The position numbers and the translations under genes were made by a program. 64,000 nucleotides of DNA, taken from contig JAHOYV010000024.1 in NCBI GenBank assembly GCA_019038745.1, positions 1-64,000 on the forward strand, in the 5' to 3' direction. Positions 1 through 64,000 of the stretch are shown here, piece by piece (position 1 is the first letter of the stretch; each line of letters begins with the position of its first letter). Below the pieces are notes generated by a model. It saw only the letters and a list, made by a program, of their open reading frames with translations, ran no database searches and was not told the DNA's origin. The DNA is from Gemmatimonadales bacterium (lineage in GTDB: Bacteria; Krumholzibacteriota; Krumholzibacteriia; LZORAL124-64-63).

Positions 1-2
1 AG

Positions 3-170
3 ATGACGCTCACAGAGCTATCCGAGCGTATCGGTATTTCGGTGACTAACCTCAGTCTATTGAAGACCGGCAAAGTAAAGGGAATGCGGTTTAGTACCCT
101 GAGTGCTATCTGCCGGGAATTGGAGTGCCAGCCGGGCGACCTGTTGGAGCACTTACCGAATTTTGTGTGA
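3..170 (+). CDS. Small XRE/Cro-type helix-turn-helix regulator (start may lie upstream of the window)
   Basis: Frame reads MTLTELSERIGISVTNLSLLKTGKVKGMRFSTLSAICRELECQPGDLLEHLPNFV*, typical of the YozG-like HTH family. Below the length cut-off of the ORF track. Confidence 0.8.
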   Translation: MTLTELSERIGISVTNLSLLKTGKVKGMRFSTLSAICRELECQPGDLLEHLPNFV

Positions 171-208
171 CCGTGGACAAGCAAGGCAGTTCAACAAGGA
201 GTGGAAAC

Positions 209-460
209 ATGTCTTATCTGAAGACACCATTCGTGCTCATTCCGATTTTTGCAACCCTGGTCCTGCTGGTGGGCATTCGCTATTTCAACACCTTCAGCGC
301 CTCCAGCACTAACCCCCTGATGATCGGGTTGTTTCCTCTTTTGATGCTGGCATTTGTTGGGGTTTGGGTGATGTATTTCGTGGTTGGAGCTGTGGTCAAG
401 TACTTTGGCAGGCCGTCTTCCCGGAAGCTGAGCCGGGCAGAAGATACGGATTTCGTTTGA
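209..460 (+). CDS. Small membrane protein, two predicted TM segments, unknown function
   Basis: ATG at 209 after a GGAGTGG-like RBS; MSYLKTPFVLIPIFATLVLLVGIRYF...LMIGLFPLLMLAFVGVWVMYFVVGAVV. Confidence 0.6.
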   Translation: MSYLKTPFVLIPIFATLVLLVGIRYFNTFSASSTNPLMIGLFPLLMLAFVGVWVMYFVVGAVVKYFGRPSSRKLSRAEDTDFV

Positions 461-495
461 GCTGATTGGTAGGAAAACGAAGCGGGATGACAAGC

Positions 496-525
496 GGAGC
501 GGGACCAGTTTTGGTCCCGCTCCTT
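496..525. terminator. Rho-independent terminator hairpin (bidirectional) between convergent genes
   Basis: gagcgggaccagttttggtcccgctcc perfect inverted repeat, near-identical to the hairpin at about 1940-1967. Confidence 0.8.
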
Positions 526-554
526 GGATCTATTCAAAATGTTATAAGGTAAAC

Positions 555-1130
555 TTATTTATGAGCCTTTCGCTCCCGTGCAGTAACAGCATCAGCAGAA
601 TCCGGGTCCATTCCAAACGGATCGCCAAACGTATTTTCTCCTTCATTGGTCAAACTGTCGCCCTCACGGGGCTGTGCATCGCTCTGGCCATGAACGAGTG
701 AATTACCCGCCAATTCGCCAGTTACTTCATCTCCATCACCGAAAACCTTCGTCAGATCTTCAGAATCACCTGAAAGATTTCCATGAGGACCGGACACTCC
801 CTGGTTCTGGTGTTCTATGCGGTTGCTGAGACCGTTGCTAGGGTTGGTTGAACTCTTATCCAGGTCGTCGAATCCATCGCCGTCTTCATCGGTGAAGGCC
901 TTATCGATACCGTCGGAATCGTCGGATCCGTTAGTACCCTGGTACATGTTAGTGGTCTCGCTCCGTTGTATTGTATGAGTGCGCACACTGGCACCATTGC
1001 TACCGTAGTCTGGAAAATCATCCTCCACTATGGGTTTGGTCTGAGGAGCATCCTCACTTTGAGCCATGGCACCAACAGCCAGCAAACATACCAACAGTGC
1101 CATCATAATCGAAGTCATTAGGGTCTTCAT
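555..1130 (-). CDS. Secreted acidic protein, copy 1 of a duplicated family
   Basis: MKTLMTSIMMALLVCLLAVGAMAQSEDA signal peptide; AAGGAGGAG RBS; paralogous to 2000..2452 (shared GQ...QPREG[DE]xLxNxGxxxFGxP). Confidence 0.75.
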   Translation of the reverse strand: MKTLMTSIMMALLVCLLAVGAMAQSEDAPQTKPIVEDDFPDYGSNGASVRTHTIQRSETTNMYQGTNGSDDSDGIDKAFTDEDGDGFDDLDKSSTNPSNGLSNRIEHQNQGVSGPHGNLSGDSEDLTKVFGDGDEVTGELAGNSLVHGQSDAQPREGDSLTNEGENTFGDPFGMDPDSADAVTARERKAHK

Positions 1131-1435
1131 GTCTTGCTCCTCCTTAGGAGATTTTGGGCAACATCAACAATTTTCTCCGTAGTAGTGAATCCCTTTGCAA
1201 CAGGCGTTCCCGGCCGTAAAATATTTTTTGCCCGAAGTAATACAAGCCCTTTCAAAGAACTACGGGGAACCCAAGGAAGTTTTTCGTAACAACCGTTTTT
1301 GTTTCCTCGCAAATCTCTGCGAGAGAAGAGTCACCCCTTTCGAAAATTTCTGCGAAAGGGTTTTCTTTCCACCGGTCATAATGCCGACAGGATTGAACAA
1401 CGCATCCCACTTTGCCAGGATTGGAGGCGGCCACT
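1131..1435 (-). repeat. Leader region of copy 1, duplicated at 2453-2755, containing two inverted repeats
   Basis: Shares ctctgcgagagaaga, cggtcataatgccgaca, ttccactttgcca-like and RBS blocks with 2453-2755. Inverted repeats at 1306-1323 (ctcgcaaatctctgcgag) and 1335-1360 (ccctttcgaaaatttctgcgaaaggg). Confidence 0.8.
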
Positions 1436-1513
1436 AGAGGACGCCCAGCAAAGCTGGCCTGATTTGTCACTGTGGTGAGCTTTGAGCACCATCTTGGTTC
1501 CTGAACGGAAGGA

Positions 1514-1931
1514 ATCGGGTGGGACGGGGGCCTCACGGCCCCGTCCCACCCACATCACCGTACATACGTTTCCGTATACGGCGGTTCCTAGCAAGTATCT
1601 TCCATATTCTCGCAATACCTTCCATCCCATAAGCACCCAGCCTTACCTTTTGACAGACCTCCCAGGGTAAGACGCGTAACCTTCATCCCATATACCCGCC
1701 GCATTTACTTCCACACCTTCCTGGATGGCTATTGGGCTTTGGATCTCATAGCCTCCTCGCCCAGATGGTGCTGCCTCATATGCGGTATCTGTTCGTCGGG
1801 CCGGGACTTTGCCTGCAGCTTCCTTCAGATTCCAGGTCGCCCCGGACACCCTTGTTGTTCTGCTAACGGTTCCCACCATCAGGGTCTGTAGATGACTTGC
1901 ATCTCCAAGAGCGTGCGCCTCGTGGGCACAC
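1514..1931 (-). mobile_element. ORF-less group IIC (bacterial class C) intron ribozyme
   Basis: Reverse complement begins GTGTGCCCACGAGGCGCACGC; contains AAGGGTGTCCGGGGCGACCTGGAATCTGAAGGAAGCTGCAGGCAAA and TTACCCTGGGAGGTCTG (domain I-like); domain V GAACCGCCGTATACGGAAACGTATGTACGGTG with the CGC triad; long domain VI stem ending CACCCGAT. About 418 nt, no RT ORF, directly downstream of a terminator. Confidence 0.88.
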
Positions 1932-1937
1932 AACAAA

Positions 1938-1968
1938 AAAGAGCGAGACCATTTCTGGTCCCGCTCCT
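1938..1968 (-). terminator. Rho-independent terminator of the 2000..2452 gene
   Basis: Reverse complement AGGAGCGGGACCAGAAATGGTCTCGCTCTTTTTTGTT; the group IIC intron starts right after TTGTT. Confidence 0.9.
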
Positions 1969-1999
1969 ATAGATTGATTCAGAAGTCTGTAGGATCAGC

Positions 2000-2452
2000 C
2001 TACTTGATGCGGCCGGTGCGTTGTTGTTGGTCAGCTTCACCTTCATTATCCTCAAGCGGAGAACCAAAGTAATCGTCCCCGACATTTTCAAGTGCTTCGC
2101 CTTCACGGGGCTGTCCAGTATCTTGGCCAAGGCCCCTATTACTGCCAATCATCTCGCCTTCCACAACACTATCTTCTCCGAACGCCTTATCTAAATCGGA
2201 AGTAACGGGTACAACACCACTGGGAGGGCCGAATCGTTCCAAGTTGCGAAGAACAACGCCATCCTGAGTCCCAGTATTGTCGACGCCATCAAATTCGTCA
2301 GTTCTAGTCGTTGTAGTGTCGCCACCCGGAACAACATCAGGTTCACCTTGAGGGTCCTGAGCACTCTGGGCATTCTCACTCTGCGCATAAGCACCAACAG
2401 CCAACAAGCTGATCAACAGCGCCATCAAAATCGAATTCAATAAGGTCTTCAT
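2000..2452 (-). CDS. Secreted acidic protein, copy 2 of a duplicated family
   Basis: MKTLLNSILMALLISLLAVGAYAQSENAQ signal peptide, AAGGAGGAAC RBS, paralogous to 555..1130. Confidence 0.78.
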   Translation of the reverse strand: MKTLLNSILMALLISLLAVGAYAQSENAQSAQDPQGEPDVVPGGDTTTTRTDEFDGVDNTGTQDGVVLRNLERFGPPSGVVPVTSDLDKAFGEDSVVEGEMIGSNRGLGQDTGQPREGEALENVGDDYFGSPLEDNEGEADQQQRTGRIK

Positions 2453-2755
2453 GTCTTGTTCCTCCTTGGGAGGTTTTGGGTCACGTCCTCTATTATCCCC
2501 ACCGAGGAGACCCATTTGCAACTGGCGTTCCCGATCGAAAAATTATTCTTGCCCAGAGAAATTCTCGCCCTAACAGGGAACAATTTGGATCTAAAAGCAA
2601 TCCTTCGAAATAGCCGTTTTTCTGTCCTCGCAAACCTCTGCGAGAGAAGACCTACCCCTCTCGCAAATTCCTGCGAAGCGATTTTCACCCCTTCGGTCAT
2701 AATGCCGACAGTCGGGAAAAATACATTCCACTTTGCCACGATTGGCAGCGGTCGC
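2453..2755 (-). repeat. Leader region of copy 2, duplicated at 1131-1435
   Basis: Inverted repeats at 2627-2644 (ctcgcaaacctctgcgag) and 2661-2676 (tcgcaaattcctgcga) in the same order and spacing as copy 1. Confidence 0.8.
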
Positions 2756-2783
2756 GAGGTGAAGTCCCGCAAACCTGGCTTGA

Positions 2784-3746
2784 TTATTCAGCAGGACAGT
2801 TCATTAGCTCCGGCGGATAAGGATTCAAATAACTCAGGTCCGTCATATCATGCACCTGGTGCATCTCAAAGTAAGACCGCAGCAGGCCCACTGGCTCGGC
2901 CAGGGTGCACCCTCCCCCACGAAAATCCTCGATAACCTCAATCAAGCGTCGCTGCTCCTCGGACGATAGTTTCCCTCGCAGATGACTCGTGATGTCCTGC
3001 AGCGTGTCCATGTGTTGGCTCATGGTCGCCTTGGCGGATAGCGCCTTCATATATAGAGACAGGTATTGTTCGTGGAAGGCAGCGGGTCGAAAATCCCGGA
3101 GATCGGCGATAAGCCGGCATAGCTCATCGTAGTGCTGCGGGCTGTGCGCCAGCAGCAGATGTTTTTCACGATTATGGAAGTCCTCGATCGCCCCACTCTG
3201 CCAAACACCCGAGAAAACCTCTTTCACACGTTGATAGGCAAACACCCTTACCAGAAAATTCTCCCGCAACCCCGCGTCGGATAACCGTTCCTCATCCTCA
3301 ACTGGAACAAGCGGGTAGAAACGAACGAACGAAGCGGCGAAAAAGCCTCTGCCCAGGGGAAGGGTTTCACCGTTCTCCTGAATTACAGGCACTTTGTACA
3401 AACCGCAGCTGGGTGAATTCTTTTTGAACACAAAACCGCACAAGTCTTCACCGGCCAGCTCGCGGGATCGGTTATTAGACCAGTCGCCCATCTCCTGGGT
3501 CCAGTTTCGGCCCGAGTCCGGGGCGATCAGGCCCGGTGCGCCGGGATCGCCTGCCAACGTGATGGTCTCGCGTGGTGTGCCCATCCCTATCTCGGATTCC
3601 GGGCAAACCGGTATCAGTTCAAAAAAACCGCCAAGGGTATCCGTTATAAAATTATCTCGCCTGTGGCCGCCGTCGTAGCGGACTTCCTGGCCCAACAGAC
3701 AAGCGCTTACGCCGATTTGGATGTTCTTTCCTGTTGTCTCGCTCAT
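2784..3746 (-). CDS. DUF523 + DUF1722 (YbgA-like) protein
   Basis: MSETTGKNIQIGVSACLLGQEVRYDGGHRRD...CPESEIGMGTPRETI; C-terminal YLSLYMKALSAKATMSQHMDTLQDITSHLRGKLSS (DUF1722). Confidence 0.88.
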   Translation of the reverse strand: MSETTGKNIQIGVSACLLGQEVRYDGGHRRDNFITDTLGGFFELIPVCPESEIGMGTPRETITLAGDPGAPGLIAPDSGRNWTQEMGDWSNNRSRELAGEDLCGFVFKKNSPSCGLYKVPVIQENGETLPLGRGFFAASFVRFYPLVPVEDEERLSDAGLRENFLVRVFAYQRVKEVFSGVWQSGAIEDFHNREKHLLLAHSPQHYDELCRLIADLRDFRPAAFHEQYLSLYMKALSAKATMSQHMDTLQDITSHLRGKLSSEEQRRLIEVIEDFRGGGCTLAEPVGLLRSYFEMHQVHDMTDLSYLNPYPPELMNCPAE

Positions 3747-4095
3747 GTTGGTTTTCGGCTCCTGCTTTGGTGGTTGGTCCCGTGCGTCCGCTATTGCAGT
3801 TAGGCGGATCATACTTGAGGGATGCTTCCTTCTCCACCTCTGATCAGTTCGATTTTTCAAAAAGGCCTTGCGTTAATCCGGTATTTGGCTGTTTTGCCAA
3901 ATAGGAAAACAACTGAATTTCGAGTGGGGCTTCCTTCCCCCGGGGGAACAGCTTGGGGGAAAAGTTCAAGTTGGAAAACCGGGCCAGGCCTCGTGTGCAA
4001 ATCAGCATTTACCAAGCCAGCACATCAACCCTTGCCTGACCACGCTCGTTTTGTCATCCTGACAAAAATCGAATCCCCATTCCTGACCGGGAGAG

Positions 4096-4848
4096 TTGCC
4101 GTTGGATTACCTGCTGATCGGATTCGCCGGAGGGTTGCTTGTTGCGGGTGTGAGCTGGACGATCTGGCGCTTGGCCCGGCGGGGTCGGGGCAAGGACAAA
4201 CAGTCTTCGGCCACGGTTTCGTACGAGAGTTTTATTACCAGTATGAAGGCTGTCGGCGAGCTGAACGTCTTTCGCATCATGACCAAGGAAGTGATCACTG
4301 CCAGTGACCACTGGTTCGGGGATTTCGGGAAAAAATATCTGAATTGGCTGCTATCCAGTAAGCGTATCACCCTGGTCATTGAGTTTGACGTTAACTTCCG
4401 TTACGACCTGACCGACCCTGCTTTCGGGATCGATCGGTTGGGCGATACCGCCTTTCAGATCACGATGCCGCCCTGCAAACACGAGGTGTTGATCCGCAAC
4501 ATGAGAATCCACAGCGAGGATAAGACCGAGCTGCTGCCCTGGTTGATGCCGGATTTGCTGGGCCGTTTTTTCACCGGCGGGTTCAGCGTTGAGGCCAAGA
4601 ACAAGCTCATCGCCGAGACGCGGGATCAGGCCATCCGTTTTGCGGGGGATCTGGTTGACCAGGCCACCGTCGAAGCGCAGAGGTCGGCCGTCAACACGCT
4701 GACCATGTTGGCGCAGGGCCTGGGCGCCTGGCGGGTGGACTTCGATTTCACCACCGGCGGGGAATTTCATCCTCATGTCGACACGTCGCGTCTGGAAAAT
4801 ATTCTGCCCGATCCGGAAGGGGCAAACGGACAGAACCACGGTTCCTGA
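4096..4848 (+). CDS. DUF4230-like membrane-anchored protein
   Basis: N-terminal TM, GELNVFRIMTKEVITASDH...; TTG start. Confidence 0.55.
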   Translation: MPLDYLLIGFAGGLLVAGVSWTIWRLARRGRGKDKQSSATVSYESFITSMKAVGELNVFRIMTKEVITASDHWFGDFGKKYLNWLLSSKRITLVIEFDVNFRYDLTDPAFGIDRLGDTAFQITMPPCKHEVLIRNMRIHSEDKTELLPWLMPDLLGRFFTGGFSVEAKNKLIAETRDQAIRFAGDLVDQATVEAQRSAVNTLTMLAQGLGAWRVDFDFTTGGEFHPHVDTSRLENILPDPEGANGQNHGS

Positions 4849-4964
4849 TCGGGCCGTTCAACCTGGTACAATCCGTACGTAGTGTTGATCGCGTCGTATA
4901 TATACAGGTACAGGGTCTGGTAGGACCCTTCATCAATGAAGCGGTAGTTCCAGCCGTGCGCTTT
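4773..4964 (-). pseudogene. Possible relic of a coding sequence
   Basis: Minus-strand frame reads KAHGWNYRFIDEGSYQTLYLYIYDAINTTYGLYQVERPDQEPWFC..., protein-like but with a stop upstream and no start. Confidence 0.3.
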
Positions 4965-5097
4965 TTAGTAAACCGTGGGATTGATGGTTGTAATTCTGGT
5001 TGGAATTCTAGAGTATCCCGTTACATTGTGTTCATATTCGGGTAAATGATGGTTTCCGCATGTTGGTTCTGGTCAGCACGCTATTAGGCAGGTAGGA

Positions 5098-6882
5098 ATG
5101 GAGTCTATGGCTCACCCACTGATGAATCCCGTCCACAAGTTCTATATCCCGGTCATGGGAACGGGATTTACCATCGACACGCCCTTGAAGGTGGCGCGTT
5201 ATGGAATCTCCTCTGTCGTATCCCTGGTGGACGATGTTCTCATCGAGCAGATGCGGAAGTGTCTGACCCGGGATAACGGTCAGGACTACGAGGAAATCCG
5301 TTCGGACGAGGAAGACTCGCGCGCCAAGCGCATCACATCCTATCTGAACATGATGGACGAGATGGTCGAGAACCAGATCGAGAAATTGCGCACATCGATT
5401 TTCGAAAAAGGCAGCGAAATCACCAAGTACTTCGAGATGCTGCCCGAGTCTCCCTTGCGCTCCCTTTACACGACAATGCAGAACACCCTGGACCCCGAGG
5501 AGCGGGCCCGGCTGCAGGAAACCCTGCGCCGGAAGATCTCTCCGGGCGGCATCGACGTTAATATCATGACCAAGCTTGATCGGGCCAGGCTCAGCAAGGG
5601 CCAGGATCTGGGACCCAAATTTTCCGACGCCATGAGTGCCTTGCGGGGCTACGCCAGCAGTCACCTGCGTTCGTCATTGGTCTTGTCGGCGGGAATGAAT
5701 CGCAAGTTGTTTTCCTATCTTGCCGAATTTGGGGATTTCTTTCCCGACGATGTTGGGGATGTCCGCAAGTGCATCGTCCTGAAGGTCAGCGACTTCCGGT
5801 CGGCCCTGATCCAGGGTAAACTCCTGGCCAAGCAGGGGCTGTGGGTCAGCGAATACCGTATCGAATCGGGACTGAACTGCGGCGGCCACGCCTTCGGAGG
5901 CAAGGGCACTCTGCTGGGCCCCGTACTGGAGGAATTCAGGGACAAGAAGGAAGCGCTGCGTGACCAGGTGTATGATACTTGGGTCACCGGACTGGAAAAT
6001 CTGGGCCGTTCCGCCCCCGGCACACCGCTGGAATTCCGGGTGACTGTCCAGGGTGGCATTGGTACCGCCGAGGAAAACGAGCTCCTGGAGAAAACCTACC
6101 AGGTGGACGGCACGGGGTGGGCGAGTCCGTTCCTTCTGGTGCCTGAAGTGGTCAACATCGACCCTGCCCATGTGGAAAAGATTATCAAGGCCCGGGAAAA
6201 CGATGTCCATCTGAGTGAGTCATCGCCCCTGGGAGTTCCCTTCTGGAGCCTGAAAACTTCGGCCAGCGAAGAGCATCGCCTTGAGCTCATCCACAACGGC
6301 AAGCCAGGCAGCGCCTGTCCCAAGGGGTTCCTCGTCTCCAACACTGAATTCACCAAGGCTCCCATCTGCGCCGCCAGCCGAGCCTACCAGCGGCGAAAGC
6401 TCGATGAACTCGACCACTCCGAACTGAGCCGGGAAGAACGCGACGAGATCGAGAGTCATGTGATGGCCAAGGCCTGCATCTGCCACGATCTGGCCGGCAG
6501 CGCCACCGTGCCCAGGGGAATCGATCCCGATGCCAATACGGCAGTCTGCTGTGGACCCAACACCGTATACTTTTCACAGGTCGCCAAGCTGCGGGAGATG
6601 GTCGATCACATTTACGGCCGCATCAACCTGCCCCTGAACAGCTCACGGCCCCACATGTTCCTCAAGGAGCTCTCCCTGCATCTGGATGGGCTCAGGGCCG
6701 AGGCTGAGCGACGACGGAAGGAATTGGGAGCCTGTAACTGCAGCGCGGACAAGGTTCGGGACAACCTGCTGTCCGGTATCCGGCATTATCGGGACTTGGC
6801 CACACGTCTGGTCAGCGGCCAGAAGGACGAATTCTCCACCAAGCTGGAGACTCTGCGCGGCGAGCTGGATCGAATCAGGTAA
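5098..6882 (+). CDS. Large Cys-rich protein, predicted FMN-type TIM-barrel (nitronate monooxygenase-like fold), function unknown
   Basis: TPLKVARYGISSVVSLVDD, GLNCGGHAF, VQGGIGTAEENELL...VDGTGWASPFLLVPEV; C-terminal clusters CPKG...C...ACICHD...CCGPN...CNC. Confidence 0.65.
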   Translation: MESMAHPLMNPVHKFYIPVMGTGFTIDTPLKVARYGISSVVSLVDDVLIEQMRKCLTRDNGQDYEEIRSDEEDSRAKRITSYLNMMDEMVENQIEKLRTSIFEKGSEITKYFEMLPESPLRSLYTTMQNTLDPEERARLQETLRRKISPGGIDVNIMTKLDRARLSKGQDLGPKFSDAMSALRGYASSHLRSSLVLSAGMNRKLFSYLAEFGDFFPDDVGDVRKCIVLKVSDFRSALIQGKLLAKQGLWVSEYRIESGLNCGGHAFGGKGTLLGPVLEEFRDKKEALRDQVYDTWVTGLENLGRSAPGTPLEFRVTVQGGIGTAEENELLEKTYQVDGTGWASPFLLVPEVVNIDPAHVEKIIKARENDVHLSESSPLGVPFWSLKTSASEEHRLELIHNGKPGSACPKGFLVSNTEFTKAPICAASRAYQRRKLDELDHSELSREERDEIESHVMAKACICHDLAGSATVPRGIDPDANTAVCCGPNTVYFSQVAKLREMVDHIYGRINLPLNSSRPHMFLKELSLHLDGLRAEAERRRKELGACNCSADKVRDNLLSGIRHYRDLATRLVSGQKDEFSTKLETLRGELDRIR

Positions 6883-6901
6883 TTTCCGTACTTTCACCGG
6901 C

Positions 6902-7750
6902 ATGAGAACAAGACCGCCATTGAAAAACTTTCTTCCCTTTTTTGGGCTCCACCCGCCTACCTGGCATTTTTTCTGCGCTTGGATAATGTGTGTTGTCGTA
7001 TCCGCATGCGCTCCGCCGCCGAGCATGGCTGAAGCGATAGCCGAAGAAATAGCCGAACCCAGAACCGTCTATTTCGAGGCCAGAAAACTGCTGGATTGCA
7101 AGCTGTTCCTGCCCGATTCCTTCGATCCATCCAGGGAATATCCTCTGGTGATCGGGCTCCACGGCTACGGCGGAAGCCCGGAGGGATTAGCTGGGCTGTG
7201 GACCTATTTCCCAAATCGGGATTTCATCCTCGCCATCCCGGAGGCCCCCTACGCCTACCCGGGAAACGGCGTGAAGATGGGGGACAAATTCTCCTGGGAT
7301 TTCAAGGTGCCCGACAAGAACTTGTGGCAGAAGGCTGATCCGTGGGTCTACGAATACATCCTGCGCGTCGTGGGCGACTTGCAGAAGGAATACAAAATCT
7401 CTACCACGGTTCTCTTTGGATTTTCCCAGGGAGTGGCCTATGCCTACGCGGCCGGTTTTCATTCTGAAGGCTTGGTCGATGGGTTGATCTGTTTCGGGGG
7501 AACTTTTCCCTCTCCGGATCGCTATCCATGGCTTCTGGATGAGATAACCATCAAGTCCGGAGCGGGATTGCGGATTTTCATAGCTCACGGAAAGACCGAT
7601 CAGGTGATCTCCAGTGAAAGATCCATCCGGGCGGTGGAGAAGCTCAGAGGGTACCAATGTGAAGTTGAGATCCATCTTTTCGATGGTGGACACATGTTGC
7701 CCAAAGCTGCCGTACGCAAAGCCTTCGCGTGGTTTGATATTTCCAGCTAA
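6902..7750 (+). CDS. Alpha/beta-hydrolase (phospholipase/carboxylesterase-like), exported
   Basis: FCAWIMCVVVSACAPP lipoprotein-like N-terminus, LVIGLHGYGGSPEG, GFSQGVAYAYAAG, HGKTDQVIS, DGGHMLP. Confidence 0.85.
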   Translation: MRTRPPLKNFLPFFGLHPPTWHFFCAWIMCVVVSACAPPPSMAEAIAEEIAEPRTVYFEARKLLDCKLFLPDSFDPSREYPLVIGLHGYGGSPEGLAGLWTYFPNRDFILAIPEAPYAYPGNGVKMGDKFSWDFKVPDKNLWQKADPWVYEYILRVVGDLQKEYKISTTVLFGFSQGVAYAYAAGFHSEGLVDGLICFGGTFPSPDRYPWLLDEITIKSGAGLRIFIAHGKTDQVISSERSIRAVEKLRGYQCEVEIHLFDGGHMLPKAAVRKAFAWFDISS

Positions 7751-7901
7751 CCCGGATCGGACAGACAGACCCGCGGACAGTCAGGAGTCATTCGTTGCAC
7801 AGTCATTCGTTGCGCACCAGCCGAATCGTGAGATATTTTAAAGATGGTTTTATTCCTTCAAATCAAACAGGACATAAGCGAATGACGGGAAATCACCGGA
7901 C

Positions 7902-8858
7902 ATGAAACCTGAAGACTCCAGTTTCACCCTATTGGTGGCACCACCGACCTTCCTGGACCGATGGCGCAACCGTGTACTCCTGGTGGCTATCCTGCTGGTC
8001 CCCTTCTTCGTACCGATCCCCCGTTCCCTGCAATTCCACGTTGTAATAGCCGAATTCGGCGACCGGTTGCACGTTGTATTGCTGGGCGGTGTCACGTTTT
8101 TCCTCTACTGGTACGGGCCTCTGCGCGGGAAACTCCTTCGCTCCGTGGTCGCCGCCGCAATCGTCGGGGGGATGATCGAACTTCTTCAGACCCTGGTTGG
8201 CCGGCACGCGCTGTGGCATGATTTTTTCCAGGATCTGATCGGAATCGGGATCGCGACGGGGTTTTTGCTTTGGCGGGGCAAAGGGTCCCGTCCGGGCCTG
8301 TCTCTCATGATCGTCCTCATGTTGCTGGTCCCATACCAGATGCGGGAATTACCCTGGAAAGTGTCGGCTGTCCGGGTGTGCAGGGATCGGTTTCCCCTGC
8401 TGGCGGATTTCGAGCACCCCCATGAAAAATATATCTGGTACGAGGAAGACGACAGCACCCAGCATTTCCTTGTATCCGACGAAGAACACGGAGGCGTTCA
8501 GCGGGTGGAAACCGGCCCTTCGGACAGTTGGCCAGGCGTTGTGATGCGTCGTTTCCCCAATGATTGGACCGGATTCAACCGACTACTCGTGGACATCCGC
8601 CTGACTGAGGCCGACCGGGACACCGTCCCCGGCGGGATAGTGATTTCGGACTTCGAGGGCCTCCGGGAAGCTGCCTGGAAAACGGGAAGTTTCGCAGCGA
8701 CCAGACAATGGCAGACCGTCGGAGTCTCCCTTGATGATTTAAGTCTGGATAACGCCGACCGGGAACTGGATATCAGCGACATTTTCAGCCTGAAGATTTT
8801 CCTCTCCAGACCCACCGGACACACGATGCTGGAAATTGACAATCTGCGGCTGGAGTGA
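7902..8858 (+). CDS. VanZ-like membrane protein with extra C-terminal beta-rich domain
   Basis: DRLHVVLLGGVTFFLYW...GGMIELLQTLVGRHALWHDFFQDLIGIGIATG; C-terminus FNRLLVDIRL...LKIFLSRPTGHTMLEIDNLRLE. Confidence 0.7.
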   Translation: MKPEDSSFTLLVAPPTFLDRWRNRVLLVAILLVPFFVPIPRSLQFHVVIAEFGDRLHVVLLGGVTFFLYWYGPLRGKLLRSVVAAAIVGGMIELLQTLVGRHALWHDFFQDLIGIGIATGFLLWRGKGSRPGLSLMIVLMLLVPYQMRELPWKVSAVRVCRDRFPLLADFEHPHEKYIWYEEDDSTQHFLVSDEEHGGVQRVETGPSDSWPGVVMRRFPNDWTGFNRLLVDIRLTEADRDTVPGGIVISDFEGLREAAWKTGSFAATRQWQTVGVSLDDLSLDNADRELDISDIFSLKIFLSRPTGHTMLEIDNLRLE

Positions 8859-8918
8859 GGGGGCCTCCATGGCGGGCGCCGCGCAAACAGAATGCCTGAT
8901 CAGATCTCAGGTTAAGCG

Positions 8919-10076
8919 TCACACTCCGTGCTGGGCAACAATATCGGCTACCGCCTCAATCACGTCGTCAACATCCCGATCACTCAGCCCTGGATGCAGC
9001 GGTATCGTAATCACCCGGTTCGATTCCCGATTCGCAATAGGGAAATCCTCAGGCTGGAAACCGTATTTTTCCCGATAGTAAGAAAAGGTGTGGATGGCGA
9101 TGAAGTGCACGCTCGTGCCGATATTCCGCAGGCGCAATTCTTCAATGAACTGGTCACGGGAAATCTTAAGCGCGCCATCGCGAATTCGAAGCGGGTACAG
9201 ATGCCAACCACTTTCGCAATCTTCGCGCTCGACGGGCAGATCGAAAGCGCTCATGGGCTTGAAACCCTCGTCGTAACGGCTCACAATTTCCCGGCGCCGA
9301 GACAGCATCCGGTCCAGCTTGGCCAACTGGGCCAGCCCCATGGCGGCCTGGATGTCCGTCATGTTGTACTTGTAGCCGGGCATGATGATGTCGTAACGCC
9401 AACTCCCGGTCTTGTCCACGCGCTTCCAGGCATCGCGATTCATTCCGTGCAGGCTGGCCACTACACCCTGTTCGATCAGATCGACCGAGCCGGTGAGCAT
9501 CCCGCCTTCCGCCGTGGTCAGGTTCTTGGTCGCGTAGAAGGAAAAGGCAACCGGGTTCTCCCCGCTGCCGATCAGTCGACCCTTGTATTTGGCCGGGATG
9601 GCGTGGGCTGCGTCTTCCACCAGCAGCAGGCAGTGTTCGGTGCAGATGGCCTGCAACTCATCCATCTCGCAGGGATGGCCGCCGTAGTGGACGGCGATGA
9701 TGGCCTTGGTGCGCCCGGTTACCGCCTCGCTGACAGCTGACGGAGAAATGTTCATCGTATCGGGCTCGATATCGACCAGGACCGGCGTGGCGCCGGCGTG
9801 CTCAATCACACCCACGGTAGCGCTGAAAGTCATTGGAGTTGTAATCACTTCATCGCCGGGGCCTATGCCGTGGCAAACCAGGGCGGTGTGCAGGGCTGCG
9901 GTACAGGAGTTTACCGCCAAGGCGGCCGGTGCACCCAGATAGGCGGAAAATTCGGCCTCGAAGCGCTTGGTCTTCGGTCCGGTGGTGATCCAGCCCGAGC
10001 GCAGACTGTCCACAACGCCCTCTATTTCCTCCTCGCCGATGAAGGGAGGAGAGAAGGGAAGAAATCTATCCCGCAT
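8919..10076 (-). CDS. DegT/DnrJ/EryC1/StrS family aminotransferase (ArnB/PseC-like)
   Basis: PFIGEEEIEGVVDSLRSGWITTGPKTKRFE, VEDAAHAIPAKYKG, SFYATKNLTTAEGG. Confidence 0.92.
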   Translation of the reverse strand: MRDRFLPFSPPFIGEEEIEGVVDSLRSGWITTGPKTKRFEAEFSAYLGAPAALAVNSCTAALHTALVCHGIGPGDEVITTPMTFSATVGVIEHAGATPVLVDIEPDTMNISPSAVSEAVTGRTKAIIAVHYGGHPCEMDELQAICTEHCLLLVEDAAHAIPAKYKGRLIGSGENPVAFSFYATKNLTTAEGGMLTGSVDLIEQGVVASLHGMNRDAWKRVDKTGSWRYDIIMPGYKYNMTDIQAAMGLAQLAKLDRMLSRRREIVSRYDEGFKPMSAFDLPVEREDCESGWHLYPLRIRDGALKISRDQFIEELRLRNIGTSVHFIAIHTFSYYREKYGFQPEDFPIANRESNRVITIPLHPGLSDRDVDDVIEAVADIVAQHGV

Positions 10077-10180
10077 TTTGTATCTTGTCCTTGCTGGTTA
10101 CGCGACCGACGAAAGAACCTGTTGCATTCTACATACAGTATCGTCGGAGTCGTGCTTTTTCCAACTTGGTGATCACACCG

Positions 10181-11341
10181 TCAATCCTTTGGACCGGAAA
10201 CATCGCTGATCACCTTAACCATCTTGTCCGCCAATTCCTGTCCCCGGGCTGCGTTGTGACTCAGCACGCAGCCCGACAAAGTCAAGTCCAGCGCGGGTAT
10301 GTGGAAGGCGAAAGTGTTCCAAAACCCGGTATGGCCATATGCAATGTGGCCGCCTAATTCGGTGCAGATCAAGCCCAGACGATAGCCGCTGGTTCCTCCG
10401 CCGGTCATGGCGGCCAACGAAGCTTCGCTGCTCAATACTTCGCCCTTCATAAGGAGAAGCATGAATTGGGCCAGATCACGGACGTCCGAGAGCAAGCCAC
10501 CTCCGCCGTAAAGGTCCAATCCAGGATGCCAATCGTTGGTGTCGTGGTCCCCGAAGTATTGGTGCGCTCGTGGGCCGACGCCGGCCGGAACTTCTTCCAT
10601 GATCTCCCACCAGGTGCTGCGCAGTCCCAGTGATTCGTAATCACACAGCTCGTGAACCGCCATGCCCAGGTTTTCCCCCGTCAGTTTCTCGATAATCGAA
10701 CCGAGCAGGATGTATCCTGTGTCCGAATAGGAGAATTTCTCGCCGGGAGCCCCCACCGGATCGCCCCATTCCACACAGCGAGTCACCTGCTCTTCGGGAG
10801 TCCAGGCGTATTGTGGGTCGGCCAGAATCTGTTCGGCATAACGAGGGTCGGCCGGGTGTTCGAACAGGCCGGCGGTGTGGCTCAATACTTGGCGAAGGGT
10901 CATGGCCTGCAGGTCGTAGCCGTCGCCGGAAAGAAGATCGTGGTACTCCGCCGGCAAATGCAGACCCAGGGCATCGTCAAGATCCAGCTTACCCAATTCG
11001 GCCAAACGAAGCAGGGCCACCGCAACGTAGGCTTTCGTGTTGCTGGCGATACGGAAGGTGTGCCCGGGGGTCAGAGGCCGGTCCGAGTGGCGATCTTCAT
11101 AGCCTGCGATACCGGTCCAATCCAGTCCGTGACTTGGACAACTCACGTACACGACCACCCCCGGAGCAACTGGATTATCGGCCAGAAACGTGTCGACAAC
11201 CCCCTGCAGATCGGTGGCAAGATCGTCTGAAACGATTGTGAGGGAAGAAGCAGTCGAGACAGTAGCCATAGCAACAGCGGGGGCAACCGCCGGACCGTAA
11301 ACCAGGACAAGCAGAACGGTTAGGAAAATCTGGCGAATCAT
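10181..11341 (-). CDS. Secreted serine hydrolase (beta-lactamase/class C-like family)
   Basis: Signal peptide MIRQIFLTVLLVLVYGPAVAPAVAMA; FRIASNTKAY (SxxK), YSDTGYILLG (YxN-like), HTGFW. Confidence 0.88.
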   Translation of the reverse strand: MIRQIFLTVLLVLVYGPAVAPAVAMATVSTASSLTIVSDDLATDLQGVVDTFLADNPVAPGVVVYVSCPSHGLDWTGIAGYEDRHSDRPLTPGHTFRIASNTKAYVAVALLRLAELGKLDLDDALGLHLPAEYHDLLSGDGYDLQAMTLRQVLSHTAGLFEHPADPRYAEQILADPQYAWTPEEQVTRCVEWGDPVGAPGEKFSYSDTGYILLGSIIEKLTGENLGMAVHELCDYESLGLRSTWWEIMEEVPAGVGPRAHQYFGDHDTNDWHPGLDLYGGGGLLSDVRDLAQFMLLLMKGEVLSSEASLAAMTGGGTSGYRLGLICTELGGHIAYGHTGFWNTFAFHIPALDLTLSGCVLSHNAARGQELADKMVKVISDVSGPKD

Positions 11342-11436
11342 GTCAGCTCCAAGTTTGATTGAAATTACAGAACAGCTATTTTGGGTCAGACTACTACGGA
11401 ACGGATATCTCTTCAAAATATTGCTTCCCAGCGCTT

Positions 11437-13317
11437 TTACAACCACCGTCCGCCTCGGCTTGTTCTGATTCCCGCCTCCTTCAGGAATTGGCTTGGCTTT
11501 TCCGCGCTAAAGACGATGTCCAGTTGCAGCTTTGCCCTGGTCAGCGCCACGTAGAAAAGGCGTCGTTCATCCTCGAGCCCGCTTTCCTCATCGCCCTTGT
11601 CTCCGGATCGGACAGCCCGCGCCAGGGGAAATCGCCCCTGGTCGGCGCCGAAAAGAATGACCCGATCCCACTCGCGGCCTTTTGCCCCGTGGACGGTAGC
11701 CAGCTCCACGCCTCCGAGGCTTTCTCCAGCATCGAATACGTACCTACTAGCCTCAACCACATCGGCCAACAATTGGCCCGTTCGCGCCAGCACCGCCACT
11801 TGACCGGGAACTGTTTCCTGTAGAAGCCGGGCAACAAAGGCCGCGCCGCGCCCCGGATCAGCCTGCGGCCAAACCCTGATATGACCCGGTTCCTTAATCC
11901 CGGTCTTCAGGGGCTTTCGAAAGCGGATCCGGTTGTGGCCGATGAGCCTGCGTGAAGCCTTGGTAATGGCCCGACCGCATCGGTAGTTGCGAATCAGGGG
12001 AAAACGTTCCAACCCCGGGTAGACCTGGTCCAGATCGATCACTCTCTGTACCGAAGCCCGGCGCCAGGCGTATATGCACTGGTCCTCGTCACCCACGCAG
12101 AAGAGGGAGTCCTGCGGCGCGGCCAGAAGTCCGATCAACAGCGCCTGTGCGGGCTCGATGTCCTGGTATTCGTCGACCAGCACCCGCTCGAACCGGGCCT
12201 GCCAGCGGCGGCGGATATGGGAATCGTCCTGCAACAGCGCAATGGATTTGCTGATCAGGTCGTCGAAATCCAGCATTCCCTTCTGCCTCAGGAGGCGCTG
12301 GTAAAGAACGTACACCCGGGCCTTCACACGTTCCCTTGGCCCTTGGTCTGCCGCCCGCTCCCAAGCGGTCCGGGGCGAAATCATCAGGACCAATTTGAAT
12401 ATGCCCACAGCGTCCTGGGCGGCAGCGGCGTCAAATTTTCCACAGCCCGGATCCGCAGCCCCCGCCCGTTCCGCCAATTCCTGCCAACGTGGAATCTCCA
12501 AAGTGCCGATGCTTTCCCGCAAAAGGCCCTCTTCTTTCAGGATGGAGAGACCCAAACCGTGGAAACTGCGGACATTTGTATCCTCAAGGCCAACCTTGGC
12601 CAGGCGGGCGCTCATCTCCAGGCAGGCGTCCCGATTGAACGTCGAGCAGAGAATGCGATTCGCCGGCGTGCCCCGGCGACACAACTCGCGCACTCGTTCC
12701 ACCAGCACGGTGGTCTTGCCGCTCCCTGCAGGAGCGATGACCTGAACCACCCCATCCCCCGCGCAAATTGCCGCATTCTGTTCCGGATCAAGATGGGGAA
12801 CCGGACGGGGCCGGCTGTCACCGCGCCGGGACACCAGGTTCGCCAACCGGCGCCACCGGGAGACAGGATCCGGAACCTCCACCTGGGCCGGAACCGTGTA
12901 GATTGACGCAAGGTACCATAAGCGCTCGAGGGTATAGGGGCAGCGCCATTCAGGGTCGATGAACTCCTTCGGCGATAGTGACTGCAAGTCACACTCGGCG
13001 CTGATCAGTAGGCTGCAGCCCGACCGGAAGGCCGGCTCAAGGATGTAACCATAGATAATGCGTAACTCTTCGACCCTGCGGCTCGGCACACCCAAAACAG
13101 CAACACGAGCGTGTTTCGCATATATCGAGAGCAATCCGGTAGCGGGGTTTTTTAGGGACGAGCGAACACTACCGTTTGGGCGAGCAGAAACCACGGCAAC
13201 TGCCAAGCGCTGATAGGTCAGGACATGGTACCCGTCCCGCTGCAATTGGCGTGAAGCCGGGGCATCAGTGGTCCAATGAAGCACACGGGTGCGGTCGCGG
13301 GATCCGGTGCTGGCCAT
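11437..13317 (-). CDS. UvrD/PcrA-family ATP-dependent DNA helicase with novel N-terminal region
   Basis: VIAPAGSGKTTVLVERV, LVDEYQDIEPAQALL, FCVGDEDQCIYAWRRA, ATVHGAKGREWDRVILFG, RRLFYVALTRAK. Confidence 0.9.
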   Translation of the reverse strand: MASTGSRDRTRVLHWTTDAPASRQLQRDGYHVLTYQRLAVAVVSARPNGSVRSSLKNPATGLLSIYAKHARVAVLGVPSRRVEELRIIYGYILEPAFRSGCSLLISAECDLQSLSPKEFIDPEWRCPYTLERLWYLASIYTVPAQVEVPDPVSRWRRLANLVSRRGDSRPRPVPHLDPEQNAAICAGDGVVQVIAPAGSGKTTVLVERVRELCRRGTPANRILCSTFNRDACLEMSARLAKVGLEDTNVRSFHGLGLSILKEEGLLRESIGTLEIPRWQELAERAGAADPGCGKFDAAAAQDAVGIFKLVLMISPRTAWERAADQGPRERVKARVYVLYQRLLRQKGMLDFDDLISKSIALLQDDSHIRRRWQARFERVLVDEYQDIEPAQALLIGLLAAPQDSLFCVGDEDQCIYAWRRASVQRVIDLDQVYPGLERFPLIRNYRCGRAITKASRRLIGHNRIRFRKPLKTGIKEPGHIRVWPQADPGRGAAFVARLLQETVPGQVAVLARTGQLLADVVEASRYVFDAGESLGGVELATVHGAKGREWDRVILFGADQGRFPLARAVRSGDKGDEESGLEDERRLFYVALTRAKLQLDIVFSAEKPSQFLKEAGIRTSRGGRWL

Positions 13318-13474
13318 TCTTGCTCTCTCCGGGAATTTGTAGGACTTAATTTGGTGGGTTTACGCGGCAATAATTGAGCCGGATGGCTAGGCTGGCAGGG
13401 GATTGTTGCCCCGGTGCTTCAGGAGACCCATCCCAGGCAAGCCGGACATGCCGAGATTCACAATGCTCCAATTC

Positions 13475-13502
13475 ACAGGAGCCGCCCGTCGGCGGCTCCT
13501 GT
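13475..13502 (-). terminator. Rho-independent terminator hairpin
   Basis: acaggagccgcccgtcggcggctcctgt perfect inverted repeat downstream of 13530..14204. Confidence 0.7.
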
Positions 13503-13529
13503 ATTGTCGGCATACTTCAGCGCAATTAC

Positions 13530-14204
13530 CTAACGGAACAGAGCCTTCAAGGAATCCCAGCTCGATTCCTCAGCTCCGACGGGCTCCATGGTCGAAATCG
13601 TATCAATAACAACCTGATCCACCCAGGTAAACGGAGGAATATCGATATAGACATATTCACGATCGGGGTTTGGCATCAAGAGCCAGTATTCCACGCGATG
13701 GTCGGCATCAACCTCGAAGGGACCCACATCGCCAGGAATGCCATAAGTGGGGTCAGGCCAACTATTGGTCAGTGGATTCGGACCCACGACTGAGGAAACA
13801 AATGGCACACCTTCCCCGCCGTAGGTGATCTGTATCCATAAGTGTTTGAATTGGTAATCGTCGATCCAGTTGACGAGGTAAAACCCGAGCTGTCCCCCAT
13901 TGGCCCCGGACATTGCAACACCATCCTGAGGATCACTCGGATCCTCCACCCAATTGAGATTGTCGAAAACATCGTGAGTGTGAGTCCAGGCACCTCCCAG
14001 CAAATGATCACCACCGTCACCGACAGTTACCAGGTTGTCAGCGGGAATATCGCCGGTACCCCAGTCAGTCAGGAAATCCCACTCCGCCATTACAGTGAGA
14101 TAATCACCACGGAATTCGGGCGGCATGAAATCATCGGCCAACGCCGAAGTCGAGATCGAGACAGCCACCACCAACGTCAGAATCGTAGCCATTGCGCACT
14201 TCAT
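13530..14204 (-). CDS. Secreted protein of unknown function ending in a WxSLKxxFR motif
   Basis: MKCAMATILTLVVAVSISTSALADD signal peptide; C-terminus EESSWDSLKALFR*. Confidence 0.75.
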   Translation of the reverse strand: MKCAMATILTLVVAVSISTSALADDFMPPEFRGDYLTVMAEWDFLTDWGTGDIPADNLVTVGDGGDHLLGGAWTHTHDVFDNLNWVEDPSDPQDGVAMSGANGGQLGFYLVNWIDDYQFKHLWIQITYGGEGVPFVSSVVGPNPLTNSWPDPTYGIPGDVGPFEVDADHRVEYWLLMPNPDREYVYIDIPPFTWVDQVVIDTISTMEPVGAEESSWDSLKALFR

Positions 14205-14395
14205 CGGACCCCTCCTTGATCGGGTTTGGGAAACGATCTCCCGGGGAGCGTCCAACCACACTATTGCGGTGAATTCTCCTTTCATAAGTCTTGTTTTATT
14301 GGTAGGGAGAGTCTTACAAAATTGGGGCTTCTGGGTTTGAGGTGGGCGTTCTTGAGCAAGTGGCAAGTTGTGGCGGGGACCCCATGACAACGAAA

Positions 14396-14424
14396 AACCC
14401 CCTGCAGCCAAAGCCACAGGGGGT
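14396..14424 (-). terminator. Rho-independent terminator hairpin
   Basis: Reverse complement CCCCCTGTGGCTTTGGCTGCAGGGGGTTTTT. Confidence 0.8.
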
Positions 14425-14454
14425 CGATCCGCCCGAAGGCAATCCAATCAATCT

Positions 14455-15123
14455 TTACCGATACATGGACTTCAAGCTGCCCCAGTTCTCATTATCAGAG
14501 CTGACGGCAGGGTCACAGGAGAAGCCTCCAAGCACCATGGGAACCGCAGCGCCGTCGTTGGTGAGTTCGCCGTCCCAGGCGTTGGGACCACTGAAGGTCC
14601 AGCTGCTGATATCAAAGACGTTGCCGTCAGGACCGGTCATAGACGTGCGCTTGGCCCAACCATCAAGGTATTCCCAAGGATGGCCGGAGCCGTCGACACC
14701 GACTTCACCAAAGACATCCACAACCACGGGATCATCACCGTTGGCGGGGATATAGAACAGCTCGACAGCATCGTCACCGTTGATGGCCATGCTGTAGCCG
14801 TCGCCCTGGTAAGTATAGTCAAAGCCGAAGAAATCGAAGAATGCCGTGGGATTATTGCCATCAACATGGCTCACGTAAATGAACGTGCCGGCAGCAACAA
14901 AATCGGCGGGGAAGACATGCTCGATACCATCGGTGCCGCCATCGTTGTTGGCTGAACCGAGACCGTACACGGACAAGTCCTCAATGTCGGAGCAGGCATA
15001 GAGCTCGACGCCCTTGGGAACACCGTAGGGCAGGGGACCATCATAGAGGCCGGTCATGATCAACTGGGCGGAAGCTGGGCTAACCATGAGCACGAGGGCT
15101 AAAGTCAGGAGCAGTTTTTTCAT
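14455..15123 (-). CDS. Secreted lamin-tail-domain-like protein ending in a WxSLKxxYR motif
   Basis: MKKLLLTLALVLMVSPASAQLIMTGLYDG signal peptide; KGVELYACSDIEDLSVYGLG...DAVELFY...VVDVFGEVG (LTD-like); C-terminus NENWGSLKSMYR*. Confidence 0.78.
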   Translation of the reverse strand: MKKLLLTLALVLMVSPASAQLIMTGLYDGPLPYGVPKGVELYACSDIEDLSVYGLGSANNDGGTDGIEHVFPADFVAAGTFIYVSHVDGNNPTAFFDFFGFDYTYQGDGYSMAINGDDAVELFYIPANGDDPVVVDVFGEVGVDGSGHPWEYLDGWAKRTSMTGPDGNVFDISSWTFSGPNAWDGELTNDGAAVPMVLGGFSCDPAVSSDNENWGSLKSMYR

Positions 15124-15465
15124 TGGATTCTCCCAATTTTTCAGTGGCCACACAGGCCGCTGTGAGGTAAATGGTTCCAACAATTCTCCCCCTATAGTGG
15201 AGGAGGATAGTTAGAATATTGGCTGGATTATATCACACTTCGGCCTAAATGCATAAATTTTTCTCGCCCAATTATATAAGAATTACGGGAATTGAGGACA
15301 GAATTGACCGCTTATTGCTACAGACTCTGTTTTTGGAGCAAAAAAAGGCGAATCAAGGTATTATCTTTACATTTCGTTACAGGTTGAGCCAGCATAAAAC
15401 TAGCCCAACTTCTTGTCGGTGCTGGCGGATCTGCTCGGCTATTAATACCAAAGGAAAAACAGTGC

Positions 15466-18195
15466 CTACAGCCCCGCCAACACAGCTCCCCATTCAGCCG
15501 CTTTACGATCATACCCCTGACCCGGCTCCGCCAAGAGCCAAGCCTCATAAAGCTCCACCAAGCCGATCAGTACTTTCTCCCGATCCACCATCTTGACTCC
15601 CTTGGCCTCCTGGAGAATTGCCTCAGCTTCGTTCAGATTGGTTTGGGCCACTTCAAACACTCCAGTCGCAACGTGAGCCCGGCCAAGTGCAGTGAGGAAC
15701 AAGCCCAAACGCCGCGCATTACGCCCGACAAATACTCGCCGAGCTGCAGCTTCCGCGGGCACAAGCAGCGCCACGGCCTCATCAGGCTTGCCTTGTTTTA
15801 CAAGTATTCCGCCCACGGCCTTGATCAAGTTCAGCGTCCCCTTGTGATCATCACCCAGCAGGCGTCGCCGGCCTGAAAGCGCTTCACGGTAACAGACTAG
15901 AGATTCGTCCAACTCGCCAATCGAATAGAGAATCAAACCCATTTGGCTCAATGAGTTCAGCGTGTTCTTGTGCTCGTTGCCCAGTATAAGACGCCGGCCC
16001 TCAAGTGTCTTGCGGGCGCATGCTAAAGCCTCATCCTCCTTTCCCATCGAATAAAGCAGTCCGCTGATATTGTAGGTCATTAACAGCGTGTTTGGATGGT
16101 CGTCGCCCAATACCCGCCGAGACCCTTCCAGCGCCTCGCGATAGAAAACCAGGGCTTCGTCCAACCTGCCCATCACCCAGAGCAGTCTCCCCATGTTATT
16201 AATGGAAACAATCGTGTTTGGGTGGTCGCCACCCAGTACCCGGCGAACCCCTTCCAGCCCTTCTCGGTAGTAGACGAGAGCCTCGTCATTCCGGCCCATC
16301 GACCTGAGCAATACGCCCATGTTGTTGATCGAGGTCAAAGTAGCGCGGTGGTCATCGCCCAGCACTCGGCGACGTCCCTCCAGGGCCTCACGACAATAGA
16401 CCAGAGCCTCGTCATACTTGCCCATCACCCTGAGCAGAGCGCCCATGTTGTTAGTCGAAGCCAGGGTTCCCTGATGCTCCTGACCCAGGACCCGACGACT
16501 GCCATCCAAGGCCTCCTGATAGTAGACGAGGGCCTCGTCATACTTGCCCATCGACCTGAGCAGGCTGCCCATGTAACTGATCGAATTCAGCGTTTCCGGA
16601 TGCTCGTCGCCCAGAATTCGGCGATTTGTTTCAAGAGCCGATTCCTGCAGCGGCGACGCCAATGGGTAAAGGCCGAGTTCTTTGTAGGTAATGGCTACTG
16701 TCTGCTGCAGAGCAGCCTGCACCAACGGTTGATCGGAAAAATCCGCTTCAATCGCCTCGACAGCCCGGCCGAGCACGTGCTCGTCAACGAGCCCGAGCGC
16801 TACGTCGGTAGCGTTGGCACGACGGATAGTCTGATCAAACAATGCCAGCGTCGAATCCATGTTCCCAAGTGAAACACCATCGGCTTCGAGCGATGTCCGC
16901 ACACCATCTCGAAGATCGCCAACCAGCGCCTTACCCATCTCCTGCACATCGATTCCGCTCAGCATGGAAGCCTGGAATTCGGTAACCAACTCCAGTTCCT
17001 GCGCACGGGTCTGCGCCTCTTCCCGCGCCCTCTCCGCCGATTCACGAAGAAATCCCATCGAAATCCCGAAACCAAGCAGCAGGATCAACACCGTCACCGC
17101 AAACGCTACGGGACCCTTGTGCCTGGCGACCAACTTACTGAGCTGGTAGGTCACCGAAGGCGGTCCGGCCAGGATGGCCTCATCCATTTGGTACCGTTCT
17201 ACATCATCCGCAATAGAGGATGCGCTCTGATACCGCCTGGCCCTGTCCTTCTCCATCGCACGCAGCGTGATCCATTCCAACTCACCACGAACCTGCTTGG
17301 CCCAGGAAGCCGGCTCAAGACCTCGTCTGTGAGCCTGCTCGACTGCCTCCTGCCCATAACTGCTGATCTTGGTACTCGGCCTTGGTGGCTCCACTTCCCG
17401 GATGATCCGGTGCATTTCAAGTACACCGGCTTGAAGCAGCTTTTCTTTCTCAAAGGGCAATGATCCAACCAAAATCTCATACAGCAGCACGCCCAGCGAA
17501 TAGACATCGCTGGTTGTATCGATGTTCATACCCGTCATCTCGGCTTGTTCGGGGCTCATGTAGGCCGGAGTACCGATCATCTTGCCCTGCTCGGTGAACA
17601 GGGTCTTTTCGGTCAGGCTTTGCTGAGTGGCTTTGGCGACCCCGAAATCGATGACCTTGGGCACCGGTTTCCCGTCCTGAAGCGTGACCAGGACATTGGA
17701 CGGTTTGATGTCCCGGTGGATGATTCCCTTCTGGTGCGCGTGGTGAATGGCCAGACACACCTGTTTGAACAACTCCAGCCGTTGTTTTATGTCACACTTG
17801 TGCTTGTCGCAATAGTCCGTGATGGGTTCACCGGGAACGTGTTCCATCACGAAGTAGGGGCGACCGTTCTCGGTGCTGCCGGCGTCAAAGATCCTGGCCA
17901 CGTTGGGGTGGTTCATCATGGCCAGGGCCTGGCGTTCGGACTCGAAGCGGGTTATGACCTCGTTCGTATCCATCCCCAACTTGATGACTTTCAGGGCTAC
18001 TTGGCGTTTGATCGGCTCTTTTTGTTCGGCCAGGTAGACATCTCCCATGCCCCCACTGCCCAATAGTTCGAGGATTCGGAAAGGACCTATTCGTTCCGGA
18101 AGTTGAGATCTGGATGGTATCGGTAGGGTCGGCTCAACATCCTTGGCAGGAGATTGGCTGTTTTCATCTGGTTTTTTTGGATCTTTGTCGCTCAT
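15466..18195 (-). CDS. Serine/threonine protein kinase with C-terminal TPR array
   Basis: IGPFRILELLGSGGMGDVYLAEQ, IIHRDIKPSNVLV, VIDFGVAKA, GTPAYMSPEQA; TM segment; seven TPR_12-like repeats. Confidence 0.93.
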   Translation of the reverse strand: MSDKDPKKPDENSQSPAKDVEPTLPIPSRSQLPERIGPFRILELLGSGGMGDVYLAEQKEPIKRQVALKVIKLGMDTNEVITRFESERQALAMMNHPNVARIFDAGSTENGRPYFVMEHVPGEPITDYCDKHKCDIKQRLELFKQVCLAIHHAHQKGIIHRDIKPSNVLVTLQDGKPVPKVIDFGVAKATQQSLTEKTLFTEQGKMIGTPAYMSPEQAEMTGMNIDTTSDVYSLGVLLYEILVGSLPFEKEKLLQAGVLEMHRIIREVEPPRPSTKISSYGQEAVEQAHRRGLEPASWAKQVRGELEWITLRAMEKDRARRYQSASSIADDVERYQMDEAILAGPPSVTYQLSKLVARHKGPVAFAVTVLILLLGFGISMGFLRESAERAREEAQTRAQELELVTEFQASMLSGIDVQEMGKALVGDLRDGVRTSLEADGVSLGNMDSTLALFDQTIRRANATDVALGLVDEHVLGRAVEAIEADFSDQPLVQAALQQTVAITYKELGLYPLASPLQESALETNRRILGDEHPETLNSISYMGSLLRSMGKYDEALVYYQEALDGSRRVLGQEHQGTLASTNNMGALLRVMGKYDEALVYCREALEGRRRVLGDDHRATLTSINNMGVLLRSMGRNDEALVYYREGLEGVRRVLGGDHPNTIVSINNMGRLLWVMGRLDEALVFYREALEGSRRVLGDDHPNTLLMTYNISGLLYSMGKEDEALACARKTLEGRRLILGNEHKNTLNSLSQMGLILYSIGELDESLVCYREALSGRRRLLGDDHKGTLNLIKAVGGILVKQGKPDEAVALLVPAEAAARRVFVGRNARRLGLFLTALGRAHVATGVFEVAQTNLNEAEAILQEAKGVKMVDREKVLIGLVELYEAWLLAEPGQGYDRKAAEWGAVLAGL
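15742..16623 (-). repeat. Seven tandem 126-bp (42-aa) TPR-coding repeats
   Basis: RRVLGDDHPNTLxSINNMGxLLRSMGKYDEALVYYREALEGR consensus repeated seven times inside the kinase gene. Confidence 0.9.
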
Positions 18196-18624
18196 GATAA
18201 AAACAATGAGGATCGGCACCCCCATCGCATATCCCCCCCTTTTTATCGAACGATAACTGCAGTCTAACCCATCGGGTCGCAACAATCAATCGAACAAAAC
18301 GGGGCTAATTTTGAATCTTTAACTCCATGGGAATTAAAAAACCGCGCCCGGGGCCCCCTCGTTCCCGTCCTCGCCCCACCACCACAACCTGGGTTATTTA
18401 TTGTTTTCCTGTTCTTTTTGTCACTATCATCAACAGCTCCTTATCATAGCCTCATTGACATTAATTTTCACATACCCGACAATGATGAACACTTCACACA
18501 GTTCCGGTAGTGAAGGGGGGGAGTTCAAAAACCGGAACAACAATTCCCAATTCACCTGCCAATTATGCGGTCGTCCAAGCATGTCGTTTCATGTAATGAC
18601 GGCAAAAACCCGGAGGTACAAATT

Positions 18625-18993
18625 GTGAAAACATTGCACCGCCTTTTTTTCGTTGGCACCATTCTGATCGCCTTGATTTGCATAGCCACACCAACCCAAA
18701 CCACAGCTACGGTATTATGGGGCCATCCGTACGCGATGCAGATCGACACCACCACGGACTATGGCTGGGTACATATGTGGAATGACGCCAGCGCGACGCC
18801 CTATGTGGGAACTGGTACAATTGCCAACATAGGTAACACAACCGGGCCTCAGAATACTTGGGACCTGCTCGTCCAGGGTATGGTCAACAAGAAATTGACA
18901 ATCTTGTGGACCGATAATGGGCCTGACACCAACGTCAATGATGCTTCAACCGGCAATATCCAGGCAGCAGTAGTAACCATATTCGGGAATTAG
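18625..18993 (+). CDS. Small secreted protein, unknown function
   Basis: GTG start after CGGAGGTAC; VKTLHRLFFVGTILIALICIATPTQTTA signal peptide. Confidence 0.6.
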   Translation: MKTLHRLFFVGTILIALICIATPTQTTATVLWGHPYAMQIDTTTDYGWVHMWNDASATPYVGTGTIANIGNTTGPQNTWDLLVQGMVNKKLTILWTDNGPDTNVNDASTGNIQAAVVTIFGN

Positions 18994-19002
18994 GTAGTAA
19001 CG

Positions 19003-19695
19003 ATGAGATGTCATTCAACAACTTCGGGCGTCATGTTACTTCTTATTGCTCTGCTGTTGATCAATGCTGGTTGCAGCTCGGATAAGGACGAAGCATACAC
19101 CCCGGACATCCGCATGGGCTCGCCGAACATGCCCGCGATGTTTCCGGCCGAGGCTCTGCGCTTGAAAGGCCCGGACGACCTGGTTCTTGCCGAAGGCAAT
19201 CACGGCATCCACCTGACACTTGCTGAATACAATGCCCGTGTCGATGAAGTACCACTACCGGCAGACAGCGACACGACAGAGGTCCAGTGGCAAACCCTGC
19301 AGCGTCTCGTCCATCTGAAAGTCGTTGCGGCTGAGGGACGCATACGAGGTTATGTCGCCAAGGATGCAACCAACACCAGGGAAGAAGAACGTCAGGTAGT
19401 CCGGCAGGTAACTGAATCCGGGATGCTCAGCGCGCAATTGACATCCAACCAGGAAGCCATCCAGTATTATGAACAGCATCCGGACAAATTCCCCGAAGCC
19501 ACACCTCAACTTCTGGAAAAGCCCCCGTATCTGACCCATATAAAATTCACCTTGCACAACGAACGTTGGCTGGAAAAAGTCAAACTGTGGTCTGAACGGG
19601 AGCAGGTCGTTATCCATCGGGATCGATTCGCGGGGCTGCAACGACCCAACTCACCGAGTCTCCCCGATACGTTACAGCAGGAGGATGAATTATGA
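19003..19695 (+). CDS. Lipoprotein with SurA/PpiC N-domain-like region
   Basis: MLLLIALLLINAGCSS lipobox; LTLAEYNARVDEVPLP...LQRLVHLKVVAAEGRIRG. Confidence 0.65.
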   Translation: MRCHSTTSGVMLLLIALLLINAGCSSDKDEAYTPDIRMGSPNMPAMFPAEALRLKGPDDLVLAEGNHGIHLTLAEYNARVDEVPLPADSDTTEVQWQTLQRLVHLKVVAAEGRIRGYVAKDATNTREEERQVVRQVTESGMLSAQLTSNQEAIQYYEQHPDKFPEATPQLLEKPPYLTHIKFTLHNERWLEKVKLWSEREQVVIHRDRFAGLQRPNSPSLPDTLQQEDEL

Positions 19696-20450
19696 GAAAT
19701 GTACCCGGCGGACTCGGGATACTCTTGCTTTCGGCGGTGGCGATTTTCGGAGTGGCAGCGGAAGCTGACATTCCTGTCGTCGACGCGCCGGACAGCTTGG
19801 TTTTCCGAGACCCATTCGTTGATAGAAGCGGTGTCGTACTGGAAGAAGTGGTTGTCGACGCTCCGGACAAGATTGTCCTACGGGATATGTTTATCGCCCG
19901 CGTTGGCACTGTCCTGACCAAGTCAATCGAACCACCGGTGAACATCGCTTTCCGACCCTTGTTTGTCGCCCGTGACGGAGTTGTCAACGACACGTATGTC
20001 GCCCCCCCCAACAACATTGTGTTTCGGGACATCTTTGTCAGCCGTGCAGGAGTAGTCACCAAGCAGGATATCGACCCCCCGGAGGGTCTTGTCTTTCGAT
20101 ATCCCTTCGTGAACAGCTCAGGCGAAGTCACGGATTCATTTTATTCCTCTGTGCCGGAAGCGCCCCCGGCCAAGTTGATTTCCTTACGGGGAATCTATCC
20201 CAATCCGTTCAACCCGGCGGCCCAGATCAGCTTCTACCTGCGTGATGCTTCCGAAGTCGAAGTTGTTGTTCTGGATCTACGTGGACGACTAGTGCGCAGC
20301 TTGTTCCAGGGCCAGTTGGCAGCCGATCTGCATGTTTTGCACTGGAACGGGTTGAGTGATGCAGGCAGGCAGGTTGCTTCGGGACAGTATCTCTTTCGAA
20401 TCAGTGCGGACAACGAGGTTGTCAACACCAAGGGGTTGCTGATCAAGTAA
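19692..20450 (+). CDS. Secreted protein with five 24-aa repeats and a FlgD/T9SS type A-like C-terminal domain
   Basis: Signal peptide; 5x [VI]xxPxxx[VA][FL]RxxF[VI]xRxGxV; IYPNPFNPAAQISFYL...VEVVVLDLRGRLVRSL...HWNGLSDAGRQVASGQYLFRI...KGLLIK*. Confidence 0.82.
   Translation: MRNVPGGLGILLLSAVAIFGVAAEADIPVVDAPDSLVFRDPFVDRSGVVLEEVVVDAPDKIVLRDMFIARVGTVLTKSIEPPVNIAFRPLFVARDGVVNDTYVAPPNNIVFRDIFVSRAGVVTKQDIDPPEGLVFRYPFVNSSGEVTDSFYSSVPEAPPAKLISLRGIYPNPFNPAAQISFYLRDASEVEVVVLDLRGRLVRSLFQGQLAADLHVLHWNGLSDAGRQVASGQYLFRISADNEVVNTKGLLIK
19776..20139 (+). repeat. Region of five degenerate 24-aa (72-bp) repeats
   Basis: VVDAPDSLVFRDPFVDRSGVVLEE / VVDAPDKIVLRDMFIARVGTVLTK / SIEPPVNIAFRPLFVARDGVVNDT / YVAPPNNIVFRDIFVSRAGVVTKQ / DIDPPEGLVFRYPFVNSSGEVTDS. 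Confidence 0.88.
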
Positions 20451-20512
20451 AGGATTAGGCTGAAATACCCGTGAGCCGGGGCCGGCTATCCGCCCCGACT
20501 CACGTGGAAAGA

Positions 20513-20558
20513 AAAGGGAGGCCATCCTCCGAACGGAGTAGTGGCCTCCCTTTTCCAT
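20513..20558. terminator. Bidirectional Rho-independent terminator
   Basis: aaaagggaggccatcctccgaacggagtagtggcctccctttt between convergent genes. Confidence 0.85.
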
Positions 20559-20576
20559 ATATGTAAAAAAGTTCTG

Positions 20577-21824
20577 CTACATCCCGTACTTGGCAATAAT
20601 TCCCTTCTTGTCCAACCCGAGAATCCCGTATTTTTCGCCGATCTTCTTGAAGGCCGCCACGGCCTTGTCGATATGCGCCGTCTCATGCGCCGCCGACAGT
20701 TGGACGCGAATCCGCGCCGCCCCCGCGGGTACCACCGGGAAGAAGAAGCCGATGACATAAATGCCCTCAGCGTACATCTCGCGGGCCATGTCGTTGGCCA
20801 ACTTTGCGTTATACAACATCACCGGCACGATCGGCGTGTCCTGCCCTCCCACCAACAGGCCGGCGGCGGTAATCTGTTCGCGGAAATATTTGGTGTTCAA
20901 TTCCAGCTTGTCCCGGCGCTCGGTGCTTTTGGAGATAAGGTCGATGACCTTGATGGATCCAGCCACGATCGAAGGTGCCATCGAGTTGCTGAACAGATAC
21001 GGGCGCGCCTTCTGACGGCAAAGCTCGATCAACTCCGCACGGCCTGAAACACAGCCGCCCGACGCCCCGCCCAGACCTTTGCCGAAGGTGGTCGTTATCA
21101 GATCGATTTTGCCCATCACATCGAAGTGCTCATGGGTTCCGCGGCCGGTTTTGCCGATGAAGCCGGAAGCGTGTGAGTCGTCCAACAACACCATGGCGTC
21201 GTACTTTTCGGCCAAGGCGCACAGTTCGTCCAACTGGATCAGATCGCCGTCCATGGAGAACACGCCATCGGTGACGATCAACCGGGTGCGCTTGTCCTGG
21301 TGCAGCTCCAGCTTCTTCTCCAGGTGCTTCATGTTCATGTGCTTGAACGTGTCGTAGTGAGCGCTGCACAGACGGATCCCGTCTACCAATGACGCGTGGA
21401 TCAACCGGTCGGCGATGATCACATCGTCGGCGCCCAGGACCGCCTCAAAAACACCGGCGTTCGCGTCCATGCAAGAGGGGAAAAGCAGCGTGGCTTCGGT
21501 GCCCAGAAAAGCGGACATTTTATCCTGCAGCTCGCGGTGAATGTCCTGGGTGCCGCAGATGAAACGTACCGAGCTCATACCGTAGCCACGGGCATCCAGA
21601 CCCTCGTGGGCTGCCTTAATCACCTCGGGATGGCTACTCATACCCAGGTAGTTGTTGGCGCAGAAGTTCAACACCTTCGCACGGGGGGCACCCTCGGGGT
21701 ACTCGACCTCGATCTCCGCATCCTGGGGTGAACAGATGAAGCGCTTCTCCTTGAAGAGCCCCTTCTGCTTGATTTCCTCGATCTCACCCGCGAAAATCTC
21801 GCGGTTCTTGTCTGAATATGCCAT
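20577..21824 (-). CDS. kbl: Alpha-oxoamine synthase, closest by eye to 2-amino-3-ketobutyrate CoA ligase (glycine C-acetyltransferase)
   Basis: NFCANNYLG, SVRFICGTQDIHRELQ, VFSMDGDL, DDSHASGFIGKTGRGTHE, TTTFGKGLGGASGG, RPYLFSNSMAPSIV. Confidence 0.85.
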   Translation of the reverse strand: MAYSDKNREIFAGEIEEIKQKGLFKEKRFICSPQDAEIEVEYPEGAPRAKVLNFCANNYLGMSSHPEVIKAAHEGLDARGYGMSSVRFICGTQDIHRELQDKMSAFLGTEATLLFPSCMDANAGVFEAVLGADDVIIADRLIHASLVDGIRLCSAHYDTFKHMNMKHLEKKLELHQDKRTRLIVTDGVFSMDGDLIQLDELCALAEKYDAMVLLDDSHASGFIGKTGRGTHEHFDVMGKIDLITTTFGKGLGGASGGCVSGRAELIELCRQKARPYLFSNSMAPSIVAGSIKVIDLISKSTERRDKLELNTKYFREQITAAGLLVGGQDTPIVPVMLYNAKLANDMAREMYAEGIYVIGFFFPVVPAGAARIRVQLSAAHETAHIDKAVAAFKKIGEKYGILGLDKKGIIAKYGM

Positions 21825-21886
21825 GTCACGCCTCCCGGCGGGTAACGGGTTCGGTTCCGCGCGGATCCATGTCCGGGCGGAAATCG

Positions 21887-22144
21887 CTACTTGCCCAGGT
21901 GTTTGTTGACCAGGACGCAGATGGAATCAACCGTGTCGAAGGCCTCGGGGGTTGCCTCGTCGTCCGGCAACTTGATCTTGAATTTCTTCTCCAGGAACAC
22001 TTTCAGCGAGACCATGGAAAAACTATCCACGATGCCCGAAGAGATCAGCGGCGAGTCGAAACCGACCTCGTCGTCGTCGTCCTCGTCGAGGTATTCCTCA
22101 ACCACGTACTCCAGGATGATGCCCTTCATTTCTTCCATGTTCAT
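21887..22144 (-). CDS. Acyl carrier protein
   Basis: DSPLISSGIVDSFSMVSLKVFLEKKFKI: phosphopantetheine DSF motif; Asp/Glu-rich helix I. Confidence 0.88.
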   Translation of the reverse strand: MNMEEMKGIILEYVVEEYLDEDDDDEVGFDSPLISSGIVDSFSMVSLKVFLEKKFKIKLPDDEATPEAFDTVDSICVLVNKHLGK

Positions 22145-22231
22145 TTCCTTCCGGGTTATGGTCGGCGTCAGGCGACACCAACAATCATGGCGGACAAGCA
22201 CTGCCGTCCACCTTTGTTCACTACCTTGTTA

Positions 22232-23977
22232 TTAATCGTCTTCAAGCGTCGAAAGATCGCCTACGTCCTCGCCCCACTCCAAAGCCTTCAGATAGCGCCG
22301 CAGAATCTTCCCGCTGCGAGTCTTGGGCAACTTTTCCATCACTTCGATTTCCTGGGGCATGGCCAGCGGCGACAGGCTCTTGCGGATGAAGTTCATTACA
22401 CCCAGCTCCAGCATGTCGTCGAAGACAAAACCTTCATTCAAGGTCACGAAGGCTTTTACTACCTCCATGTTCACTTCGTCGGGCTTGCCCACGACCGCGG
22501 CCTCGGCAATGGCCTCATGCTCGATCAACGCCGACTCGATTTCGAAAGGACCAACCAGATGGCCACCGGTGTTGATCACGTCGTCGTCACGGCCCACGAA
22601 CCAGTAGTACCCGTCCTGGTCGATGCTGGCCCGGTCGCCCGAGACGTACCACAGATCCTGATCGTTGCGCAGATCCTCCGGTTTTGCGTCGGCAGCGGCC
22701 CCGACGAACTTGCTGGCGTACACGTCGTGCTGGTTGCGGTACTCACGGAACATCGAAGGCCAGCCTGGTCGGAAGGCGATCAGGCCCACCTGCCCCGGTT
22801 CGGTGAGCGGTTCGTTGGTTTTAAGATCGAGCACTGCCGCGGTGATGCCCGGGAACGGCTTGCCCATCGAGCCGGGCTTGACCTTCATGCCGGGATAATT
22901 TGTGATCATCATCGAACCGGTTTCGGTCTGCCAGAAGGTGTCCAGGAAGGGCTTGCCGAAGGCTTCCTCGCTCCAGACTACCGCCTCGGCATTCAACGGC
23001 TCGCCCACGGAACAGAGATGACGCAGAGCCGCCATATCGTATTGTTTAACAAGTTTTGTGCCGTCGCGCATCAGGGAGCGGATGGCCGTGGGCGCGGAAT
23101 ACCAAACGGTAATCGCGTTGTCCTGTATGAACTTGTACCAGCGGGCCGAAGTGAAGCCCTGGTCAAGCACACACTGCGTCACGCCCAAAACCCAGGGCCC
23201 GATGATTCCGTAGCTGGTGCCGGTGACCCAGCCGGGATCAGCGGTACACCAGTAGATGTCCTCATCCTGCAGATCCAAGACCCAGCTTGCGGTCAAGGCC
23301 TGGCCCAGGACCGAGCCATGAGCATGTTGCGCCCCCTTGGGTTGACCGGTGGTGCCGCTGGTATAGTGCAGTACGCTGGGGGTATCCTCGTCCGAGACGA
23401 AGCACTCGAACTCCTGGACCGGCGACTCCTTCTCGACGTCGAAGAAAACCTCGCCGTCCTTCAATTTTTCCGGTTTCCCTTCGACCACGATGACATGCTC
23501 CAGCTCCGGCAGGTTCTGACGGATCTTGCGCACCTTCTTGACATGCTTCTGCGTGGTCAAAACAGCCTTGGTGCCGGCGCTCTTGAGCCGTACCTCGAGT
23601 GAATCGTCCCCGAAAGCTGAGAAAAGAGGTTGGGCCACACCGCCCATCTTCAGAATACCCAGGAACGAGATGTACAACGCGGGAATCTTGTCCATGAAGA
23701 CGCAGACCCGGTCTCCGGGTTTGACGCCTGCGTCCTGCAGTTTCTTGGCGAAACCGTTGGACAGGACCCGCAACTCGTCGAAAGTGTATTGCTTCTTGGC
23801 GTCGCCGAATCCTTCCCAGATCAGGGCCGTTTTGCCGCCCATCCCTCGTTTGCAGATTCGGTCGCTGGCCATGTGGCCGATGTTCAACAGCTCGTCATCC
23901 CGCAAATCCAAAACATCCCGGGCAATGTTCCAGTCGAAGCCTTCCAGCCTCTCATCGTAGGATCCTATGTTACTCAC
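22232..23977 (-). CDS. AMP-dependent acyl-CoA/acyl-ACP synthetase (acetyl-CoA synthetase-like)
   Basis: LHYTSGTTGQPKGAQHAHG, DTFWQTETGSMM, WYVSGDRASIDQDGYYWFVGRDDDVINTGGHLVGP, KTRSGKILRR. Confidence 0.93.
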   Translation of the reverse strand: MSNIGSYDERLEGFDWNIARDVLDLRDDELLNIGHMASDRICKRGMGGKTALIWEGFGDAKKQYTFDELRVLSNGFAKKLQDAGVKPGDRVCVFMDKIPALYISFLGILKMGGVAQPLFSAFGDDSLEVRLKSAGTKAVLTTQKHVKKVRKIRQNLPELEHVIVVEGKPEKLKDGEVFFDVEKESPVQEFECFVSDEDTPSVLHYTSGTTGQPKGAQHAHGSVLGQALTASWVLDLQDEDIYWCTADPGWVTGTSYGIIGPWVLGVTQCVLDQGFTSARWYKFIQDNAITVWYSAPTAIRSLMRDGTKLVKQYDMAALRHLCSVGEPLNAEAVVWSEEAFGKPFLDTFWQTETGSMMITNYPGMKVKPGSMGKPFPGITAAVLDLKTNEPLTEPGQVGLIAFRPGWPSMFREYRNQHDVYASKFVGAAADAKPEDLRNDQDLWYVSGDRASIDQDGYYWFVGRDDDVINTGGHLVGPFEIESALIEHEAIAEAAVVGKPDEVNMEVVKAFVTLNEGFVFDDMLELGVMNFIRKSLSPLAMPQEIEVMEKLPKTRSGKILRRYLKALEWGEDVGDLSTLEDD

Positions 23978-23980
23978 TGT

Positions 23981-24352
23981 TTATTCTCCTTCGACGATCA
24001 CCACGGCGATCGCGTTGCTTCGAGAGTGGGAAATGGATACGAAAGTATTCAAAACGCCCTTGTCAGCCGCCCGTTCGGCGACCCGACCGTGAAATTTCAG
24101 AGAAACCGCGCCGGAATCCGCCCGCAGGACTTCGACCTGGTTGAAACGGAGCCCCTGCTCCAGCCCCTCGCCGAGGGCCTTGAAGGCCGCCTCCTTGGCA
24201 GCAAAGCGTCCGGCAAAATTCTCCCAGGAACGAACCTGGGTGCGGCAATATTCGATCTCGCCGGGCAAAAAAAGCTCCGCCAACAGATCATCGTTCAGAC
24301 GATCCTTGAACCCGGTCAAGTCCACGATGTCGATGCCCAGACCGATAATCAT
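23981..24352 (-). CDS. acpS: Holo-[acyl-carrier-protein] synthase
   Basis: MIIGLGIDIVDLTGF...FAGRFAAKEAAFKALG...VSISHSRSNAIAVV. Confidence 0.92.
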   Translation of the reverse strand: MIIGLGIDIVDLTGFKDRLNDDLLAELFLPGEIEYCRTQVRSWENFAGRFAAKEAAFKALGEGLEQGLRFNQVEVLRADSGAVSLKFHGRVAERAADKGVLNTFVSISHSRSNAIAVVIVEGE

Positions 24353-24501
24353 CCAGTATCCTTCAGATTCCGCCAAATCCATCATTTGAAAATATTTCGC
24401 CTGGAGTTCAGCTGGACCAGCTGTTAAAAAAATATAATCCAGTAGGGGTTTATCCAAAGAGAAATTGGCGTTTTCCTGCCGGGTGAGGTAAGCTCCCTAC
24501 C

Positions 24502-24867
24502 TTGAAAACCATCGCAGTACTCCATCAACCGTTGATTTTGCCCGGACTTGGTCTGCTCCGAAAACAACCAGGAGAAACTCAGTTGCTCATTTCCCTAGTG
24601 ATCGTTGCCTTGACCACCTTCCTGCTCAACCTTCCCTGCGGGTTCTGGCGGCAGGGCACTAGGAGATTCTCACCCAGTTGGATCCTGGCCGTCCATTTGC
24701 CGGTTCCTCTCGTGGTACTGCTGCGTCTTCATTTCGGATTGGGCTTCGCCTGGTATACTTATCCCGTGGTGGCAGGAGCCTACTTCATCGGTCAGTACCT
24801 GGGCGGGCAGTGGCGCAAATCCCGCTACAACGCCCCCGGGACCCCTCTTCACAAGGATCAGCCATGA
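24502..24867 (+). CDS. Small membrane protein, unknown
   Basis: Two or three TM segments; stop overlaps the next gene's ATG (ATGA). Confidence 0.5.
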   Translation: MKTIAVLHQPLILPGLGLLRKQPGETQLLISLVIVALTTFLLNLPCGFWRQGTRRFSPSWILAVHLPVPLVVLLRLHFGLGFAWYTYPVVAGAYFIGQYLGGQWRKSRYNAPGTPLHKDQP

Positions 24868-26600
24868 ACCGTCATTTTCTCATCGCCGTGCTGCTGATCC
24901 TGGCCACGTTATTCGTTTTCCTTCAGGTCCGCTCTTTCGACTTCATCAACTACGATGACCAGGATTACATCGTCAATAATCCCATGGTCAGCCAAGGCCT
25001 CAGCTCCGAGGGGATCACCTGGGCCTTCACAGCGGAAAAATCCGCCACGTGGCAACCCCTGACCTGGATTTCGCTGATGTCCGATGTCCGAGACGGTCAA
25101 ATCGTCCCCGGCACTTTCCATGTCACTAATTTGGTTCTGCACCTGTTCAACGTCTTGCTCCTTTACGCCCTGCTATTTGTAATGACCCGGGCTCCCTGGC
25201 CCAGCGCGCTGGCGGCGGCGCTTTTCGCCATACACCCTCTACATGTCGAATCGGTGGCCTGGGTTACTGAACGCAAGGATGTGTTGAGTACCTTCTGGGG
25301 CCTTTTGTCCCTGCTGGCCTACGTACGGTTCGCCAGGACCCGAGCGCGCCTCTTCCAGTTTCTGGCCGCCTTGTCCATGGCGCTGGGCTTGATGGCCAAG
25401 CCCATGTTGGTCACCTGGCCCCTGGTCATGCTCCTTTTGGACTGGTGGCCACTGCAACGAATAGCCAAGCTCCCCCTCCTCACCTACCCCCCACGTTCCC
25501 TGACCACCCTGATCGTCGAAAAAATCCCTTTCTTCGCCCTAACCTTCGTCTCCAGCTGGATCGCCTTCAGGGTGCAGTCCGGAGCCGCAGCCGTGGCTGA
25601 TTTCGATTCCCTCAGCCTGGTCGACAGGCTATCGAACGCCCTGGTCGCCTACGTCCGTTACCTCGGAAAAACTTTCTGGCCCCGGGATTTCTCGATTATT
25701 TATCCGCATCCCAACATGTCCGGCGGCACGCCATGGGCAACCTGGCAGGTGGGTGGAGCCATCCTCCTGCTGTTGACGATTACCGCCCTGGTCGTTGTCT
25801 TTCGACGCCACCGTTTTGCGGCCATGGGTTGGCTGTGGTTCCTGGGGACCCTGGTGCCCGTGATCGGGCTGGTTCAGATCGGCACGCACGCGATGGCCGA
25901 CCGCTTCACCTACGTGCCACTGATCGGCCTCTTCATAATCGTGGCCTGGTCGTTGAAGATGCTCCATGAGGCCATAAGGAAAAGGAATGACGGACCGGAT
26001 TGGCTTGTACCTGCAATGGCTGTAATTCTGGTTCTGGCGGTCCTTTTACCCGGCCGCTCCCTGACGGCGAAATGGCGCGACTCGGCCACCCTGTACGAGT
26101 ACTCCCTGGAATCAGGACCGGGTTCTCCCAAGCTGCATTACAATCTGGGCCTGGCCTATTCCGGATCGGGGCGCCGGGAAGAGGCCGCGATCCAATACCG
26201 CCACGCCATCCGGCTGCAACCACAACACAGCCGAGCCTGGAACAATCTGGGACGCACCTTGGGCCTGCTTGGCCGATTCGACGAGTCCGAGAAGGTCTTT
26301 CAGGAAGCGTTGCGTCTACAGCCGGAATTGGTTCTGGCCCGCATTAACTACGCTGTCATGTTGGAGAAAGCGGGGCGGGCGGACGACGCCATAACCCAAC
26401 GGATGGAGGCCCTGAAACAGGACCCCTCAAACCCTATTAATTGCAATCACATCGGGGTATTACTGGGGCAACAGGGAAAATTCACCGAAGCGATTACCCA
26501 TTTTAAGCGCGCGCTTCAGTTGAAGCCTGGTTGGCAGATGGCCGCCAAAAATCTGCAAAGCGCACAGAAGGCAGTTGAACAGGGTCTGGGCAAAAAGTAA
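24864..26600 (+). CDS. Membrane glycosyltransferase-like protein with C-terminal TPRs (O-mannosyltransferase/TMTC-like)
   Basis: FDFINYDDQDYIVNNPMV, HPLHVESVAWVTERKDVLSTFWGLLSLLAYVRF; TPRs NLGLAYSGSGRREEAAIQYRHAIRLQPQ. Confidence 0.85.
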   Translation: MNRHFLIAVLLILATLFVFLQVRSFDFINYDDQDYIVNNPMVSQGLSSEGITWAFTAEKSATWQPLTWISLMSDVRDGQIVPGTFHVTNLVLHLFNVLLLYALLFVMTRAPWPSALAAALFAIHPLHVESVAWVTERKDVLSTFWGLLSLLAYVRFARTRARLFQFLAALSMALGLMAKPMLVTWPLVMLLLDWWPLQRIAKLPLLTYPPRSLTTLIVEKIPFFALTFVSSWIAFRVQSGAAAVADFDSLSLVDRLSNALVAYVRYLGKTFWPRDFSIIYPHPNMSGGTPWATWQVGGAILLLLTITALVVVFRRHRFAAMGWLWFLGTLVPVIGLVQIGTHAMADRFTYVPLIGLFIIVAWSLKMLHEAIRKRNDGPDWLVPAMAVILVLAVLLPGRSLTAKWRDSATLYEYSLESGPGSPKLHYNLGLAYSGSGRREEAAIQYRHAIRLQPQHSRAWNNLGRTLGLLGRFDESEKVFQEALRLQPELVLARINYAVMLEKAGRADDAITQRMEALKQDPSNPINCNHIGVLLGQQGKFTEAITHFKRALQLKPGWQMAAKNLQSAQKAVEQGLGKK

Positions 26601-26602
26601 CA

Positions 26603-27448
26603 TTACCCGGTTTCTTTTTTCGATTCTTCTTTTCCCAAGATCAATCGGCGCAGATCACGCTCCGTATCGGCAATGCGTCGATTGTAGTAGGCTATCTTGG
26701 CGGAGAACTTCTCGCCCCCGTGAGTGACCTGGTAACCGGCTCGCATCTGGTCACGCCAATTGTCGCGAACCTCAGCGGGAGTTTCCAGATACCGTCCCGT
26801 GAAAGCCACTGCTTCGAGAGGAAGTTTGGGCGGCATCACCGGCGACTTGGCCCGGGTATGCCCGAACACGATGCTCATGATGGGCACAACCCCCCGCGGC
26901 AATTCCAGTATTTCAGCCAGATGGGCCGCATCGTAGAAGCCGGTGCGTCCCGTCTCCGACAACATTACCGACCCCAGGCCCACCGCCTCGGCCGCCTGCA
27001 CCATGTTCATCGCAGCCAGGGATGCGTTCATCACGCCCATCGTGTATTCACTCAGGGGAGCGTCGGGAAACTCGGGGAGGGTGCTGCGGACACGGTGCGT
27101 ATCGGCAAGGATCACCACGCCATGGGAGGCCTGAAAGGGTATAGGCGAGCCGAAAAAATCCCGCCACTGCTCCCCGGTGAAGTGGGCGAACGACCAGGTC
27201 TGGAGATTAACCGTGGATGGAGCCAGCCGGCCGGCCTCAAGAATGGTTTCCCATATCTGTGGAGCAATCGGTTCGGCTGTGAATTGGCGTATGCTGCGCC
27301 GGTTCAGAATCGTGGCCAGGCTGGGATTATCATGCAGGGCGCGCGGAACCCGGGGCTTGGCGCTTATGATCCGCACCAGCCCCGCCAGAAGTTTCGGAAA
27401 TGAAAGATCGGACAAAAAACTCTCCCAGCCCGCATGGACAACCCTCAA
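26603..27448 (-). CDS. Nitroreductase family protein
   Basis: ILNRRSIRQFTAEPI, EAGRLAPSTVNLQTWSF, AAEAVGLGSVML. Confidence 0.88.
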   Translation of the reverse strand: MRVVHAGWESFLSDLSFPKLLAGLVRIISAKPRVPRALHDNPSLATILNRRSIRQFTAEPIAPQIWETILEAGRLAPSTVNLQTWSFAHFTGEQWRDFFGSPIPFQASHGVVILADTHRVRSTLPEFPDAPLSEYTMGVMNASLAAMNMVQAAEAVGLGSVMLSETGRTGFYDAAHLAEILELPRGVVPIMSIVFGHTRAKSPVMPPKLPLEAVAFTGRYLETPAEVRDNWRDQMRAGYQVTHGGEKFSAKIAYYNRRIADTERDLRRLILGKEESKKETG

Positions 27449-27475
27449 ACACTGTGCAAAACGAATGGATTATCC

Positions 27476-27988
27476 TCAGGGGGTCTTGTCCAGGATCTCG
27501 TTCCATTCATCCAGCTGATCCTTGAACTTTTCCAGCAACTCCGTGGCGTCGCCCTCGATGGTCGCCTTGATCAGGGCATCATCGCCCGCTATTTCGTTGA
27601 CTATGTCCTGGTCGGCGTCCGAGACCACCTTGCCGAAAACGGTATGATGATCGTCAAGCCAGGGCGTAGCAATATGGGTGACGAAAAACTGACTGCCGTT
27701 GGTGCCCGGCCCGGCGTTGGCCATGGACAGAACCCCGGGACCATCGTGGCGCAGATCAGGAACGAACTCGTCAGCGAAGCGATAGCCGGGGCCGCCGGTG
27801 CCTGTGCCCTGCGGGCAGCCGCCCTGGATCATGAAATCGGGGATGACCCGATGGAAATTCAGCCTGTCGTAAAATCCGCGCTGGACCAGGTTCACGAAGT
27901 TGGCCACGGTAAGCGGAGCCTTATCCGAGTACAGGGTCAGATTGATGTTGCCTCGTTCGGTTTCCAGTACGGCTTTCAGATCAGCCAA
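27476..27988 (-). CDS. Cyclophilin-type peptidyl-prolyl isomerase
   Basis: FYDRLNFHRVIPDFMIQGGCPQGTGTGGPGYRF, LSMANAGPGTNGSQFFVTHIATPWLDDHHTVFGKV; AAGGAGAA RBS before TTG start. Confidence 0.93.
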   Translation of the reverse strand: MADLKAVLETERGNINLTLYSDKAPLTVANFVNLVQRGFYDRLNFHRVIPDFMIQGGCPQGTGTGGPGYRFADEFVPDLRHDGPGVLSMANAGPGTNGSQFFVTHIATPWLDDHHTVFGKVVSDADQDIVNEIAGDDALIKATIEGDATELLEKFKDQLDEWNEILDKTP

Positions 27989-28193
27989 GGGATTCTCCTT
28001 CGGTTCCGGGAATCTAAATGATCGCAACGATCGGGAATGAATTACCCAAATTAGGTTAATAGTCCGAATCTGGAAAGTAATTATGACCCCGGACGCGCCG
28101 CCTTTCGACACCCGATTGACAGTCATCGATGGTTGCGGCATGCTGATTTGGCGGAGCACGATCCAATCACCTGGAATCTATTGGAGAACGGAC

Positions 28194-29276
28194 ATGAACA
28201 CCTCCCAGATCAGCAAGCTTGTCCTGTTGTCCATGGTAATCGGCATCACGGCGGTATTCGTCGTGATGATCGGCAAGTTCCTGATGGCCGTTTTGTTGGC
28301 GGGGATTTTCGCCTCCCTCGTGCAACCGATGTATCGCCGGTTGACCCGCGCTTTCCGGGGCCGCAAATCAGCCGCTTCACTGGTCACCCTGCTGATCATC
28401 GTCCTTGTAATCATTATTCCCCTGGGAGGGTTGCTGGGCGTGGTGACGGCCCAGGCCATCAAGGTCACCGAGTCGATCACGCCCTGGGTGCAGGACAAAA
28501 TCAATCACCCCGACCAGATCATGACCTGGCTGGAGGGACAGCCCCTGTACGATCGGGTTGAACCCTACCGCGACAGCATCCTCGAGAAGGCAGGTCAGTT
28601 GGTGGGCGTGTTGAGCCGGTTCCTGGTCAGCAGTTTGTCCTCAGTCACTTCCGGAACCTTGAACTTCCTGTTCCTGCTCTCGGTGATGCTCTACACCATG
28701 TATTTCTTCCTGATCGACGGCAGCAGGTTATTGGACCGCATTCTGTACTATCTGCCCCTGGAGGACGCGGACGAACGGCGGTTGTTGGAAACCTTCGGTT
28801 CGGTCACCCGAGCCACCCTCAAGGGCTCGGCGGTGATCGGCATGTTGCAGGGAGGATTGGCAGGTGTCGCGTTCGCGGTCGTGGGCATTCCCAGCGCAGT
28901 ATTCTGGGGCACGCTGATGATGGTGCTGTCGGTCATCCCCGGCATCGGAACCGGTCTGATCTGGGTACCGGCCGCATTGATCCTGATTGCGGGCGGAAGT
29001 TTGGCGAAGGGAATCGGACTGGCGATTTTCTGTGGAGCAATCGTCGGCAGCATCGACAACTTCCTGCGCCCGCGCATGGTCGGCAAGGACACGAAGATGC
29101 CCGATCTGTTGATCTTCCTGTCCACGATGGGAGGCCTGCTGATGTTCGGGATCCTGGGCTTCATCATCGGACCCATCGTCGCAGCCCTATTTGTTACCTT
29201 GTGGGAAATCTACGGTGTGGTCTTCAAGGACGTTCTGCCGCCCGGGAGAGTTTTACCCGAACAGGATTCTGATTGA
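28194..29276 (+). CDS. AI-2E family transporter (PerM-like)
   Basis: PMYRRLTRAFRGRKSAASLVTLLIIVLVIIIPLGGLLGVV, GTLMMVLSVIPGIGTGLIWVPAALILIAGG, DNFLRPRMVGK. Confidence 0.92.
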   Translation: MNTSQISKLVLLSMVIGITAVFVVMIGKFLMAVLLAGIFASLVQPMYRRLTRAFRGRKSAASLVTLLIIVLVIIIPLGGLLGVVTAQAIKVTESITPWVQDKINHPDQIMTWLEGQPLYDRVEPYRDSILEKAGQLVGVLSRFLVSSLSSVTSGTLNFLFLLSVMLYTMYFFLIDGSRLLDRILYYLPLEDADERRLLETFGSVTRATLKGSAVIGMLQGGLAGVAFAVVGIPSAVFWGTLMMVLSVIPGIGTGLIWVPAALILIAGGSLAKGIGLAIFCGAIVGSIDNFLRPRMVGKDTKMPDLLIFLSTMGGLLMFGILGFIIGPIVAALFVTLWEIYGVVFKDVLPPGRVLPEQDSD

Positions 29277-29295
29277 TCCATCATAAAATTTCAGA

Positions 29296-30717
29296 TCAGG
29301 ACCACTCAGCCGTAGCCACCTTGATCATGTTGGTCGTTCTCTCCACATGGAAAGGAATTCCAGCCGTGATCACTACCGGCTGGCCTGGTTTGACATAGCC
29401 GCCCTGCAAAGCCTGGGCGATGACGACGCGCTCCAGCTCCTCCGCACAGTCCACATGGTCGATCAGGACCGGAACCGCACCGAATGTTATGGCCAGGCGG
29501 GCCGCTGTTTCCCGGCTGGGGGTCATTGACAACAAGGCCCGTGAGGGACGGTACATGGCCACCAGGCGGGTCGTGCCTCCACTCTTGGTACAGGTAATGA
29601 TCGCCGCCGCGTTGATGTCCCTGGCCATTTCCACCGCGGCATGGGCGACCGCCCTCTTGAAGGACAAAGTATCGCGGCTCCCAAAGCATCGGGATCCGGC
29701 CTCGTAGTCGAAACGGGCCTCGGTATCGGCCGCCACTCGGCTCATAACCTGGACGGACTCGACGGGGTAATCTCCCATGGCCGTCTCCTCCGAAAGCATG
29801 ATCGCATCGGTGCCGTCATAGATGGCATTGGCGACATCGGTCACTTCCGCCCGAGTGGGACGGGGACTCTCGACCATCGACTTGAGCATCTGGGTGGCGG
29901 TAATCACCGGCTTGGCTGCAGCGTTTGTCTTTCTTATGATCATCTTCTGAGCGGCGGGCACCTTCTCCAGGGGGATCTCCACACCCAAGTCCCCGCGGGC
30001 CACCATGATCCCGTCGGCTGCTTGGATAATTTCATCAATATTGTCCAGGGCCTCGAACTTCTCGATCTTGCCGATCAACGGTGTATCCTTGCCCGCCTCC
30101 CTGATGACTTTCTTGACTGTATCCATGTCGTGGGCGGTCCGCACAAAGGACAACGCAATCAGATCCACGCCCTGATCCAAACCGAACCTCAGGTCGGCCC
30201 GGTCCTTCTCCGAGAGAATGGGAGCGTTGATCGACCGGTCCGGCAGGTTGATGCCCTTGTTCGAAGAGAGAGATCCTCCGTTCACCACGGTGCAGTGCAC
30301 ATCGGTGTCGGTGGCGGAATCAACCTTCAGTTCCATTGCTCCGTCGGCTAAAAGAATCGTATCTCCCGCCCTGACATTGTACGGCAGATCGGGATAAGTC
30401 AGACCCACTTCACCTGCATCGCCCGGCACGTCGCGGTTGGTAAGAGTGAACTTCTGTCCCGTCTCAAGGGCCACCTCGCCCGCTCCCATCTTGCCGGTAC
30501 GAATTTTGGGCCCGGCAAGATCCTGCAGAATGGCAACCGGAGCGGACAACCGACTAGCCACAGCCCGAATGTCCCTGATCAAGGCAGCATGTTCTTCATG
30601 GGTTCCGTGAGAAAAGTTCAGCCGACAAACATTCATCCCGGCTTCGATCAATTTTTCCAGCATCTCCGGACTACGGCTGACCGGTCCGATCGTGCAGATG
30701 ATTTTGGTCTTGTTCAA
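29296..30717 (-). CDS. pyk: Pyruvate kinase
   Basis: KIICTIGPVSRSPEMLEKLIEAGMNVCRLNFSHGTHEEH, GIMVARGDLGVEIPLEKVPAAQKMIIRK, VITATQMLKSM, DAIMLSEETAMGDYP. Confidence 0.97.
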   Translation of the reverse strand: MNKTKIICTIGPVSRSPEMLEKLIEAGMNVCRLNFSHGTHEEHAALIRDIRAVASRLSAPVAILQDLAGPKIRTGKMGAGEVALETGQKFTLTNRDVPGDAGEVGLTYPDLPYNVRAGDTILLADGAMELKVDSATDTDVHCTVVNGGSLSSNKGINLPDRSINAPILSEKDRADLRFGLDQGVDLIALSFVRTAHDMDTVKKVIREAGKDTPLIGKIEKFEALDNIDEIIQAADGIMVARGDLGVEIPLEKVPAAQKMIIRKTNAAAKPVITATQMLKSMVESPRPTRAEVTDVANAIYDGTDAIMLSEETAMGDYPVESVQVMSRVAADTEARFDYEAGSRCFGSRDTLSFKRAVAHAAVEMARDINAAAIITCTKSGGTTRLVAMYRPSRALLSMTPSRETAARLAITFGAVPVLIDHVDCAEELERVVIAQALQGGYVKPGQPVVITAGIPFHVERTTNMIKVATAEWS

Positions 30718-30961
30718 GATTCAACCCCTCCAATTGAGTCAGCACCTTAAAGGCGCATCGATACATCACCCCATTTATGACACAAAAGCATATTCGGGGG
30801 AAACACCCTTTAGATTTAGAAAAATCACAGTGGTTGAAGTTTCCCCAGTTGATGTTCCCGTTGATATTCCCCTGGGGGAAGGATTCTTCGCGGGTCTGTT
30901 CGACGTACCCCAAACTCGAATTCACCTCAATAATGACGCCTTAAGTTCCAACCGGGCTCCC

Positions 30962-31795
30962 TCAGTCCAAAAAGAAATCCTTGAACAACGGAGTGCCCGG
31001 CTGAACGGCGTACTGCTCGAGATCGGTTTGGCCCTCTTCGGCCAGGACTTCCTCGTCGGTAAAGAAGTTCCCGGTACAAGCCCGGCTGTCCCTGGTCAGA
31101 ATGGCCCAGGCGGAGTCGGCGATGATCTCCGGCTTACGGCTGGCGGCCACCACCTTCTCTCCGCCCAACAGGTTGCGCACCGCCGCGGTCGCAATCGCGG
31201 TGCACGGCCACAAGGCGTTGAAGGCCACACCTTTTTCGGCGAATTCGGCCGACATGCCCAGCACCCATATGCTCATCGCGTATTTGGCCAGGGTATAGGC
31301 GGCGTGCCCCGCAAACCATTTCGGATTCAGGTTCAACGGAGGGCTGAGGTTCAATACGTGGGGATTATCGGCTTCCAGCAGAAATGGCAACGCCTTCTGT
31401 GTAGCCAGATAGCTTCCACGCGCGTTGATGTCATACATGCGGTCATAAATCTTCATCGAAGTGTCCAGCGTTCCGGTCAGGCTGATGGCGCTGGCATTGT
31501 TCACCAGGATATCGATACCGCCGAATTTCTCCGCCCCCGCAGTGATCGCGGCCTCGACTTGTTCCTCGAAGCGAATGTCCGTCTTGACGGCAAAAGCCTT
31601 ACCGCCAGCCGCTTCAATCTCCGCTGCGGCAGTATCGATCGTACCGGGCAACTTGGCGTGTTCGGTCGTTGTCTTGGCCGCGATGATCACGTTGGCTCCG
31701 TCGCGGGCCGCCCGCAGGGCGATGGCCTTGCCGATACCCCGACTGGCGCCGGTGATGAAGAGGGTCTTGCCCGAGAGGGTTCGTTCGACGGTCAT
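30962..31795 (-). CDS. SDR family oxidoreductase (HSDL2-like)
   Basis: LSGKTLFITGASRGIGKAIALRAARDGANVIIAAKTTTEHAKLPGTI, DILVNNASAISLTGTLDT. Confidence 0.92.
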   Translation of the reverse strand: MTVERTLSGKTLFITGASRGIGKAIALRAARDGANVIIAAKTTTEHAKLPGTIDTAAAEIEAAGGKAFAVKTDIRFEEQVEAAITAGAEKFGGIDILVNNASAISLTGTLDTSMKIYDRMYDINARGSYLATQKALPFLLEADNPHVLNLSPPLNLNPKWFAGHAAYTLAKYAMSIWVLGMSAEFAEKGVAFNALWPCTAIATAAVRNLLGGEKVVAASRKPEIIADSAWAILTRDSRACTGNFFTDEEVLAEEGQTDLEQYAVQPGTPLFKDFFLD

Positions 31796-31894
31796 TGAAA
31801 ATCTCCTATTCGGTCCGATCCAGCCTGATCCAATCGACCGGCCAAAGGCCTGCCAAACAAAGACCTGTCAGTCGTAAACCTGCTGCACAAATTG

Positions 31895-31987
31895 TTACAA
31901 CAGATCAAGCCGACCGAGAAGGTAAACTGCCAATCGATACGATACGACAATCACGGCTACCCAGCCAATGAGCATTATTGCGTTCAT
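31895..31987 (-). CDS. 30-aa single-TM CydX-like small subunit candidate
   Basis: MNAIMLIGWVAVIVVSYRLAVYLLGRLDLL* after AAGGAGATGGAA RBS, directly downstream of cydB; below the ORF-track length cut-off. Confidence 0.72.
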   Translation of the reverse strand: MNAIMLIGWVAVIVVSYRLAVYLLGRLDLL

Positions 31988-32023
31988 TTCCATCTCCTTG
32001 CGGGATCTCTCCCTGTTAACAGG

Positions 32024-33157
32024 CTAGTAGGCACCCTTGTCCTGCACATCCTTCAAGGTCATCTTCCGCATATTCATCTGCCGCCACACGAAGGCGACGT
32101 AGGCCACGACCACGGGAATAAACAAAGCCACATAAGTCATGACCGTCAGTGTGTAGTGGGTCGAAGAAGCGTTGTAGATCGTCAAACTGGATTGCAGATC
32201 CACCTTGGACGGATAAAACGCAGTGTTGTTGAATGCGGGCAGGGTCAGAACAACCAGCCCCACAAACACGGTTCCCAAACCACCGCACCAAATCCCCCGA
32301 GTGTGCATCGTACGAGCGGTCACCCAAACGGCCCTGATGATCAAGACCAATCCGACCAACAACAGAACCAACAACACGGGATTGGCCAGAAGATTGCCCA
32401 GATACTTGCGGGTCACCAACGAAACGGTTCCCGTCTCGTCTACGCCGTATCCCTTCATCAGCAGCAGGGAAACCAGTACGTAGAGCAGGAAGGGCAGCGA
32501 AATCAGGAAATTCACCAGTGCACCCTTGCGCAGCCGTTTCTCCAGATCCGGAGCCTCCTCCAGTTGAATCGAGTTGACCAGGTACATCGCTCCCAGAGTG
32601 CGCGCATGGAAGACCAGGAAAACTCCCAGACACACGTTGAACACGTTGAAGGCCGCTTCCAGTCCCCTCAGCGGATGGGTCCAGGTGACGAAATTGTAGA
32701 TGTTGAGGGTGAAATTCGATCCCGTATAAAAAGTACCCACCGCAGCCCCGATCAGTAGTACCCCGAGGGTCCCGTTGAGCAGCAGAAAGAACTCGTACGT
32801 TTTCGACCCCAGGAAATTGTTCGGCTTGGTGCGGAATTCGTAACTGACCGCCTGCACAATGAAGGTGAACAGGATGATAACCCACACCCAGTAGGCACCC
32901 CCGAAGGTCGTTGCGTAGAACTTCGGGAAAGAAGCAAACAGCGCCCCACCGAAGAGTACCAGCGTTGTGAAGCTGAGCTCCCACTTCAATCCCAGCGAAT
33001 TGATGACGAGCTTCTTTTCAGTCTCGGTTTTTGCCACCTGCCAAAGCTGACTCTGTCCGCCCTGGACGAAGTTCAGGAACAGGAAGATGGCGCCCACCAG
33101 GGAACAGATCAGCCACCAAATCTGCTGCAGAGTGGAGAGATCAAGATTTCCAATCAT
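32024..33157 (-). CDS. cydB: Cytochrome bd ubiquinol oxidase subunit II
   Basis: LQQIWWLICSLVGAIFLFLNFVQGGQSQL; follows cydA. Confidence 0.94.
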   Translation of the reverse strand: MIGNLDLSTLQQIWWLICSLVGAIFLFLNFVQGGQSQLWQVAKTETEKKLVINSLGLKWELSFTTLVLFGGALFASFPKFYATTFGGAYWVWVIILFTFIVQAVSYEFRTKPNNFLGSKTYEFFLLLNGTLGVLLIGAAVGTFYTGSNFTLNIYNFVTWTHPLRGLEAAFNVFNVCLGVFLVFHARTLGAMYLVNSIQLEEAPDLEKRLRKGALVNFLISLPFLLYVLVSLLLMKGYGVDETGTVSLVTRKYLGNLLANPVLLVLLLVGLVLIIRAVWVTARTMHTRGIWCGGLGTVFVGLVVLTLPAFNNTAFYPSKVDLQSSLTIYNASSTHYTLTVMTYVALFIPVVVAYVAFVWRQMNMRKMTLKDVQDKGAY

Positions 33158-33158
33158 A

Positions 33159-34694
33159 TCAGCCCTCCTCCGGTCCGATGCTGATCTGTTTCAGCATAAT
33201 GCGAATTTCAGCAATCAGCAGGATTGTGAACAAGGCCAGGAACATGAAGAAAGTGGTTTGTACGGTGCCCGCGGTCAGGTTCGTCCGAGCCACCGTGACC
33301 GGTAGGAGATCCTGGATGGCCCAGGGTTGACGCCCTACTTCGGCCACGATCCAGCCCAACCAGTGCGCGATCATGGACAGGAAATACATGATCACGCCCC
33401 CGAACAGAACCAGGCGGAACCGGCTCAACATGTCCTTCCAGGCCAGGAACAGGAAAACCACGGCAACCAGGGGGAACAACCCACCCAGCATCACCATGAG
33501 GTGGAAGGAGTAGAAGGTCAGGGCCAGCGGAGGGATCGCATCCTTCGGATCGGTCAAGTGGCCATACCCCATGTGTTCCATGTTCTGGTCGAAAATCACC
33601 AAGGCGGCGTCCGCTGCGGGTTTATCATCCTGCTTCCGGGCCTCCTTGAAGTCGGCCAGGGCCCCCAGGGCCACCTTGCCTTTTTTCATGCGCTCGGTGA
33701 CACCGACCACATTCTCTTGCGGATTACCGTCCAGAAGGTCCTGCATACCTGGAACAAAGGAATCGGCTGAATGATTCGCCAAAAGGGAGAGCATACCGGG
33801 AACGGCAAGCTTGAACAGGAAAGGATCCTGATCGTCACCCACTTCTTTCCCCGGATTAAGCATCCCCACGGCTACAAGTTCGGTCCCGTTTTCTCCAACA
33901 TAAAGACCCTCACAGGCCGCCAGTTTCATGGGCTGGTTCTGCGCCACCTCGTAGGCCGCCTCGTCTCCGGTAAAGGCGACGAATACGGAAGAAAACAGGG
34001 CAAAAACGGCCGCCACCAGGATGGAGCGCCGGGCCATCAGCTTGTGCCGACCCCGAAGCAGAAACCATGAGCTGACGGAAATAACGAAAAAAGAAGCCAG
34101 CAGCATGGACGAACTGGTGGTATGCGTGAATTTGGAGATCGCGACCGGGGAGAAGACGACCTCACTGAAGGATTGCATCTCGAATCGAGCTGACTCCGGA
34201 TTGAACTCCTGGCCCACCGGATGCTGCATCCAGGCATTGGCCACCAGAATCCAAACGGCCGACAGATTACTGCCGATCGCCACCATCCAGGTAGACACCA
34301 GATGGAATTTCTTCGACACCCTGTTCCAACCGAAGAACATGACCGCGAAGAACGTGGCCTCAAGGAAGAAAGCGAACAAGCCCTCGATGGCCAATGGCGC
34401 TCCGAAGATGTCACCCACCATCCAGGAATAGTTGGACCAGTTGGTGCCGAACTCGAATTCCAGAATGATGCCCGTGGCCACGCCGATGGCGAAATTGATG
34501 GCAAAGAGTTTCATCCAGAACTTCGTCAACCGCTTCCATTCTTCATTACCGGTGCGGTAATAGAGTGAGTGATAAAAGGCCAGCAGCCATGTAAGACCCA
34601 GGGTCAGGGGGACGAAAATCCAGTGATACAAGGCAGTTAGGGCAAACTGGGCTCTTGCCCAGTCCACCATGCTCAGATCGAGATTTTCAATCAT
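33159..34694 (-). CDS. cydA: Cytochrome bd ubiquinol oxidase subunit I
   Basis: VDWARAQFALTALYHWIFVPLTLGLTWLLAF, GVATGIILEFEFGTNWSNYSWMVGDIFGAPLAIEGLFAFFLEATF, GRQPWAIQDLLPV. Confidence 0.97.
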   Translation of the reverse strand: MIENLDLSMVDWARAQFALTALYHWIFVPLTLGLTWLLAFYHSLYYRTGNEEWKRLTKFWMKLFAINFAIGVATGIILEFEFGTNWSNYSWMVGDIFGAPLAIEGLFAFFLEATFFAVMFFGWNRVSKKFHLVSTWMVAIGSNLSAVWILVANAWMQHPVGQEFNPESARFEMQSFSEVVFSPVAISKFTHTTSSSMLLASFFVISVSSWFLLRGRHKLMARRSILVAAVFALFSSVFVAFTGDEAAYEVAQNQPMKLAACEGLYVGENGTELVAVGMLNPGKEVGDDQDPFLFKLAVPGMLSLLANHSADSFVPGMQDLLDGNPQENVVGVTERMKKGKVALGALADFKEARKQDDKPAADAALVIFDQNMEHMGYGHLTDPKDAIPPLALTFYSFHLMVMLGGLFPLVAVVFLFLAWKDMLSRFRLVLFGGVIMYFLSMIAHWLGWIVAEVGRQPWAIQDLLPVTVARTNLTAGTVQTTFFMFLALFTILLIAEIRIMLKQISIGPEEG

Positions 34695-34932
34695 TGAGGT
34701 CCCTTTCTTCGTTGGGGTTGGAGTTGAGGTTGGGGCTGGAAATCTGCTCTAAAACGTATTCGGCGCGGTCGGCGTCGTTATCGAATCGGGTACCCAGAAA
34801 ATCAGGAAAAAAGAACAGCTTCAGGATGCCGAACATTACCACCAGTTTGACGGCGATGACGACCCACAGGGTTCGTCCTAGGGTCATTTCCCGAAAACCT
34901 TCTCGGTAAAAACACAAAACTTTTCTGACCAT
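34687..34932 (-). CDS. DUF4492 protein upstream of and overlapping cydA
   Basis: FYREGFREMTLGRTLWVVIAVKLVVMFGILKLFFFPDFL. Confidence 0.8.
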   Translation of the reverse strand: MVRKVLCFYREGFREMTLGRTLWVVIAVKLVVMFGILKLFFFPDFLGTRFDNDADRAEYVLEQISSPNLNSNPNEERDLND

Positions 34933-35106
34933 ATGGATACTCCAAAGTGGTGAATCGACGTTGGATTAAATGGGAAATGGCCACCTTTAAACTTTAGATA
35001 ACTGGTATTGAATACTGTTTTCTTTTCGATGTCAAACAAAATTTTCTCTCTGTGATTGTGTCACTCATCTGGAAATTTCCCTGCGGGATGATTGGAATGA
35101 CGATAA

Positions 35107-35157
35107 AATAAAGACGCACCCGGAGTATTTCTTAGCCAAGAAAATCCGGGTGCGCTT
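35107..35157 (-). terminator. Rho-independent terminator hairpin
   Basis: cgcacccggagtatttcttagccaagaaaatccgggtgcg inverted repeat downstream of 35186..35563. Confidence 0.75.
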
Positions 35158-35185
35158 GTCTTATCCGGAAGTTAATAAAATGCTG

Positions 35186-35563
35186 TCAGTCGTCCGCCTT
35201 GGCCGCCAAGCGAAACTGGGGCACAATGCTGACGTCGAAAACTTTCCTGCTTTGTCCACGAACGGCGCGGATCTCCTCAAGAGCCCTCCGGATTCCGGCC
35301 AAGGCTACGGTTACCTCGAAGTTTTGGTAGCGGAAACCGAAATTTCGTAATTTCTCCATCGACGCCACCAACTTGCTCTCCGCTTTGGCGATCTGGTTTC
35401 TTTCCAACAGTTCATAAGCCTCACAGACCTCGTTCAACCCCATCCAGAAGGCCTCGTCCTGACCGTTTGCAAACGACAGGCCCTCGGCCGAGTAGTGCAT
35501 TGCTTCCTTGTATTGCCGCTGGTTGAAGCTGTTCACCGTGTTTTCCAGAATCGCTTTGGTCAT
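35186..35563 (-). CDS. Small helical (TPR/DUF309-like) protein
   Basis: MTKAILENTVNSFNQRQYKEAMHYSAEGLSFA; directly after def. Confidence 0.55.
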   Translation of the reverse strand: MTKAILENTVNSFNQRQYKEAMHYSAEGLSFANGQDEAFWMGLNEVCEAYELLERNQIAKAESKLVASMEKLRNFGFRYQNFEVTVALAGIRRALEEIRAVRGQSRKVFDVSIVPQFRLAAKADD

Positions 35564-35564
35564 A

Positions 35565-36140
35565 TCAAGTCTCCTCGGTGTCGTCTGTATCTCCAGTGTC
35601 ATCCTCATTATCGTCCTCGTCCAGGTCCAGGTAGCGCCCAGCCTCCTCCTCGAAGGCAAAACGGGTCAGGTCCTCGATCCGGTCCACATAGAGAACTCCC
35701 TGGAGATGATCGCATTCATGTTGCATCACGATCGCCGGGTAACCCTCCAGCGTGAATTCCTCCTGCTCGCCCTTTTGGTTATAGGCCTTAACCTGGATTG
35801 AAGCAGGTCGTTCCACCCAGCCGTTCAGGCCGGGTAGGCTCAGGCAGCCCTCGAACATTCCCAGCTTGTCGTTCTCGTCCAGAACGGTGATTTCCGGATT
35901 GATAATGATCCGGAAACGGGGTCCCCCCTCCTCATCGGCCTCACCACCGGCCACAGCCAGTTGCACGGGTTGGTGCACCTGTGGAGCCGCCAAGCCCACG
36001 CCGTTGTACTCGGCCATGGTCTCGAACATGTCCCGGATCAACCGTTGCACTTCGGGCCCGGTGATCTTTTTGGGATCAATGGGCTCGCACTTCATCCGTA
36101 ACACGGGATGGCCCATGCGGGCGATTTTTAAAATGGACAT
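35565..36140 (-). CDS. def: Peptide deformylase
   Basis: GVGLAAPQVH, EGCLSLPGLNGWVERP, YPAIVMQHECDHLQGVLYVDRI. Confidence 0.95.
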   Translation of the reverse strand: MSILKIARMGHPVLRMKCEPIDPKKITGPEVQRLIRDMFETMAEYNGVGLAAPQVHQPVQLAVAGGEADEEGGPRFRIIINPEITVLDENDKLGMFEGCLSLPGLNGWVERPASIQVKAYNQKGEQEEFTLEGYPAIVMQHECDHLQGVLYVDRIEDLTRFAFEEEAGRYLDLDEDDNEDDTGDTDDTEET

Positions 36141-36553
36141 GGCCGTCAAGCTCCTCGACGTTTGCCTGGAAACTACTCAGGCAAGGGTTCCTGGTGAAGT
36201 CAAAATCATGTTCACCATAACCCATTTCGGATAGGTTGCAAAACAGGGACCGGGCCAAGCTGAAATTTTTTGATTGCGGCTTTAACTTTCCCAGGTGCCC
36301 GAAATGCAGGACATTGCTGTGATCCTGGGACATGTAATGTGGAATTCAAGTGAGGTCTTTGTCCGGATCTGTCGAAAACCGGTGCAAATCCATTCCCGGG
36401 AAGGGAATAATTTTCCCGGTCGACAATCTATTTATTACCCACTCCGAATCCCCTTCGGGAGACCAAACCCACCTTGACACCCGGGACCTGTCACCGTAGC
36501 TTTCGCGCCGATGGCATGATCTGGTCCGACTCCCATAGCCTCACAGGAGCCTC

Positions 36554-37723
36554 ATGACTGATCAGCAGCATTCTTCTGCCCTCGAGACTGCCCCGGCAAA
36601 CGGGCCCTTCCGCATTTTACTGAATCTGGTCCTTCTGGCCGGACTGCTATACATCTTCCTGTACTCGATCGCCCTGTTCGGCGCAGCCTTCAAGCTGGTC
36701 GGCAAAGAATTCAGCCAACAATTGATAGCTTCTACCACCAACCCGGTGGTTGGCCTGATGATCGGTCTGTTGGCCACCTCGCTGATCCAGAGCTCGTCCA
36801 GCACCACCTCGATCATTGTCGGCATGGTGGCAGGTGGAGCGCTCACCGTGCCGGGCGCCATCCCCATCATCATGGGCGCGAATATGGGTACGACCGTCAC
36901 CAACACCCTGGTGGCCATGACCTCCATCAACCGGCGTGCGGAATTCCAGAGGGCTTTCGCCGGAGCCACGATGCATGACTTCTTCAACCTGATGGCCATC
37001 GCCCTGCTCTTTCCCCTGGAGCAGGCCACCCACTTTCTGGAGCGTTCAGCCACTTGGCTCAGCATGGCGCTCGTCGGAGCCGAGGGGACCAAATATCCCA
37101 ATCCAATCAAGGCGGCCGTCAAACCCCTTGTAAACGAAACCCAAACCCTTCTGACCGACAACTGGGGACTGGCCAAGGGCGCCGCAGTCGCGATCATGGT
37201 GATTCTGGCCTTGGCCGGAATTTTCATCGCGCTGACGTTTTTGACCAAGTTGCTCAAGAGCATGGTCCTGGCCCGGGCCGAGGGTCCGTTCACCAAGAAC
37301 CTCAGAAAGAGTGGCCTGGCCGCCATGTTCGTCGGCCTGGCCGTTACAGTCGGGGTTCAGAGCAGCTCGATCACCACCAGCCTGATGGTCCCACTCATCG
37401 GTGCTGGCATCGTGCCGCTCGAGGCTGCCTTTGCCGCTACCATGGGAGCCAACGTGGGGACGACCGTAACGGCCCTGCTGGCCTCTATGACCGGCACACC
37501 CCAGGCGGTGACCGTGGCGCTGGTGCACCTGTTGTTCAATCTGTCCGCCATCATCGTCATTTATCCGGTGCCGTTCCTGCGGAAGATTCCCATTCGCATG
37601 GCTCGCGGGCTTGCCTTTCGAACCGCCAGAAAACGTTATTTTGCACTTGCGTACATGATTGGTGTATTCTTTGTGATGCCGCTGGTATTCGTTCTGCTGG
37701 ACAAACTGATCCGCAGAATCTGA
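36554..37723 (+). CDS. Na/Pi cotransporter family protein
   Basis: GLMIGLLATSLIQSSSSTTSIIVGMV, ANMGTTVTNTLVAM, AVTVGVQSSSITTSLMVPLIGAGIV, ANVGTTVTALLASM. Confidence 0.93.
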   Translation: MTDQQHSSALETAPANGPFRILLNLVLLAGLLYIFLYSIALFGAAFKLVGKEFSQQLIASTTNPVVGLMIGLLATSLIQSSSSTTSIIVGMVAGGALTVPGAIPIIMGANMGTTVTNTLVAMTSINRRAEFQRAFAGATMHDFFNLMAIALLFPLEQATHFLERSATWLSMALVGAEGTKYPNPIKAAVKPLVNETQTLLTDNWGLAKGAAVAIMVILALAGIFIALTFLTKLLKSMVLARAEGPFTKNLRKSGLAAMFVGLAVTVGVQSSSITTSLMVPLIGAGIVPLEAAFAATMGANVGTTVTALLASMTGTPQAVTVALVHLLFNLSAIIVIYPVPFLRKIPIRMARGLAFRTARKRYFALAYMIGVFFVMPLVFVLLDKLIRRI

Positions 37724-37749
37724 TCCGCAGAACTTGACCCGGGGCTCGC

Positions 37750-38445
37750 TTGTCCCGACTGGAGGAAATCATGGGATTCGGATCGATCCTGGACCTTTTC
37801 AAGCAGGACAATTGGAGCAACGACCTGGTCGACATGATCGGTGAGATGATGGAGCTTGGCTCGGCGATGTTCGACTACACATCCGGCGTAGTGGTAAACG
37901 GCGAACCCGACAGCGATCCTCAGGGGCTGCTTTACGACCGTGATATCCGCATCAACAAGCTGGAGCGCAAAATCCGGCGCAGAGTCATTTCCCGACTGTC
38001 CGTGCGCGGATCCCGAGCGGAAGTTCCCTCGGCCCTGATCTTCATGAATGTGGTCAAGGACGGCGAGCGTATTGGTGACTACGTCAAGAACCTTTACGAG
38101 GTCAATGACATGATGCCCGAAAACGCGGACCGGGATTTGTACCACAAGCATCTTGACGGTCCCACTGCTGTTATCACCAGTATGTTTGAAAAATCCCGCC
38201 AGGCCTTTGCCGAAAGTGATGAGGAACTGGCCGGGCAAGTGATCAAAAAAGCCAAGGAATCCGGCCGTGCCTGTGAAGCCTCCATCCGTGAGTTGACCGG
38301 CTGCAACCTCCCCACCAACGATGCCGTCTGTCTGGTGTTGGTCCTGCGCTTTTACAAGAGGCTGATGGCCCACATGAGCAATATCTCCACTACCGTTGTC
38401 ATGCCCGTGGACCTGATCGACTTCTACGACGAATCTGAGAGTTGA
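37750..38445 (+). CDS. PhoU-like protein
   Basis: LDLFKQDNWSNDLVDMIGEMMELGSAMFDY...DIRINKLERKIRRRV...VVKDGERIGDYVKNLYEVN. Confidence 0.75.
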   Translation: MSRLEEIMGFGSILDLFKQDNWSNDLVDMIGEMMELGSAMFDYTSGVVVNGEPDSDPQGLLYDRDIRINKLERKIRRRVISRLSVRGSRAEVPSALIFMNVVKDGERIGDYVKNLYEVNDMMPENADRDLYHKHLDGPTAVITSMFEKSRQAFAESDEELAGQVIKKAKESGRACEASIRELTGCNLPTNDAVCLVLVLRFYKRLMAHMSNISTTVVMPVDLIDFYDESES

Positions 38446-38605
38446 CCCTTCCCTGATCTCTTTATCCTGATATGGGCCGGATTGTCCGGCCCCCATTGAC
38501 AGGGAAAATCCCACTTTGACTCTAAAGTTTTTCCCCGGAAAACCGAATCAAATGCAAATCCCCGCCCGCTCAGGGCCGGAAAAATGTTACTTGGAGGTTC
38601 TTCGG

Positions 38606-39466
38606 ATGAAAATTAATCGAATCAGCTTGTCCAGCCTTGCCGTTGCCATCCTGTTGGTGCTGCCTTTGCTGGTGGAAACCGTCCAGGCCGATCCTGTCCG
38701 GTGCGCCGGTTGTAAAACCGAGCACTTCCTCATCCAACATCTTGCCGCGCCTTATGAAGCGTTGTCCGGAGTGAAGCTCCTGCCCGGTGGCTCCGGCAAC
38801 AAGAAGGCAATCCTTCTCTTCGTCGATGGTAAAATCAACTTCGCCTACACCTGCAAACCCCACGTGAAACTGGCCAAGAAATTCAAACTGGATCCAGCCG
38901 CAACGGCCAACTGGGTTTCCACAGCCATCGCCAAGGATCCCATCGTGGTCGTGGCCAATTCAGGCTGCGGTATCACCGACCTGACTCTCGACCAACTCAA
39001 GGGCATTTTCTCCGGTTCAATTCAGAACTGGAACGAAGTGGGTGGGGCCGATTTACCCATTATCGTGGCCCATCTTGACGATTCCGTTGAAAGCGGCGTG
39101 GTCACCGTGTTCAAGGAGACTACTGTTGGCGCCAAGGCAAACCTGAATCCCCTGGCCAAGAAGTTGAAGTCCCCACCCCAACTCGGCAGCTTCGCCAAAG
39201 CCACCGCCGGCGCGACCACCTTCATGGGCTTGAATTCCTATGAAGATAAATTCGGCACCCTGGTATCGATCAACGGCGCCAACCCGGACGTGGCCAACGT
39301 TGTCAATGGCTCATATCCACTGAGCGTGACCTACCACGTCGTGTATGACCCCACCCAGAGTAGTGAGGCAGAGGGCTTTTTGGGCTTCTGCGCGACTCAG
39401 CAGGGTCAAGACCTGATCAACGAGATGATGGTGGCAATTCCACAGAAGAACGTTGTCCTTCCCTAA
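38606..39466 (+). CDS. PstS-like phosphate/substrate-binding periplasmic protein
   Basis: Signal peptide; GGSGNKKAILLFVDGKINFAYT, DPIVVVANSGCGITDLTLDQLKGIFSGSIQNWNEVGG. Confidence 0.82.
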   Translation: MKINRISLSSLAVAILLVLPLLVETVQADPVRCAGCKTEHFLIQHLAAPYEALSGVKLLPGGSGNKKAILLFVDGKINFAYTCKPHVKLAKKFKLDPAATANWVSTAIAKDPIVVVANSGCGITDLTLDQLKGIFSGSIQNWNEVGGADLPIIVAHLDDSVESGVVTVFKETTVGAKANLNPLAKKLKSPPQLGSFAKATAGATTFMGLNSYEDKFGTLVSINGANPDVANVVNGSYPLSVTYHVVYDPTQSSEAEGFLGFCATQQGQDLINEMMVAIPQKNVVLP

Positions 39467-39481
39467 AGGCGCGTATGCTAT

Positions 39482-39517
39482 AAAACAGGGGCGGGAATAC
39501 ATTCCCGCCCCTGTTTT
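39482..39517. terminator. Bidirectional Rho-independent terminator
   Basis: aaaacaggggcgggaatacattcccgcccctgtttt. Confidence 0.92.
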
Positions 39518-39549
39518 AATTTGTGATGTCGTTCGGCCCGGAGTTTGGG

Positions 39550-40983
39550 TCAACGCTCCACAGCCAGGAAGATGCTCCGATCCTGGGCCGGTTTGAAGAC
39601 GCGCATCCAGATCGGACGATCCTTGTCCCGACCCAGCGCCTGCTTGAATTCCTTCAGCGTGGAGACTTCCCGATCTCCAATCTCCTGGATCACATCACCT
39701 TTGGTGAGGCCGGCCCGGGCGGCGTTGCTGGTCGGCTGAACACTGGTGACCAACAGGCCGTTCAAATCCTCGGCCAATCTACCCATGGCACGCATCCGGT
39801 TGGTCAGTTCGGTAACACTGACGCCGTCGAGGGTTTCGTCCTCTTGGTCACCTTCCGGTGAAACTTGGTCGGCGATCAGGTCAGCCTCGGGGAATTTCTC
39901 CAGCCTGACGGTGAAATCCTTCACCTTGCCGTCGCGCAGAACCTTTAATTGTGCCTTGTGACCCACTTCAGACAAGCTGATCACATTGCGCAGCGTACTG
40001 GGATTCTTGATCTCCTTGCCGTCCACGCTCAGGATGATGTCGCCCTCGTTCAGGCCGGCCTTCTGGGCTGGTGTATCGTCATTCACCTGGGCGACCAGTA
40101 CGCCTCGGGGCCGTTCCATCTGATAGTAGTCCGCCATGGCCTGGGTTACTTCCTGGGGCAGAACACCCAGATAGGCCCTGTGCACTTCTCCGTCGGCCTT
40201 CAGGGATTCCACGATCCGATTAATCATCTTGGCCGGAATTGCGAAACCGACCCCCTGGCTGCCGCCGCTGCGACTGAGAATGGCCGCGTTCATCCCCACG
40301 AGCCGACCCTGCATATCCACCAGGGCGCCGCCACTGTTGCCGGGATTGATGGAGGCGTCGGTTTGGATTAGGTCCTCATAGTCGATCAGTCCGATGGTCC
40401 GACCGATGGCGCTGACGATACCCATGGTCACGGTCTGTCCCACACCGAAAGGGTTGCCGATGGCCATGACCTGATCTCCTACCCGCAAAAGATCACTGTC
40501 GGACATGGCGATGGCGGGCAGGTCATCGGCCTCGATTTTTATCAAAGCGATATCCGTGCTGGGGTCCGTCCCGATGATCTCGGCCGTGTATTCCCGCTCC
40601 TCGTGGAAGACGACACGGATCTTCTCCGCACCCTGAACCACATGGTTGTTGGTGATGATGTAGCCATCGGAAGAGATCAAAACTCCCGAGCCCAGGGAGC
40701 GGCTGACCCGCTCATTGCCCCGGTGGGTCTCATCGTCCGGCATTTCGAAAAAGCGGCGAAAGAACGGATCCCTCATGAAGGGATGTTGGAAGTTCTGCTC
40801 CACCATTTTGTCCGCCGAGATATTTACCACCGAAGGCATGGCCACCTCGGCCACATCGGCGTAGGACTGAAGCTGGTTTTCCTGGGGGCCCTTGAAAGCC
40901 GTGGACGCTGAAGCCAGAACTGCAATCGTTATGGCGAAAGCCAACCAGGCGGCCATTCGGCGCCCATTCCTGGATTGATTCAT
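39550..40983 (-). CDS. Do/HtrA family periplasmic serine protease with two PDZ domains
   Basis: SRSLGSGVLISSDGYIITNNHVVQGA, DIALIKIE, DASINPGNSGGALVDMQG. Confidence 0.96.
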   Translation of the reverse strand: MNQSRNGRRMAAWLAFAITIAVLASASTAFKGPQENQLQSYADVAEVAMPSVVNISADKMVEQNFQHPFMRDPFFRRFFEMPDDETHRGNERVSRSLGSGVLISSDGYIITNNHVVQGAEKIRVVFHEEREYTAEIIGTDPSTDIALIKIEADDLPAIAMSDSDLLRVGDQVMAIGNPFGVGQTVTMGIVSAIGRTIGLIDYEDLIQTDASINPGNSGGALVDMQGRLVGMNAAILSRSGGSQGVGFAIPAKMINRIVESLKADGEVHRAYLGVLPQEVTQAMADYYQMERPRGVLVAQVNDDTPAQKAGLNEGDIILSVDGKEIKNPSTLRNVISLSEVGHKAQLKVLRDGKVKDFTVRLEKFPEADLIADQVSPEGDQEDETLDGVSVTELTNRMRAMGRLAEDLNGLLVTSVQPTSNAARAGLTKGDVIQEIGDREVSTLKEFKQALGRDKDRPIWMRVFKPAQDRSIFLAVER

Positions 40984-41096
40984 GGGAACTCTCCTCTTTG
41001 AAACGATGCGGAAGGTCCGCGTGTGTTCAGAAAATTGATCAGGGCCTACAACCCGGAAGGCGTCATTTAGTTTCCATTGTAATCAAGGATTAAATT

Positions 41097-41131
41097 TTTG
41101 CCCGGCCCTACGTGGAGAAGGCCGGGCTCGC
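41097..41131 (-). terminator. Rho-independent terminator hairpin
   Basis: Reverse complement GAGCCCGGCCTTCTCCACGTAGGGCCGGGCAAAAATTT. Confidence 0.78.
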
Positions 41132-41153
41132 AACCAGTCAGGCTGAAACGGAA

Positions 41154-41384
41154 TCAGCCGTCATCACCGATGGCCTCGACAGGACACTCGTCGATGGCGT
41201 CACGGCAGGCCTGCTCTTCATCATCGTTGGCAGGCTGCTTGGAAACGAAGGAATAGCCGTCGTCTTCGTTGCGGTCAAAATTATCCGGAGCCGACTGGCG
41301 GCACAGATCACAATCGATGCAGTTATTGTCCACATAGAAAGGTCCGCCTACGTTCGAATCAACCTTGTCGGTATTATCAGCCAT
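41154..41384 (-). CDS. Ferredoxin, 4Fe-4S type
   Basis: YVDNNCIDCDLCRQSAPDNFDRNEDDGYSFVSKQP...ACRDAIDECPVEAIGDDG. Confidence 0.93.
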   Translation of the reverse strand: MADNTDKVDSNVGGPFYVDNNCIDCDLCRQSAPDNFDRNEDDGYSFVSKQPANDDEEQACRDAIDECPVEAIGDDG

Positions 41385-41499
41385 TGTATTCCTCCTGTGG
41401 AATTTATTGAACAGTCTGCAAAGTACCCCCGGTCCCTGCTTTTTCAGGACCTAGATAACCAAGATATCCAAACCCGCCACTCGGGTTCCCAAAAAACCT

Positions 41500-42036
41500 C
41501 TACCGATTCTTGAACGGCAGAAAGGTCATGAAGTCGGCGTGATGGACCACATAGGCCTCGGCCGTGCGTTTGACCATGTCGCCTTCCCCGGCGTGCGCGG
41601 CGATGATGTGACACACCTGGGGAGGAACTCCGGCCTCCATGGCCAGCCCTACTCCGCTGAAGGGATGCCGCACGTACTTGCCCATTTCGCTCTTGCAGCT
41701 TTTGCCATCCTGGATGTCGTACTCCAAAAGCTTGCCGACATCGGCCAGAATTGCCCCGGCGATGGTCACGTCCATGTCCACGGGAAGATCGTCGGTGAAG
41801 AACTCATTCATCTTCAGCGCGGCGTCGCGAGCCACGTGCACTACACAACGCTTGTGGGCCATGAAACTGACTTTCAGATCAGGCACAAGCAGGGTGAAGG
41901 GAATGGTATCCAGATCCTCGGCAGTCAGCGGACTGCGCTCCAGGGCCAGTTCCCAGGTCTTGGCCGTGGCATTCCGTAGTTCTTCATCCTGGATCCATTC
42001 CAGTTCGGGCCAGAGCTTCAGTACTTCCTGGTTCAT
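41500..42036 (-). CDS. HD-domain hydrolase
   Basis: SFMAHKRCVVHVARDAALKM...DVTIAGAILADVGKLLEYD...RHPFSGVGLAMEAGVPPQVCHIIAAHAGEGD...HHADFM. Confidence 0.8.
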   Translation of the reverse strand: MNQEVLKLWPELEWIQDEELRNATAKTWELALERSPLTAEDLDTIPFTLLVPDLKVSFMAHKRCVVHVARDAALKMNEFFTDDLPVDMDVTIAGAILADVGKLLEYDIQDGKSCKSEMGKYVRHPFSGVGLAMEAGVPPQVCHIIAAHAGEGDMVKRTAEAYVVHHADFMTFLPFKNR

Positions 42037-42562
42037 TTTCTCTCCTTCTTGGTCCCCAGCAGGACCTTCAGGGGGCATGAGCATCTTTCTATGGCGACGA
42101 TAGGGCTAAAGATGGTTCTCCAAACCGCAGGGCACCAGGAACAGCTTCAGGAACAGCGCCTTGCGGCCAACCACTTTAGACCCCTTTGGTATTTTAAGCG
42201 GGAATTTATTGCCTGTGAATATAATTTTAGAATGAGGCTGATTGTTCCTTATAGTCCTTTACTCCAACAGGTTATAAAACATGAAAACTGTTTTACCCCT
42301 AGTCTGGATCTGATGCATCCTGCACGAATCCGGCCCAAGCTTCGCAGATTGCACCCAGTCGATTTAACCCGGTTTTCCATATTTTCCCGCAACCGAAAAA
42401 GACCGGACATCTTTAATCCTTGTTATATATAGCAGTTCTTGAACCTGTTCCAACACGCCCCCTCCCACGAGCCGGGCCATGGCATCCACTTTGCAATTTC
42501 CAGGGTGAAACTGAAGTTGAGTCTGGCTCCCCTCTACCAAGAAAAAAAGGACGAACCAAACT

Positions 42563-42925
42563 ATGAACAGACAAACCCTCGGCAAAACAACACTGGTTCT
42601 GATCATTCTTGTCGGTGCACTGGGGACCACCGGGGCCTTGGCCCAGACTACACAACCGGTCAATTACCAGTGGACTGCTCCAACTACCGGCGCTCCGGTC
42701 GTACACTACGTGATCGAACAATCAATCAATCTCGGAGACTGGACCTCCATCGGTACTTCCGCCAATAACACATTCACGCTGACCGCAACCGTGGGTGAAA
42801 GCCACCGGATCAGAGTTGCCGGTGTGGATGCCGATTCCCGCCAGGGGATCTTCTCAATTGCCAGTGAACCGTTCGTACCGACCCTGGACCCTCCGGGCCA
42901 GCCCGGCCAACCGATAATATTCTGA
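42563..42925 (+). CDS. Small secreted fibronectin type III-like protein
   Basis: Signal peptide; VNYQWTAPTTGAPVVHYVIEQSINLGDWTSIGTSANNTFTLTATVGESHRIRVAGVDADSRQG. Confidence 0.75.
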   Translation: MNRQTLGKTTLVLIILVGALGTTGALAQTTQPVNYQWTAPTTGAPVVHYVIEQSINLGDWTSIGTSANNTFTLTATVGESHRIRVAGVDADSRQGIFSIASEPFVPTLDPPGQPGQPIIF

Positions 42926-42991
42926 TCTTCGAGTTGGTTGTCGCAATATAGGATCGCACACCACCGGCCGGGATTAACCTGGCCGGTGATT

Positions 42992-43735
42992 TCATTTCAA
43001 GGGCAGGAGATACCCTAGCCGAACGCCAAGATTGTCCCAGCTATAGCCTTCCTTGGACTCGGTCGGAAAGAAATGCCAGGTTTCTACGCGGTTTCGATGC
43101 ACCACACAACTCAATTCAAAATTTTTCGTTGCCAATCCCAATCGGGCTGAATAACCGAACGTGTTGACGGAATTGCTTCGCTCCTCGGCATCGGGATCAT
43201 CATAAAAGCCAACGACCCTGTCCCGATAAAGTCCTGCGGCGACTGCCAGGAAAGGCCGTATCGGGCGCTCCTGGTTGCCATATTTCAACATCCCTTCCAG
43301 GGTAAAGCGGTAGCTAAGAGCCTCGGTCCTGTACTCTTGTTCGTCCTCATGAGTGAACAAGTGACTCTTGAAATCCACAAAGTGAAACCCGGGGGAAATG
43401 GAAAAAATCCGGGTCACCGGCAGGCGAAAACGAAATCCGATTTCGTAGCCGGCTTCGGCACCCAGACCCAGAGATGATTCGTCGAAATCTGAGCTCAACT
43501 CGCCTTGGGGCCATACAAGCCCGCCCTCTAAGACTACTCGGCTGTCGAAGTCATCAGCAGCCAACCCGGTGCTGGACAGAAGCAGCATCGACCCGACCCA
43601 CAGGACTTGCATTTTGTTCAATAACAAGGGTTTCCGCCTGTTCACCAATAGGTTTCTGGTTTTATCTTCAACGTCGATCATAGTACCAGACCTCTGGGTT
43701 TGCAACGGAATCCCCCCTCTTGTCTTCGTTGGCAA
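42992..43735 (-). CDS. Outer-membrane beta-barrel protein
   Basis: TM segment QVLWVGSMLLLSSTGLAADD; alternating beta pattern; C-terminus LGVRLGYLLPLK. True start probably internal. Confidence 0.65.
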   Translation of the reverse strand: MPTKTRGGIPLQTQRSGTMIDVEDKTRNLLVNRRKPLLLNKMQVLWVGSMLLLSSTGLAADDFDSRVVLEGGLVWPQGELSSDFDESSLGLGAEAGYEIGFRFRLPVTRIFSISPGFHFVDFKSHLFTHEDEQEYRTEALSYRFTLEGMLKYGNQERPIRPFLAVAAGLYRDRVVGFYDDPDAEERSNSVNTFGYSARLGLATKNFELSCVVHRNRVETWHFFPTESKEGYSWDNLGVRLGYLLPLK

Positions 43736-43989
43736 CTACCATCAGGAAATATGGTTGGACGTCTTCATCTTCTTCGATCCGGTAGGCTGGATCAATTTTT
43801 TGTCGATATCATCCTATTTTTACTTGTGATAATTACCTGCCTGTTTCATTATGATTCCAGCAGGCTGTTGAAAAACCGGATGTGGCTTCTTGGGCATATA
43901 CTTGCGAAAAATTCCAGTTGTTCAACACCCTTCTAGGTCCAGATTTAAACCGTTTATTTTCCCGGATAATCAACAATTATCTTGGTATA

Positions 43990-44210
43990 GGAGCGGAAGC
44001 GGAGAGAACCGAACCTGGACCTGCCTCGAAGCCGTCCTCCTCGTCTGTTACATAGGCAGCGCAAAGTCGTGTCGGACGCGGGCTCCAGGCCGGGCAGTGA
44101 CTCAACGATCGCAAGATCGGGTCCGGTTCAGAGCTGGGACGGAACGGCGCACCAAGGGTTTGGAATAGCGGAGTGAGGCGGAGTCCCTAGGGGCTCCGCC
44201 TCAAGTTTTT
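43990..44210 (+). ncRNA. Candidate structured RNA ending in a Rho-independent terminator
   Basis: GC-rich block after an AT-rich stretch; GAACCGAACC pairs with GGTCCGGTTC (9/10), cgatc-gcaa-gatcg hairpin with GNRA-type loop, ending ggcggagtccctaggggctccgcctcaagttttt. No convincing ORF. Confidence 0.35.
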
Positions 44211-44239
44211 GATCAAATTTCTCACCTGTTTATCTGGAT

Positions 44240-45199
44240 CTAGATTCCGAACATCAAACCAGCCGAGTAGGTTGTAACGCTGCCCTTGCCCAATTCGAGG
44301 TTCAGTTTCATGCCGGGAATACTCAGGGTTCCGCCCAGAATGGCGCGGCTGCTTTGTTCACCTTCTACGGTGAAGGAGACATCCTTGTCCAGATCGTCAA
44401 AATGGTAAGTGATCGTCATCTCGGAGTCCTCTTTGGCCAGACCGGCATACGCCGTCAGCAAGGAGAAGCTCTTGCTTGCCCCCACGAAGTAGGAGTTGGA
44501 GGTGGTTTTCAACAAGTCGCCCACATCCAGGTCCTGACTGAAAAATCCCACCATCAGATCCACCGGCAGCTTCGGCATGAAACCCTTGGCCGACCACTGC
44601 AGTCCATAGCCCATGAATTTGGTTTTGCCGTAGTTGTCCGAAGCGATCTCCGGCAGGTAGCGTAAGGTCGCCTTCAGGCCATACAAGCCGCCGACATAAA
44701 GCTCCGGAGCGAACATTGGAACATTCGTTGTCTCTACCAGACCGGGAATTGCTACAATGCTAAATTCGGCCCTATTATCGGGGACAAAGCGAATCGTTCC
44801 GTCGGTTTCGGTACTCCCAAAAATTGTTGGTCCCGACATGATGATATCGCCCCTCTGGTTATATCCAGAGTTCTGAACAGGCAAGAATGGGGCAAAATCG
44901 ATATCATTGATCTCACGGCTGAAAGTCTGGTCCTCTTCATCGATGGTAGAAGACATGAACTTTACCCCGACCCCGAAAGTTATGCTGTGCCAGGAAATAT
45001 CCGCCGTGGAGAAGAAATTGCTGGTCAGATTCGGCCCGAAAGTATTTATAAAGGGGGCCGAGTAGGACTCGGCGTATTCAGTGCCAACCTGCTGAAGTAA
45101 GTCCTCCAGATTATCGGCACACACACTGGAGGGAGCCATCATCAACCCCAATCCCAGACAAGCAAGCAAACTCCAAGCAATATTATTCAAGGATCTCAT
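44240..45199 (-). CDS. DUF6588-like outer-membrane protein
   Basis: Signal peptide; QQVGTEYAESYSAPFINTFGPNLTSNFFSTADI; AGLMFGI C-terminus. Confidence 0.72.
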   Translation of the reverse strand: MRSLNNIAWSLLACLGLGLMMAPSSVCADNLEDLLQQVGTEYAESYSAPFINTFGPNLTSNFFSTADISWHSITFGVGVKFMSSTIDEEDQTFSREINDIDFAPFLPVQNSGYNQRGDIIMSGPTIFGSTETDGTIRFVPDNRAEFSIVAIPGLVETTNVPMFAPELYVGGLYGLKATLRYLPEIASDNYGKTKFMGYGLQWSAKGFMPKLPVDLMVGFFSQDLDVGDLLKTTSNSYFVGASKSFSLLTAYAGLAKEDSEMTITYHFDDLDKDVSFTVEGEQSSRAILGGTLSIPGMKLNLELGKGSVTTYSAGLMFGI

Positions 45200-45348
45200 G
45201 TTTCCCTCCTCCAGTTGAAAAAAACCACAAAAGCCTTATGATGCGTTCGTTAATTACACAAGCCCGGGCTTTTTCATTACGGGCCCAGATCAACTACCTT
45301 GAAGGTATGATTTATTAAGGGGCCCAAGGCAACAGGAATGCAAAATCC

Positions 45349-45993
45349 ATGCGAGAAACAGGGAAGGAAACGAAATTTGATGAGGCAATGGGACGTATTC
45401 TGCTCTGGGATCTGGCCGGCACTCTGCTGATCCATGACGAAATTACCCACCGAACCGGTCCGTTACCAGGTTGGGAAGATTCGCTACCCGGCCTGGCTCG
45501 GGATTTCCGGATGGTGGTAGCGACCGGAGAAGAATCGAACTCTGCCGGATACTGGCTTGAAGATTACGGTTTGTTGCCGTTTTTTGAGGAAGTTTTCGGG
45601 GGCCTACTGTCCCACGGTGGAAAACCCCACGGCGAGATCCTGCACCAGTTGGGAGGTCAGCCGAAACTGTCCCTCGTCATTGGGGACCGGTTGCGGGGCG
45701 ACATCCCAACTGACTGTGACGATCTGGTCACCCTGCTGGTCAACCAGGATGGAAAAATTCTGGACGCGGGATTGATAGCCGAAACCGTGCGTTTCCTGCA
45801 GCAGGCCGCGCCGACCATGCCGGAAGCCTTTCGAAAACTGGCCGCCCGTAGTGAACCGGATCCGGAGTCCCTTGGGAATCGCTCCGATGGCATGGTGACA
45901 GCAGCTTGGCGCAGCAAAGAACTTTCCGGGGCCCGCCTCTGGATCTTCGAGCCGGACTGGCTGGAGACTCCGCGGGCCGTCATCGTGATCTGA
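45349..45993 (+). CDS. HAD-like hydrolase
   Basis: ILLWDLAGTLLIHDE...VVATGEESNSAGYWLEDYGLLPFFEEVFGG...KPHGEIL...LVIGDRLRGDIPT. Confidence 0.75.
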   Translation: MRETGKETKFDEAMGRILLWDLAGTLLIHDEITHRTGPLPGWEDSLPGLARDFRMVVATGEESNSAGYWLEDYGLLPFFEEVFGGLLSHGGKPHGEILHQLGGQPKLSLVIGDRLRGDIPTDCDDLVTLLVNQDGKILDAGLIAETVRFLQQAAPTMPEAFRKLAARSEPDPESLGNRSDGMVTAAWRSKELSGARLWIFEPDWLETPRAVIVI

Positions 45994-46033
45994 CATGGCC
46001 TGGGCAAGATTCTAATCAGGAAAGGAACGCTCA

Positions 46034-46528
46034 ATGTCCGACCCCATCCGTATCTTCGTGACCGGAGGCACTTTCGACAAGGAGTACAACGAGCGCAACG
46101 GTGAGCTCTACTTCAAGGACACTCATCTGCGGGAAATGCTCGGACTTGGGCGCAGCCTCGTGGACGTCGAGATCCGCACCCTGATGATGGTCGACAGCCT
46201 GGTGATGGATGATGAGGACCGCCAGGTAATCCTCAGTCAATGCCGCAAGTGTCCCCAGTCACGGATCGTCATCACCCACGGTACCGACACCATGGAAGTC
46301 ACGGCCCGTCTGCTTGGCCATCAACTACCCGACAAAACCATCATCCTGACCGGCGCGATGATTCCCTATGCCTTCGGCAGTAGCGACGGGTTGTTCAATC
46401 TGGGCAGTGCCCTGGCCTTCGCCCAAAGCCTTCCGGCCGGGGTCTATATCGCCATGAACGGACGTTATTTCCCGTGGGACAACGTGCGCAAAAACAAGGA
46501 CGCCGGACTATTCGAAGAACTGGGTTAG
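46034..46528 (+). CDS. Single-domain asparaginase-like protein
   Basis: IRIFVTGGTFDKEY, RIVITHGTDTMEVTARLL, KTIILTGAMIPYAFGSSDGLFNLGSAL; ends after the N-terminal domain. Confidence 0.85.
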   Translation: MSDPIRIFVTGGTFDKEYNERNGELYFKDTHLREMLGLGRSLVDVEIRTLMMVDSLVMDDEDRQVILSQCRKCPQSRIVITHGTDTMEVTARLLGHQLPDKTIILTGAMIPYAFGSSDGLFNLGSALAFAQSLPAGVYIAMNGRYFPWDNVRKNKDAGLFEELG

Positions 46529-46660
46529 CAGGGTTGACTGGGCATCCTTGCCTGGACATCCTCGCCCTGGTTGTTATTTTTCTATCAGGCCGGTGAATAG
46601 CAGATCACCCGCCATCAGAACTAGGGCCGTCTTGGGCTTCGAAGTCCTGCAGGATACAAA

Positions 46661-47005
46661 ATGCACGAAATGTCCATCGCCGCGAACATCCTGGAAATCG
46701 CCGAGCAGCAGGCGGCACAGGCACAGGCCCGGATCATCAACCGGATCGAGGTAGAGGTAGGCCTCTTGGCCGGTGTCGAAATCTCCGCGCTGGAGTTTTG
46801 CTTTGAGACCGCCAGGATGATGTCCGATCTGACCAGCAGTTCGGCCCTGGTCATCCATCCGGTAGCCGGACGAGGTCGTTGTCCGGATTGCCGTCTGGAT
46901 TTTCCAGTCGAATTCTTTGTAGTCCTCTGCCCCGTATGCGGGCAGACAAACGTGAAGATTTTGCAGGGGCGTGAATTGAAAGTCCGCTCAATCAACGTCG
47001 ATTAG
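46661..47005 (+). CDS. hypA: Hydrogenase maturation nickel metallochaperone HypA
   Basis: [22 protein letters not shown]...CPVCG zinc site. Confidence 0.95.
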
Positions 47006-47018
47006 GAAAGGGAACGCA

Positions 47019-47834
47019 ATGTGCGATCACTGTGGGTGTGACGGACCCGGGCAGGAAGTAACTTACCATCGACCCGGGCAGGATAAGCACCATCATGAGG
47101 GACACGAACACAGTCACGATCATAGTCACAATCACGACCATAATCATGATCACGGTCACGGATCCGCCGACAGCGCTTCCCGAACGCTGGACATAGAACA
47201 GGACATATTGCTGAAAAACCGTCTGCTGGCGGAGCGAAACCGGGGCTGGCTCATGGCAAAGGATATTCTGGCCCTGAACCTGGTCTCCTCCCCGGGCTCG
47301 GGCAAGACCACCCTACTCGAACGTACGATCGTTGATCTTAAATCCGAGCTCCCCTTTTTCGTCATCGAGGGCGACCAACAAACCCTGAACGATGCTGCGC
47401 GAATCGACGCCACCGGAGCCCCCGTCATCCAGATCAACACCGGGAGCGGTTGCCATTTGGACGCTGAGATGATCCAACGGGCTTGCCGGGAATTGTCCCC
47501 CGCGACCGGATCCATCCTGATGATTGAGAACGTGGGCAACCTCGTCTGTCCGGCCCTTTTCGACCTGGGCGAATCGGCCAAGGTCGTGGTCATCAGCGTG
47601 ACCGAAGGCGATGACAAACCGCTGAAATACTCCCACATGTTCGCCGCCTCGGACCTGTGCCTGATCAACAAGGTAGACCTGTTACCCTACGTGGACTTCG
47701 ATCTGGAAAAGTGTGAACAGGCCGCCCGCGCCGTGAATCCGCAGCTGAAGATCCTCAGAATTTCCGCCAAAACGGGGGAAGGCCTGAACCATTGGTACGA
47801 TTGGCTGCGTGAACATCCCGACCGGAAGGCCTGA
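47019..47834 (+). CDS. hypB: Hydrogenase nickel-incorporation GTPase HypB with His-rich N-terminus
   Basis: [46 protein letters not shown]. Confidence 0.96.
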
Positions 47835-47854
47835 GCGGTGACGGATCCCGGGCC

Positions 47855-50167
47855 ATGAAAGATGAACGGCGCCGTTTCGTGGTCAACGGTATCGTACAGG
47901 GAGTCGGATTCCGCCCCTTCGTCTTCAACCTGGCCGGAAGCGAATCCCTGACTGGATTCGTGACCAACACCAGCGATGGCGTGGTCATCGAAATCGAAGG
48001 TCCCCTTGACCGGTTGGATCGATTCGCTCGACGGTTGAAAGATGAAACCCCACCGTTGGCGAAGATCGTCTCTGTAATGACCGAGTCCGTGCCCTCGACA
48101 CCCGACTCGTCCCGGTTTTTTGAAATCCTGGCTTCCGAAAATTCGCCTGGAACCAACACCATGATTCCCCCGGATGTCGCTGTTTGCTCCGACTGCCTGC
48201 GGGAAATTCGAGACGCAAACGACCGCCGCTTCGGCTATCCTTTCGCCAACTGCACCAACTGTGGACCACGCTGGACGATCATCGGACGTATTCCCTACGA
48301 TCGGCCTTACACCTCGATGGCCTCTTTCACGATGTGCCCGGCCTGCCGGGACGAATACGATGATCCGGCGAATCGCCGGTTTCACGCCCAGCCCAATGCC
48401 TGTCCCGAGTGCGGTCCCCGGGTGTGGTTGTCCGCCGGGGACGGTCGGGAAATCGCCGAACCTGTTGCCGCCGCCGCTACCTTGCTGGCAGAGGGCAGGA
48501 TCCTGGCCGTCAAAGGCCTGGGAGGTTTTCACCTTGCAGTGCGTGCCGACGACGAGACCGCCGTCCTGCGCCTGCGTGAACGCAAAAACCGCGAAGCCAA
48601 ACCGTTGGCGGTGATGGTTGGTCGCAATCTTCCTCTTCACGTCGATCCTGCCGAACAGGAACTCCTGGTTTCTTCTTCTTCTCCGATCGTGTTGGTGGAT
48701 CGGAAATCACTGGGTCCCTCGGGTTCCATCGCCGGCTCGGTGGCCCCCGAACATAACCGCCTCGGTCTCCTGTCGCCCTACACGCCACTGCATCATTTAC
48801 TGCTGGACGAACTGGCCGGGCACGGCATCAACGCCCTGGTCATGACCAGCGGAAACGCCGGTGATGAACCCATTTGCCTGGGCAATGACGAAGCCCTGGA
48901 GCGACTGGCCGGGATCGCGGACTACTGGCTTCTGCACGACCGGGACATCCTGCGCCGCGCCGACGATTCGGTGACGCAGATCCTTGGGAATAAATTGCAC
49001 TTCTTCCGCCGCAGCAGAGGCTATGCTCCCGTGCCCATATCCGTGCCCCAAATCCCGCCGGGGCCACCTGTCCTGGCGGTGGGGGCGGAGTTGAAGAACA
49101 CCGTCTGCCTGCTGAAAAATAATCAAGCCTTCCTCAGCCCCCACATCGGAGATCTGGAAAACCTGAAGACGTACGAGTTCTTCACCGAAACCGTGGCCAC
49201 CCTGCAGCAGGTCTTGGAGTGTGAGCCGAAAGTAGTGGCTCATGATCTGCATCCCGGCTACTTCAGCACCCGCTGGGCCAAAGAATGGGCAGAGGAACAG
49301 GCTGATAAGCCTGATGGTGGGAAACTCATCGGAGTGCAGCATCATCACGCGCACCTGGTCGCGGTTCTGGCCGAACGCGGTATTCCTGGACCGGCGATCG
49401 GCCTGATCCTGGACGGGACAGGCTACGGCTCCGATGGTCTGATCTGGGGTGGAGAGATCCTGGCCGGAGATGCGAATGGATTTGAACGGTTGGGACACTT
49501 CGAGCCCTTCCCGCTGCCCGGAGGCGAGGCCGCCGTCAAGGCCCCTTGGCGAACCGCTGTCGGTGCGCTGCGACTCACTTTCGGAGACGACCCGAAAGTT
49601 TGGCCGAAGATACAGTTTCTCTCTGATCATGAGACTGGGCCGATACTGGAGATGCTGGACCGGGAGATCAACTGCCCGTTGACCACAAGTTGCGGAAGAC
49701 TCTTCGACACGGTTGCAGCGCTGACCGGCCATTGGCCGGAGATCAAATACGAGGCGCAGGCTGCCATCGAGTTTATGGCCTTGACCACTCCTGAAGAGGT
49801 GGCCCGTGCCGAAGTCTGGTCCGTACCGTTCGAGGCGGCCGCCCCGTCCATCATCCTGCCCATCACGCCGTTCATCAGGGCCGCCACCGAAGATCTGCTT
49901 TCCGGCGCATCCCCCAGCCTGGTCAGCGCCCGCTTCCACGCTACCCTGATCGATCTGCTGGCCCGGGCTGCTCGGGAAGCCTCTGTCCGATCGGGCTTGA
50001 CGGATGTGGTCCTGGGCGGGGGCGTTTTCCAGAATGAGATTCTCCTGGCCGGACTGATGGATTCCCTTTCCGAGTCGGAGTTACGACCCTTGCGACCGAT
50101 TTCGGCACCGGCTGGAGATGGGGCCATTGCCTTGGGACAGGCGATAATCGCCCGCGCCCAGTTGTGA
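47855..50167 (+). CDS. hypF: Carbamoyltransferase HypF
   Basis: GIVQGVGFRPFVFNLA acylphosphatase; CSDCLREI...CTNCGPR zinc fingers; VQHHHAHLVAVLAE. Confidence 0.97.
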   Translation: MKDERRRFVVNGIVQGVGFRPFVFNLAGSESLTGFVTNTSDGVVIEIEGPLDRLDRFARRLKDETPPLAKIVSVMTESVPSTPDSSRFFEILASENSPGTNTMIPPDVAVCSDCLREIRDANDRRFGYPFANCTNCGPRWTIIGRIPYDRPYTSMASFTMCPACRDEYDDPANRRFHAQPNACPECGPRVWLSAGDGREIAEPVAAAATLLAEGRILAVKGLGGFHLAVRADDETAVLRLRERKNREAKPLAVMVGRNLPLHVDPAEQELLVSSSSPIVLVDRKSLGPSGSIAGSVAPEHNRLGLLSPYTPLHHLLLDELAGHGINALVMTSGNAGDEPICLGNDEALERLAGIADYWLLHDRDILRRADDSVTQILGNKLHFFRRSRGYAPVPISVPQIPPGPPVLAVGAELKNTVCLLKNNQAFLSPHIGDLENLKTYEFFTETVATLQQVLECEPKVVAHDLHPGYFSTRWAKEWAEEQADKPDGGKLIGVQHHHAHLVAVLAERGIPGPAIGLILDGTGYGSDGLIWGGEILAGDANGFERLGHFEPFPLPGGEAAVKAPWRTAVGALRLTFGDDPKVWPKIQFLSDHETGPILEMLDREINCPLTTSCGRLFDTVAALTGHWPEIKYEAQAAIEFMALTTPEEVARAEVWSVPFEAAAPSIILPITPFIRAATEDLLSGASPSLVSARFHATLIDLLARAAREASVRSGLTDVVLGGGVFQNEILLAGLMDSLSESELRPLRPISAPAGDGAIALGQAIIARAQL

Positions 50168-50267
50168 AAACCCGGTTTGCCGAACTCATCGACCGGTAGA
50201 CTTCGCCCGACCAATGTTTATCTTTGCCAGGGCAACCAGAATTGAATTTCCCTCCGAAGGAGCACCT

Positions 50268-50591
50268 ATGTGCTTGGCCATTCCAGGAAAAGTGATCGAG
50301 AAGTATGAAGACAACGGCCTGCCCATGGGTGTGATCGACTTCTCCGGCACTCGCAACACAGCTTGTTTATCCTACACCCCTGAGGCCGCGGTCGGCCATT
50401 ACGTCATCGTTCACGCCGGGTTCGCTCTTCAGATCCTCAACGAGGAAGAAGCCCTTGCCTCGTTGCGGGAACTGACCCGCCTTTCTGCATTCATGGAAGC
50501 GGATGCGGAGGAGAAAGCGGTTGCAGAGGAGAAAGCGATTGCCGACGACGATTCCAGGCCGGATTCCGAAACCAAAAGCAGGGAAAAGTAG
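50268..50591 (+). CDS. hypC: HypC/HybG family chaperone with extended charged tail
   Basis: [62 protein letters not shown]. Confidence 0.95.
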
Positions 50592-51685
50592 TGAAGTTCC
50601 TCGACGAATTCCGCGACCCCGAATTGGCCCGCGGTCTACTGGCGAAAATATCCAGCACCGTTACCCGGCCCTGGACCATCATGGAGATCTGCGGAGGACA
50701 AACGCATTCGATCATGCGCCATGGGATCGACCAACTGCTCCCTCCGGAGATAACTCTTGTGCACGGACCCGGTTGTCCGGTGTGCGTAACTCCACTGGAA
50801 ACCATCGACCGCGCCCTGGCCATCGCCGAAATTTCCGATCTCATTTTCACATCCTTCGGCGACATGCTGCGCGTCCCCGGCAGCCGGGATGACCTGTTCC
50901 GCGTCAAAAGCCGCGGCGGCGACGTGCGTATGGTCTACTCTCCGCTTGAGGCGCTGAAATTGGCCCGGGGAAATCCCAACCGTGAAGTGGTTTTTCTGGC
51001 CGTCGGCTTCGAGACCACGGCACCGGGCAATGCTATGGCCTTGAAGCAGGCCGTGGCCGAGGGGCTATCCAACTTCAGTCAGATAGTGAGCCACGTGCTG
51101 GTGCCACCCGCCATGGAAGCAATCCTCGGCTCGGCGACCAACCAAGTGCAGGGTTTCCTGGCCGCTGGCCATGTCTGCTCGATCATGGGTTGGGAAGAAT
51201 ACGAACCCATCGCGGCCAAATACCGCGTGCCCATCGTTCCTACCGGATTCGAGCCGGTGGACATCCTGGATGGGATCCTCAAGACCGTACAATTGCTGGA
51301 AGCGGATGACCCGGGAGTACACAACCGTTATCTGCGGGTCGTTCGACAACAAGGCAATCCCGCCGCCCGGGCGGTTGTCGACGAGGTTTACAGCCTGTGC
51401 GACCGCAAGTGGCGCGGCATCGGCCTTATCCCCGGCAGCGGTTTGGCCATACGCGACGAACTGGCTGCCTTCGATGCCGAAAAAAAGTTCGCCGTGGGTC
51501 ACATCAAAACCCAAGAATCCGAAATCTGCATCAGTGGTGAGATCATGCAGGGATTGAAAAAGCCGGACGAGTGCCCCGCCTTCGGGCGAGAGTGCACACC
51601 CTTGAATCCCCTGGGCGCGACCATGGTTTCCAGCGAGGGCGCCTGCGCGGCGTATCACAAGTATTCCAGAAAGGGTTTGCTGTGA
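50591..51685 (+). CDS. hypD: Hydrogenase formation protein HypD
   Basis: [41 protein letters not shown]. Confidence 0.97.
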
Positions 51686-52770
51686 GTCAGAACCGCCGGG
51701 ACATTCTGGACATTCGAGACATTGCCAACCCCGCGAATCTGTCCTGCCCCCTGCCGCTGCTGGACCACGACACGGTACAGCTTGCGCATGGAGCCGGCGG
51801 TCGTCTTTCGGCGGACCTGATTGAGAAATTGATCCTACCCCGATTTTCCAGCAAAGAGCTGGACCCGCTGGAGGACCAGGCCGTCCTGGATCTACCCCCA
51901 GGGAAATTGGCATTCTCGACCGACACCTTCGTTGTCGACCCCCTCTTTTTTCCAGGCGGGGACATCGGGGACCTGGCCATCAACGGCACCGTGAACGACG
52001 TGGCCATGAGCGGCGCAGAAGTGATCGCCCTGAGTGTGGGATTTGTGCTGGAAGAAGGCCTCCCCCTGAGCGACCTGCACCGCGTGCTTTGCTCGATGCA
52101 AAAGGCCGCCGCCAGGGCCGGCGTGAAGATCGTGACCGGGGACACCAAAGTGGTCGGCCGCGGACAGTGCGACCGAATCTTCATCAATACCTCCGGCTTG
52201 GGTGTCGTACCTGAAGGTATCCGATTATCAGCTTCCGCACTGAAGCCCGGCGATCGGATCATCCTGAGCGGAACCCTGGCTGATCACGGCATGGCGGTGA
52301 TGACCGTCCGGGAAGGACTGTCCTTCCAGTCAACCGTCAGTAGCGACACGGCCCCTCTTAACGGACTGGCCCGCGTCATCCTGGATGCCTGTCCAGAGAC
52401 ACGAACCATGCGCGATCCCACTCGAGGCGGAGCTGCCACGACCCTGAACGAATTCGCCACCGCCAGCCAAGTCGGCATCAAACTGGATGAAGCTGCCATC
52501 CCGGTACGGCCGGAAGTCCAAGGCGCCTGCGAGATCCTGGGCATTGACCCCCTCTATGTGGCCAACGAAGGCAAACTGATCTGCATCATACCAGCCGAAG
52601 CGGCCGACCGTGTGTTATCCGCCATGCATAACCACGAAGCAGGCAGGGAGGCAGTAATACTGGGGGACGTGGTCGCCGAACACCCGGGCCTGGTGACCCT
52701 GCGCACGAGTCTCGGTGTCGAAAGAATTTTGGACATGCCCATCGGTGAACAACTGCCAAGGATCTGCTGA
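51682..52770 (+). CDS. hypE: Hydrogenase expression/formation protein HypE
   Basis: [50 protein letters not shown]-terminus PRIC*. GTG start overlaps the hypD stop. Confidence 0.96.
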
Positions 52771-52921
52771 ACTCAGCACAGATTTAAGGTCGGATAATGG
52801 GTGACGATCGCGGGCCGAAACCAGCCTTATTCCCCACATCGGTGTTCCCCCGGGGGAAGAAATCATTGCTGGTTAGTTCGACCTTTCAATGCTCGCCCGG
52901 ATCCAATGATAGGCAACATGA

Positions 52922-54847
52922 TCAAACGATTTTTGTCGCTTCAGCCTGCAACCGGTCGGCCACTATCGAAGCCCAATCCTGTTCCGTCATTTCCTTTTCA
53001 CCGGGCAGAGGGATTTCTTTTGTTGTGATGAACAGGTCCAGGGTGCCGGTCATTAAGCCGGCCCCATCCCGAGCCTGAGTCAGGATTCGCTCCTTCAGAA
53101 TTCGGGCCCCGATCGTATCCGCACTCGCTACAACCAGGATGACCGCCTCATCGCCCCGATTTCGATTCCCCGGGGCCGGCAGGACCAAATCGCGGCCAGG
53201 CAAGGTGCAGCTATTGACCAGGTTGATAACCTGTTCAACATACTTCCACTGGAACGGCAACAACGGTTTGCCCCCGTTTCCGGTCACCCGGATTTGTAAT
53301 TGCATCAGGCTACCCTGCTCCCGCACGGCCGGCTCTATCTTCTGCAGGAATGTCACCAGGGAATAAACCGGGATCGTAAAGCAGAACGTGGCCCCTTCGC
53401 CCGGTTCGCTGTCCACCCAGATGCGTCCACCGTGCAATTCAACCAGTTGCCGACTGATGAAAAGACCCAGCCCCAAACCCTTGCGACTTTGTTCCACCTG
53501 CCCTTCGGCCCGACCTTTGATCTGATATAAATGATCAAAGATGTGCTGCTGATCCTCCTGCTTGATACCCGGACCGTCGTCAACCACGGAAACCTTCAGA
53601 TAGCGGTCGTCCTGCGGATTGGTTTGGGCCTTGATAGTAATCCTGGGTGACTTGCCCGCGTATTTGACCGCATTGCCAACCAGGTTGACGAGGGTCTGGC
53701 GCACCCGGTTGACATCCGCAAAGGCCGGCGGCAGGCCCGAGGGAATCTCCATCTCGATGGTTGCGCCATCCACCCGATAGATCGACTGCACCTCGGAGAC
53801 GGCCTCGACTGCCACAGTCTCCAACTCCAAATGCTCAGGAGAAACCACCAGCTTACCGCTGTCCGAACGGGTGGCTTCCAACAGATCCTCTATCATTTTT
53901 TCCAGGTGGCGGCAATTGCGCATGACTGTCCGGAGATGTTTCAGCTGGTCTGAGGACAGGTCTCCATCGAATCCGTCCAGCATCAACGAGATATACTGGT
54001 ACACGACCGTCAGGGGAGTGCGCAACTCATGCGAAACATGCGACAGGAACTGATCTTTGATCATTAACTGTCTGGTGCGAGTCTCATCCAGTTCGCGCAG
54101 AACTTCCTTGTGCTGGGTGATATCCCGCAGTGCCGCCAAGTGACTCGGGCGACCGTACCACTCGATGGGTACAAGGTTCATTTCCGCCACCACCCGGGAT
54201 TTGTCTGGCCGAACGATTTGCAATTCCGAAACGGTTTCGCCCAGATCCAGACCCAGCGAATCCGCATCCAGGGACTCGACCTCCCGACCAAAAAGCCTAA
54301 CAGCTGCGGGGTTCTGGAAAACTATGTTGTTCTTCTCGTTCAGGATCAGAATCGCGTCCGGTGCCCGCTCAATAATCATCCTGGAGCGTTCTTCACTCCG
54401 GTCAAGGGCCTCGGTCCGCAGCTCCAACATGCGCATCAACTGGAACCGCTCCAGGGAATAACGAATGGCTCGGCTCAGAATGTAAACGTCAAGATCCGAG
54501 ATGTTGAGGTAATCCTGAGCTCCCTTGTTCAAAGCCGGGAGAACCACTTCCTGGTCGTGGGACCCCGTCAGGATGAGGATCGCGGCGTCAGGATAACAGG
54601 CCTTGGCTGAGGTTAACGCGTCCAAACCGTTGGAATCCGGCAGATCAAGCGCCAGCAGGATCACGTCGAAGCGTTTATCCCGCCCCAGTTTTTTGCAATC
54701 CATCAGTGAAGAGGCTATCGATACTTCAGCTTGCAAACCCATTGTGTGATCCTGGGCTGCCTCGACCAGAAGCCCACCTATGAGATCGACTTCCCTCGGG
54801 TCGTCACTTAAAACCAGGATTTGGAGCTTTTCCATAAGTTCATTCAT
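52922..54847 (-). CDS. Sensor histidine kinase: N-terminal receiver, PAS, HisKA, HATPase_c, extra C-terminal domain
   Basis: Receiver LALDLPDSNGLDALT; PAS SRMIIERAPDAILILNEKNNIVFQNPAAVRLFG; FLSHVSHELRTPLTVVYQYISLM; VSVVDDGPGIKQED; GLGLGLFISRQLVELHGGRIWVDSEPGEGATFCFTIP. Confidence 0.93.
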   Translation of the reverse strand: MNELMEKLQILVLSDDPREVDLIGGLLVEAAQDHTMGLQAEVSIASSLMDCKKLGRDKRFDVILLALDLPDSNGLDALTSAKACYPDAAILILTGSHDQEVVLPALNKGAQDYLNISDLDVYILSRAIRYSLERFQLMRMLELRTEALDRSEERSRMIIERAPDAILILNEKNNIVFQNPAAVRLFGREVESLDADSLGLDLGETVSELQIVRPDKSRVVAEMNLVPIEWYGRPSHLAALRDITQHKEVLRELDETRTRQLMIKDQFLSHVSHELRTPLTVVYQYISLMLDGFDGDLSSDQLKHLRTVMRNCRHLEKMIEDLLEATRSDSGKLVVSPEHLELETVAVEAVSEVQSIYRVDGATIEMEIPSGLPPAFADVNRVRQTLVNLVGNAVKYAGKSPRITIKAQTNPQDDRYLKVSVVDDGPGIKQEDQQHIFDHLYQIKGRAEGQVEQSRKGLGLGLFISRQLVELHGGRIWVDSEPGEGATFCFTIPVYSLVTFLQKIEPAVREQGSLMQLQIRVTGNGGKPLLPFQWKYVEQVINLVNSCTLPGRDLVLPAPGNRNRGDEAVILVVASADTIGARILKERILTQARDGAGLMTGTLDLFITTKEIPLPGEKEMTEQDWASIVADRLQAEATKIV

Positions 54848-55156
54848 TCTCTTTCAATAGGGCGGCAACCGATCCGCTGAACGGTTTCCCAACTATTTTG
54901 CCCTTCCGTCCAAAATAGGGCCAGAAAAACTTCGCGCTCTTGCATCTGAATCGATGTCGGCCGCTCCCTTCTCGGCAACAAGGGGCAAACATCCGGACCA
55001 AACATCCGGACCAAACCCCATGGAAAATAGGGTTTTCTGTAAGTTCCCCTAAAGACAAACCCTTGGTTGACGATGAAATTGTATTACCAACCTGGGAGGA
55101 CAAAATCGGAATAATGGCCCTGATCCAAAATTTTTCCCGGCATTCGAGGAAGTGGA

Positions 55157-55552
55157 ATGGATCCACAAGCAAAAATTCTTTTGGCCGATGACGACCATGA
55201 TATCCTGGAGTCGGTGCGTCTTCGACTTCGAGCCAACAACTACGAAGTGCTGACCGCCAGCGATGGAATCGAGGCGACCCGCCTGGCCAAGACTGCGCAT
55301 CCCGACCTGGTTCTGCTGGATATCAACATGCCCGGCGGCAACGGACACGTTGTGGCCCAACGCATCAAAAGCGACCCGGCTACTATTTCCACTCCCATCA
55401 TTTTCCTCACCGCCAGTACCAGCACTGTCGATTATGAGGCCGCCCGGGAAGCGGGAGTGGAGAAATTCATCATCAAGCCCTTTGCCCCCGAGGAACTGCT
55501 GTTGGCAATGGAAGAACTTCTCGAGCGCGGTCGCCTACAGTCGATCTCATAA
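55157..55552 (+). CDS. Stand-alone response-regulator receiver protein
   Basis: KILLADDDHDILESVRLRL...PDLVLLDINMPGGNG...PIIFLTAST...FIIKPFAPEELL. Confidence 0.95.
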   Translation: MDPQAKILLADDDHDILESVRLRLRANNYEVLTASDGIEATRLAKTAHPDLVLLDINMPGGNGHVVAQRIKSDPATISTPIIFLTASTSTVDYEAAREAGVEKFIIKPFAPEELLLAMEELLERGRLQSIS

Positions 55553-55585
55553 TCCTGGTTTGATTCACCGCAACCTATCGCCATA

Positions 55586-57043
55586 ATGACCGTACATGCG
55601 GTGCCCTGTCCCGTCCGGGGTCCATTTTCGGCCGGGATTTCATTTACCACCGGATTTGTCGTGCCAATAAACTTCATTCTTAAATTCACAGGCATCCGCA
55701 GGGAGGAAACCGGAGCAGCCCTTCTTTCCAGTTTGCTGTTCTTCGTCATTCTCTGCGGTTACTACATGGTGCGATCCCTACGCGAGGAGATGGGACTGGC
55801 CGGGGGAGTCCGCAACCTGCCTTGGCTTTACCTGGCCAACCTAGGCGTTATGCTGGCCCTGGCTCCGGTTTTTGGAGCCGTGGCCACCCGCTGGGCTCGG
55901 CGTACTTTCGTTCCGGGAATTTTTCTCTTCTTCATGAGCAACATGCTTGTTTTCTTCATTCTCATGAAAACACTGCCCGAGAGCGCAGACATCCTGCTGG
56001 GCCGCGTTTTTTACATTTGGATCAGCGTATACAACATGTGGGCTGTCTCATTGTTCTGGGCCTTCATGGCCGATGGTTTCGGATTGGAGCGAAGCAAACG
56101 GCTATTCGGATTCATCGCCGTGGGCGGTACCGCAGGAGCAATCCTCGGTGCAGGTTTTACCGCCTTGCTGGTCGACGTCGTGGGCCGGGCGAACATCATC
56201 CTGGTCTCGGCGGTTTTCATGTTGATCGCGGCTGTGATCTTCCGACGACTGGGATTGTTGCTGGGTCTGACCCGGGGATCGGCCACGACGGACTCTGCAC
56301 CCAAAGCCGGGCCATCCCCCGACCGCGGAAGCGCCCTTAGCGGCATCAAGGAATTCTTGGGTTCACGCTATCTTTTGGCCATCGGACTTTACCTTTTCCT
56401 GTTCACCCTGGCCTCGACCTTCCTGTACTTCGAACAGGCGGAGATCGTTGATGCCGCTGCGGCGACCCGCGAGGCCAAGACAAGGATTTTCGCAAGCATC
56501 GACTTGTGGGTAAACATCCTCACCCTTTTCGCACAGATCTTCCTGACCGGCCGCCTGATCGCAACCTGGGGCGTGGGACGCGTACTGCTCATCCTGCCGG
56601 CCATCACCTTGATCGGGTTCACTACCCTGGGCTTGGCCCCCATCCTGCCGGTGCTTGTGGTCTTTCAGGTTTTGCGCAGGGCGGGCAACTATGCCCTGGC
56701 CAAGCCGGCCCGGGAAACCCTGTACACGATCCTGGACCGGGATCAGAAGTACAAGGCCAAGTCGTTCATCGACACCTTCGTGTACCGGGGCGGAGACATG
56801 CTTGGAGCGTCGGCCTTCGCCGCCCTGGGCAGTCTGGGTATCGGTCTCTCCGGCATAGCGTTTGTGGCCGCGCCTCCGGCCTTACTGTGGGGCGCCGTGG
56901 GACTCTTTCTCGGCAGAAAACAAAATCAACTGGCAGCATCGACCATTTACCAGGATCATTCGTTTAAACGCCCTGGCGGGATCGCAAAATCGAATATTGA
57001 TCCGGGCCAACAAGGAGAATCAAATGAGTCAAAGCAGACGTGA
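55586..57043 (+). CDS. NTP/NDP exchange transporter-like MFS protein
   Basis: ALLSSLLFFVILCGYYMVRSLREEMGLAGGV, FGFIAVGGTAGAILGAGFTALLV; about 12 TM pattern. Confidence 0.8.
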   Translation: MTVHAVPCPVRGPFSAGISFTTGFVVPINFILKFTGIRREETGAALLSSLLFFVILCGYYMVRSLREEMGLAGGVRNLPWLYLANLGVMLALAPVFGAVATRWARRTFVPGIFLFFMSNMLVFFILMKTLPESADILLGRVFYIWISVYNMWAVSLFWAFMADGFGLERSKRLFGFIAVGGTAGAILGAGFTALLVDVVGRANIILVSAVFMLIAAVIFRRLGLLLGLTRGSATTDSAPKAGPSPDRGSALSGIKEFLGSRYLLAIGLYLFLFTLASTFLYFEQAEIVDAAAATREAKTRIFASIDLWVNILTLFAQIFLTGRLIATWGVGRVLLILPAITLIGFTTLGLAPILPVLVVFQVLRRAGNYALAKPARETLYTILDRDQKYKAKSFIDTFVYRGGDMLGASAFAALGSLGIGLSGIAFVAAPPALLWGAVGLFLGRKQNQLAASTIYQDHSFKRPGGIAKSNIDPGQQGESNESKQT

Positions 57044-58166
57044 TTTCGTAAAGACCGCCGCCATCGGCGGAGCGGCTCTCGGCTTGGCCACTCACCCGGG
57101 CTGCGCAACCCTGGGCAAAATGCTGGGCGGGTGCAAAAATCAGAAAGTTCTCATCCTGGGGGGCACCTCCTTCCTGGGCCCTGCCATCGTAAACAAGGCA
57201 CTGGAGAACGGACACGAAATTTCACTCTTCAATCGCGGCCGAACCAACACCCATCTCTTCCCCGAGTTGGAAAAGCTTGTCGGCGATCGGGACGGCGAGA
57301 TAGAAGCCCTCAAGGACCGTGACTGGGATGTCTGCATCGATACCAGCGGCTACATCCCGCACATGGTCAGGGATTCCGCCGAAATGCTCCAGGGCCACGT
57401 CGGGCAGTATATTTTCGTCTCTTCTGTTTCGGTGTACGCCGACTTCAAATTCCGGGGACTGAACGAAGACTCCGCGGTTGGAACGCTCACTCCCGAAGAG
57501 ATCGATTCTGCCAAAACCATGCGCGACATCACCGGCGCAAATTACGGTCCCCTGAAGGCGCTCTGCGAGCAGGCGGCGGAAAAGGCCTTCCCCGGCCAGG
57601 CGTGCAACATCCGCCCCGGCCTGATTGTCGGGCCGATGGATCGCAGCGACCGTTTCACCTATTGGCCGGTCCGGGTACGCAAAGGCGGCGAAGTGCTGGC
57701 ACCCGGCACCCATGACACGCCGACCCAGTTGATCGACGTTCGCGACCTGGGGGAATTCATCGTTCGCTGTTTCGAAAAGGGGACCCATGGCCTGTTCAAC
57801 GCCACCACCGTACCCGAGGCCCTGACCATCGGCGGAATGTTGGACACCTGCAAGGAAGTCTCCGGCTCGGATGCCCGCTTCACCTGGGCCGATGGGGAAT
57901 TCCTGGCGGAGCACGAAGTGGCCCCCTGGAGCGACATGCCGGTGTGGGTACCCCTGGACGGCGACGATGCGGGACACCCCTATGTGAAAGTGGATCGGGC
58001 CGTGAAGGCGGGCCTGACCTTCCGACCCCTTGCCGACACGGTTCGGGCAACCTTGGATTGGTGGGATACCGAACCCGCCGAACGACGCGATGGGCCTATG
58101 CGCGCCGGGCTGACTCCCGAACGTGAGGCCGAAGTACTCAAGGCCTGGCACGAATTGCATGGGTAA
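57024..58166 (+). CDS. NAD-dependent epimerase/dehydratase with a TAT-type signal
   Basis: MSQSRRDFVKTAAIGGAALGLATHPGCA (RRDF); KVLILGGTSFLGPAIVNKALENGHEISLFNRGRT. Confidence 0.88.
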   Translation: MSQSRRDFVKTAAIGGAALGLATHPGCATLGKMLGGCKNQKVLILGGTSFLGPAIVNKALENGHEISLFNRGRTNTHLFPELEKLVGDRDGEIEALKDRDWDVCIDTSGYIPHMVRDSAEMLQGHVGQYIFVSSVSVYADFKFRGLNEDSAVGTLTPEEIDSAKTMRDITGANYGPLKALCEQAAEKAFPGQACNIRPGLIVGPMDRSDRFTYWPVRVRKGGEVLAPGTHDTPTQLIDVRDLGEFIVRCFEKGTHGLFNATTVPEALTIGGMLDTCKEVSGSDARFTWADGEFLAEHEVAPWSDMPVWVPLDGDDAGHPYVKVDRAVKAGLTFRPLADTVRATLDWWDTEPAERRDGPMRAGLTPEREAEVLKAWHELHG

Positions 58167-58169
58167 GTA

Positions 58170-58571
58170 GTGATGAAGGTCGTCATCACCTACTGCTCCG
58201 GTCCCAAGCGAAAAGACGGCGGGCTTTTGCCTGCCGTCGATCGTTATCTGAGTCGGAGGATCCGGACTCTCTATCAGGAAGCCACCGCCAGCGCAGTTGA
58301 ATTCCGTATTCTCTCGGGGGAATTCGGGCTGGTTGCCGCCGATCAACCCATTCCATGGTACGATCACCTGTTGTCGGTGGAGGAAATTGGGGAGCTCACG
58401 GAAAAGGTGGCGGCTGGTCTGACCGGCCTGAGGGCTGACACGGTGGAATACCACACCGCCGATCCGGCACTGTTTCCTGACGTTGCTCCTTATCAGGAAG
58501 TGATTGAGGCGGCTTGTCGGGTGGTGGGAATGAATCTGGAAATATTTCTATTGTTCGGTGATCCCGATTGA
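58170..58571 (+). CDS. DUF6884-like protein
   Basis: FRILSGEFGLVAADQPIPWYDHLLSVEEI. Confidence 0.55.
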   Translation: MMKVVITYCSGPKRKDGGLLPAVDRYLSRRIRTLYQEATASAVEFRILSGEFGLVAADQPIPWYDHLLSVEEIGELTEKVAAGLTGLRADTVEYHTADPALFPDVAPYQEVIEAACRVVGMNLEIFLLFGDPD

Positions 58572-58662
58572 GTGGTTCGTCAGGGGGATCAAACAGCGGC
58601 TGCGGATTAAGAACTTTTGTGGGACTTCAGAGAGCGTGCGGTAGCCGGAACAACCACCACCA

Positions 58663-60237
58663 CTACATCTGATCACGCGACCAAAGCAATCGATCCGGCC
58701 AAGCGGTGTAGCTGGATTCAAGCTCCTGCAATTCCCCCGGCTGGAAGAGAAAATACCCACTTCCCGGAGGCTCCAGAAGTACATCAACATGCTCGATAAT
58801 ATATTGGGACAGCCGTCCCTCTTTCGCGGCGGCAAAAGCAACATTGTTCACCCTGCAATCCAGGTTGATCACGGTGATATTGCCGAAGCCGGATGCCGCA
58901 TACCCCAGAAGCCCCGCGTTGAACGCCCCGGCACAAACACCCTGTGGATAGGCATTGGCCAAAGCTTCAAAGCGAGTCCGATTGTGATGTTCACCCAGGG
59001 CCGGCCCCAGTTCGATGCCGGTGAAAAATCGTCCGTAGAGAATCAAACAGAAGACCGAGACAAGCGTAAGCAGAGAAACAGGAATCATTCTTCTGGTTTT
59101 CGAAGACCTCATCATCCCGGAACACAGCACGCCTAGAAGTAGCGCGTAAAGAGAAAGGTACGGCAGTGCGTACCAATTGATATAGGCTCGCCAGATGACA
59201 CTCATCAGAACGACATGGCCAGCCATGAAGGCCGATCCTGCCAGGAGCAATGCTCCGGCAGGTTTCAACAACAGATCCTGAAGCAATTCCTTCCTGCTGC
59301 GATACAGGGTCACCAGAACACCCGCTGTCATGCCGAGGGTCGCCAGATGAGTGAGGCGCGCGCTGGAAAATTCCTCCAGGCTGGCGAAACGGGCGGCGTG
59401 GAATATCGGACCGACCGTGGCATTGGTCAGACTGCGCGCCACACTTTTTATCGAGTGCCAGTCAAACTCGATCCGACCGTAGATATCGAACTCGTTTTTG
59501 ACGAGACCGGAAACAGGGATAAGAGAATCAAAGGTAGTAAGGTTCCACCAGAACCAGGGGAGCACGACGACCACCGACCCGAACGCCACAACGCCCAACC
59601 ACCGCATTGTGGCCTCTCTGCGAATGAGCGGTGATGCCTGAGGCAGAATAACAGCGAAAAGAACCAATGCCAGGCCCAGGACAGCCAAATTGTCTATACG
59701 GGCCAAGCCCGCCAGTCCGAGCAACAGGCTGGTCAACAACCCTTCCCTGACACCCGGGTTCTGTGATTTTCCCACCAGAACAGACAAATGCCAGAATACT
59801 GACATTACCAGCATCGCACTCAGGGACGCCTCCATCCCCCTCAAACCTAGGAGCAACGTGAAAGGGGACAGGAACCAGAACAGAATCGCAACCCAGGCGC
59901 CTCGTTCATAGCCAAGGTTCCGTAGAATTAGTAACAGCAACACTCCTGTGGTGAGATCGAAGAGGGTCGAGAGAGTCAACGCAAGCTTCACCGGCAACCA
60001 CAGCGATCCCCCGAAAATCTGAAAAACAGGCACCAGGACCCACAGCCACAGCGGGTGATACCCATTGGTCGGGGCAAGACCATCGAAAGTGGATCCGTCA
60101 CCGGCCGCCATGTTTGAGGCAATTTTGAAGTAGTAGTATGCGTCGTCGGCGATGAGTCCGCCCTCGGCCCAACCCGTCCAGATGATGAACAGGCGGGCCA
60201 GGATTCCGACGGCTGCAGTGGTGCAAATCAGACGCAC
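58663..60237 (-). CDS. Membrane glycosyltransferase (GT39/ArnT-like)
   Basis: IADDAYYYFKIASNMAAGDGSTFDGLAPTNGYHPLWLWVLVP; multiple TM segments. Confidence 0.8.
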   Translation of the reverse strand: MRLICTTAAVGILARLFIIWTGWAEGGLIADDAYYYFKIASNMAAGDGSTFDGLAPTNGYHPLWLWVLVPVFQIFGGSLWLPVKLALTLSTLFDLTTGVLLLLILRNLGYERGAWVAILFWFLSPFTLLLGLRGMEASLSAMLVMSVFWHLSVLVGKSQNPGVREGLLTSLLLGLAGLARIDNLAVLGLALVLFAVILPQASPLIRREATMRWLGVVAFGSVVVVLPWFWWNLTTFDSLIPVSGLVKNEFDIYGRIEFDWHSIKSVARSLTNATVGPIFHAARFASLEEFSSARLTHLATLGMTAGVLVTLYRSRKELLQDLLLKPAGALLLAGSAFMAGHVVLMSVIWRAYINWYALPYLSLYALLLGVLCSGMMRSSKTRRMIPVSLLTLVSVFCLILYGRFFTGIELGPALGEHHNRTRFEALANAYPQGVCAGAFNAGLLGYAASGFGNITVINLDCRVNNVAFAAAKEGRLSQYIIEHVDVLLEPPGSGYFLFQPGELQELESSYTAWPDRLLWSRDQM

Positions 60238-60431
60238 ATGAGATCCTTGGTTTGCTTTGGAAACCGGGACGTTGCGCTTTGGCGCACAGACCGAGTTTAT
60301 CCGAGGCGCAAAGTGACCACAAGTGCGACAGTCCTAACCAGCGATCTTTTTTCTGATGTGCCGCGGCGCTGATCCGCCCTGCACCGTAGAGCAACGTGAA
60401 TACTCAGGTGACGCGTCCTGTCCCTGAAAAC

Positions 60432-60959
60432 CTACACAGGCTGGGCCAACTCTCCCACGACCTCCTGCAACGCCTCCATGTCCCCTCCAACCAGAATCTT
60501 TTCCAGATTCAGCAGGATGATGGTGTTGTCATCGGCTTTGCCCATTCCGAGTATGAAATCCGAATCCACGGTTCCCCCGATTCTGGGAGGATCGGAAATA
60601 TTGTCCTCGGATACTTCCTGGACTTCGTTCACCGCTTCGACCTCGATACCGACTTGGTCGCCTTCAAGCTCCACGACAATGGTACACGTCTGTTCAGTGG
60701 TCTCGGTTGCTGAAAGACCGAACTTCTGGCGCAGATCAACCACCGGAATCACCCTGCCGCGCAGGTTGATCGTTCCCTTGGCGAAACTGGGCCACATCGG
60801 GACAGTGGTTATCTCCATCATCGTAAGGAGTTCAACAACCCTCAGGATTTGAATCCCGAATTGCGTGTTATCCAATTGGAAGGTCAAATACTTCCCTGCC
60901 CGATCGGAATCCTTGTTCCCAACCAAAGCTGTCTCGACCGTTTTTTCTTCCTGACTCAT
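60432..60959 (-). CDS. cheW: Chemotaxis coupling protein CheW
   Basis: KYLTFQLDNTQFGIQILRVVELLTMMEITTVPMWPSFAKGTINLRGRVIPVVDLRQKFGL. Confidence 0.95.
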   Translation of the reverse strand: MSQEEKTVETALVGNKDSDRAGKYLTFQLDNTQFGIQILRVVELLTMMEITTVPMWPSFAKGTINLRGRVIPVVDLRQKFGLSATETTEQTCTIVVELEGDQVGIEVEAVNEVQEVSEDNISDPPRIGGTVDSDFILGMGKADDNTIILLNLEKILVGGDMEALQEVVGELAQPV

Positions 60960-61072
60960 GATTTCCTCCTGTTATCGAGCCTACAGCGTTGCCCCGCCTG
61001 CGCTGGATTGGCATATAATCCTGGCGCAAGCGGGGCGGTTAAGGGGAGAATGTGTAAATCTCGCCCCAGCGA

Positions 61073-63052
61073 CTACATTTCAATCAGACTGTCTTCATCC
61101 AGGGGGATGACTTCGTCCGCAGCCTTTTGTCCTCCGGCTGTTTTCCCACTGCCATAGGTGTTCGCGAACGGCTTGCTCTTCTTTGCTACTGAACCACCCT
61201 GCCCGCCAACAGGACTGCTCCCGGCCGTGGCGCTGCTACCTTCAGCATTCGCTCCTCCAACGATCTGCATCAGGTTCATAACCAGGGTTTGCATCTCGGC
61301 GGCCTGGGCGGACATCTCCTCGGCTGCGGAGGCCGATTCCTCGGCGCCGGCTGCGTTGGCCTGGGTCACCGAATCCATCTGGCCGACGGCAGTGTTGACC
61401 TCGGTCACACTCCGAGACTGTTCCTCGGCAGTGGACGAAACCTCACCGATCAGGGTAGAGACCTCGACGATTCCGCTGACAACTTCCTCCAGAATCGCAG
61501 CGACATCGCCTGTAGCCTCGACCCCGAGAGCGGAATTCTGATTGGACTCGGCGATGAGATCGGCCGTCCCCTTGGCCGCCTCAGCGCTGCGCTGGGCCAG
61601 GTTCCTAACTTCCTCGGCCACAACGGCAAAGCCCTTGCCCGCGTCACCGGCCCGAGCGGCTTCCACCGCCGCGTTCAAGGCCAGCAGGTTCGTCTGGAAA
61701 GCAATCTCATCGATGGTCTTGATGATCTTGGCCGTCTCATCCGAGGAAGCCTTGATTTTTTCCATGGCGGTATTCAGACCGGTCATGGCGGCCTGGCCCT
61801 TCTCGGCGTTTGATTTCACTTCCTGGGACCGGGAATTGGCCTGCTTGGAATTTTGAGCGCTTTCCTTGGCGCCGGCAGCCATCATTTCAAGGGAGGCTGC
61901 TGTCTCTTCAAGGCTTGAGGCTTGTTCACTGGATCCCTCTGCCAGCTGGATGCTGGATTCAGACACTTGGCCCGAAGCGCTGGCCACTTGCTCACTACCG
62001 GCCTGCATACCGGCAATCACCTTGTTGATCGGACCGGTGATGGACCGGATCATGAAGATGGCCAGGAGTACGCCAACGACCAGGGCGATGATCAAACCGA
62101 CGATGGTAGTCAACGAAGCGGTGGCCAGGTTCGATGAGGACTCAGAAGAAATCCTGACCGTTTCGACCTCCGCTGCTTCCTGTAACTCCTTGCAACCGGC
62201 GATCATTTCGGAACCCACTATTGTACGCTGCTTATTCAAACCCTGGAGCTCGTTCCATGACGTCAGGAATTGCCCCATACTTTGGCTGTAGCCGCTCCCG
62301 CCCTTTTGAATGGCGTCAAGCTGTGCCAGGTTGGCAGGGCTATGCGTAATCCGCCTGATTTCGGCCACCTTTGCGTTGACGATCGGGAAGTTTTTCTGGG
62401 CTTCTTCCATGATGGCTGGATCCTGCAGAGCCTGGGACCTGAATGCCTTGATGCGGGCATCATTACCCAACCCGATGATTTCGTTAATGATACAAACCTT
62501 TGCGAAACGTTCTTTCATCTGGTCCGGAGTTTTGCCCTCCGCCAGATCCTTGTCGAAGGCAACACTCTGGCTCTCCAAAAATGCATTGGCTTCTTTCATG
62601 TAGGTGGCGGCGTTACTGTCCAAATCGACACGGATGTCAGCCAACCCGAGAACCGCATCGTGGGTTTGTTCAACTAGCAACTTATATGAATGTTCTCCAT
62701 CGGCTATCACTTTGATCTGGCCGTTGAGCTTATCCAGGTGGACTGCCGATTCGGACAATGCCCTGGCATCCTCAATACTTGCCTCAAGTGCATCAATTTC
62801 ATTTTTGGCCATCTCATAGTATTGCTCTTGTTCAGAGTAGGAGTAGCCGCGCATCTGATACATTAACCGGTTTGCGGCTCCTCGAATTTGTGAGGAGACC
62901 GCCATTTCAGGGACGTACTCCTCCGAAAGTATCTCCGAGCCCATCTGGGCGGTCTTCATCTGCCACGAACCCATTCCGCCTAGAGCGACACTGATCAGAA
63001 TCAGTATGCCGAACCCCATGGCGATTTTCTTGCCTAATGTCAGGTTATTCAT
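61073..63052 (-). CDS. Methyl-accepting chemotaxis protein
   Basis: N-terminal TM, long sensor helix bundle, [48 protein letters not shown]. Confidence 0.96.
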
Positions 63053-63423
63053 TCTTGTCCTCCTGGAAAAAAATTTTGCCGGCGCTTGATAAGCCGACCG
63101 TATTCGATCAAAACTCACGATTACGTTTTCGAACGATAAAGAATATCCTTAATAGGGAGTTCTCCCATAATTTCGCTCGGATAAGTCCGGATTGAAAATG
63201 GGTTGGGATTACCGTTGCTACAAAGTGGGGTGTCTTGCCGTGTCAGTCCGGATGGTCAGTCTCTGGGTTACCATGTGTTATGCTACGATTTGTCGGATGG
63301 AATAAATAGTAAGGGAAAAGGTCAGTCCTGTTGGCCCGGACGGCGACGGAATCGATTGGACGAACTCACTTATCCCCGGGCAATAGCCCGGGGCCGGAAC
63401 AAGGCTTGATTAGCCGTTCCATA

Positions 63424-64000
63424 TCATTTGATCAGTACCATACGTTTCGTCTCAATGAAATCCGCAGCTTCCAGTCGGTACAGGTACACACCGGCCGAGC
63501 ACATCCGGCCCGCGGAATCTTGCCCGTTCCACACCTGGTCGTGGCGCCCTGCCGCATGATGTTCGTCCACCAGGGTTCTGACCAAACGACCCGCCGCATC
63601 GAACACCTTTAACCGGACGTGACCGGCGGTTGCCAGTTCGAAGGACAGTTTCGCCGAGGGATTGAAGGGATTGGGTACCGCCCCGAGCAAGGCTGTCTTG
63701 GTCGGCACGTCGCCACCCTGAATACCGGAAACGCTTGTCGGTGATCCGTCTTCGCTCTCGTTCCCCGAAAAATCGACCGCAGTGATTTTGTAGTAGTAGG
63801 CCCAGGGATCTGCCGTGGGATCGGTCCAGGCCGAAGCGGAGACTTCGGCGAGCAGATTCCCGGCGGACGGTACGAATCCCGGATCCACGTCCCGGTAGAC
63901 ATGATAGAACTCGACGTCGGTTTCGGGCGCGTCGTCCCAATCGAGAGCCACTCCGCTCGCCTGATATCCGGCGGTAATGGACGTCGGAACCCCGGGCGCA
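63424..64000 (-). CDS. C-terminal part of a secreted protein: FN3-like domain plus FlgD/T9SS-like domain (5' end outside window)
   Basis: GVALDWDDAPETDVEFYHVYRD; LLGAVPNPFNPSAKLSFELATAGHVRLKVFDAAGRLVRTL...GVYLYRLEAADFIETKRMVLIK*. Frame open to the window edge. Confidence 0.88.
   Translation of the reverse strand, partial: APGVPTSITAGYQASGVALDWDDAPETDVEFYHVYRDVDPGFVPSAGNLLAEVSASAWTDPTADPWAYYYKITAVDFSGNESEDGSPTSVSGIQGGDVPTKTALLGAVPNPFNPSAKLSFELATAGHVRLKVFDAAGRLVRTLVDEHHAAGRHDQVWNGQDSAGRMCSAGVYLYRLEAADFIETKRMVLIK

Follow-up and report, generated by a model that had tools for sequence, protein, structure and literature searches.

The block at positions 1514-1931 on the minus strand of the window, that is, of the whole 64,000-nt stretch of DNA analysed here, is a group IIC intron that directly adjoins the U-tract of an intrinsic terminator. 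In all likelihood it is a copy in decay, probably no longer able to splice, from a non-autonomous lineage of group IIC introns that lack a reverse transcriptase (RT). The host assembly is a Krumholzibacteriia MAG of 3.58 Mb in 112 contigs, 91% complete; the window makes up the first 64 kb of its contig C5. The parts of the element are given below; G017:C320 is a 650-nt ORF-less intron from G017, a genome of the same family.

1514-1931, minus: group IIC intron remnant, 418 nt, ORF-less (RF02001 and RF00029 matches; 5' and 3' termini as in relatives)
1932-1968, minus (stem 1968-1939): intrinsic terminator and U-tract TTTTGTT of gene 2000-2458(-), target site and 5' exon; the intron starts at the next base
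1882-1931, minus: first ~50 nt, of the type seen in RT-bearing introns of the family, probably a mosaic 5' end (pairwise alignments; without the two extra hairpins of G017:C320)
1671-1846, minus: domain I core (RF02001 positions 1-170, 135.4 bits)
1650-1670, minus: 5' strand of DII, a remnant without its partner strand (alignment with G017:C320)
1648-1650, minus: deletion junction, 192 nt absent relative to G017:C320 (alignment; J2/3-DIII motif and RF01998 absent)
1588-1648, minus: 3' part of an ORF-less-type DIV (alignment of five loci; 142.3 bits with R1, a covariance model of the lineage's 3' part that has the window sequence itself among its source sequences)
1555-1584, minus: DV, with CGC triad, closing pair C.A and bulge A-U instead of A-C (RF00029 alignment; bulge assigned by sequence reading)
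1516-1552, minus: DVI, a long perfect hairpin with no bulged branch point (folds of eight DVI sequences)

Infernal placed RF02001 (group-II-D1D4-3) on the minus strand at 1846-1671 over the full model, positions 1-170 (135.4 bits, E = 8.3e-28), and RF00029 (DV-DVI) at 1586-1514, also minus, with 41.4 bits, just over the gathering threshold of 40. The 5' end of the intron, GTGTGCCC, lies at 1931, immediately 3' of the terminator's TTTTTTGTT, and the 3' end at 1514 reads ...CCCACCCGAT, the same ending as in the relatives. Both the CGC triad of DV and the GAT 3' end, which conforms to AY, were read in the window sequence. Domain I, DV/DVI and the insertion right behind an intrinsic terminator all speak for descent from group IIC. 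The original prediction had given exactly these coordinates, which the two Infernal matches and the termini of the relatives bear out, and it had named the CGC triad, the long DVI ending in GAT, the start directly after the terminator U-tract and the class C identity with its targeting of terminators; all of these were recovered, and the Infernal check of the domain I/V core that it proposed found both parts (135.4 and 41.4 bits). Only its description of the terminator hairpin as perfect went too far: the hairpin at 1968-1939 is there, with 13 pairs, but is near-perfect and includes G-U pairing.

The window copy aligned with G017:C320 at 92% identity over nucleotides 23-282 and at 90% over 284-418. 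Between these segments a single 192-nt stretch of G017:C320 was absent from the window, comprising the 3' half of DII, J2/3, DIII and the 5' part of DIV. The motif of J2/3 and the start of DIII, AGAAGTCAGC, lies inside the missing stretch and was present in every relative long enough to show it; it was not found in the window intron. Rfam model RF01998, covering the DII-DIII region, matched all four complete-core relatives scanned with 59.5-66.9 bits (G017:C320 66.9, the other three 59.5-64.1), and gave no match in the window at gathering, nor in L001 at E values up to 1. Since the model hits all four complete relatives scanned and not the window, the earlier remark that the element lacks the usual class C domain III sequence was correct. 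A reading of the odd region as a new kind of DIII was dropped, as it is the 3' part of DIV brought beside DII by the deletion. In the catalytic triple helix, J2/3 comes together with the triad and bulge of DV (PMC3669008), and loss of J2/3 should abolish catalysis. The window copy also differed in DVI, where folding paired the A at -7 (position 1520) with the U at 1548, a feature that the original prediction had not mentioned; in each of the seven complete ORF-less relatives folded, this A stood in a bulge. Hydrolytic splicing without branching is possible for group IIC ribozymes (PMC7161350), so the paired branch A alone would not kill the intron. In DV, the closing pair C.A was flagged as non-standard in the Rfam alignment, and the A-U bulge is common to the window and G017:C320 and so is not specific to the window. 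Of the features expected in an active ribozyme, the window copy lacks an intact DII-J2/3-DIII stretch and a bulged branch A in DVI, and judged from its sequence the copy has presumably lost splicing.

No RT ORF lies within the 418-nt intron, and a search with RVT_1 gave no match anywhere in the 91%-complete host assembly, so that the absence of a reverse transcriptase, predicted for the intron, extended to the assembled genome. RVT_1 was found in 10 of the 14 genomes searched, the four lacking it being the host, G001, G017 and G036. Repeats such as RT-bearing introns often break assemblies, and given the 91% completeness an RT could still be present in the host cell. A search of the genome for further ORF-less copies, proposed with the original prediction, succeeded in part: no complete copy of the intron was present in the host assembly, but two fragments carrying only the 3' end (DIV-3'/DV/DVI) were found on other contigs.

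C29:12776-12916 (L006:3774-3911, minus in L006): 3' fragment immediately behind the stop codon of a cytochrome gene (multihaem type)
C32:18728-18863 (L007:3732-3865): 3' fragment supplying the last codons and stop of a sensor kinase frame

Both look like 5'-truncated or eroded copies. Model R1, run against 80 genomes of the class, gave five matches at E < 1e-15, all of them in the host (G000) and G017 and all source sequences of the model. No empty site for the window locus was obtained from G001, a genome of the same genus, which has no homologous flank. Gene 2000-2458(-), which owns the terminator, encodes a small protein whose N-terminus is signal-like and for which Pfam gave no match; across the intron from it lies a similar gene, 555-1130(-). 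The two minus-strand genes also have alike upstream stretches (1140-1460 for 555-1130, 2461-2780 for 2000-2458) and alike terminator hairpins; apparently they are a tandem duplication with the intron between them.

The 5' end of the window copy has a different affinity from the rest. Its first ~50 nt, including GGCGCACGCTCTTGGAG.TGCAAGTC, matched the RT-bearing intron of G025, as well as an intron 5' end that lies at one edge of contig G017:C249; they did not match G017:C320, which bears two extra hairpins behind the first stem. These hairpins occur in the rhizobial and gammaproteobacterial relatives as well, so the state seen in the window is probably derived. The copy is thus probably a mosaic, judging by those ~50 nt, with a 5' end of the RT-bearing type and the remainder from the ORF-less lineage; two introns of these kinds could have recombined, or template switching between them could have produced it. 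The G017 assembly is 76% complete and without an RT; the 5' end of RT-bearing type at the edge of its contig C249 suggests that this genome holds both RT-bearing and ORF-less introns.

Complete relatives of the G017 intron were found on proteobacterial plasmids. Its full length could be aligned with plasmid-borne ORF-less introns of Sinorhizobium fredii NGR234 (77.9%) and Rhizobium ruizarguesonis (76.8%). Alignments in two pieces were obtained with introns of Pseudomonas putida, P. fulva, Aeromonas caviae, A. hydrophila, P. alcaligenes and Citrobacter freundii. The six plasmid introns extracted were complete, ORF-less, unannotated and 651-684 nt long, each one behind a terminator and U-tract.

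L113:1501-2153: S. fredii intron, plasmid
L114:2501-3151: R. ruizarguesonis intron, plasmid
L109:3932-4613: A. caviae intron, IncP plasmid
L111:3932-4613: P. alcaligenes intron, plasmid
L112:3936-4614: P. putida intron, plasmid
L108:3934-4617: C. freundii intron, plasmid

The A. caviae (IncP) and P. alcaligenes copies differed at 1 of 682 nt and lie behind different terminators with unrelated flanks; such near-identical copies at different sites show recent movement. With at least 80% of the query covered, the joined flanks stood without interruption in 114 plasmid records for the A. caviae site and in 942 for the C. freundii site, the best record being 100% identical over all 240 nt. These exact empty sites fix the intron ends at both sites and show that no target site was duplicated there. 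Two partial copies were also seen. Plasmid pRL23b4 of R. leguminosarum (L115 ~2381-3046) carries an ORF-less intron that, like the R. ruizarguesonis one, lies close to curli genes; the 5' part is absent, and an IS630 transposase gene stands beside it. A P. veronii plasmid (L120:3501-4110) carries a gamma-type ORF-less intron that ends in DIV just before DV and is 3'-truncated.

The window intron is homologous to this lineage in domain I and in the 3' part of the non-coding DIV (92% and 90% to G017:C320). In the plasmid copies DIV is 148-185 nt long, non-coding and predicted to form a long branched helix. Changes on both sides of DIV pairs were seen in 12 of 46 pairs in the rhizobial/Krumholzibacteriia group and in 9 of 55 in the gamma group, counts that depend on the alignment and come from four sequences per group, two of them close. 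The motif GGARGTAG-hairpin-CTGGGYGCTTA stands at the same place in DIV of both groups, and pairwise shuffle z values between the two DIV groups were just 1.4 to 5.6; a common origin of DIV in the rhizobial/Krumholzibacteriia and gammaproteobacterial groups is only suggested by the sequences. In a tree of D1-DIII the ORF-less introns did not form one clade, so ORF loss may have been repeated. Among GTDB genomes the strict DIV pattern matched G017 records alone; viral contigs had no match to it or to the second motif pattern, and E. coli genomes had none to the ORF-less DIV queries. A match in the E. coli S30 plasmid (L121:1434-2147) was rejected as a member of the lineage, since an RT C-terminal remnant precedes DV, which marks it as an independent ORF loss. 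Like this group IIC intron, the one at L012:1417-2204 (G080) has lost its RT by internal deletion, with remnants left before DV, and is an independent ORF loss too.

Other readings of the window copy were weighed against decay. It is very unlikely that the block is a functional minimal IIC intron without DII and DIII, spliced and mobilised in trans by the RT of another element. Domain I and DV still score well, the 92% identity to G017:C320 suggests a fairly recent arrival, and a related RT can drive ORF-less introns in T. elongatus (PMC2882425); however, J2/3 and DIII are gone, the branch A is paired, the host assembly has no RT match, and the 3' model found no second copy with the same deletion in the 80 class genomes, the other strong matches being the G017 copies and the two fragments. 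The original prediction had offered either a trans-mobilised minimal intron or a decayed one. For the window copy the 192-nt deletion and the paired branch A favour decay, whereas the trans-mobilised alternative does not suit this copy but fits its source lineage, with recently moved complete copies and mobilisation in trans as the presumed route.

An error of assembly, with a complete ORF-less intron as the real copy, could have produced the 192-nt gap, as the assembly is a MAG, intron copies are repetitive and contig C5 begins 1.5 kb away from the element. We regard this as improbable to a high degree, because the junction lies within one contig, both flanks have diverged from every other copy seen, the assembly holds no complete copy, and the change at the branch site is independent of the gap. 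Least credible is retention of the remnant in a host role, in which DVI might, for instance, serve as an additional 3'-end hairpin: the DVI hairpin is very stable (-35.7 kcal/mol) and the C29 and C32 fragments likewise lie at gene ends, but no U-tract follows DVI, a strong terminator is already present upstream, and no counterpart of the locus was found in G001, the second genome of the genus.

On the preferred reading, a decayed member of an RT-less lineage, the complete members are 650-684 nt long, have no ORF, carry a structured non-coding DIV and insert behind intrinsic terminators. By analogy with the ORF-less introns of T. elongatus (PMC2882425), they most likely move in trans, as RNPs with the class C RT of an RT-bearing intron elsewhere in the cell. 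The window copy sits behind the terminator of gene 2000-2458(-), has lost 192 nt, has its branch A sealed in a perfect helix and would now be silent and drifting; lying downstream of the terminator, the remnant should cost the host little. More tentatively, these introns may form a cross-phylum non-autonomous IIC family with a conserved structured non-coding DIV in the position of the RT gene, a family that borrows the RTs of other introns to spread behind terminators, broad-host-range plasmids included, in the manner of SINEs and LINEs, with the window copy as its fossil. The window locus, a decaying mobile element, is itself of little weight, and it led to the recently moved IIC introns on plasmids. 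If the plasmid copies use the class C RT of their host, trans mobilisation and the role of the non-coding DIV are directly testable.

That class C introns lie behind terminators is well established (PMC8919778), and ORF-less bacterial introns have been described as rare and as almost always occurring together with a related RT (PMC4424553); the window copy is a decayed case of an intron type already known. The lineage on plasmids may deserve a name as a variant, although individual copies have possibly been catalogued already. The group IIC introns of O. iheyensis, B.h.I1 and Ta.it.I1 resemble the window copy in domain I and the DV CGC triad and share with it a short 5'/3' consensus and insertion behind an intrinsic terminator; in contrast to typical group IIC introns, the window copy has no RT ORF, J2/3, DIII or bulged A in DVI. 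RT-bearing IIC introns of Krumholzibacteriia (G034:C515, G025:C361, G037:C324) have a window-like 5' end and terminator sites, and those aligned over domain I were 72-76% identical to the window there, but their RT C-terminus abuts DV with no non-coding DIV. C.te.I1 of Clostridium tetani (PMC4424553) is likewise ORF-less in a genome without a related RT; it self-splices robustly, whereas the window copy lacks active-site parts and its host genome is incomplete. The ORF-less TeI3-series introns of T. elongatus (PMC2882425) have also multiplied without an RT of their own, with a related RT able to act in trans, but they belong to a different class and keep remnants of the ORF ends, whereas the lineage of the window copy belongs to class C and has a non-coding DIV, and the window copy itself carries an internal deletion.
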